Positions 1-37,696 of a DNA stretch of 37,696 bases are shown one piece after another (position 1 is the stretch's first letter; each line of letters starts with the position of its first letter). Location: positions 1 to 37,696 of the forward strand of contig JAJFHV010000015.1 of NCBI GenBank assembly GCA_021775415.1, read 5' to 3'. Source of the stretch: Hyphomicrobiales bacterium. Lineage in GTDB: Bacteria > Pseudomonadota > Alphaproteobacteria > Rhizobiales > Rhizobiaceae. The notes under the pieces are model-generated. The model saw nothing but the letters and a program-made list of their open reading frames with translations. It made no database searches and was not told the origin of the DNA. The translations under genes were made by a program, and so were the position numbers.

Positions 1-45
1 GGGAGTCGGGAAATTGATTGTTATAGCTGACAATGGTGCCCCCAA

Positions 46-630
46 ATGTTTGATGAATTCACACGTATGCAGATTCTGGACGTTGCAGAAAAATCTGTGC
101 GTCGGCGCGGCTACAACAAAATGCGCCTTGGGAAACTGGCACCGCAGATTGGCATCACAAAGAAAAGCTTGCGCAGTCACTTTCCCAAAAAGACCGATCT
201 TGGCCTGGAACTGATCTGGCGGTTCAGCACCAATGTTTTGGAAGCACTCACGGATATTGACCAGTCCAACCAGGACTACGCAGCCAAACTGCGAGACTAT
301 GCCCGTGTTTACGAAGGATCGCTGCAGGAAAACAAAATGTGCCTCTGCGGGATGATGGCTGCCGAGCATGAGACCCTGTCGGATGATATGCAAAAGGCAA
401 TTAACGCATTCTTTGACTGCCATGAGATGTGGATTAACAAAATCCTTATCGCGGGCAAGGAGGCAGGGGAATTTGAATTTGACGGACCGGCAATCAGTCA
501 CGCTCAGACAATTTTGTCTAACCTTCAAGGTGCGTTACTTGTTTCAAAATCTCTGAAATCTGTTGAGCGAATGGCAATTGCGACTTCAAACATTATTGAG
601 TCATACAGAGCAAAGGTGAAAATCGACTAG
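46..630 (+). CDS. TetR/AcrR family transcriptional regulator
   Basis: This 194-residue protein has the TetR layout. An N-terminal helix-turn-helix domain covers about residues 8-55 (ILDVAEKSVRRRGYNKMRLG, then GITKKSLRSHFPKKTDL), followed by an all-helical ligand-binding domain. The segment MCLCGMMAAEHETL near residues 98-111 is typical of the YxaF/NemR-like branch, whose members often sense reactive or hydrophobic small molecules; its two cysteines could be redox-active (inference). The start is the ATG that gives a full-length HTH domain. No gene is visible upstream, so its target is unknown. The next gene on the same strand is a secreted YceI protein 332 bp away, too far to assume an operon. 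A palindromic repeat begins directly after the stop codon. The family call is secure; the ligand is unknown. Confidence 0.9.
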   Translation: MFDEFTRMQILDVAEKSVRRRGYNKMRLGKLAPQIGITKKSLRSHFPKKTDLGLELIWRFSTNVLEALTDIDQSNQDYAAKLRDYARVYEGSLQENKMCLCGMMAAEHETLSDDMQKAINAFFDCHEMWINKILIAGKEAGEFEFDGPAISHAQTILSNLQGALLVSKSLKSVERMAIATSNIIESYRAKVKID

Positions 631-658
631 ATGTCCGCTATTGGCACAAAGCGGGCAT
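631..658. repeat. Short palindromic intergenic repeat, copy 1
   Basis: A 28-bp imperfect inverted repeat begins on the base after the tetR-type stop codon. The left arm is ATGTCCGCT, the right arm AGCGGGCAT, and the centre reads ATTGGCACAA. It shares both arms and most of the centre with the repeat at 3843-3869 read on the other strand, and its first half with 7368-7393. It may act as a weak transcript-end hairpin or be one unit of a dispersed repeat family. Confidence 0.65.
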
Positions 659-675
659 GACGCGTGGTAAACGGA

Positions 676-703
676 ATGTCTGATGGTGGAGATAAAGCGG
701 GCC
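676..703. repeat. Degenerate copy of the short palindromic repeat
   Basis: This segment starts ATGTC and ends AAAGCGGGCC, aligning over its length with copy 1 at 631-658 but with a scrambled centre. Only the outer arms are well kept. It is read as a decayed second unit in the same intergenic region. Confidence 0.35.
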
Positions 704-962
704 TCAAATTACCCTGGTGCTACTTCGATTAATGACCCAAACCCGGCATCGGCTTGATTCTCGTTAGGCCGAAAACTTGCGACCATGCTCAAGTTGTAAC
801 GAAAAATTGCGTCATTCCGCATTGCAACAGTGAGCAAATAGCAATCTGGATGAAGTTTTTTTACCTTCATTAGTGATAACGATTTGCCATTGGAACGTTC
901 GATCTGCCGGATTTCACAATCAGGCAGGGCGTTGAGTTTTTGTCAGGGAGGAAGTTTTTACC
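704..962. other. Intergenic region upstream of the first YceI gene
   Basis: Together with the repeats at 631-703 this makes a 332-bp stretch with no convincing gene. Besides the degenerate repeat at 731-750 it has a 6-bp inverted repeat, ATGAAG at 850-855 and CTTCAT at 865-870 around a T-rich loop. That could be an operator or a weak terminator. A strong ribosome binding site, AGGGAGGAAG, lies just before the YceI start at 963. No clear sigma-70 promoter could be fixed. Confidence 0.4.
731..750. repeat. Degenerate half-copy of the short palindromic repeat
   Basis: The segment AATGACCCAAACCCGGCATC resembles the right half of the copy at 3843-3869 (GTGACCCAAAGCGGACAT) with a few substitutions. 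It suggests the region behind the TetR gene accumulated several repeat units. The match is short, so it may be chance. Confidence 0.3.
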
Positions 963-1556
963 ATGGGATACAAACACGCGTTTGCATCGTCAATTTTTGC
1001 AGTTGCGGTCACCGCGACAAACGTTACTGCCAATGCCGAGGAAATCTACAAGACGGACCAGGGCCATACGGAAGTGTTGTTTGGGTGGCGCCACGCGGGT
1101 GTTTCAAGACAACATGGAGAGTTCACCAAGCTTACAGGAACCTTCACACTGTCTGCTGACAAAGTTGAGGATTCCAGCATAAGCGTCACAATCGATACTT
1201 TGAGTCTACACACCGGGTTTGAGGCGCTGGATGGTGTGTTGAAGGGTTCGACTTGGCTGGATGTAGAAAAGTTTCCAGAAATGACCTTTCAAAGCACATC
1301 AATCGAATTGACCGGAAGCGACACGGCAAAAGTGGCCGGCGACCTTACCCTTCACGGTGTTACCAGGCCCGTGGTGCTGGATACGAAGCTGACCCATCGG
1401 GGCTCTCATCCGGTTGGACAATACATTGACTACTACAAGGGGGATTGGCTGGCCTTTCATGCCACAACCAAAATTGATCATCAGGCGTTCGGTGTTGGTG
1501 GCTATTCAGTCGGGCATATCTCCATTGAGATAAATACCGAACTCAAACGCGAGTAA
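963..1556 (+). CDS. YceI-family periplasmic lipid-binding protein (first paralog)
   Basis: This 197-residue exported protein has a signal peptide with likely cleavage after ANA at about residue 25. The mature part is a YceI domain, an eight-stranded lipocalin-like barrel known in characterised members to hold a polyisoprenoid or quinone chain. Family landmarks are visible: HTEVLFGWRHAGVSRQHGEF near the mature start, the LDVEKFPEMTFQSTSIE strand, LTLHGVTRPVVLDTKL, and the C-terminal KIDHQAFGVGGYSVGHISIEI. The start has a strong Shine-Dalgarno sequence (AGGGAGGAAG). It lies 97 bp upstream of an AraC regulator - cytochrome b561 - YceI operon, so it probably belongs to the same functional unit. 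A role in quinone or isoprenoid handling, or in acid/osmotic stress, is inferred from the family only. Confidence 0.92.
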   Translation: MGYKHAFASSIFAVAVTATNVTANAEEIYKTDQGHTEVLFGWRHAGVSRQHGEFTKLTGTFTLSADKVEDSSISVTIDTLSLHTGFEALDGVLKGSTWLDVEKFPEMTFQSTSIELTGSDTAKVAGDLTLHGVTRPVVLDTKLTHRGSHPVGQYIDYYKGDWLAFHATTKIDHQAFGVGGYSVGHISIEINTELKRE

Positions 1557-1653
1557 GCTGGCCACATGCAATCATGCGGTTTGACTACAACCAGCAGAAT
1601 GTTGTTCTATCCTCCGGCTTACCATAGGCCATGCATGACCAGGTTGTTGATGA

Positions 1654-2670
1654 ATGCATATTGAAGCTTTGCAACGCCATCGAATAAACCGGGTCATGAA
1701 TTTTGCCCGGAATTGCGAATCTGAGGTGCTGACTTTAGAAAATCTTGCGGACGTGGCCTGTTTGTCCCGGTATCACTTCTCCAGAATTTTTACTGAGCAT
1801 TGTCGAGAGACGCCGATTGAATTTGTCTCCCGCCTGCGCCTTGAGCAATCTGTTTCGAACCTGATTTACTTGCCCAACGCGTCCGTTACGGCAATTGCCT
1901 TCGAGGCGGGGTTTTCCAGTTCACAGGCATTTTCCAACGCTTTTCGCCGGCGGTTTGGGATTTCGCCGCGAAATTTCCGGATCAACAATAGTTGGTACAT
2001 CACCGATTTTCCAAAAAACCAGTATGTACTTTCTCCCTTAATGTCGAAATTGCTGGCACCAGTGCGGCACTTCTCGCAGCAGCGGGAGGTTGTGTTGAGG
2101 ACGATGCCCGCGACGCGTTTAGCCTACATCCGGCACCGGGGTGCTTATTACCTTCCGTCTAAAGGAAAGAGTGACAAATTCGTCAAACTGATTGAATGGG
2201 CGAAACTTCGGGGACTGTGGCAGGAAAATACTGAAGTCATTGCGGTTTGCCCCGACAATCCGGCGGTTACACCGCCCCAATTCTGCCAGCATGATTTTGG
2301 AGTTGCCGTCGAGGACGGGGTTAAGGAAGATGATTTCATCAGTATTCAAAACTTACCCGAAATGACTCTCGCAACGTTAAGGGTTTCCGGCTCGTCCCAG
2401 GTAGCCAGGGTGGCTTGGCGATGGTTTATTTCTGAGTGGCTGCCCCAGAGCGGGATGACAAAGGCAAATCACGACTATTTTGAAATCTTCGATTCAAAAT
2501 TCGCCGAGCTGGGCTGCTTAAAGATTCTGGGTGGTTCACAAACGGAAGGTACGCTTTGTATCCCGGTAGCAGCCTGCAATATTAATTCGGCGAAAGATAA
2601 TGCCCACATACCAATTCCCATTGCTCAAAATCTTGCCCCCTACGGTATGAACCGCGACTCAAGGTCATGA
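1654..2670 (+). CDS. AraC-family regulator with GyrI-like effector domain
   Basis: This 338-residue protein has two domains. Residues about 8-105 form an AraC/XylS double helix-turn-helix (LADVACLSRYHFSRIFTEHC, then AIAFEAGFSSSQAFSNAFRRRFGISP). Residues about 145-310 form a GyrI/SOUL-like effector-binding domain, recognisable from MPATRLAYIRHRGAY, CPDNPAVTPPQFCQHDFGVAV and a WRWFISEWLP segment. Rob, SoxS-like and multidrug-sensing regulators with this architecture bind hydrophobic or cationic drugs. The stop codon overlaps the start of the cytochrome b561 gene in an ATGA (2667-2670), so the two are translationally coupled. It probably controls its own operon and perhaps the YceI gene upstream (inference). 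The ribosome binding site is weak. Confidence 0.93.
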   Translation: MHIEALQRHRINRVMNFARNCESEVLTLENLADVACLSRYHFSRIFTEHCRETPIEFVSRLRLEQSVSNLIYLPNASVTAIAFEAGFSSSQAFSNAFRRRFGISPRNFRINNSWYITDFPKNQYVLSPLMSKLLAPVRHFSQQREVVLRTMPATRLAYIRHRGAYYLPSKGKSDKFVKLIEWAKLRGLWQENTEVIAVCPDNPAVTPPQFCQHDFGVAVEDGVKEDDFISIQNLPEMTLATLRVSGSSQVARVAWRWFISEWLPQSGMTKANHDYFEIFDSKFAELGCLKILGGSQTEGTLCIPVAACNINSAKDNAHIPIPIAQNLAPYGMNRDSRS

Positions 2671-3260
2671 AACCGGATTTAGATCGCAACTACCGATACA
2701 CCATCGGGGCAATACTGTTTCACTGGCTCAGCGCTGTTCTTATTATTTTCATGTTGGCACTGGGCCTGTTTATGAAGCGCGGCGCAATCGATCTGTTTTG
2801 GAAATTCGAACTCTATCAATTGCATAAATCAATCGGCATCACCTTGTTCCTTGTGACTTTACTCAGGCTTGTTTGGCGACTTTCAAATGACGTTCCCTAC
2901 TACAAAATTGAATTGCCCAATTGGGTTAAAACAAGTGCAGCTTTGGTGCATTGGGCGCTGTATTTGTTACTTCTGTCCATTCCAATTTCGGGATGGGTGA
3001 TGGTATCTACCGCAAAGATTAATGTTCCAACGATTTACTTCGGACTGTTCCATGTGCCGCATATCAATTTTTTTGCTGCCAATGCGGATGGGTTCGATGA
3101 TGTTACCCGTCTCATGCACACCATTTTGGCGTTCACTTTGGGGTTATTGGCTATTGGCCATATATCAGCAGCGCTGGTCCACTTTCTGATAATAAAGGAC
3201 GGAACCGTTGAGCGCATGCTTCCCGCAAAGTTGAAAATTGGCAAAGATGAGGAGCAGTAG
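2667..3260 (+). CDS. Cytochrome b561 family membrane protein
   Basis: This 197-residue inner-membrane protein has four predicted transmembrane helices, at roughly residues 11-35, 50-70, 92-114 and 147-175. Candidate haem-ligating histidines are H19 (LFHW), H53 (QLHKSIG), H151 (RLMHTIL) and H165 (IGHISAALVHF), matching the two-haem CybB-type pattern. Such proteins pass electrons between quinol and a periplasmic partner. It overlaps the upstream AraC gene by 4 bp and the downstream YceI gene by 14 bp, so the three genes are cotranscribed and coupled. Neighbouring YceI and cytochrome b561 genes are a recurrent pair in Proteobacteria, suggesting that YceI handles the quinone or isoprenoid partner (inference). 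Confidence 0.93.
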   Translation: MKPDLDRNYRYTIGAILFHWLSAVLIIFMLALGLFMKRGAIDLFWKFELYQLHKSIGITLFLVTLLRLVWRLSNDVPYYKIELPNWVKTSAALVHWALYLLLLSIPISGWVMVSTAKINVPTIYFGLFHVPHINFFAANADGFDDVTRLMHTILAFTLGLLAIGHISAALVHFLIIKDGTVERMLPAKLKIGKDEEQ

Positions 3261-3843
3261 ATCGGTGCAATTATCCCGTTACAGGACCCTGTTGGTGACG
3301 GCTTTAATCTGGCTAGGTCCGGTTGTTGGTCCGTATAATGTACAGGCCGCAGAATGGGCAATGGATGCTGCCCGCAGCAAGCTGGAGTTCACTGTCCAAC
3401 TGCAATCCAATCCACTCAAGGGCGCATTTGAAACGTTTCAGGTAGAAATAGACTTTGATCCAGACGATCCATCATCGGGGGTTCTCGATGTCTTGGTAGA
3501 AACCGGATCAATTTCAACCGGGGACAGCCAAAGCAAAACGCTGGCCGAAACTGCAGAGTGGCTGGGTAGCGGTAACTTTCCTGTCGCACGTTTTCATTCA
3601 ACCTCTATCAAGAGCGTTGGTTCAGGCAAGTTCGAGGCAGCAGGATTGTTGACGATCAAGGAGGCCAGCATGCCAATCAATCTTGAATTTACGCTTGAGA
3701 TTGACGGCACCGAAGCCGTTGCCCAAGGCTCAGCCACAATCAACAGGTCTGAGTTTGGTGTGGGAGGTCTGTTCAGCGACAGCCTGCCAGTCCAAGACTT
3801 TGTTATTATTGAATTTGTTGTTCACGCAAGCAATCGCAGCTAG
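3247..3843 (+). CDS. YceI-family periplasmic protein (second paralog)
   Basis: This exported protein is 198 residues from the ATG at 3247; a TTG at 3238 is a possible but less likely start. A signal peptide ends near VQA, residue 34. The YceI domain follows, with KLEFTVQLQSNPLKGAFETF, LGSGNFPVARFHSTSIKSV, LTIKEASMPINLEFTLEI and the closing ATINRSEFGVGGLFSD. It differs clearly from the first YceI: the mature start WAMDAARSKLEFTV lacks the usual H-T-x-V-x-F-x-x-x-H pattern. It overlaps the end of the cytochrome b561 gene by 14 bp and is the last gene of the AraC - cytochrome b561 - YceI operon. A palindromic repeat sits directly after its stop. Confidence 0.9.
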   Translation: MRSSRSVQLSRYRTLLVTALIWLGPVVGPYNVQAAEWAMDAARSKLEFTVQLQSNPLKGAFETFQVEIDFDPDDPSSGVLDVLVETGSISTGDSQSKTLAETAEWLGSGNFPVARFHSTSIKSVGSGKFEAAGLLTIKEASMPINLEFTLEIDGTEAVAQGSATINRSEFGVGGLFSDSLPVQDFVIIEFVVHASNRS

Positions 3844-3869
3844 GTCCATTTGTGACCCAAAGCGGACAT
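3843..3869. repeat. Short palindromic intergenic repeat, copy 2
   Basis: This repeat starts with the last base of the YceI stop codon. It reads GGTCCATTTGTGACCC then AAAGCGGACAT. On the opposite strand it is nearly the same as copy 1 (ATGTCCGCT arm, then GG(T)CACAAA in the centre). It lies between two convergent genes and could serve as a transcript-end hairpin. Confidence 0.6.
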
Positions 3870-3891
3870 TGCTATCGGTCTAACCGGTAAA

Positions 3892-4638
3892 TCAGAGGAT
3901 TTGACTCAGGAACTCTTTGGTTCTGGGATCTTTGGCATTATCGAAGAAATTAGTTGGTGGCCCGTGCTCAACAATCACGCCGCGATCTGTAAAATAAATG
4001 TGGTCAGCAACTTCTCTCGCAAAACCCATTTCATGGGTAACAAGAATGCAAGTCATTCCCTCATCTGCCAGATCCTTGATCGTGAGCAAAACCTCATTGA
4101 CGGTTTCAGGATCCAAAGCAGCCGTTACCTCGTCGAACAGGATTACATCCGGTTTCATTGCAAGGGAGCGGGCAATAGCCACCCGCTGTTGCTGCCCTCC
4201 CGAGAGCTCTCCTGGATAGCTGTCTTCTTTACCCTCAAGGCGAACCTTTCTAATTAACGCGCGAGCCGTTTTTTCCACCTCATCCTTATCCTGTTTAAGA
4301 ACGCGAATGGGTGCCATCATGACATTCTCAAGTGCAGTCTTGTGGGGAAACAAATTGTATTGTTGGAATACCATTCCAACTTTTTTGCGCAGCTCCAGCT
4401 TATCGAGCTTGCTGTCATTGACTTCCTGACCTTCCACCAGGATCGAGCCCTCTTGGATGTCGTTCAAAGCGTTGATGCATCGAATAAGAGTTGATTTTCC
4501 AGACCCCGAAGGGCCAATGATACAAATCACCTCCCCCTTCATCACATCAAGCGAAACCCCTTTGAGCACTTCAAGTGCACCAAACGACTTGTGGACGTTC
4601 TTGATGGAAACCATAGGTTGGGAATCATTCCAGCTCAT
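3892..4638 (-). CDS. Polar amino acid ABC transporter, ATP-binding protein (GlnQ/HisP-like)
   Basis: This 248-residue cytoplasmic ATPase powers the importer encoded just upstream. Visible motifs are Walker A GPSGSGKST (residues 42-50), the Q-loop at Q92-Q93, signature LSGGQQQR (145-152), Walker B VILFDE (165-170), D-loop ALDPE and the switch histidine H202. Walker B continues FDEVTAALDPE, with Val where many GlnQ-type ATPases have Pro; this is a common variant. Length and sequence are typical of the polar amino acid uptake (PAAT) family. It follows the second permease by 10 bp and is the last gene of a four-gene operon. Confidence 0.95.
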   Translation of the reverse strand: MSWNDSQPMVSIKNVHKSFGALEVLKGVSLDVMKGEVICIIGPSGSGKSTLIRCINALNDIQEGSILVEGQEVNDSKLDKLELRKKVGMVFQQYNLFPHKTALENVMMAPIRVLKQDKDEVEKTARALIRKVRLEGKEDSYPGELSGGQQQRVAIARSLAMKPDVILFDEVTAALDPETVNEVLLTIKDLADEGMTCILVTHEMGFAREVADHIYFTDRGVIVEHGPPTNFFDNAKDPRTKEFLSQIL

Positions 4639-4648
4639 AGCGAACCCT

Positions 4649-5497
4649 TTAGTTTATGACCGCAAATTTCTTTTCCAGATAAACAGTCCATCGCGCGATC
4701 GGATAACAGTAGATAAAAAACAACAGAAGAACGAAGGAGTAAAAAGGAGCCAGCAACTCCGGACGCCCACCCTCAGCGGCTAGGGCCTGACCAGTTAGGG
4801 TCATGACTTCAGATACCCCAACAATGGATGCCAGTACCGTTGCCATAGTCAAAATGGAATAGAGGTTCATCCATGGCGGCAACATCCGTTTCACGCATTG
4901 AGGCAGAATAACCAGCCACAGTGTTTGCCGCCGTGTGTAGGCCAGGCTCTCCGCTGCCTCCCATTGACCGCTTGGCAATGATGTAACCGCACCGCGTACA
5001 ATCTCGGAAACATTAGCCATCACCGGAAGTGACAACCCAATAATTGCCTTGAGCCAATCCGGCAACGGGATTGCAAAAATGCCAAGCCTTAATTCGAACG
5101 GCAGCAAGAACATCGCAAAAAACAAAAGCACCAACCATGGCGAGTTGCGGAAAAACTGGGTCAGCCCCCATGCCAATTTCCTCACCCACCCATTGAGCGA
5201 AATTTGGCCCAGCCCGAGCGCAGCACCAACCACCGTACCTATGGCCATCGCACAAACCGAGATGACAAGGTTGAAAATAAAACCCTGCAACAAAAGCGGC
5301 ATCCAGCGAACCAGCGTCTCAAGGGAAGAGGTCTGGACCGTGTCGCTCTGCGCATAACCAAGCCTTGACGAAAAAATACAAAACCCGACAATCACCAATC
5401 CATGCCACGGCTTCAGGCGAAAATTAAAACCTTCCCCGGTCTTCGCGGTAACTGGCAACATCACCGGTAAGTCGGTTTGAAATTCCTGTTTCTTCAT
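4649..5497 (-). CDS. Polar amino acid ABC transporter permease (second permease)
   Basis: This is a 282-residue inner-membrane permease. The start at 5497 gives an ATGA overlap (5494-5497) with the upstream permease; a longer frame upstream is out of keeping with that coupling. The core carries five or so helices with the HisM/GlnP signature RNSPWLVLLFFAMF and the EAA coupling loop EAAESLAYTRRQTLWLVILPQC. Before the core there are about 60 extra residues with another hydrophobic stretch (HGLVIVGFCIFSSRLGYAQS), which could be an added membrane helix or signal anchor. It pairs with the permease at 5494-6240 to form the heterodimeric channel. The substrate is not predictable from sequence. Confidence 0.92.
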   Translation of the reverse strand: MKKQEFQTDLPVMLPVTAKTGEGFNFRLKPWHGLVIVGFCIFSSRLGYAQSDTVQTSSLETLVRWMPLLLQGFIFNLVISVCAMAIGTVVGAALGLGQISLNGWVRKLAWGLTQFFRNSPWLVLLFFAMFLLPFELRLGIFAIPLPDWLKAIIGLSLPVMANVSEIVRGAVTSLPSGQWEAAESLAYTRRQTLWLVILPQCVKRMLPPWMNLYSILTMATVLASIVGVSEVMTLTGQALAAEGGRPELLAPFYSFVLLLFFIYCYPIARWTVYLEKKFAVIN

Positions 5498-6240
5498 GTT
5501 CCGTATCCGGGAATTTTCATTGCCCGCTCCCAACGATCCATTCCCCAAACCAGAACCCCGACAAGCAGAAAATAGGTGATAAGCATGAAGATCATCATTT
5601 CCGTCACATTCACATTGTCCGACCATATCTGATTGGCTTCATACAACATTTCAGGAACCGCAATGGCGTAGGCGAGTGTCGTCGTCTTAACGAGATTGAC
5701 GAGATTGTTGTTAAGCGCCGGTAAAATAACCCGGAACGCCAACGGCAATGTGATGTCCCTGTAAATTTGCAGTCGTGAGAAACCCAACGCTTCCGCCGCC
5801 TCGACCGTCGATTTCGGTACAGCCTCAATCCCTGAGCGAAATATCTCGACGTTAAATGATCCGGCAAAGAACGACAGGGAAATTACCGCCCAGGCAAAAT
5901 TTCCAAGCAGCGGTGCTTGCCCGCCATAATCAGTTGCGACTTTCGGCAACAGTGAACCGATCGCGAAATAAAAGAAGTAAAGTTGGACCAGCGGTGGTGT
6001 ATTACGAAACAGCTGAATGTAGCCGTTGATCAGGCGCCGGGTCCACTTAAAGGGCGAAGCTTGTAACCAGGCACCGATAATTCCAATGATTACTGAAAAA
6101 AACAGGCAAACAACAGATAGTTTTACGGTCATCAGGAAGCCGTAAAACATCCTGTTACGATCATAGCTGTCATAGAGGAATGGAAGGTTTATTCCGGTGT
6201 CGTCGTAGAGCACTCTGAACCATTCATAAAATGCTTCCAT
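5494..6240 (-). CDS. Polar amino acid ABC transporter permease (first permease)
   Basis: This 248-residue integral membrane protein belongs to the HisMQ/GlnP type. Key stretches are the membrane segment MTVKLSVVCLFFSVIIGIIGAWLQ, the RNTPPLVQLYFFYFAIGSLLP motif, and the EAA loop EAAEALGFSRLQIYRDITLPLAFRVILPAL, which contacts the ATPase. It lies 88 bp after the binding-protein gene, with a stable hairpin in that gap, and overlaps the second permease by 4 bp. Together with the other three genes it forms a complete importer. Confidence 0.94.
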   Translation of the reverse strand: MEAFYEWFRVLYDDTGINLPFLYDSYDRNRMFYGFLMTVKLSVVCLFFSVIIGIIGAWLQASPFKWTRRLINGYIQLFRNTPPLVQLYFFYFAIGSLLPKVATDYGGQAPLLGNFAWAVISLSFFAGSFNVEIFRSGIEAVPKSTVEAAEALGFSRLQIYRDITLPLAFRVILPALNNNLVNLVKTTTLAYAIAVPEMLYEANQIWSDNVNVTEMMIFMLITYFLLVGVLVWGMDRWERAMKIPGYGT

Positions 6241-6281
6241 CTACAACACCCCCTCCTCAAGTCACCGCCAATAGAATAGAA

Positions 6282-6310
6282 GGCGGGAGATGCTTTTTGC
6301 AAATCCCGCC
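6282..6310 (-). terminator. Intercistronic hairpin between binding-protein and permease genes
   Basis: GGCGGGA at 6282-6288 pairs with TCCCGCC at 6304-6310. An inner TGC/GCA stem lies around a TTTTT loop. It lies 18 bases past the binding-protein stop codon and before the permease start. Such hairpins often block 3' decay or partly terminate transcription, giving more binding protein than permease. There is no U-run behind it on the transcribed strand, so partial termination or RNA stabilisation is more likely than full termination. Confidence 0.6.
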
Positions 6311-6328
6311 GTCTAATTTGTCTAATGC

Positions 6329-7141
6329 TTATTTGTATTTTTCATGCATTGCCTGTGCGAATGGTGTATTTGCAACACCCCATTTTGTTTCCAACTCCAG
6401 GATGCGACCTGACTTGTGCCATTCGGTGATCACTTCACCCATCATGTTATGGAAGTTGGTTTCCCCAAGCTGCACGGCAAGTCCCCAAGGTGCATCATCG
6501 ATGGTTGGCAGCGGCATTTCATAGCCCTCCCAAGCCGGATCCTTGGTTTTGGCCACAATCGCTGAATCGTCATAAACGAATGCCACGCAGTTTCCGGCCT
6601 GCAAAGCAGCATACGCTTCTGCGGTACCCTTAAACGCAACAATTTCTGCACCAAACTCCTGTCCGGTTTTCTTGTTGTAGAAAGCGCCCTGGATTCCACA
6701 AACCGGTTTTCCGCGCAAGTCTTCCCATTGCTTGAACCCGTATTTTGCAGGAGCCAAAACATTGGTTCCAGATGAGTAATAGTTGGGATCAACAATTGAA
6801 ACGACTTTCCGGCGATCCGGCTTGTCGGTCATTGTCGCAATCATCAGATCAATCTTACCCTGCTCCAAAAACTGCATGCGGTTTGAACTGACGACAGGAA
6901 CATACTCGACTTTCACACCAAGCTTATCCGCCACATCTTTTGCCAAATCCGGTTCAATACCAATGATGGCCCCTGACGGATCACGATATCCATACGGTTT
7001 GTAATCGGCTTTCACCCCAACCTTCAACACTCCGGCTGCTTTGACATCATCAATCACATCGGCCTGTGCCACGTGAGCTGCAATAGTAAATGCACACAAC
7101 GCGCTGGCACCCAAAAGGCCTTTAACAATTTTCCCGATCAT
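6329..7141 (-). CDS. ABC transporter periplasmic amino-acid-type binding protein
   Basis: This 270-residue exported protein is the first gene of the importer operon. The signal peptide ends after VAQA at residue 27. The mature protein has the family-3 solute-binding fold: VLKVGVKADYKPYGYRDPSGAIIGIEPDLAKDVADKLG, then QGKIDLMIATMTDKPDRRKVV, then the GTAEAYAALQAGNCVAFVYDDS segment of lobe 2. The Arg in DRRKVV corresponds to the residue that usually holds the ligand carboxylate, which fits an amino acid or similar substrate. The ribosome binding site is GGAGA before the ATG. The exact ligand cannot be read from sequence. Confidence 0.94.
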   Translation of the reverse strand: MIGKIVKGLLGASALCAFTIAAHVAQADVIDDVKAAGVLKVGVKADYKPYGYRDPSGAIIGIEPDLAKDVADKLGVKVEYVPVVSSNRMQFLEQGKIDLMIATMTDKPDRRKVVSIVDPNYYSSGTNVLAPAKYGFKQWEDLRGKPVCGIQGAFYNKKTGQEFGAEIVAFKGTAEAYAALQAGNCVAFVYDDSAIVAKTKDPAWEGYEMPLPTIDDAPWGLAVQLGETNFHNMMGEVITEWHKSGRILELETKWGVANTPFAQAMHEKYK

Positions 7142-7267
7142 TTCGATATTTCTCCATGTTGATCCGCTAATCTACAAAGCCTTCGAGAACGGCGGTCATT
7201 CATCTCTCGAACGTTACCCGCACAAAATCACACCAAAATACGCCTATTTTCGGTATGAGCTAGTCGA

Positions 7268-7298
7268 ATAGTAAACTTCGCTTGCTTGAGGGAGTCAA
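7268..7298 (-). promoter_or_regulatory. Possible promoter for the ABC importer operon
   Basis: Read on the minus strand, TTGACT (7293-7298) is followed after 19 bases by TACTAT (7268-7273), about 130 bases before the binding-protein start. The -35 is good, the -10 is moderate and the spacing is longer than ideal, so this is tentative. Confidence 0.3.
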
Positions 7299-7367
7299 CG
7301 CGTATCGCTGGTTGGAGAGGTTTGCAGAATTTGCCGCAGTTGATGCCGCGTACACAACTCGTTCAAA

Positions 7368-7393
7368 ATGTCCGCTTCTGGCACTGTCGTGCC
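7368..7393 (-). repeat. Short palindromic repeat copy 3 / hairpin after the VOC gene
   Basis: The plus strand reads ATGTCCGCTTCTGGCAC then TGTCGTGCC. The first 17 bases match copy 1 at 631-658 with one or two changes. Part of it folds as GGCAC-TGTC-GTGCC (7380-7393). It lies 4 bases after the stop codon of the minus-strand VOC gene, the same placement as the other two copies. Confidence 0.5.
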
Positions 7394-7397
7394 AAGA

Positions 7398-7838
7398 TCA
7401 CTCGTTGTCGCTGTGAACTTGTTCGTGGATTAGCTCGGCAACGGAGGGGCCCGGTCCCACCAGTTCAAGGACGTTACGATCCGGGTCACGAATGAAGATT
7501 GTCTTGGTCCCTCTAAATTCGCGCCGCCCGGTTATCGCGATATTGTTCGCAACAACAAATGCTTCAGTCTCCTCCGAGGATTTCATCTTAATCGCCACAT
7601 GGGTGATACCTGGATACTTTTCTGATTCATCCATCAATACATTTTCACCAAGCCTGGCATTGGCGGGACCTAGCAAATTGATGTTGATCCCGCTGGGATG
7701 CAGCATCACAAGCGGATGTCCCTCATCAAACCCACCATCGGCAATCAGCTCGAAACCAAGCAACTCATAAAAAGCAACTGACCTTTCCCGCTCTCCAATG
7801 CGAATTCCCACATGATCGATGTTACTCATTTCAAGCAT
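7398..7838 (-). CDS. VOC (glyoxalase/bleomycin-resistance fold) family protein
   Basis: This small metal-binding protein is 146 residues from the ATG at 7838, chosen because AAAGGAC lies at proper spacing upstream. The two beta-alpha-beta-beta-beta modules are visible: IDHVGIRIGERERSVAFYELLGFEL with metal-type H9, HPLVMLHPSGININLLG, ITHVAIKMKSSEETEAF, and the closing KTIFIRDPDRNVLELVGPG with the metal-type Glu. The family includes lactoylglutathione lyase, dioxygenases and resistance proteins; the reaction here cannot be assigned. The gene follows a membrane protein gene by 38 bp on the same strand, probably as an operon. Confidence 0.88.
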   Translation of the reverse strand: MLEMSNIDHVGIRIGERERSVAFYELLGFELIADGGFDEGHPLVMLHPSGININLLGPANARLGENVLMDESEKYPGITHVAIKMKSSEETEAFVVANNIAITGRREFRGTKTIFIRDPDRNVLELVGPGPSVAELIHEQVHSDNE

Positions 7839-7876
7839 TTTTGCGTCCTTTCGAAAAATCTTAAAATCCAACTTCC

Positions 7877-8407
7877 TTAATCGGTTGAATGTACCAGGGC
7901 GTAGCCAATGGCCGCAGCCACCAGCGCTTGCCAGGGGACGAACAGGATAATCCATGAATCTCTTTGATGTTCCAGAGGAAAGACAACCAATAGTCCGGCG
8001 ATTGCCCCGGCGACAATTGTCAACATGGCAAGCTTGGATTGCCTGAGCGCACCAACCGTCAGTGCACCACCCAGATGAACACCTCCCGCGCCGATTGCGC
8101 CGGCTACAAGTGCTCCAAGATAGAGGAGCGTCTCACCGTCGTCGGTAACACCCCGAAAGCCGCGAACTGCGGCCACCCAACTGACGACGGTCATAAATAA
8201 TACCAGAACAACGCCTGTCCAATTGGACCTCCCCAAAAAAAGAAGACCGGCCCCAATCGCAATCCCGAACAGAGCGCCTGGCAAGATAGGCACATCGAAG
8301 ACCTTGATCTCCTCGGCCAATTCCAGCGTATTGGTAGTAACAAGTCCGGAGATGAGGCCCAAGCCAGCCAGAATCCAGAAAGGTTTGTAGTGAAACAGTG
8401 ATGCCAT
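7877..8407 (-). CDS. Hypothetical integral membrane protein
   Basis: This 176-residue protein, not recognised as a named family, has about six hydrophobic helices, near residues 10-28, 44-62, 64-84, 94-113, 125-145 and 152-172. They are rich in Gly and Ala (GALFGIAIGAGLLFLG, ALVAGAIGAGGVHLGGAL). Only short loops connect them and no catalytic motif is evident. It lies 38 bp upstream of the VOC gene on the same strand, suggesting cotranscription. A transport or membrane-organising role is possible but unsupported. The frame is clearly coding because of the sustained helix pattern. Confidence 0.8.
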   Translation of the reverse strand: MASLFHYKPFWILAGLGLISGLVTTNTLELAEEIKVFDVPILPGALFGIAIGAGLLFLGRSNWTGVVLVLFMTVVSWVAAVRGFRGVTDDGETLLYLGALVAGAIGAGGVHLGGALTVGALRQSKLAMLTIVAGAIAGLLVVFPLEHQRDSWIILFVPWQALVAAAIGYALVHSTD

Positions 8408-8612
8408 GCTTCTTCATCCAGAAAATTACCAACGCCAACATACTAACGCTATTGTCAGCTGTTCGAAACAGTGAATGCGGGTGTGTGCGAAAATCAAAGC
8501 GGCTGTAAAAATTAACAACTTCTTTCGCTTCATGGTGAACCGATCGTTAATGCTTTTGCGATAGGGTTTGCCCAAGCTGGCCCAATGCACTGGGTCGCTG
8601 GGGAGTTAATAA

Positions 8613-10052
8613 ATGATCGTTGAGTATTTTCTTGAGTGGGTTCAGTCCGCCCCTGTATCAAAAAGAATTGCCGCAACGGATGCACTGGTTCGCGCCTGGT
8701 TGCATTCGCCTTTGAATGAAGAGGAGCGCGAAGAAACCGACGCTGCAATCACTATGCTTTTGGAAGATCCCGCACCTGGCGTGCGTCTTGCGCTGGCAGA
8801 AGGGTTCGGTGCATGGAAGAGTGCGCCACGCCATGTCATCACCGCACTTGCACGTGATAATATTGATATTTCCGCGATCGTCCTTTCGCGTTCTCCAGTG
8901 TTTTACGATGCCGAACTGATCGACGTTGTTGCTACCGGAATGGTGGAGCAACAAATTGCTATTGCCTGTCGGCCGTGGATTTCGCCGGCACTGGTCGCAG
9001 CAATTTGCGAAGTCGGTCATGCAGATGCGTGTCTTGGCCTGCTGATGAACCCTGTTGCCCGGTTTTTAAACGATGACTTGCATGGAATGGCGGAACGCCA
9101 TGGCACCGTAACCGAAATTCGCAATCTTATACTGGAGCGTCCCGAGCTTGCTCCGGAAATCCGTATTTTGTTGATCAACAAGCTGGGTGAGGCGCTCAAT
9201 AATTTTGTATCCAAACGCTCCTGGTTGTCGCAGAGTCGTGCCGATAATGTTATCCGGGAATCTTGCGCCAAGGCTTCTATAGCGTTTGCGGCCAATGCGG
9301 CGGATGAAGATGTGGATCGGGTGGTGAAAAGCCTTATAGCAACCGGCAGCATGACCACTTCATTCCTGTTGCGCGCCATATGCATGGGCAACATCACGCT
9401 TGCTGCGAAAACATTTTCTGAATTGAGCGGGGTTCGCTTTGCACGAGTGGAAACAATTTTGACAACCGACCGGCGCTCCGCATTCAAGGCGGTTTATGAC
9501 CGTGCCGGATTGCCGAACTCTGCCTTTGGTGTGTTTTATTGTGCCATATCGACCTGGCGTCGCTTGCTTTCTTCAGGTTCACCAATCAACCAGTCGCGGC
9601 TTCCATTTCTGGTAACCCGGGAGGTGCTGCAATCCTACAACGGCAAACAGGATGCGGTGATGGATGATATCCTGATCTTGTTGCGAAAACTTGCGGCCGA
9701 AACAGCCCGCGAGAGCGCACGTTCGCGCGCCACAGAAATAGTCAACCGTTCCAGGCAGGCGCATGTGGATCAAATTGAGGATATGGCAGCGGAGGTGATC
9801 GATCTCAGTGAAGCTGATTTGGCATGCTTTGCCGAAAGCCTCGAAGATGAGCTGGAAAATCTGGACGCGGATATGGAAATCAGCACAAAGGGTTCTGAAC
9901 ATCCTGTTCAAATTGAAACGCCAGTTAGCATCGAAGCCAATGTAACCACCGTCGACTTTGAGGTTATTCCGGGCGAAGCAGATGATCCGCAATTGGATGC
10001 ATTCAGTCTGTCCCAATCAATCCTTAATCAGCCGGTCGCCGAGGCTGCCTGA
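8613..10052 (+). CDS. DUF2336 domain-containing protein
   Basis: This 479-residue, mainly helical cytoplasmic protein belongs to the alphaproteobacterial DUF2336 family, HEAT-like repeats of unknown function. Recognisable stretches are the N-terminal RIAATDALVRAWL region, LEDPAPGVRLALAEGFGAWKSAPRHVITALARDNIDISAIVLSRSPVF, and the central IATGSMTTSFLLRAICMGNITLAAKTFSELSG. The C-terminal 130 residues are acidic and lower in complexity, ending in a tail not shared by the core. A GGGGAG ribosome binding site precedes the ATG. It converges with NAD kinase with only 15 bp between stops. Function is unknown. Confidence 0.88.
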   Translation: MIVEYFLEWVQSAPVSKRIAATDALVRAWLHSPLNEEEREETDAAITMLLEDPAPGVRLALAEGFGAWKSAPRHVITALARDNIDISAIVLSRSPVFYDAELIDVVATGMVEQQIAIACRPWISPALVAAICEVGHADACLGLLMNPVARFLNDDLHGMAERHGTVTEIRNLILERPELAPEIRILLINKLGEALNNFVSKRSWLSQSRADNVIRESCAKASIAFAANAADEDVDRVVKSLIATGSMTTSFLLRAICMGNITLAAKTFSELSGVRFARVETILTTDRRSAFKAVYDRAGLPNSAFGVFYCAISTWRRLLSSGSPINQSRLPFLVTREVLQSYNGKQDAVMDDILILLRKLAAETARESARSRATEIVNRSRQAHVDQIEDMAAEVIDLSEADLACFAESLEDELENLDADMEISTKGSEHPVQIETPVSIEANVTTVDFEVIPGEADDPQLDAFSLSQSILNQPVAEAA

Positions 10053-10067
10053 CCGCTTGCGAATTTC

Positions 10068-10832
10068 TCAATACTGAAATTGCTCAGCCAGAATCCGGTC
10101 GTCCCAGGAATGGTCCGGGTCGAAAAGAATGGTCACTTCCATTTCAGTTTCCAGCTTCACGCTGACGCGGATTGCGGATTTGATTTCGGTGTTGTCCGCT
10201 ACCGCATTGACTGGCCGTTTATCTGGCTCATTGATGTTGATTACCACCTCGACAGAACTGGGCAGAAGCGCACCTCGCCAGCGTCTGGGTCTAAAAGGAC
10301 TTACAGGGGTCAGCGCCAGCAACGGTGCATCCAGCGGCAAAATTGGCCCGTGGGCAGACAGGTTATAAGCGGTGGAACCGGCAGGCGTTGCCACGAGAAC
10401 ACCATCGCAGATCAACGTGTCCAGCCGTTGTTTGCCATCGGTTGTGATTGAAAGACTGGCGGCCTGATAAGATTGGCGAAACAAGGATACTTCGTTGATT
10501 GCTTTTGCATGGTGAATTTTGCCGGCTTTGTCCTCGACCTCCATATGCAGGGGTCGGATGGTATTCTTCAACGCAGCAGAAAGGCGCTCTTCCAGGAATT
10601 CAGACCTGTATTCATTCATCAAAAAGCCGACAGTGCCTTTGTTCATGCCATAAATTGGCGTTCCGGAGTTCATGAATTGATGCAGCGTGTGCAGCATGAA
10701 GCCGTCACCGCCAAGGGCTACAACAACTTCCGCTTCGTCACGCGTTGCATTTCCATAAAGTTTTTCGAGATCAGCCATCGCAGATTTGGCATCGGGTGCA
10801 TCGCTCGCAACAAAAGCAATTTTCATTCTCAA
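10068..10832 (-). CDS. nadK: NAD kinase
   Basis: This 254-residue enzyme phosphorylates NAD to NADP, using ATP or polyphosphate. Family motifs are clear: GGDG at 41-44 in VVALGGDGFMLHTL, NKGTVGFLMNEY at 64-75, NEVSL at 113-117, and DGVLVATPAGSTAYNLSAHGPIL at 143-165, where the GSTAY loop binds the nucleotide. Length matches the short alphaproteobacterial NadK type. Two close ATGs (10832 and 10826) are possible starts, and neither has a strong ribosome binding site. It is convergent with the DUF2336 gene. Confidence 0.97.
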   Translation of the reverse strand: MRMKIAFVASDAPDAKSAMADLEKLYGNATRDEAEVVVALGGDGFMLHTLHQFMNSGTPIYGMNKGTVGFLMNEYRSEFLEERLSAALKNTIRPLHMEVEDKAGKIHHAKAINEVSLFRQSYQAASLSITTDGKQRLDTLICDGVLVATPAGSTAYNLSAHGPILPLDAPLLALTPVSPFRPRRWRGALLPSSVEVVININEPDKRPVNAVADNTEIKSAIRVSVKLETEMEVTILFDPDHSWDDRILAEQFQY

Positions 10833-11008
10833 ACCCGCTCAATCACAAATCAAAGGATAGTTTGCCTAACATGACCCAATCGGCAATGCAAAATGCAGTT
10901 GGGGTCCTGTTCATAAGGCTTTTTTAACTATGCTCAGGCAATCTTTCTCCCAGCTCTGGTGTAAGCCGGAAGCGTTTGTAACAATGTAGCCAACCAGTGG
11001 AACACACC

Positions 11009-11236
11009 ATGATCCGTCCTGCGAGTGAAATTGAGTACCCACCCACCCAAGCCCAGTGCACAAAGGCAAGAATGCTGGCGCGCATGGAAGCGCTTTCCAC
11101 CAGCAGCGATGCGCTGATGGCAGTCATTGCAAGCCGTCTTGGTGCCGAAGCAGTAGAGCAGAACGAAGAAGTTCAGGCCCTGACGTTGGAACAACAGCGC
11201 CTCATCCAAAACATGCGCACACTGGTTCGCAGCTAG
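11009..11236 (+). CDS. Small helical hypothetical protein
   Basis: This 75-residue protein runs from the ATG; a GTG at 10997 would add four residues. After a Pro-rich start (RPASEIEYPPTQAQCTK) it is predicted to be two helices with heptad-like pattern (ARMLARMEALSTSSDALMAVIASRLG, then EEVQALTLEQQRLIQNMRTLV), giving a short coiled-coil or helical hairpin. No family is recognised and the ribosome binding site is weak. Its amino-acid make-up fits a real protein better than the competing frame on the other strand. It converges with the gamma-glutamyltransferase gene. Confidence 0.5.
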   Translation: MIRPASEIEYPPTQAQCTKARMLARMEALSTSSDALMAVIASRLGAEAVEQNEEVQALTLEQQRLIQNMRTLVRS

Positions 11237-11252
11237 TCACATTCTCTAGCGT

Positions 11253-13031
11253 CTAACGACCCAGAACAACCCCTTCGCGTCTCGGGTCGGCACCGCCTTC
11301 TAGGCCTTCTTCAGAAATGGTGATGCCGTGCAAACCTGAATTGAGGTCGCGGATATTGACCAAGAATCCCATTGCATCGAGGGCCGGTCCAAAACTTTCT
11401 GCGGCAGTTCCTGCTTCCAGATCAAACTCTCCAAATCGATTGACCAGATGCGGCAGCTCGATTGCCTGCTGGATATCCATTCCCCAGTCCAGATAGGCTA
11501 TCAGCGTTTTCGCGACATAGCCGATTATGCGACTGCCTCCAGGTGAACCAACCGCGAGCACGGGCATGCCATCTTTCATCACGATGGTGGGTGACATTGA
11601 GGATCTTGGTCGCTTGCCGGGTTCAAGCCGATTGGCAACGGGCACGCCTTCGACCTCTGGCACCAGCGAAAAATCGGTAAGTTCATTGTTCAAGAGAAAG
11701 CCACCAACCATCAACCGTGACCCAAAACCGTTCTCGATGGTGGTGGTCATGGATACCACATTGCCGCCCGCATCAACGATTGAGAAATGGCTGGTGGAGG
11801 GAAGTTCAAGAGATTGATCATCGGCATGTAATCCGGCGCGATCTGCAGGCGGATTACCGGGTTGAACGACCTGACGTTCAAGTGCCCGATTGGGCTCAAG
11901 CAATTTGCTGCGCTCGCTCAGGTAGTCTGCGTTGAGAAGGCCCTTCGGCATTTGGGCAAAATCATTGTCGGCCATATAGCGACCCCGGTCTGCAAACGCG
12001 AGGCGTGAAGCGTCACCAATCAGCCGCCAGCTTTGTGGATTTTGCGGGCCAAGCGAAGTCATGCCATAGGGTCTTAACAGGCCGAGAATTTGGCCAACAG
12101 TCAACGCACCGGAGGAGGGGGGACCCATGCCGCAAATTTCGTGGTCACGGTAATTCAGGCAAACCGGCTCCCGCTCAATAATGCTGTAGGCTGCAAAATC
12201 CTCCATTGAGAGAAATCCCGGATTGCCTTCTGCGTTTTGAACCGTATCGACAATCGCTTGCGCTAATGGTCCTTGGTAAAAAGCATCAGCGCCGCTCTCT
12301 GCTATTGCTTTCAATGTTTCTGCATAGGCCTGATTACGCACCACGGTACCGGCATACAGCGGGACACCTTCCTCGCTGAGAAAGTAGTTTCTTGTCTCGG
12401 GGTATCTGAAAAGGCTCTCCGCGGAAGCGGTGATTAATGTATTTAATCTCGAAGACACTTCAAAACCGTTCTCTGCCAGTGCAATTGCAGGTTCAAACAG
12501 TTTTGCCCATGCGAGCTTGCCGAATTTCTGATGGGTTTCGTGAAGTAGTTTGACGGTGCCGGGCGTGCCCACAGAACGACCGCCGACAACTGCATCGAAG
12601 AAATACATCGGCTGGCCATTTTCATCCAAAAATAAATCGGGTGTTGCCGAGAGTGGCGCTGTTTCGCGCCCGTCAAAGGTGGTTAGCTTGCCATTCCCGG
12701 CATCAAAATACACCAGAAATGCACCGCCGCCCAAACCGGAGGATTGCGGTTCAACCAGACCCAGGACCAATTGAACGGCCACCATTGCGTCAATGGCATT
12801 GCCGCCCTCTCGCAAGATCAGATCACCTGCGCGACTGGCATGCGGGTTGGCGCTTGCGACCATGTGGATGGAAGCTTTGACCAGTTGCTTTTCAGTAGTG
12901 CCAGATGAAAACTCTGGTGCTACCTGGTCACTTGCGTCCTGGGCAAGAGCGGTAGGTGCAATCCATAAAAGTACGAAAATTCCTGCCAAAACAGCGCTTA
13001 GCGGGTGGGTATTTGAAAGCAATGTACGCAT
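11253..13031 (-). CDS. ggt: Gamma-glutamyltransferase (periplasmic)
   Basis: This is a 592-residue precursor from the ATG at 13031, chosen because a signal peptide begins there (TLLSNTHPLSAVLAGIFVLL, cleavage after TALA near residue 30); the open frame extends further upstream without one. The enzyme hydrolyses or transfers the gamma-glutamyl group of glutathione in the periplasm, feeding Cys and Glu recovery. It matures by self-cleavage before a conserved Thr, here Thr413 in ELPSTSHFSIVD. Other motifs are MVASANPHASRAGDLILREGGNAIDA, SSGLGGGAFLVYFD, DGRETAPL and the small-subunit VAVGSPGGSRIIGYVAKTLI. It lies downstream of a small secreted protein gene on the same strand (140 bp gap). Confidence 0.96.
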   Translation of the reverse strand: MRTLLSNTHPLSAVLAGIFVLLWIAPTALAQDASDQVAPEFSSGTTEKQLVKASIHMVASANPHASRAGDLILREGGNAIDAMVAVQLVLGLVEPQSSGLGGGAFLVYFDAGNGKLTTFDGRETAPLSATPDLFLDENGQPMYFFDAVVGGRSVGTPGTVKLLHETHQKFGKLAWAKLFEPAIALAENGFEVSSRLNTLITASAESLFRYPETRNYFLSEEGVPLYAGTVVRNQAYAETLKAIAESGADAFYQGPLAQAIVDTVQNAEGNPGFLSMEDFAAYSIIEREPVCLNYRDHEICGMGPPSSGALTVGQILGLLRPYGMTSLGPQNPQSWRLIGDASRLAFADRGRYMADNDFAQMPKGLLNADYLSERSKLLEPNRALERQVVQPGNPPADRAGLHADDQSLELPSTSHFSIVDAGGNVVSMTTTIENGFGSRLMVGGFLLNNELTDFSLVPEVEGVPVANRLEPGKRPRSSMSPTIVMKDGMPVLAVGSPGGSRIIGYVAKTLIAYLDWGMDIQQAIELPHLVNRFGEFDLEAGTAAESFGPALDAMGFLVNIRDLNSGLHGITISEEGLEGGADPRREGVVLGR

Positions 13032-13171
13032 GGTTTGTTTTCTAGTCGCTGAAGCGTCGTCAGTCCACCATTGATGGAAAGCACCCAAATCGACTTTAAA
13101 CCAAATGTCTGCCGGGCACCGATCATATGTCAACCGGTACCTGGCGATGTGATTTATACGACCTGGCTGGG

Positions 13172-13474
13172 CTAGTCGTAGTTGCGACCAGAGAAATAAA
13201 CACACTTGTAGCCAATGTTGCAGCGATTATTGTCCCGGGTAGGGACGTACTGTCGCCTGATCGTTTGATTAAGCTCACAATAGAACCGGCTTTTCACAAA
13301 GCGTTCGTAGGTATGGGTGCCGGTGGAAAGCACAATGCCGCCTGCACGCTGAACCGTGGCTCTTGCTTGGCCGCATGTCATCGAGTTGGTGTTTGCGCGA
13401 TGCTGGGCATAGGCTGATATCGGGGTAAGGATTATTGTTGAGGTGGCAATCAGAATTGCAATGGTGTGGCGCAT
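13172..13474 (-). CDS. Small secreted cysteine-containing protein (conserved alphaproteobacterial type)
   Basis: This 100-residue protein has a signal peptide (IAILIATSTIILTPISAYA, cleavage near residue 23). The mature 77 residues hold four cysteines (C34, C66, C85, C91), enough for two disulfides. The core MTCGQARATVQRAGGIVLSTGTHTYERFV...YC...C..GYKC resembles a widespread but uncharacterised rhizobial secreted family. GGAG precedes the start by nine bases. It is upstream of ggt on the same strand, so cotranscription is possible. No function can be given. Confidence 0.82.
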   Translation of the reverse strand: MRHTIAILIATSTIILTPISAYAQHRANTNSMTCGQARATVQRAGGIVLSTGTHTYERFVKSRFYCELNQTIRRQYVPTRDNNRCNIGYKCVYFSGRNYD

Positions 13475-13610
13475 GGTCTGGTCTCCGAATTAGTACCAAG
13501 TGACTGGATTTGCCCTAAATAGAACATGGGGCTGACATAACTTGTTATCTAGTGCATTTGAGGGGCTGGGGATGTGCAATTTATCACAATGTTGCGATCC
13601 CGCATGGTAT

Positions 13611-13638
13611 TTGATATGCGGTGGATGAAGTCTATAGT
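13611..13638 (+). promoter_or_regulatory. Predicted sigma-70 promoter for the fused acyltransferase gene
   Basis: TTGATA (13611-13616), a 16-base spacer and TATAGT (13633-13638) each match the housekeeping consensus at five of six positions. The start codon lies about 97 bases further on. Confidence 0.5.
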
Positions 13639-13734
13639 ACGGATTGAGTCCGGCTTCTATTCCAGCGGGAATCCTAATTTTTACATGGTGGTACAAGTCT
13701 GTACCCAAATGCTGCGGCAGGACCAGATAATATC

Positions 13735-15543
13735 ATGAGCGGTCTGACACCGGAAAACCGGTTTCTTTCAACCAAGCAGGTACTCGGCGTGCCCGAGGAC
13801 AGTAATCCAAACCGGATGTTGGTTGCTGCAGTCGAAAAAATCGCTGGTATTGAAAAATTCAACCAGATTCTTGCGGAAGTTGGGCCTCCCTGGCCGGACG
13901 CAAACACGCTGATTGACCACATGTTCTCCCGGCTGAATATCAAGTGGGGAATTGAGAATCCGGACGCGCTCAATCTGCTGGACGACCGCCCCAAGGTGTT
14001 TGTCGCCAATCACCCTTATGGTCTTCCGGATGCGTTTGCGCTGTTTCAACTGCTGACTCTGCACCGGCCTCGTGTGAAGCTTTTTGCAAACAAGATTCTT
14101 GCTGCAAGTCGGCTGGAAGACGAGCGGTTGTTGTTTGTTGACCCATTCATGGCGGATGAATCCAAGGGCATGAATCGCAAATCCATAGCTCAAGCCCTGA
14201 GACACCTTCGCGATGGCGGTGATCTGGCGCTGTTTCCGGGGCGGATATGCTCGCACTTGAAGGTTTCCGACTGGATGATTTCTGATTCTGAATGGACGGA
14301 TCAGGTGTGCAAGTTTGTTGAAATCAGCGGCGGCGATATGGTGCCGATGTTTATTTCCGGTCGAAACAGCATGTTTTTCAACATGTCAGGCCTGATCCAC
14401 CCAAAAATCAGAACTTACATGTTGTTACGGGAATTTTTGCGTGGTGGACATGATTTCAAGTTTCAGATTGGTGAACCGGTTTCAGCCGAGCAGCTGCTAA
14501 AAGTTTCCAGAACGCTGGGACCCGGTGCGTTTTCGCGAAACCTGACCTACGCGCTCAAACCAGGCCGGGGTCCGGTTGCCGGTATCAAAGGGCTGAAAAA
14601 GCCCGGCAACCTTTGGCCGGGTGAAGCTCCGAAAAGCACAACGTCGACGCCTATTTCAGGTGCGTCGGTCAAGGCAATGCTTGATGAACATGAAGTCATT
14701 GTGGAGCAAAATGGATTTTCGATTTACCAGACATCGACGGCGGTTGCCGATCCGCTGCTTGATGTGATCTGCCAGGTGCGTTTCACAGCTTACGCATCTG
14801 AAACGGCGGTAAGCGAGCCTTCCGAGCTCAAAGACCGATTTGATAAACATTACAGTCATCTCATTTTGTGGGATCAGTCAAAACAGATGGTTGCCGGGGT
14901 GTATCGTTATAGAGTGTTCAACCCGGGTGGAAAGCCGGTTAATCCAGAATCTCTTGTAACCAGTTCAATATTTGATTTGCGGCCCGAATTCCTGAAATTG
15001 TTGCCCAATGCAATGGAGCTTGGTCGCGCCGCGATCTTGCCGGAATATCAAAAAAGCTATTCGCCACTGATGCTGTTGTGGCGTGGGATACTCGAAATAC
15101 CTGCGCGAAATCGCGACATAAAATACCTGTTTGGACCGGTCACCATGGGGCGCGCTTTCAAACCTGTGTCGCATGAATTGCTGCGGCGTTACATTATGCG
15201 TAATTGTCAGGATGAAGACATGATGGGATTCGTCCGGGCAAAACGGGAGCTGGAATTTGAAATTCCGAAAGAAGTCGATCTTGACCAGCTTTCAGCAGCC
15301 TGCAGATCATTTTCAGAGCTCTCCAGCATCGTGCGCGGCTTTGAAGGTGGCAAGCGCGACCTGCCGGTGCTGTTTCGACATTATGCCAATATTGGCTGCC
15401 GTTATATCGGCTTTGGCCAGTGGAAAGAGCTTGATCATGCAACCGCAGGACTGACAGTGCTGGATCTTAAAAACATGAGCCGGAGCTTTCTGTCCCGTTA
15501 TTTTGGCAAGGAAGGCACAGACGCATTCCTTTTGGGCCGGTAA
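13735..15543 (+). CDS. Fused acyltransferase (OlsA-like + OlsB-like), putative bifunctional ornithine-lipid synthase of OlsF type
   Basis: This 602-residue protein has two acyltransferase domains. Residues about 85-280 resemble lysophospholipid acyltransferases: VFVANHPYGLPDA with H93 and D99, then GGDLALFPGR at 161-170 in place of the usual FPEGTRS block. Residues about 330-600 resemble the hemolysin-type GNAT fold of OlsB: QVRFTAYASETA, MVAGVYRYRVF, and LPNAMELGRAAILPEYQKSY (423-442) followed by LLWRGI. OlsB makes lyso-ornithine lipid from ornithine and acyl-ACP, and OlsA adds the second chain; OlsF of Serratia combines an N-terminal O-acyltransferase with a C-terminal N-acyltransferase in the same order. 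The product here is therefore probably a phosphorus-free aminolipid. The exact head group is inference. Confidence 0.82.
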   Translation: MSGLTPENRFLSTKQVLGVPEDSNPNRMLVAAVEKIAGIEKFNQILAEVGPPWPDANTLIDHMFSRLNIKWGIENPDALNLLDDRPKVFVANHPYGLPDAFALFQLLTLHRPRVKLFANKILAASRLEDERLLFVDPFMADESKGMNRKSIAQALRHLRDGGDLALFPGRICSHLKVSDWMISDSEWTDQVCKFVEISGGDMVPMFISGRNSMFFNMSGLIHPKIRTYMLLREFLRGGHDFKFQIGEPVSAEQLLKVSRTLGPGAFSRNLTYALKPGRGPVAGIKGLKKPGNLWPGEAPKSTTSTPISGASVKAMLDEHEVIVEQNGFSIYQTSTAVADPLLDVICQVRFTAYASETAVSEPSELKDRFDKHYSHLILWDQSKQMVAGVYRYRVFNPGGKPVNPESLVTSSIFDLRPEFLKLLPNAMELGRAAILPEYQKSYSPLMLLWRGILEIPARNRDIKYLFGPVTMGRAFKPVSHELLRRYIMRNCQDEDMMGFVRAKRELEFEIPKEVDLDQLSAACRSFSELSSIVRGFEGGKRDLPVLFRHYANIGCRYIGFGQWKELDHATAGLTVLDLKNMSRSFLSRYFGKEGTDAFLLGR

Positions 15544-15561
15544 TTAATTGGCCCTTCGGGA

Positions 15562-16407
15562 TTAGCCTTGAACAACGTTGAGGTTTTGTACGCCAAGCCC
15601 AGAAATGCCCAACTCCATTGTGTCACCCGGTTTCAGAAATACCGGCTCAGGCTTGATACCCATGCCAACGCCCGGCGGTGTTCCCGTTGCGATAATATCC
15701 CCCGGCATCAGGCTCATCAATTGAGACAGGTGCGAGATAATCTTTGCCACACTGAAACACATTGTAGCGGTGTTGCCGGTTTGCATGCGCTTGCCGTTAA
15801 TGTTGGTGTACAGATCGAGCGCTTGCGGGTCCGGCACATCATCACGTGTTACAAGCCATGGCCCGGTCGGACCGAAGGTGTCGCAGGATTTACCCTTGGT
15901 CCATTGGCCGGAAAGAGACTTCTGGAAATGCCGTTCGGAGACATCATTGACCACACAGTAACCCGCCACGTGATCCAGTGCTTTATCCTCGGACACATAT
16001 TTGGCGCGCGTACCAATAACGACGCCAAGCTCAACCTCCCAATCTGTCTTGGTTGATCCGCGTGGTATTTCAACCGTATCGTTCGGACCGATGACTGCCG
16101 ATGTAGCCTTTTGGAATAGCAGCGGGTATTCCGGCACTTTACTTCCAGACTCCGCAGCATGTTCGGTGTAATTGAGGCCAATACACAAAAATTTTCCGAT
16201 AGAGCCAACACAGGCGCCGATTCGAATATCATCCTCAACCAATGGAAGTGAAAGCGGATCTACGGATGCAATCGACTGAATGCCACCAGAAGCCAGAAAA
16301 TCAGGATTTATGTCTTCGACTAGGCCTGACAGATCGCGAATTTGCCCATTTTGATCCAAAATACCCGGTTTTTCCACGTTGATAGATCCGTAACGCAGTA
16401 ATTTCAT
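15562..16407 (-). CDS. Fumarylacetoacetate hydrolase (FAH) family protein
   Basis: This protein is 281 residues from the ATG at 16407, which has AAGGA upstream. The FAH core is clear: KFLCIGLNYTEHAAES, FQKATSAVIGPNDTVEIP, then the metal triad E124-x-E126 (DWEVELGVVIG) and D155 (VVNDVSER), spaced as E-x-E-x28-D. GDIIATGTPPGVGMG and KPGDTMELGISGLG close it. Members hydrolyse or isomerise 2-oxo acids in aromatic or sugar acid breakdown (often annotated ureidoglycolate lyase, 2,4-diketo-3-deoxy-fuconate hydrolase or acylpyruvase). Which reaction applies is not clear. It diverges from secE and converges with the acyltransferase gene. Confidence 0.92.
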   Translation of the reverse strand: MKLLRYGSINVEKPGILDQNGQIRDLSGLVEDINPDFLASGGIQSIASVDPLSLPLVEDDIRIGACVGSIGKFLCIGLNYTEHAAESGSKVPEYPLLFQKATSAVIGPNDTVEIPRGSTKTDWEVELGVVIGTRAKYVSEDKALDHVAGYCVVNDVSERHFQKSLSGQWTKGKSCDTFGPTGPWLVTRDDVPDPQALDLYTNINGKRMQTGNTATMCFSVAKIISHLSQLMSLMPGDIIATGTPPGVGMGIKPEPVFLKPGDTMELGISGLGVQNLNVVQG

Positions 16408-16730
16408 TGGTGGAATCCTTGTGTTCAGCGATGCGGCGATACAAGACAGCATTCCGAAGAAAACTCAAGCCTTGGATGCACGCTCACGCGATTGTTAGTG
16501 TGTTGCACCTGAATTGCCGCAAATCGCTGGTTTAAAAACTTATTCTGGCCTCTTGCGCTTTGTTTCAGGAGCCGTTAGATAAGGGTTCCGGACACAAATA
16601 GTGCGTAAGGTAGAGCAATCCGCCATGCGTGCTTGTTTTTGTGGTTTGCAGACGATTGAATGGTTTGCAATGGACGGTTTCACAACAAGGTCGATTATTC
16701 TGCAATCTGTTTGGTTTTAGGCGAAATTCC
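16408..16730. other. Divergent intergenic region between FAH gene and secE
   Basis: These 323 bases contain no convincing gene. A possible plus-strand promoter is TTGCGC (16553-16558), a 17-base spacer and TAGATA (16576-16581), which would drive secE-nusG with a leader of about 140 bases; the -10 is weak. No tRNA gene is present, although tRNA-Trp lies upstream of secE in many bacteria. Confidence 0.35.
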
Positions 16731-16925
16731 ATGGCTGCCAAAAGCAATCCGTTTACCTTTCTGCAACAGGTACGTTCGGAAGTGTCCAAGGTCACTTGGC
16801 CAAGTCGCCGGGAAACCGTGACCACTGCTATAATGGTATTCGTTATGGTGTTTTTAGCAGGATTGTTTTTCTTCCTTGTCGACCAGTTCCTTGGGTGGGG
16901 TGTTGGCCTGCTCTTGAATTTGTAG
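16731..16925 (+). CDS. secE: Preprotein translocase subunit SecE
   Basis: This 64-residue single-span SecE is a component of the SecYEG channel in the inner membrane. The short alphaproteobacterial form is evident: FTFLQQVRSEVSKVTWPSRRET forms the amphipathic helix with the invariant VTWPSR, followed by one transmembrane helix (TAIMVFVMVFLAGLFFFLVD). The start at 16731 is chosen because the frame upstream has no homology and AGGCG lies just before this ATG. It precedes nusG by 56 bp, the classic arrangement. Confidence 0.97.
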   Translation: MAAKSNPFTFLQQVRSEVSKVTWPSRRETVTTAIMVFVMVFLAGLFFFLVDQFLGWGVGLLLNL

Positions 16926-16981
16926 AATTGAATTTTTTGGTCTCCATATCCCAGGGACCTAAATAGACACGGCAAAATATT

Positions 16982-17512
16982 ATGGCGCATCGCTGGTACA
17001 TCGTTCATGCCTACTCGAATTTCGAGAAAAAGGTGGCGGATTCGATTGAAGAAAAAGTCAAACAAAAAGGGCTTGAGCACCTTTTTGAGGCAATCTTGGT
17101 ACCGACTGAAAAAGTCGTTGAGGTTCGCCGTGGTCGTAAGGTGGATGCGGAACGCAAATTCTTCCCCGGTTATGTCCTGGTCAAGATGGAAATGACCGAT
17201 GAAGCTTTCCACCTGATCAAGAATACACCAAAAGTTACCGGCTTCCTGGGTTCTGATCATCGCCCACAGCCAATCTCTGATAAGGAAGCCGAGCGTATCC
17301 TGAACCAGGTTCAAGAAGGTGTCGAGCGGCCCAAGCCTTCCGTTATGTTCGATATTGGCGAGAGCATCCGTGTATCAGATGGTCCGTTCGCATCCTTCAA
17401 TGGCATTGTCCAGGAAGTGGACGAGGAGCGCGCGCGGCTAAAAGTTGAAGTTTCAATCTTCGGTCGGGCAACCCCGGTCGATCTTGAATACGGACAGGTT
17501 GAGAAGCAGTAG
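16982..17512 (+). CDS. nusG: Transcription termination/antitermination factor NusG
   Basis: This 176-residue factor binds RNA polymerase and links it to Rho or to ribosomal S10. The N-terminal NGN domain begins with RWYIVHAYSNFEKKVADSIE and contains the KFFPGYVLVKMEM strand. The KOW domain is FDIGESIRVSDGPFASFNGIVQEVD with RLKVEVSIFGRATPVDLEYGQVEK at the end. Length is typical of alphaproteobacteria. It is cotranscribed with secE and lies 117 bp before rplK. Confidence 0.98.
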   Translation: MAHRWYIVHAYSNFEKKVADSIEEKVKQKGLEHLFEAILVPTEKVVEVRRGRKVDAERKFFPGYVLVKMEMTDEAFHLIKNTPKVTGFLGSDHRPQPISDKEAERILNQVQEGVERPKPSVMFDIGESIRVSDGPFASFNGIVQEVDEERARLKVEVSIFGRATPVDLEYGQVEKQ

Positions 17513-17629
17513 TTTTAATCCCGTGTGGGAGGGGAGGTGGACTGGCCGGTCCATTAAAACCGCACCACGCAATCTGCAACCGCGAAGCCGGAATGACGCT
17601 TCGCAAACATGAAAAAGGCAGAATAGCTT
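17513..17629 (+). promoter_or_regulatory. rplK leader with hairpin (candidate L1 control region)
   Basis: Between nusG and rplK there is a perfect 7-bp stem, GCGAAGC at 17582-17588 with GCTTCGC at 17598-17604, just before the rplK ribosome binding site. A 16-base near-palindrome (TGGACTGGCCGGTCCA) lies upstream in the same gap. In E. coli the L11-L1 operon is autoregulated by L1 binding near the rplK start. This structure is a candidate for that role, but the L1 motif itself was not verified. Confidence 0.35.
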
Positions 17630-18058
17630 ATGGCCAAGAAAATTGATGGATACCTGAAACTTCAGGTTCCCGCAGGCAACGCCTCACCATCGCCGCCCAT
17701 CGGGCCGGCTTTGGGGCAGCGTGGCCTGAACATTATGGAATTTTGCAAGGCGTTTAATGCGAAAACCCAGGAAATGGAGAAAAACTCTCCGGTACCTGTG
17801 GTTATTACCATTTTTGCAGACAAGTCCTTCACATTCGAAATGAAGCAGCCGCCAATGTCTTACTTCATCAAGAAAGCAGCTGGACTGGACAAGGGTTCAA
17901 AAGAACCTGGCAGAGATGTGGTTGCCAAACTTTCGCGCTCGCAGATCAAGGACATCGCCGAGAAAAAGATGGTTGATCTCAATGCAACTGATATCGATGC
18001 CGCCATGCGGATTGTTGAAGGTTCCATCCGCTCGATGGGCATGGAAGTGGAGGGCTGA
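17630..18058 (+). CDS. rplK: 50S ribosomal protein L11
   Basis: This 142-residue protein of the GTPase-associated centre has the typical start [40 protein letters not shown], whose Pro-rich region contacts thiostrepton-type ligands. The C-terminal RNA-binding part is [39 protein letters not shown]. It lies 2 bp before rplA; the rplA ribosome binding site GGAGG is inside the end of rplK, so the two are coupled. Confidence 0.99.
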
Positions 18059-18060
18059 AC

Positions 18061-18753
18061 ATGGCTGCTGGAAAACGTATTAAGAACGGTCGTGAGGGAA
18101 TTGATCGCAAGGCGCTATATGCACTGAGCGATGCTGTTTCCATGGTCAAGGAACGCTCCTCTGCCAAATTCGACGAGACAATCGAAGTTGCAATGAATTT
18201 GGGTGTTGACCCGCGTCATTCAGATCAGATGGTTCGCGGTGTTATCAATTTGCCGAATGGTACAGGTCGTACTGTTCGGGTTGCGGTGTTTGCCCGTGAT
18301 GACAAGGCGGAAGAGGCCAAGAAGGCTGGTGCTGATATTGTTGGTGCCGAAGACCTGATGGAAACCGTGCAGGGTGGCAAGATCGAATTTGATCGCTGCA
18401 TCGCCACGCCGGACATGATGCCTCTGGTCGGTCGCCTTGGTAAGGTTCTTGGACCACGCAATTTAATGCCTAACCCCAAGACTGGAACGGTGACTGCTGA
18501 TGTGGCGGACGCTGTGAAGGCAGCAAAAGGTGGTTCGGTTGAGTTTCGTGCTGAAAAGGCCGGCATTATACATGCAGGCGTTGGCAAGGCTTCGTTCGAC
18601 GCCAAGGCGCTTGAGGAAAACATCCGGGCATTTGCTGATGCGGTCAACAAGGCCAAACCGGCAGGCGCCAAGGGTACCTTTGTCAAGCGTGTAGCAATTT
18701 CATCCACCATGGGTCCGGGCGTGAAAATCGATCCGACCACAATGGCTGGATAA
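18061..18753 (+). CDS. rplA: 50S ribosomal protein L1
   Basis: This 230-residue protein of the L1 stalk also acts as the translational repressor of its own operon in E. coli. Typical stretches are [64 protein letters not shown] and the end [21 protein letters not shown]. It is followed by three hairpins and a 416-bp leader before rplJ. Confidence 0.99.
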
Positions 18754-19169
18754 TATTTAACTGCAATTCGCACCTCACGGTGCGGATTGTTCAACAAGAA
18801 TTCCGGCGGTTCGCCGCCGGATTTTCAGAAAGAGCCCCTCGGGGTGATTTTTGAAATACCTGTCCGAGACTGCAGGCGGTTAGCCTTAATCGCGTGTCTG
18901 ACGGTTCAAATGTGAATGCATATGAATTGGTCAAACATTGCACCTGCAATAGACGGGAGTGAGACCAGATTTTAATGGGGAATTCCCCAGTAAGAATTCG
19001 GTTCGAACTCGCAAGCCTTGTCGGTGTGCTTTTGCACCGAGCCAAGGGGACAGGACCTCGAAGCGCCGACTGGCGCTACCGTTCTGTTCTGTACAGGTCG
19101 GTAGTAAAGGTCGGCAAAGGCAACCGGAGATCCGCATGAAGTTTGCGGTGATCTAAATGGAGAGAGACT
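18754..19169 (+). promoter_or_regulatory. rplJ-rplL leader (candidate L10 autoregulatory leader)
   Basis: This 416-base gap before rplJ holds no gene but is richly structured. A long stem pairs CCTTG (19016-19020) plus TCGGTG (19021-19026) with CACCGA (19035-19040) plus CAAGG (19043-19047), with a GC bulge that could shape a kinked helix. A second hairpin pairs AGATCCGCA (19128-19136) with TGCG...GATCT (19144-19154) directly before the GGAGAGAG ribosome binding site, where it could control rplJ translation. In E. coli the L10-L7/L12 complex binds a kink-turn in this leader; the same role here is inferred. Confidence 0.5.
18769..18826 (+). terminator. Tandem hairpins after rplA, second one terminator-like
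   Basis: CGCACC/GGTGCG (18769-18784) is followed by a perfect stem CCGGCGG-TTCG-CCGCCGG (18803-18820), extended by one T-A pair and followed by ATTTTC. The UUCG loop makes it very stable. The U-run is short, so this may terminate part of the rplKA transcripts or protect their ends. A third small stem (CCCC/GGGG near 18835) follows. Confidence 0.5.
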
Positions 19170-19688
19170 GTGGAAAGAGCGGAAAAACGTGAGTTTGTAG
19201 CGTCCATGAACGATGTGTTTTCGAACGCAGGCGCAGTGGTTGTTGCACACTATACCGGTCTTACCGTTTCCGACATGAGCGCATTGCGTTCACAAATGAA
19301 GGAAGCGGGCGGAACCGTAAAAGTCGCGAAAAACCGTCTTGCCAAACTTGCTCTAGAAGGCACGGATGCAGCGCACATTTCAGATTTGTTTCAAGGTCAG
19401 ACCCTTGTTGCATACTCTGAAGACCCTGTGACTGCACCCAAGGTATCTGTCGAATTTTCCAAGAAGAACGAAAAACTCGTAATTCTTGGTGGCGCGATGG
19501 GTACTTCCAACCTCGATGTGAACGGTGTGAAGGCCTTGGCCAGCTTGCCGTCACTTGATGAACTGCGCGGTAAGATTGTCGGCCTACTCAATGCGCCGGC
19601 GACTCGTGTCGCAACAGTTATCAACGCACCTGCCAGTCAGCTGGCGCGTGTTGTCGGGGCCTATGCCCAAAAGAGTGAGGCAGCGTAA
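19170..19688 (+). CDS. rplJ: 50S ribosomal protein L10
   Basis: This 172-residue base of the L7/L12 stalk starts with GTG, as is usual in rhizobia, with a GGAGAGAG ribosome binding site. The sequence [40 protein letters not shown] is the N-terminal rRNA-binding part. The C-terminal helix, ending [23 protein letters not shown], binds L7/L12 dimers. It is followed by rplL after 52 bp. Confidence 0.98.
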
Positions 19689-19740
19689 AGCGGTCTATCG
19701 CATCTTTCGAAGTTTGAACTGAAAGTTAAGGAATAAGAAT

Positions 19741-20115
19741 ATGACTGATCTAGCAAAGATCGTGGACGATTTGTCCAAACTGAGCGTGATGGAAGCTGCT
19801 GAGCTTTCTAAAATGCTTGAAGAAACATGGGGCGTTTCAGCCGCTGCACCTGTTGCTGTTGCAGCAGCCGGTGGTGGTGGAGATGCTGCGCCAGTTGAAG
19901 AAAAGGATGAATTTGATGTCATTCTTGCTGAAGCAGGTGCCCAGAAAATCAACGTCATCAAGGAAGTTCGCGGCATCACAGGTCTTGGCCTGAAAGAAGC
20001 CAAGGACCTTGTTGAAGGCGCTCCAAAGGCGGTCAAGGAAGGTGCTTCCAAGGCCGAAGCTGAGGAAATCAAAGGTAAGCTTGAAGCAGCCGGTGCAAAG
20101 GTTGAACTCAAGTAA
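19741..20115 (+). CDS. rplL: 50S ribosomal protein L7/L12
   Basis: This 124-residue stalk protein recruits translation factors. The N-terminal dimerisation helices ([31 protein letters not shown]) are joined by an Ala/Gly-rich hinge to the conserved C-terminal domain [47 protein letters not shown] precedes the start. An intrinsic hairpin follows at 20170-20187 before rpoB. Confidence 0.99.
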
Positions 20116-20169
20116 GGCAGTAATTTCTGCTGGTGGCTGAATTCGTTCAGTTGCCGCAAAAAAATATGG

Positions 20170-20190
20170 CCCCGGATCCGTCCGGGGTCT
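20170..20190 (+). terminator. Attenuator-like terminator between rplL and rpoB
   Basis: CCCCGGA (20170-20176) and TCCGGGG (20181-20187) form a perfect 7-bp stem around TCCG, followed by TCTTT. In E. coli a partial terminator between rplL and rpoB lowers polymerase subunit output relative to ribosomal proteins, and the same use is inferred here. The short U-tract fits partial read-through. Confidence 0.6.
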
Positions 20191-20364
20191 TTAGAGTTTA
20201 GCAAGGCCGGCAGCATTGGTCTTTTGGGCAGTAACAAAACCGTTCGCCCGCGGTTTGAAGCGCAATGACAGTTCGAAACCGGACCTGTGTCTCGAAGGCC
20301 GATAGGATGGGCCATCAAGTGACTGGTTTGGCGAAAGCTGCGGATTTTTACTCGAGGAGCAATA

Positions 20365-24516
<4,152 letters not shown>

Positions 24517-24522
24517 TAGTGA

Positions 24523-24547
24523 GCGAAGGCGCCAACCGTGCCTTCGC
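24523..24547 (+). other. Hairpin in the rpoB-rpoC spacer
   Basis: GCGAAGGC (24523-24530) and GCCTTCGC (24540-24547) make a perfect 8-bp stem 7 bases after the rpoB stop. It has no U-run, so it is more likely an RNA-processing or stability element than a terminator. The spacer is otherwise 134 bp with a good AAGGAGA site before rpoC. Confidence 0.55.
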
Positions 24548-24650
24548 ATTACCAGTTGCGTGAGCGAGACAAGAAATTTTGGCTCTTATTGTTCAGATGA
24601 ACAAGCCCCAGAGCCGCAGAAAGGGTTAAGCCCCGAAGGAGACGAGTACC

Positions 24651-27600
24651 ATGAACCAGGAGGTCATGAATCTCTTCAATAATCCAGCCCAGTCGCAAAA
24701 CTTCGATTCCATTCGGATTTCGATAGCAGCGCCTGAGAAAATCCTGTCCTGGTCGTTCGGCGAAATCAAAAAGCCGGAGACCATCAACTACCGGACATTC
24801 AAACCGGAACGTGACGGATTGTTCTGTGCTCGAATCTTTGGCCCGATCAAGGATTACGAATGCCTGTGCGGTAAATACAAGCGGATGAAATACAAGGGTA
24901 TTATCTGCGAAAAATGCGGCGTGGAAGTAACACTTTCACGGGTCCGTCGTGAGCGCATGGGTCATATTGATCTGGCAGCTCCCGTTGCTCATATCTGGTT
25001 CCTGAAATCCCTGCCATCGCGCATCGGATTGCTGCTTGATATGACGCTCAAGGATCTTGAGCGTATTTTGTACTTCGAAAATTTTGTAGTGACAGAGCCC
25101 GGTCTGACACCTTTGACCGAGTATCAGCTTCTGTCTGAAGAAGAATACATGAATGCAGTCGACGAGTTCGGTGAAGATTCCTTCACCGCGATGATCGGCG
25201 CTGAAGCCATTCACGATATTCTGGCGGCCATGGACCTTGATAAAGCGGCTGGCCAGTTGCGTACGGATTTGGCTGAAACCTCATCGGAGCTCAAATCCAA
25301 GAAACTCTCCAAGCGCTTGAAAGTGGTTGAAGCATTCATCGAGTCCGGCAACCGTCCAGAGTGGATGATCTTGAAAACCATTCCGGTCATACCACCGGAC
25401 CTGCGTCCGTTGGTTCCGCTGGATGGCGGTCGTTTTGCGACTTCAGACCTCAACGACCTTTACCGCCGGGTGATCAACCGCAACAATCGACTTCGTCGTT
25501 TGATGGAGTTGCGTGCGCCTGACATCATTATCCGCAACGAAAAGCGGATGCTGCAGGAGTCTGTGGATGCGTTGTTCGACAATGGCCGTCGTGGCCGCAC
25601 AATCACCGGTGCAAACAAGCGTCCGTTGAAATCACTGTCAGACATGCTCAAGGGCAAGCAGGGCCGTTTCCGTCAGAACTTGCTCGGAAAACGCGTCGAT
25701 TATTCCGGTCGTTCGGTCATTGTGACAGGCCCGGAATTGATGCTTCACCAATGTGGCTTGCCGAAGAAAATGGCTCTGGAATTGTTCAAGCCGTTCATCT
25801 ATTCGCGACTTGATGCAAAGGGGTATTCCTCAACCGTCAAACAGGCGAAAAAGCTGGTTGAAAAAGAAAAGCCGGAAGTTTGGGATATCCTCGATGAGGT
25901 TATCCGTGAGCATCCGGTTCTCTTGAACCGCGCTCCGACGCTTCACCGTCTTGGTATTCAGGCGTTCGAACCGGTGCTGATTGAAGGTAAGGCTATCCAG
26001 CTCCATCCTTTGGTTTGCGCTGCATTTAATGCTGACTTTGACGGCGACCAAATGGCGGTACACGTACCCCTGTCGCTTGAAGCCCAGCTTGAAGCCCGCG
26101 TGTTGATGATGTCCACCAACAACATTTTGCACCCGGCGAATGGCCAACCGATCATCGTTCCCTCACAGGACATGGTTTTGGGATTGTATTATTTGTCTAT
26201 CGTGGCTGAGAACGAGCCGGGTGAAGGCATGGCATTCTCCGACATGGGTGAACTGCGCCATGCGATTGATAACGGCATTGTAACACTTCATACCAAAATT
26301 CGCGGCCGCTTCACGGCCATGGAAGAGGATGAAAAACTTGTTTCGGCTGTGTATGAAACTACTCCGGGCCGCATGATCCTTGGTGAGCTTTTGCCGAAAC
26401 ACCCGAAGATCGGGTTCGAAATCTGCAACACCGAGATGACCAAGAAAAACATCTCCAAGATGATTGATACGGTCTATCGCCATTCCGGGCAAAAAGAGAC
26501 GGTTATCTTCTGTGACCAGATTATGCAGCTTGGCTTCGGTCATGCCTGCCGTGCCGGTATTTCATTCGGCAAGGACGACATGGTTATTCCGGAAACCAAG
26601 GCTGATCTCGTAAAACAGACTCAGGCGCTAACCAAAGAATACGAGCAACAATACAATGATGGTCTGATCACCCAGGGTGAAAAGTACAACAAGGTTGTTG
26701 ATGCCTGGGCAAAGTGCGGAGACAAGGTTGCCGACGAAATGATGGCCCGTATTAAGGCCGTCAAGTTTGACGAGGAAACCAAGCGCCAGTTGCCGATGAA
26801 CTCAATTCACATGATGAGCCATTCGGGAGCACGTGGTTCTCCAACCCAGATGAAGCAGCTTGCAGGTATGCGTGGTCTTATGGCCAAGCCATCCGGCGAG
26901 ATCATTGAAAGCCCGATCATCTCGAACTTTAAAGAAGGCCTGACTGTTCTTGAGTACTTCAACTCAACCCACGGTGCACGTAAAGGTCTTGCAGATACGG
27001 CGCTTAAAACAGCGAACTCTGGTTATCTGACCCGTCGTCTTGTTGATGTTGCTCAGGATTGCATCGTCAATGAAGAAGACTGTGGTTCGGAAAATGGCCT
27101 CACCATGCAGGCTGTCGTGGACGCCGGCCAGGTGGTGGCAACGCTTGGCATGCGTATTCTTGGTCGCACAACAGCAGAAAAAGTTGTGCACCCTGAAACC
27201 GGTGACAAGATTGTTGGTCAAAACCACCTGATCACTGAGCCCGATGTGGACGCAATCGAGGGAGCCGGTGTCAAAACCATTTTGATCCGTTCAGCACTTA
27301 CCTGTGAAACTCAAAACGGTATCTGTGGCGCCTGTTATGGTCGTGACCTTGCACGCGGAACCCCAGTCAACATGGGTGAAGCGGTTGGAGTTATTGCCGC
27401 GCAGTCGATTGGTGAGCCGGGTACCCAGCTTACCATGCGTACCTTCCACATTGGTGGTACAGCACAGGTGGTGGATAGCTCGTTCCTTGAGGCTTCCTAC
27501 GAAGGCACCGTCAAGATCCGCAACAGGAATGTTGCCAAGGATTCCGATGGTCGCAACATCGTTATGGGCCGCAACATGGCCGTGATCATTGAGGATGAAA

Positions 27601-28865
27601 AAGGCGTCGAACGTGCTTCGCACCGCATCAACTACGGTTCCAGACTGTTGGTGGATGAGGGCGATACGATTAAGCAAAGCCAGCGTATGGCAGAATGGGA
27701 CCCTTATACACGTCCCATGATGTCGGAAGTTGGCGGCACGGTTGAGTTTGAAGATGTGGTGGATGGACTGTCTGTGCAGGAGTCTGCGGATGAATCAACC
27801 GGTATCACAAAGCGTGTAGTTGTGGATTGGCGTGCCAATCCGCGCGGCGCGGATCTCAAGCCGGCAATCGTCATCAAGGACAAGAAGGGTGAAATCGCTA
27901 AACAAAAACGTGGTGGTGAAGCCCGTATCCAGCTTTCTGTGGATGCGATCCTCTCGGTTGAGCCCGGTCAGGAAATTGCGGCAGGTGACGTACTTGCGCG
28001 TATCCCGACTGAAAGTGCAAAAACCAAGGACATCACCGGTGGTTTGCCGCGAGTGGCTGAATTGTTCGAAGCACGCAAGCCGAAGGATCATGCGGTAATT
28101 GCCGAGATCGACGGAATTATCCGCTTCGGTCGCGACTACAAAAACAAACGCCGCATTGCGATTGAGCCAATCGACTCAACAGTAGAACAGGTCGAATATC
28201 TCATTCCGAAAGGCAAGCCATTCCATTTGCAGGATGGCGACCCGATCGAAAAGGGCGACTATATCCTCGACGGAAATCCTGCTCCGCATGATATCCTGGC
28301 CATCCGTGGTGTTGAGGCTTTGGCCAACTATCTCGTTAACGAGATCCAGGAGGTCTATCGCTTGCAGGGTGTGGTAATCAACGACAAGCATATCGAGGTG
28401 ATTGTTCGCCAGATGTTGCAGAAGGTCGAGATCACCGATCCAGGCGAAACTGGCCTAATCGAAGGCGAACAGATGGATCGCATCGAGATGGATATCTTGA
28501 ACGAGCGGATGGCAGATGAAGGCAAAAAGCCGGCTTCTGGTAATCCGGTTCTGCTGGGTATCACCAAGGCAAGCCTGCAAACCCGTTCATTCATCTCGGC
28601 TGCTTCCTTCCAGGAAACAACCCGGGTGCTGACCGAAGCTTCCGTTGCCGGCAAGTCCGACACGCTCGAAGGCTTGAAAGAGAACGTGATTGTGGGTCGT
28701 CTTATCCCGGCTGGTACCGGCGGTGTGATGTCGAAAATCCGTCACCTTGCCAACAGCCGCGACGATCTCATTGTTGATGAGAAACGTAAACTTGCAGACG
28801 CGCAGGCAGCACTTACAGACATGAGTTCTGAAGGCGAGGAAGCCGCTCCGGAACCTGCTGAGTAG
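24651..28865 (+). CDS. rpoC: DNA-directed RNA polymerase subunit beta'
   Basis: This 1404-residue subunit carries the catalytic Mg site [12 protein letters not shown], with Asp462, Asp464 and Asp466. The N-terminal zinc-binding site uses C71, C73, C86 and C89 ([20 protein letters not shown]). The second zinc cluster includes [16 protein letters not shown]. The rudder/lid region ([20 protein letters not shown]), bridge-helix region ([25 protein letters not shown]) and trigger loop ([25 protein letters not shown]) are intact. AAGGAGA precedes the start. Transcription ends at the bidirectional terminator at 28896. Confidence 0.99.
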
Positions 28866-28891
28866 GGTAGGGTTCCAGCTAGAAAAATTTA

Positions 28892-29824
28892 TCAAGGGCT
28901 GCCATTTCGGCGGCCCTTTTTATTTGTCTCGAGCAGGTGATTGCGCATCCATTCACAAAAAATGGTCGTCTGAGGGTCGCTACGTTCGGCTGGCACCACA
29001 GTGTAGTAGGACCACGGGTGCTGTATTTCTTCTTCAAACAGGCGGACCAGTCTTCCTTCCAGGATATCAATCTCGGCCAATTCAACGTAGCCCATTGCGA
29101 CACCTAAACCATCAATGGCTGCCTGTAGTGAAAGCCCCGGGTCATGAAATGAAAGCCCGCGTCTGGTATCGACATCTTTGGTACCGGTCGCAGCCAACCA
29201 TTCACCCCATTCAGAATCGATTCCGGTCTCTGGGCTTACATCAGCATGCAGCAGGGTGAAATCCCGCAGCATATCAGGTGTTCGAGGTGGCTCTCTTCCT
29301 TCCAGGATTCGGGGGCTACACATCGGCGTTAAATGGATAGGCATAAGAAGTTCTGCATTGAGATTTTGCCAGTGGCCCTTGCCAGCTCGCACGCCCACAC
29401 TCAGTCCGTGCTGATTTAATTTGGCAAGAGACAAGGAGGTTTGTAACTGAACTTCAATTTCCGGATGAGAGTTTCTGAAATCTGACAGTCTGGGAATCAA
29501 CCATTTGTTGGCGAAAGATGGCGTAACGGTAACTTTCAGCGGCGTGGATGCATCACTGGCCCTAAGAGCTGCCAAAGTTGTCGAAATCTGATCGAATGAA
29601 GATTCAAGGACTGGAAACAAATCCCGACCAGCGGCGGTCAAATAGACACGCCGGTTTTGCCGCAGAAAGAGCTCAACGCCGAGAGATTTTTCCAAACCGC
29701 TAATGTGGTGGCTGACAGTCGAATGCGTAACGTTCAGCTCCTTCGCAGCCAGACTGAAACTGGAAAGCCGCGCAGCACACTCAAACGCTCGCAGGGCATT
29801 TAGATGTAAGCCGAAATGGCGCAT
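28892..29824 (-). CDS. LysR-family transcriptional regulator (GcvA-like)
   Basis: This 310-residue regulator has an N-terminal winged helix-turn-helix (LNALRAFECAARLSSFSLAAKELNVTHSTVSHHISGLEKSLGVELFLRQNRRVYLT, residues about 8-65). A periplasmic-binding-fold effector domain (residues about 90-300) follows with PLKVTVTPSFANKWLIPRLSDFRNSHPEIEVQLQTS. It diverges from the Rieske oxygenase operon across 122 bp that carries dyad elements, the usual layout for a LysR regulator activating its neighbour. Its last codons lie inside the rpoC terminator hairpin. The effector is unknown. Confidence 0.94.
   Translation of the reverse strand: MRHFGLHLNALRAFECAARLSSFSLAAKELNVTHSTVSHHISGLEKSLGVELFLRQNRRVYLTAAGRDLFPVLESSFDQISTTLAALRASDASTPLKVTVTPSFANKWLIPRLSDFRNSHPEIEVQLQTSLSLAKLNQHGLSVGVRAGKGHWQNLNAELLMPIHLTPMCSPRILEGREPPRTPDMLRDFTLLHADVSPETGIDSEWGEWLAATGTKDVDTRRGLSFHDPGLSLQAAIDGLGVAMGYVELAEIDILEGRLVRLFEEEIQHPWSYYTVVPAERSDPQTTIFCEWMRNHLLETNKKGRRNGSP
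28896..28921. terminator. Bidirectional intrinsic terminator shared by rpoC and the LysR gene
   Basis: GGGC-T-GCC (28896-28903) pairs with GGC-G-GCCC (28909-28916) around ATTTC, with one G-U pair. On the plus strand it is followed by TTTTTATTT, ending the rpoBC transcript. On the minus strand it is followed by TTGATAAATTTTT, serving the LysR transcript. The hairpin lies inside the coding sequence of the LysR gene and encodes its last residues, GRRNGSP. Confidence 0.75.
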
Positions 29825-29827
29825 TGT

Positions 29828-29879
29828 TTGAACTCATCTGTCGAATTTTTCTACATATTATGTTCAATCTATCAGATTG
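29828..29879. promoter_or_regulatory. Candidate LysR operator in the divergent promoter region
   Basis: TTGAAC (29828-29833) and GTTCAA (29862-29867) are inverted with a 28-base spacer. A 15-bp perfect dyad CAATCT-ATC-AGATTG lies at 29865-29879. LysR proteins bind such 15-bp dyads between divergent genes, so this is the best candidate site. The -10/-35 boxes could not be fixed. Confidence 0.45.
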
Positions 29880-29946
29880 TCATTACGTATTGTTGTCTTC
29901 AGACTGTCCGGTGAGCAAGGCATGATCGTCAAACAATTGGACAGGC

Positions 29947-31119
29947 ATGATGAAAGCTGAAAATTCTATTTTTTCACCCGGGCAATATGACCGTACACGC
30001 GCTCCCATCGAGGAAGCGTATTCGCTTCCCCCCGATGTCTATACATCCCGGGAATGGTACGACCGTGAAATTGAGACAATCTTCCGGAAGAAATGGCTGC
30101 AAGCAACGCGCGAAGAGGAAATCCCTAATCCCGGCGATTATATTCGCATTGATATCGTCGGCGAGCCCCTGATCATCTTGCGGGATCTCAATGGAACGAT
30201 ACGCGCACTTTCCGCATCATGCAGACACCGTGGTTCGGAGCTGGTTGCCGGTAAAGGCAATTGCAAGCTGTTGAAATGTCCCTATCACGCCTGGAGTTAC
30301 ACATTGGAGGGTGAGCTGAAAGCCGCACCTTCAATGGAGGATGCAAAAGGTTTTGACAAATCGGACTACAGCTTGCCTTCGATCCGGGCCGAGACCTGGG
30401 GAGGTTTTGTATTCATCAATTTTGATCAATCTGCCATCTCCCTGATTGAAAGCCTGGGTGATCTTCCCGAGCGGTTTGAGCGTTATGATCTAAAAAACAT
30501 GAAGGTTACAAAAAAGTGGGAAAACCGGTTCAACGCCAACTGGAAAATCTGGGTCGAAAATTCACGTGAGGGATACCACGTAAGAACGGTTCATCGAGAA
30601 TCGCTGGACACTTATTACCCCGGCGCCACAAACAGCAAATTTTTTGCCAAGGGTATGGACGGTGTCTATGAGATCAACAGCAGCGACAACGAAAACGGCC
30701 TCTACGTTCCGCGCAACAAGACATTGCCTTTTGTTGAGGGAATATCAGACGAAGACAAGGAACATACGCATTTCCTGATCTATTATCCGCATCTGCTGAT
30801 GAATATTCCACCTGATCGCATCACCTTTCATCAATATTTCCCTGAAGGGCCTGACTGGACCCGAATTGTCACCTGGTGTTGTTTTCCGCAATCGACCATC
30901 GACAGGGACGACTTTGAGGCTGAAGCAGAAGACAAATACTATCCACCAATGGAGTTGTTCATTGAAGAAGACAAAGGAATTTGTGAGCTTGTGCAACGCG
31001 GTATAATGGGCAGGATGGCCAAGTCCGGCCGATACTGCCCGACAGAAGAGCAAACCGTACACAAATTTGCCGGTTATGTGCTGGATCAGGTGTTGGGGCC
31101 AGCATCACAACCTGTATGA
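29947..31119 (+). CDS. Rieske-type aromatic-ring-hydroxylating / amine oxygenase, large subunit
   Basis: This 390-residue cytoplasmic oxygenase has a Rieske [2Fe-2S] domain using C92, H94, C111 and H114 (SCRHRGSELV, then KCPYHAWSYTLEGEL). The catalytic domain begins NWKIWVENSREGYHVRTVHRES, where H211 and H216, with probably D342 (EEDKGICELVQRG), hold the mononuclear iron. E208 sits where carnitine oxygenase CntA uses a bridging Glu instead of the usual Asp, suggesting a quaternary-amine or related substrate (inference). A second ATG at 29950 is an equally possible start. No reductase or ferredoxin gene lies nearby. It is the first gene of an operon with the Rid and phosphotriesterase-family genes. 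Confidence 0.93.
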   Translation: MMKAENSIFSPGQYDRTRAPIEEAYSLPPDVYTSREWYDREIETIFRKKWLQATREEEIPNPGDYIRIDIVGEPLIILRDLNGTIRALSASCRHRGSELVAGKGNCKLLKCPYHAWSYTLEGELKAAPSMEDAKGFDKSDYSLPSIRAETWGGFVFINFDQSAISLIESLGDLPERFERYDLKNMKVTKKWENRFNANWKIWVENSREGYHVRTVHRESLDTYYPGATNSKFFAKGMDGVYEINSSDNENGLYVPRNKTLPFVEGISDEDKEHTHFLIYYPHLLMNIPPDRITFHQYFPEGPDWTRIVTWCCFPQSTIDRDDFEAEAEDKYYPPMELFIEEDKGICELVQRGIMGRMAKSGRYCPTEEQTVHKFAGYVLDQVLGPASQPV

Positions 31120-31147
31120 ATTAGAGCGTGGAGTTGGGGAAGGTTAA

Positions 31148-31534
31148 ATGGTGAGACAGACAGTAACCGTGGATACGATCGGGGAGCCACCGGACAAGCG
31201 GATTGGGTCCCAATGCATAAAGTCAGGCAACCAGGTGTTTGTGTCCGGCCAGATTGCCTATCTGGATGGAACCCTCGTTGGAGCGGGTGATCCGCTCAAG
31301 CAATGCCGACAATGCTTGCGAAACATTCAGGCATTTGTCGAGAAAGCGGGTGGAACAATGGACAATGTTGTTTCACTCAACATTTTTTTGAGTGACATCA
31401 GGTTCCGCGAGGCATCGATGGAAGCACGGGCTGAATTTTTTAACGCTCCGGGGCCCAGTGCCACGGTGGTGGGTGGAGCGGATTTTGCATTTCCGGATTT
31501 GTTGGTTGAAATCAGCGCAATTGCAATTTTGTAG
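31148..31534 (+). CDS. Rid family protein (YjgF/UK114 fold) lacking RidA catalytic residues
   Basis: This 128-residue protein has the Rid trimer fold: GSQCIKSGNQVFVSGQIAYLDG, then GDPLKQCRQCLRNIQAFVEKAGGTMDNVVSLNIFLSDI, then EISAIAIL. True RidA deaminates reactive 2-aminoacrylate using an Arg in PARS near residue 105 plus a Tyr and a Glu. Here the matching stretch is GPSATVVG (Ala for Arg), the Tyr position of YSQA is Gly, and the EIEAIA Glu is Ser. It therefore belongs to a non-deaminase Rid subgroup, such as those found in catabolic operons. An excellent GGGGAAGG ribosome binding site lies 28 bp after the Rieske gene. Confidence 0.92.
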   Translation: MVRQTVTVDTIGEPPDKRIGSQCIKSGNQVFVSGQIAYLDGTLVGAGDPLKQCRQCLRNIQAFVEKAGGTMDNVVSLNIFLSDIRFREASMEARAEFFNAPGPSATVVGGADFAFPDLLVEISAIAIL

Positions 31535-31604
31535 TTTGCACTGAAGGCATGGAATTTACTGTTAAATTGGCGGCGAAGTTTATTAGTTGGAGGCGGGTAT
31601 AAAA

Positions 31605-32660
31605 ATGGCAAAGAGTAACAAGGTCGGCAAAGTACAGACCGTGCTTGGGTTGATCGATGGTGAGGAACTAGGTGTAACCCTTGCTCATGACCATGTTCTG
31701 ATTGATGGCACATTTATGTATATCGAGCCGGAGGCCATCAGTGATAAAAACCTCGCCCACCAAAAAATCAGCCTGCAGAATCGTGGGTGGGTTGGCTACA
31801 ACTGGACGTCCAACCGGGACAATGTTGAGTTAAAAGACGAGGAAATTGCGGTAACCGAACTTCGCCGCTTCATTGCGGCTGGCGGTAAATCCATCATTGA
31901 CCCGACCAATATAGGACTTGGACGTGATCCCAATGCGCTGGCCAGAATTTCCAGGCTAACCGGCATGAACGTGGTGATGGGTTCGGGGCACTATATCGGC
32001 TCTACCCATCCGGATGACATGAGTGATCGCAGTCAGGAATCAATCACCAGAGAAATTATCGAAGACATTGAAGTGGGTGTCGGCGAAAACAAAATTCCTG
32101 CAGGTTTGATTGGCGAAATCGGCAGCACTTACCCTTGGTGGGACAACGAAAAGAAGAGTCTGCGGGCTGCAGCCGACGCACAAATGGAAACCGGTGCCGC
32201 CCTGATGGTGCATCCAGGGCGTGATCCAAATTCACCGGTTGAAATACTTGAGGTCGTGGACAAGGCCGGTGGGGATCTGTCACGAACCATCATTTGTCAT
32301 ATCGACCGGACCAGTCTTGACCGAGCATGGCTCAAGCAACTGGCAGAAACCGGCTGCTATCTCGAGTACGACCTGTTTGGCAATGAAAGCTCTCACTATC
32401 CACCTAACCCAAGTGTGGATATGCCATCAGATGCGCAGAGGATGGATGTAATTTTGTGGCACTTCGAAAATGGGTATGAAAAGCAGATATTGCTCTCCCA
32501 TGATGTTGCGACCAAGCACCGCCTGCATGCGTATGGAGGACTTGGTTATGATCATCTGATCACCAATGTGGTCCCGCGCCTGCGCAAACGCGGTCTTTCC
32601 GAGGAACAGGTATCCACTTTGATCGTGGATAATCCGCGTGAAATTTACTCTTTTGTTTGA
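31605..32660 (+). CDS. Phosphotriesterase-family metal-dependent hydrolase
   Basis: This protein is 351 residues from the ATG at 31605, chosen for the GGAGGCGGG site; a TTG at 31587 would add six. It is a TIM-barrel amidohydrolase of the phosphotriesterase (PTE/PHP) branch. Metal ligands are H28 and H30 (LAHDHVLIDG), bridging E171 (LIGEIGSTYPW), H203 (MVHPG), H232 (ICHIDRTSLD) and D300 (LLSHDVATKHRLHAYGG). The bridge is a Glu as in E. coli PHP, not the carboxylated Lys of true phosphotriesterases. Relatives hydrolyse lactones, esters or related carbonyl compounds. It ends the Rieske-Rid operon and probably opens the ring or ester made there (inference). Confidence 0.92.
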   Translation: MAKSNKVGKVQTVLGLIDGEELGVTLAHDHVLIDGTFMYIEPEAISDKNLAHQKISLQNRGWVGYNWTSNRDNVELKDEEIAVTELRRFIAAGGKSIIDPTNIGLGRDPNALARISRLTGMNVVMGSGHYIGSTHPDDMSDRSQESITREIIEDIEVGVGENKIPAGLIGEIGSTYPWWDNEKKSLRAAADAQMETGAALMVHPGRDPNSPVEILEVVDKAGGDLSRTIICHIDRTSLDRAWLKQLAETGCYLEYDLFGNESSHYPPNPSVDMPSDAQRMDVILWHFENGYEKQILLSHDVATKHRLHAYGGLGYDHLITNVVPRLRKRGLSEEQVSTLIVDNPREIYSFV

Positions 32661-32695
32661 CCGGGAAACGAAGCTTTAACGGCACTCCGTTTTGG

Positions 32696-33094
32696 TCACT
32701 TCTCGCGATCCTTGATGTGATTTATCCCGTCGCCCACCGGGGCGGGTCCGTAGTCAAACGGGATCACATCATCGAGACAGGCGATGTTGAAGCTGAACTG
32801 GTTGGGATTGCTGCGCCGTTGATGGTGGGTATAGATACCGCAGGTTTTGCAGAAATAGTGTTTCGCGGTTTTGGTGCCCCACTGATACAGCGTCAGGTTT
32901 TCTTCACCCGATACGACTTTCAGTTTTTCAAGCGATACTGCACAAGCGTACGCGCTTCGGCGACGGCACATGGAGCAATTGCAGTGATGAACGCCATCCA
33001 GGCCATTTTCAAGCGTCACCTCGAACTCGACCGCACCACAATGACAACTTCCATGGCAGGTGCCTTCCGGCTCTTTCTTCGACGCATCATTCAT
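32696..33094 (-). CDS. GFA/CENP-V family zinc-binding protein
   Basis: This 132-residue protein has the glutathione-dependent formaldehyde-activating (GFA) fold. Zinc-type cysteines are C17 and C19 (GSCHCGAVEF), C38, C40 and C43 (HHCNCSMCRRRSAY), and C82 and C85 (HYFCKTCGIYTHH). The family name comes from an enzyme speeding S-hydroxymethylglutathione formation, but many members have no proven activity. If the nearby Rieske enzyme demethylates its substrate, formaldehyde release would give this gene a natural role (inference). It converges with the phosphotriesterase-family gene with a 35-bp gap. Confidence 0.92.
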   Translation of the reverse strand: MNDASKKEPEGTCHGSCHCGAVEFEVTLENGLDGVHHCNCSMCRRRSAYACAVSLEKLKVVSGEENLTLYQWGTKTAKHYFCKTCGIYTHHQRRSNPNQFSFNIACLDDVIPFDYGPAPVGDGINHIKDREK

Positions 33095-33169
33095 TGTGTT
33101 CGCGTTCCTTTCAAGGGTGTGTCTGTTTTGACCAAATGTCGCCCATATTTGTATGTTTAATCATCATTC

Positions 33170-33192
33170 CTTGACGTGTTGTATGCGTCAAG
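33170..33192. repeat. 7-bp inverted repeat between GFA and L,D-transpeptidase genes
   Basis: CTTGACG (33170-33176) and CGTCAAG (33186-33192) are separated by nine bases in the divergent promoter region. Read on the minus strand, the right arm gives TTGACG, then a 17-base spacer and AATGAT, a possible promoter for the GFA gene. The dyad may be an operator or a hairpin. Confidence 0.4.
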
Positions 33193-33295
33193 CAAACAAC
33201 ATTAGCTATCAGATGTCCGTTAACCTAAATTGTCAGGGTCATTTGCATTTTGCACTGGATTGCAGGACAATTACAGTTATGGGGCGACTGGAGAG

Positions 33296-33327
33296 CGCAG
33301 GCAACCTGATACTATGCAGGTTGTGCG
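33296..33327 (+). promoter_or_regulatory. 5' UTR hairpin upstream of the L,D-transpeptidase gene
   Basis: CGCA plus CAACCTG (33296-33308, with a GG bulge) pairs with CAGGTTG plus TGCG (33317-33327) around ATACTATG, an 11-bp stem ending 18 bases before the start codon. It could control translation or RNA stability of the transpeptidase message. Confidence 0.4.
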
Positions 33328-33345
33328 TCTCAACGAGGGTCGAAA

Positions 33346-34086
33346 ATGTTTGTATTGAGTAAAACTTCAGCAGTTCTGAAATTACCGGGTGGTTCCGGTT
33401 TGAAGCGCGCCTTGGCAAGTGCCGCGGCGATTTCTGCATTGATTCTGGTGTCGGCCTGTTCCAACACCACGCCAACTGCGGGACTTGCTTCAGCCATCAA
33501 CGAGCCATTGGAAGTTAATTACGCATTTGCCTATGCACCAATGGAAGATTCGGAAGTTGCATTGCCCGGATTTCAATACGAGAAGATGCGTAAACGGTAT
33601 CTGCGCCAAACCGTGGACTACCGGGGAGACCAAAAATCAGGCACCATCGTAATCGATACGACTGGACCATTCTTGTATCTGATCCAACCGGGTGGAAAGG
33701 CTCTGCGCTATGGAATTGCAGTGGGTCGCGAAGGATTTGAATGGGCCGGCGACGCACAGGTCAAGTGGAAGCAAAAATGGCCAACCTGGACACCGCCTGC
33801 TGAAATGATTGAAAGAAGCCCCAAACTGGCAGAGTTTGAGGATGGTATGCCGGCTGGCATTGAAAATCCCCTGGGTGCCCGTGCGTTGTATTTGTTCAAG
33901 GATGGCAAGGATACAATGTATCGAATCCACGGCACCAACCGGCCATTTTCAATCGGCAATAAGGCATCCAGTGGGTGTTTTCGGATGATCAATCAAGATG
34001 TGATCGACTTGTATGCGCGCGTTCAACCGGGAGCGAATGTTTTCGTTCGCCATGGGGTCCCAGACTTTTATGAGCGTGGTGTTTAA
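33346..34086 (+). CDS. L,D-transpeptidase (YkuD family) lipoprotein
   Basis: This 246-residue protein has a lipobox LVSAC with Cys38, so it is probably a membrane-anchored lipoprotein. The YkuD catalytic domain (residues about 97-240) has GTIVIDTTGPFLYLIQPGGKALRYGIAVG and the active-site block YRIHGTNRPFSIGNKASSGCFRM, with H195, C211 and R213. Such enzymes form 3-3 peptidoglycan cross-links or attach outer-membrane proteins to meso-diaminopimelate in the periplasm; members of this group are abundant in rhizobia. It stands alone between the catabolic block and the str operon. Confidence 0.94.
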   Translation: MFVLSKTSAVLKLPGGSGLKRALASAAAISALILVSACSNTTPTAGLASAINEPLEVNYAFAYAPMEDSEVALPGFQYEKMRKRYLRQTVDYRGDQKSGTIVIDTTGPFLYLIQPGGKALRYGIAVGREGFEWAGDAQVKWKQKWPTWTPPAEMIERSPKLAEFEDGMPAGIENPLGARALYLFKDGKDTMYRIHGTNRPFSIGNKASSGCFRMINQDVIDLYARVQPGANVFVRHGVPDFYERGV

Positions 34087-34506
34087 ACTCCTGCAATAGG
34101 CGGAAACTTAAGCCGATTCTCCAAATAAACGCCTTGATTTGGCTGCGTGCAGCTAAAAAAATGCCAAATAGCTGATTTGAACCAAAAATCCGCTCATCCG
34201 GGGTGTTCAAGGGCTTGACGCAGTTCTTTCAAGTCACTATTACCACGCTCAACAAGCCGATGTGAGCCACTTGCTTCGGAACGTCTAGTTCTGGACTTAA
34301 GGTTCAAACAAGGTTTGTCCAAACGAATAAAATTGAAATACATGACCGTTTTTCGGTCCTCTGTTTTGAATATGGGTTCCCCGCCAAGCGCACTAGCTTT
34401 CGGGAGAACCTTTGTTGCATGGGTAATGTCTCGGCGAAATGCACGGCATTGCCTTTAATTCATGTGTCCGGTCGAAAACCGGCAGAACTACAAGGGTCCA
34501 GGTTTT
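34087..34506 (+). other. Intergenic region before rpsL with structured str-operon leader
   Basis: These 420 bases hold no convincing gene. The first part has no clear terminator for the transpeptidase. A promoter lies at 34215-34243. The leader beyond it can fold as GACCG/CGGTC near 34343-34357, GGTAATG (34422-34428) with CATTGCC (34447-34453), and CCGGT/ACCGG (34468-34482), the last just before the rpsL ribosome binding site. These stems may regulate the str operon, but no known riboswitch is recognised. Confidence 0.45.
34215..34243 (+). promoter_or_regulatory. Predicted sigma-70 promoter of the str operon
   Basis: TTGACG (34215-34220), exactly 17 bases, then TATTAC (34238-34243). The -35 matches five of six positions and the -10 four of six. 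It lies about 260 bases before rpsL, giving the str operon its own promoter now that rpoC is 5.6 kb away. Confidence 0.55.
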
Positions 34507-34878
34507 ATGCCTACCATCAACCAATTGGTTCGTAATCCACGCAAGGCAGCTGTCAAACGCAGCAAGGTGCCGGCAATGGAGGCCTGTCCTCAAAAGCGTG
34601 GGGTTTGTACCCGCGTTTATACGACAACTCCAAAGAAGCCGAACTCGGCTCTTCGTAAAGTCGCCAAGATCCGGCTGACTAACGGTTTTGAAGTTATCGG
34701 TTATATCCCCGGTGAGGGGCACAATTTGCAGGAACACTCAGTGGTCATGATCCGCGGCGGACGCGTAAAAGACCTTCCAGGTGTTCGTTACCATATCATT
34801 CGCGGCGTGCTTGATACTCAAGGCGTCAAGGACCGCAGGCAACGTCGTTCGAAATACGGCGCGAAGCGTCCCAAGTAA
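34507..34878 (+). CDS. rpsL: 30S ribosomal protein S12
   Basis: This 123-residue decoding-site protein starts at the ATG at 34507, giving the universal start [22 protein letters not shown]; an upstream frame extension has no homology. The streptomycin-related lysines in [13 protein letters not shown] and [13 protein letters not shown] are wild type, so no classical resistance change is seen. It is first in the str operon; rpsG follows after 22 bp. Confidence 0.99.
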
Positions 34879-34900
34879 GTCGCCAGGAGCAAGATAGAAC

Positions 34901-35371
34901 ATGTCTCGTCGTCACCGCGCAGAAAAACGTGAAATCAACCCTGATCCGAAATTCGGTGATTTGGTTTTGTCCAAATTCATGAATTCGATCATGTTGGATG
35001 GCAAAAAATCAGTCGCTGAGAGCATCGTTTACGGTGCGCTTGATGAAGTTGAGCAGAAAGCCAAGCAAAACCCGATTGAGGCTTTTCATACGGCGCTTGA
35101 AAATGTTGCTCCAAGTGTGGAAGTGCGTTCGCGTCGCGTTGGTGGTGCAACCTATCAGGTTCCAGTTGAAGTGCGTACCGAGCGCCGCCAAGCGTTGGCA
35201 ATTCGCTGGGTAATCGCCGCAGCGAGAAAAAGAAACGAAACCACGATGATTAGTCGTCTGTCCGGTGAAATTCTGGATGCATCAAACAACCGTGGCTCAG
35301 CAGTCAAAAAACGCGAAGATACGCACAAGATGGCAGATGCCAACAAAGCGTTCTCGCATTATCGCTGGTAA
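34901..35371 (+). CDS. rpsG: 30S ribosomal protein S7
   Basis: This 156-residue protein organises the 3' domain of 16S rRNA. It has the typical [39 protein letters not shown] start, the [19 protein letters not shown] strand pair and the [36 protein letters not shown] end. AGGAG precedes the ATG. The rpsL-rpsG gap is only 22 bp, leaving no room for the long S7 operator known in E. coli. Confidence 0.99.
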
Positions 35372-35409
35372 CAGCTAACTCCAGCGAGTTTTACTAAAGG
35401 TTCAAGGCA

Positions 35410-37503
35410 ATGGCCCGCGAATACAAGATTGAAGACTACCGCAACTTTGGCATCATGGCCCACATTGATGCCGGTAAAACCACGACTACAGAACGCATTC
35501 TGTATTACACCGGCAAAAGCCACAAGATTGGTGAAGTGCATGATGGCGCTGCGACAATGGATTGGATGGAGCAGGAGCAGGAGCGCGGTATCACAATTAC
35601 TTCCGCTGCAACGACTACCTTCTGGAAAGGTCGTGATGGCACAAAGAAACGTTTCAATATCATCGACACGCCAGGTCACGTGGACTTCACCATTGAGGTC
35701 GAGCGTTCATTGCGTGTACTTGATGGCGCGATTGCGCTGCTCGATGCCAACGCTGGCGTAGAGCCTCAAACAGAGACTGTTTGGCGGCAGGCTGACAAAT
35801 ACAACGTTCCCCGCATGATTTTCGTCAACAAGATGGATAAGATCGGTGCGGATTTCTTCAACTCAGTCAAAATGATCAAGGAGCGCCTGGGCGGCAAACC
35901 ATTGGTGCTTCAGATTCCTGTTGGCGCTGAAAACGATTTCGTCGGTGTAGTTGATCTGATTGAAATGAAGGCGCTGATCTGGAAGTCAGAGAACCTTGGT
36001 GCTGAGTGGGATGTGGTCGATATTCCCGAAGATCTCATGGAAACGGCACTGAAATATCGCGAAGAGATGATTGAGTCTGCGGTCGAGAATGATGAAGTTG
36101 CGATGGAAGCATATCTTGAAGGTGAAGAGCCTTCAGCGGAGAAGCTTCGCGCGTTGATCCGCATCGGTACAATCGCGGCTGAATACTACCCAGTTCTGTG
36201 CGGATCAGCCTTTAAAAACAAAGGCGTACAGCCGCTTCTTGATGCAGTGGTTGACTTTCTGCCAAGCCCGGTCGATATCCCGGCTGTTAAGGGTATTGAT
36301 GCCCGGACGGAAGAAGCTATTACCCGTGAGGCATCTGATGAAGAGCCGCTTGGTATCCTTGCATTCAAGATCATGAATGACCCGTTTGTTGGTACGTTGA
36401 CCTTCTGTCGAATTTATTCGGGCAAGATCGAAACTGGTTCGTCTGTTCAAAACACTGTGAAAGACAAGCGCGAGCGCGTTGGCCGCATGCTGTTGATGCA
36501 TTCGAATGATCGTGAAGACATCAAGGAAGCATTTGCTGGTGACATTGTTGCGATTGCAGGCCTTAAGGAAACAACCACTGGTGATACGCTTTGCGATCCA
36601 ACCAAGCAGGTGATCCTTGAGCGGATGGAATTCCCTGAGCCGGTGATCCAGATCGCTATTGAGCCAAAAACCAAGGTTGACCAGGAGAAAATGGGCGTTG
36701 CGCTCAACCGCCTGGCTGCTGAAGATCCTTCATTCCGCGTCAAATCAGACGAGGAATCAGGTCAGACCATTATTGCTGGCATGGGTGAATTGCACCTTGA
36801 TATTCTGGTTGATCGCATGCGTCGTGAGTTCAATGTGGAAGCCAATGTCGGCGCGCCGCAGGTGGCTTACCGCGAAACCATCACCAAGCTTGCTGAAATT
36901 GACTACACGCATAAAAAGCAGTCCGGCGGTTCTGGTCAGTTTGCGCGTGTGAAAATCATCTTCGAACCAAATACAGAGAGCGAAGAGTTCGAATTCGTCT
37001 CCAAGATCGTTGGCGGTAACGTTCCGAAGGAATACATTCCAGGCGTCCAGAAGGGTATCCAGAGCGTTCTTTCTTCTGGTCCGCTTGCTGGCTTCCCGAT
37101 GCTTGGCGTTAAAGCGACTTTGATTGATGGCGCCTACCACGACGTGGACTCAAGCGTTCTTGCGTTCGAGATTGCGGCCCGCGCTGCATTCCGTGACGGC
37201 GCGCGTCAGGCTGGTGCTCAGTTGCTTGAGCCGATTATGGCCGTCGAGGTTGTTACCCCGGAAGATTATGTGGGTGATGTGATTGGTGATCTGAATTCAC
37301 GCCGTGGCATGATCCAGGGTCAGGAAGTTCGTGGCGTTGCGACTGTGGTCAATGCCCACGTACCGCTCGCCAATATGTTCAAGTATGTCGACAATCTGCG
37401 TTCTATGTCTCAGGGCCGTGCCCAGTATTCGATGCAGTTTGATCATTACGCACCGGTTCCAACAGCGGTTTCCCAGGAAATCCAGGAAAAATTCGCCGGA
37501 TAA
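35410..37503 (+). CDS. fusA: Elongation factor G
   Basis: This 697-residue GTPase drives ribosomal translocation. G motifs are intact: [15 protein letters not shown] (G1), the switch Thr in [11 protein letters not shown] (G2), [15 protein letters not shown] (G3) and [10 protein letters not shown] (G4). Domains II to V follow, ending [33 protein letters not shown] precedes the start and the gene lies 38 bp after rpsG. It is followed by tuf after 52 bp. Confidence 0.99.
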
Positions 37504-37555
37504 TTGTTTAACCCAGCTGCGTGGATGAGGCCGCGCCAACGGATGGAGAAGCCAG

Positions 37556-37696
37556 ATGGCAAAAGAGAAATTTGAACGTAACAAGCCGCATTGCAACATT
37601 GGCACGATTGGCCATGTTGACCACGGCAAGACGACGTTGACGGCAGCGATTACCAAGTATTTTGGTGAGTTCAAGGCCTATGACCAGATTGATGGT
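37556..37696 (+). CDS. tuf: Elongation factor Tu, N-terminal fragment (runs off the window)
   Basis: Forty-seven codons are present from the ATG, with GGAG upstream. The translated start [20 protein letters not shown], followed by the G1 loop [11 protein letters not shown], identifies EF-Tu, which delivers aminoacyl-tRNA to the ribosome. The gene is cut by the window edge, not truncated biologically as far as can be seen. Confidence 0.98.

Follow-up and report, generated by a model that had tools for sequence, protein, structure and literature searches.

A recurrent Rieske–Rid–PTE gene cassette with a possible role in the catabolism of a betaine-like nitrogen compound

A contig from a Hyphomicrobiales bacterium (JAJFHV010000015.1, the whole 37,696 nucleotides of which are referred to here as the window) carries three adjacent genes encoding a Rieske oxygenase, a Rid-family protein and a hydrolase of the phosphotriesterase (PTE) family, and we propose, at a probability of roughly 0.4, that they belong to a catabolic cassette spread by horizontal transfer, whose substrate would be a small nitrogen compound that is zwitterionic and probably betaine-like. 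The features of the locus are as follows.

28866..33345, unstranded: stretch without a counterpart in a same-genus genome (compared with locus L085 of genome G306)
28892..29824, minus strand: LysR-type regulator of the GcvA-like subfamily, divergent from the enzyme genes (Pfam LysR_substrate, 1.4e-28; HTH_1)
29836..29879, unstranded: operator-like element between the LysR and Rieske genes, aligned in 10 loci including the window
29947..31119, plus strand: Rieske non-heme iron oxygenase, alpha subunit (Pfam Ring_hydroxyl_A, 1.3e-33; Rieske, 2.2e-19)
31148..31534, plus strand: Rid-family protein without the RidA arginine, otherwise strongly conserved (Pfam Ribonuc_L-PSP, 4e-23)
31605..32660, plus strand: PTER-like binuclear metal hydrolase of the PTE family (Pfam PTE, 8.3e-75)
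32696..33094, minus strand: GFA-domain protein inside the extra stretch, outside the conserved cassette (Pfam GFA, 2.5e-15)

Conservation and spread of the cassette

All four open reading frames of the regulator and enzymes are intact, with gaps of 28 bp between the Rieske and Rid genes, 70 bp between the Rid and PTE genes and 122 bp between the LysR and Rieske genes; together with the Pfam matches, this bears out the first-pass annotation, which had described three tightly spaced genes under a divergent LysR regulator. The starts of aligned orthologs place the most likely start codon of the hydrolase at ATG 31605, not at TTG 31587. The GFA gene was considered as a formaldehyde step of the cassette and rejected, because a search at E 1e-5 gave no match to it in any of the 23 related loci and its product scores 21.6 bits against a formaldehyde-enzyme model with a cut-off of 234.55.

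The same annotation had made its proposed operon dependent on conserved co-occurrence of the three families in other genomes, and such co-occurrence was found: of the 23 related loci, which come from proteobacterial and acidimicrobial genomes and one Planctomycetota MAG, 20 keep the order Rieske-Rid-PTE, and the Rid gene directly follows the Rieske gene in 20 of the 20 complete loci. Pairwise protein distances of the three enzymes correlate across 20 loci plus the window (r 0.76–0.83, p 0.0001), a correlation of which part is also expected from host kinship alone. Because order is conserved, divergence is correlated and an operator-like element is shared with the LysR gene, we regard the enzymes as one functional unit. 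The regulator, which scores 297.7 bits against NCBIfam NF008352 (GcvA subfamily, cut-off 288), is part of this unit in the proteobacterial copies only (8 of the 23 loci, where divergent orthologs are 54–66% identical, plus the window and one plasmid). With up to three mismatches allowed, 9 of 12 genomes had a single match to the operator-like pattern and the reversed control had none; the copy in the window lies at 29838–29868. The position of the match in genome G393 counts against an operator-cassette relationship: it falls on a different contig, ahead of a LysR paralog and a PhyH and Rieske gene pair that is not the cassette, while the element of that genome's own cassette is too diverged to match the pattern.

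The cassette is rare. Exactly one Rieske relative at E 1e-100 was present in 22 of 24 cassette-bearing genomes, and draws from two classes, with 296 and 369 genomes, each returned a relative at E 1e-150 in one genome, which was the seed. The cassette PTE was detected at E 1e-100 in none of 100 other genomes of the window's family and in one of the 295 Roseovarius-family genomes examined, again the seed. The same-genus genome has the rpoC-YkuD-rpsL-rpsG run and lacks the cassette. The hosts are unrelated bacteria, several of them marine, and include the isolates Roseovarius pelagicus HL-MP18 and Roseovarius sp. ZX-A-9; regulator and enzymes recur together across them, and the cassette is probably mobile. 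Three copies call for comment. The ortholog in G038 (locus L010, 84% identical) has the same PTE as L039 and was counted once; the Planctomycetota MAG copy (L049) groups with the Acidimicrobiales copy L053 at 100/99 in the PTE tree, a pairing that may reflect either transfer or misbinning, both of which fit; and L059, with PTE only, an N-terminal part that fails to align and H28 and H30 missing, is perhaps a broken or misassembled copy. On viral contigs, four stretches fit a pattern, none of them a relative of the PTE.

The oxygenase and the hydrolase

The Rieske protein is, on sequence comparison, nearest to the carnitine and glycine-betaine oxygenases: its best solved relative is carnitine monooxygenase CntA (6y9c), and its best NCBIfam model is GbcA (174 bits, cut-off 670). 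The Rieske CxH...CxxH ligands (C92, H94, C111, H114) and the 2-His-1-carboxylate iron site (H211, H216, D342) are invariant in 21 orthologs, as is the bridging glutamate E208, which aligns with CntA E205. The likeness to the group V (quaternary-amine) oxygenases CntA, GbcA and Stc2 thus lies in top scores and the bridging glutamate, but good alignment is confined mainly to the N-terminal 200 residues, and the diagnostic Tyr/Phe (group Va) or Asn (group Vb) at CntA position 203 is absent, its place being taken by S206, invariant in 21 sequences. This serine, in place of the pi-cation Tyr of CntA or the group Vb Asn, would argue against assuming quaternary-amine binding. The predicted structure was left out of inference (mean pLDDT 62.7; residues 204–221 and 223–289 below 50). 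Unlike group V systems, the cassette has no reductase gene alongside, as had been noticed at first pass; the window genome encodes two FAD_binding_6 proteins, neither on this contig, and no FAD_binding_6-type reductase occurs among 40 scanned neighbour proteins around related loci.

The best solved relative of the hydrolase, over its whole length, is 9efa, a 'phosphotriesterase-related protein', with which it has the D..TKH motif in common. Excerpts of published work describe the metal ligands of mouse PTER and its substrate residues R204, R233 and H300, and report that PTER hydrolyses N-acetyltaurine and N-acetyl-beta-alanine (PMC11374699, PMC13311154). On a mapping by motif through 9efa, at a constant offset of 2 and with an alignment that did not include mouse PTER, the six ligands H28, H30, E171, H203, H232 and D300 correspond to PTER H26, H28, E169, H201, H230 and D298, and R206 and R235, which do not vary among 24 sequences, correspond by the same mapping to R204 and R233. 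The likeness to PTER consists in these six ligands and two arginines at matching places; it does not extend to H300, where 9efa has His but the cassette family has an invariant Ala (A302). Arginines of the R206/R235 type are also kept by 10 other bacterial PTE-family proteins of the order. In the PTE tree the cassette copies cluster as a single clade of 26 rows (100/99), from which the order's 28 other PTE-family proteins are separate; 9efa falls outside that clade, grouping with 10 of the order's other bacterial proteins, with long branches flagged, a placement that lends no support to the cassette PTE being the closest bacterial kin of PTER. No Rieske or Rid relative lies within about 1.5 kb of the 28 other PTE proteins, a weak control because the true cassette copy L010 likewise shows none in that span.

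Hydrolysis of a lactone, lactam or ester had been suggested at first pass; a hydrolase step is kept as a possibility, but its target shifts, since the PTER-like pattern favours amide cleavage over that of a lactone or ester. It is quite unlikely, in our judgement, that the enzyme instead opens a lactone or ester, with Rieske oxidation and Rid-assisted steps leading to a hydroxy acid lactone: the PTE family does include lactonases, and the PhFuoseLconase (68 bits, cut-off 630) and OPH (66.9 bits, cut-off 500) models match, far below their cut-offs, but both the nearest solved relative and the pattern of residues point to 9efa and PTER. The NCBIfam phosphotriesterase-related model gives 136 bits (cut-off 486). 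A phosphotriester or phosphonate substrate was considered and rejected, no phosphorus gene having been noticed among scanned neighbours.

A Rid protein without the RidA arginine

The Rid protein had been called degenerate, which is wrong: the position of RidA R105 is Ala or Gly in all 22 Rid sequences, but 44 of 128 residues, including E121, are invariant in 22 orthologs. According to the portions of the literature consulted, imine hydrolysis by RidA depends on R105, serine takes its place in about 10% of RidA proteins, and the arginine-less subfamilies Rid4–Rid7 have been termed mysterious. The predicted model (pLDDT 95.8) has the Rid fold, with TM-scores (query) of about 0.76–0.89 among the 50 Foldseek matches listed from the PDB. 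Among its closest folds are RutC, RidA (6l8p) and AmnE, with RidA second and E-values nearly equal; a profile search, in which RutC came seventh and AmnE near the end of 31, favours neither of these two. AmnE is a deaminase. Sequence identity to RidA, RutC and AmnE is 26–30%; the likeness lies in the fold, and the cassette Rid gene sits within an apparent catabolic operon.

Loss of the catalytic arginine, the gene's place directly behind the Rieske gene and the lack of any cassette gene for a reductase or ferredoxin would all suit a Rid protein that is no enzyme of the pathway and instead serves the oxygenase as a trimeric scaffold, a chaperone or a redox-sensing partner, and RidA proteins are described, in the part of the source available, as able to act as holdases (PMC12117332). 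We nevertheless judge this role decidedly improbable, since E121, aligned with the conserved Rid glutamate, and several other residues are invariant across phyla, a pattern expected of an active site.

The closest folds also bear on breakdown of an N-heterocyclic betaine such as homarine or trigonelline, in which the Rieske enzyme would dihydroxylate or open the ring, the Rid protein deaminate an enamine and the PTER-like enzyme remove an N-formyl or N-acyl remnant. RutC and the deaminase AmnE rank among these folds, with RidA between them at a nearly equal E-value, and a ring-opened pyridinium would yield an N-acyl enamino acid, near the N-acyl beta-amino acid substrates reported for PTER in the published excerpts. 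We consider this route unlikely. The homarine operon, homABCDER, is reportedly widespread in Rhodobacterales, a distribution unlike the single Roseovarius-family genome in 295; nor was a ring-cleavage or methylglutamate gene found among the scanned neighbours of related loci. The homarine pathway, which resembles the proposed one in concerning a methylated nitrogen compound of the sea, has been published (Nat Microbiol 2026, doi 10.1038/s41564-026-02313-7), as cited in the consulted portion of another paper.

Neighbouring genes, proposed pathway and meaning

Transporter genes next to some copies would point to a betaine-like substrate. An OpuABC-type transporter lies within the L039 operon and adjoins L046, a family 5 substrate-binding protein (SBP5) lies within the operon of L048/L093, and OpuAC- or SBP5-type transporters were seen among scanned neighbours in 5 of 23 loci (L039, L045, L046, L048, L059). 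The small number of loci and low mutual identity (24–26% among OpuAC proteins, 25% among SBP5 proteins) count against this reading. This analysis found no support for an aromatic acid substrate. An orthologous D-2-hydroxyacid dehydrogenase (56–66%) adjoins the PTE gene in L043, L047, L058 and L048/L093 (4 of 23 loci); the best such protein of the window genome is 39% identical and located elsewhere. A histidinol dehydrogenase gene next to L044, whose product exceeds the HisD domain cut-off, was taken as the host's own hisD and rejected as a cassette gene.

For the proposed betaine-like compound, LysR would sense the compound or a product and switch on the operon, whereupon the Rieske enzyme, with electrons from the cell's general ferredoxin and reductase, would hydroxylate the carbon adjacent to nitrogen. 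The Rid protein might then resolve a labile carbinolamine, imine or enamine through an anchor other than the RidA arginine, and the PTER-like enzyme would cut the N-acyl (amide) bond, with R206 and R235 holding the acid group of the intermediate. Where present, the D-2-hydroxyacid dehydrogenase and a tartronate-semialdehyde-type reductase would reduce the released C2-C3 oxo acid or, alternatively, a class III aminotransferase would take the released amine; the Rieske, Rid and PTER-like steps could also run reversed, with deacylation first. The sequence of oxidation, C–N intermediate and hydrolysis outlined at first pass therefore survives as a possibility, including a Rid step on a C–N intermediate, but imine handling is not a safe assignment, because the RidA arginine is absent.

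In the literature searched, as far as its accessible parts go, no published pathway combining a Rieske oxygenase, a Rid protein and a PTE was found, in line with the earlier remark that no named pathway has this set. With more doubt than confidence, we suggest an undescribed pathway that would join a new Rieske subgroup, a Rid enzyme whose active site has been remodelled and an amidase of the PTER type, act on a common marine osmolyte-like compound and have been transferred horizontally among at least two phyla. Because the gene set is compact and tightly linked and comes with a dedicated regulator and operator-like element, its substrate could be found by induction or knock-out in an isolate. 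Such a result would assign a role to one arginine-less Rid family and one clade of PTER-like proteins in bacteria, might open a further route for marine dissolved organic nitrogen and, if the proposal is true, would show bacteria using in catabolism the chemistry of an animal N-acetyl-beta-amino-acid hydrolase.

Conservation, spread and genomic setting of the cassette

The first-pass annotation had proposed that the Rieske oxygenase, Rid and PTE-family hydrolase genes form an operon whose members should recur together elsewhere, and they do. Scanning named genomes with the PTE as query gave 23 loci (PTE identity 61-84%), and in 20 of these the three genes lie on the same strand in the same order. 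Three loci depart from this: L052 has Rid and PTE, and a piece of a Rieske gene lies at the edge of a different contig; L043 opens at a contig end with PTE; and L059 holds PTE alone. One Rieske protein was found at E 1e-100 in 22 of 24 genomes (the 23 and the genome studied here), the misses being the genomes of L043 and of L059; the L059 locus holds no Rid either. In draws of 296 and 369 genomes from two whole classes, one genome each had the Rieske protein at E 1e-150, and among 295 genomes of the Roseovarius family one had PTE at E 1e-100; every one of these was the seed itself. Distances of the three proteins correlate (r 0.76-0.83 over 20 loci and the window, with host kinship contributing). 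Co-occurrence is far beyond chance and shows that the three genes are one unit.

The loci are distributed among Alphaproteobacteria (a Hyphomicrobiales MAG, a Paracoccaceae MAG, Roseovarius and one more), Gammaproteobacteria (Cocleimonas twice, Woeseia, Arenicella and two more), 11 Actinomycetota, mostly Acidimicrobiales, one Planctomycetota MAG and one unassigned bacterium; 22 of the 23 are from MAGs. A PTE-family match at E 1e-60 occurred in 129 plasmid records. One of them, Roseovarius pelagicus HL-MP18 plasmid NZ_CP106737 from Arctic seawater, has a PTE at 74% identity, and no other plasmid carried the Rieske gene at the same limit. Judging by isolate names, many hosts are marine, with seawater stated in the plasmid record only.

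In the window the coordinates first assigned to the three-gene set proved correct, and the gene order is as follows, with the names rpoC, rpsL, rpsG and fusA read from translations.

24651-28865, rpoC, upstream flank
28892-29824, minus strand, LysR regulator
29836-29879, operator-like element
29947-31119, plus strand, Rieske oxygenase
31148-31534, plus strand, Rid protein
31605-32660, plus strand, PTE-family hydrolase
32696-33094, minus strand, GFA-domain gene
33346-34086, YkuD-type gene, downstream flank, followed by rpsL, rpsG and fusA

A genome of the same genus (G306) reads rpoC-YkuD-rpsL-rpsG without any of LysR, Rieske, Rid, PTE or GFA. Eighteen genomes of the family were searched for rpsL and stretches were fetched from eight, with rpoC and rpsL both inside the stretch in five and rpoC outside it in the other three; none of the five genes had a match at E 1e-4 in any of the eight. 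The cassette PTE was found at E 1e-100 in 0 of 100 other sampled genomes of the family; more distant PTE-family proteins do exist. Given this rarity, we infer that the cassette was gained in this lineage and not lost in others. GC and third-position GC of its genes are unremarkable, giving no compositional sign of an insertion. The GFA-domain gene falls within the stretch missing from G306, yet is absent from all 23 related loci.

The LysR regulator and its operator-like element

Eight of the 23 loci, every one of them proteobacterial, have a LysR ortholog (54-66% identity) transcribed away from the Rieske gene; a gene annotated gcvA takes this position on the plasmid. An intergenic element of ~44 bp is common to 10 loci from both proteobacterial classes. 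We searched its pattern, allowing up to three mismatches, in the 12 of 24 genomes that are proteobacterial or unassigned: nine gave a single match each, the reversed control gave none, and the site precedes the cassette in eight of the nine. In the three genomes without a match the cassette has no adjacent LysR ortholog, and one of these cassettes, L043, is cut by the contig end. The ninth match, in cassette-bearing genome G393, falls on a contig other than that of the cassette. It is flanked by a LysR paralog, which shares 75% identity with the LysR of the G393 cassette, and by a PhyH and Rieske pair, and the regulator-operator pair therefore appears to control a second oxygenase operon in this genome. 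In this locus (L103, contig C102, 5055-7584), which the contig end truncates, the LysR paralog and the shared operator precede a PhyH-family dioxygenase and another Rieske oxygenase; at 3794-4939 lies a Rieske gene with a nearly identical start, 35% identical to the Rieske of the window.

Candidate functions of the three proteins

In the Rieske protein the Rieske and iron ligands and the bridging glutamate are invariant. Its closest solved relative is CntA, followed by 3n0q and 3vca (the latter is Stc2); mainly the N-terminal half aligns well. The CntA paper sorts quaternary-amine enzymes by whether residue 203 is Tyr/Phe or Asn; the cassette proteins have an invariant serine at this place and so lack this mark of group V. 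By its closest kin, the enzyme would be monooxygenase-like and act near nitrogen.

The predicted Rid model (pLDDT 95.8) has RutC, RidA (6l8p) and AmnE as best folds; their E-values differ by no more than threefold, and the fold search therefore does not choose among them. PH0854 ranks first in the profile search. Alignments show Ala or Gly where RidA has its arginine. Niehaus et al. (PMC4433059) describe this arginine as needed for imine hydrolysis, give ~10% of RidA proteins a serine at its place and call the roles of arginine-less subfamilies not known. Across phyla 44 of 128 residues are invariant, including C23, R87, R94 and E121, which indicates that the protein is under strong selection; our guess is that acid binding has passed to R94 or R87.

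The cassette PTE forms its own clade (26 rows, support 100/99, with long branches flagged in the tree), whose sister group is the solved protein 9efa with 10 bacterial proteins of the order; both stand apart from the 3k2g type, to which 18 of the 28 other proteins compared belong. Mapped through 9efa, the metal ligands and two arginines named in the excerpted account of mouse PTER, an N-acetyltaurine hydrolase, have matching places in the cassette PTE, whereas H300 of that account is Ala. From these ligands and arginines, our best guess for the substrate would be an amide of an acid-bearing amine. The lone PTE of L059 (6246-7304) has an N-terminal part that does not align, and both first metal histidines are missing.

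Neighbouring genes, electron supply and overall reading

Around the 23 loci we scanned 40 proteins, picked from several hundred ORFs for closeness to the cassette. An OpuABC-type transporter lies between Rid and PTE in L039 and downstream in L046, and an OpuAC gene ~6.5 kb away in L059; their binding proteins are just 24-26% identical, so these transporters were probably recruited separately. A family 5 binding protein lies between Rid and PTE in L048 and on the plasmid, and further downstream in L045. In L043, L047, L048, L058 and the plasmid, PTE is followed by a D-2-hydroxyacid dehydrogenase of one orthologous group. A tartronate-semialdehyde-type reductase is encoded near L058 and L048 and on the plasmid, and downstream in L050-L052 lies a class III aminotransferase. 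These dehydrogenase, reductase and aminotransferase genes hint that the products include a small amine and a C2-C3 oxo acid. On the Roseovarius plasmid (L093, 20590-32197), ectoine/hydroxyectoine transport genes annotated ehuA, ehuC and ehuD adjoin the cassette, and further adjoining genes are presumably for ectoine catabolism.

The genome studied here (23 contigs, 3.46 Mb) has 18 Rieske-domain matches but two FAD_binding_6 proteins, one of 276 residues, taken as a ferredoxin reductase, and a PNPOx fusion; its oxygenases may therefore share electron donors, and the cassette oxygenase probably draws on the general supply of the cell. The D-2-hydroxyacid dehydrogenase that accompanies other cassette copies has its closest homolog of this genome (39%) at another Rieske locus (L117, contig C5, 3256-10904), together with two Rieske proteins, an alpha/beta hydrolase and a glutamine-synthetase-like protein.

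We found no description of a set combining Rieske, Rid and PTE genes in the literature searched (titles and starts of abstracts, most subscription journals lying outside it), nor in the excerpts of PMC10949508 and PMC12117332; within that literature the set is new. The chemistry, read from family kinship, would be right with a probability of about 0.4. Support is good for the unit and for its regulation: the cassette is real and conserved, and apparently catabolic and mobile.
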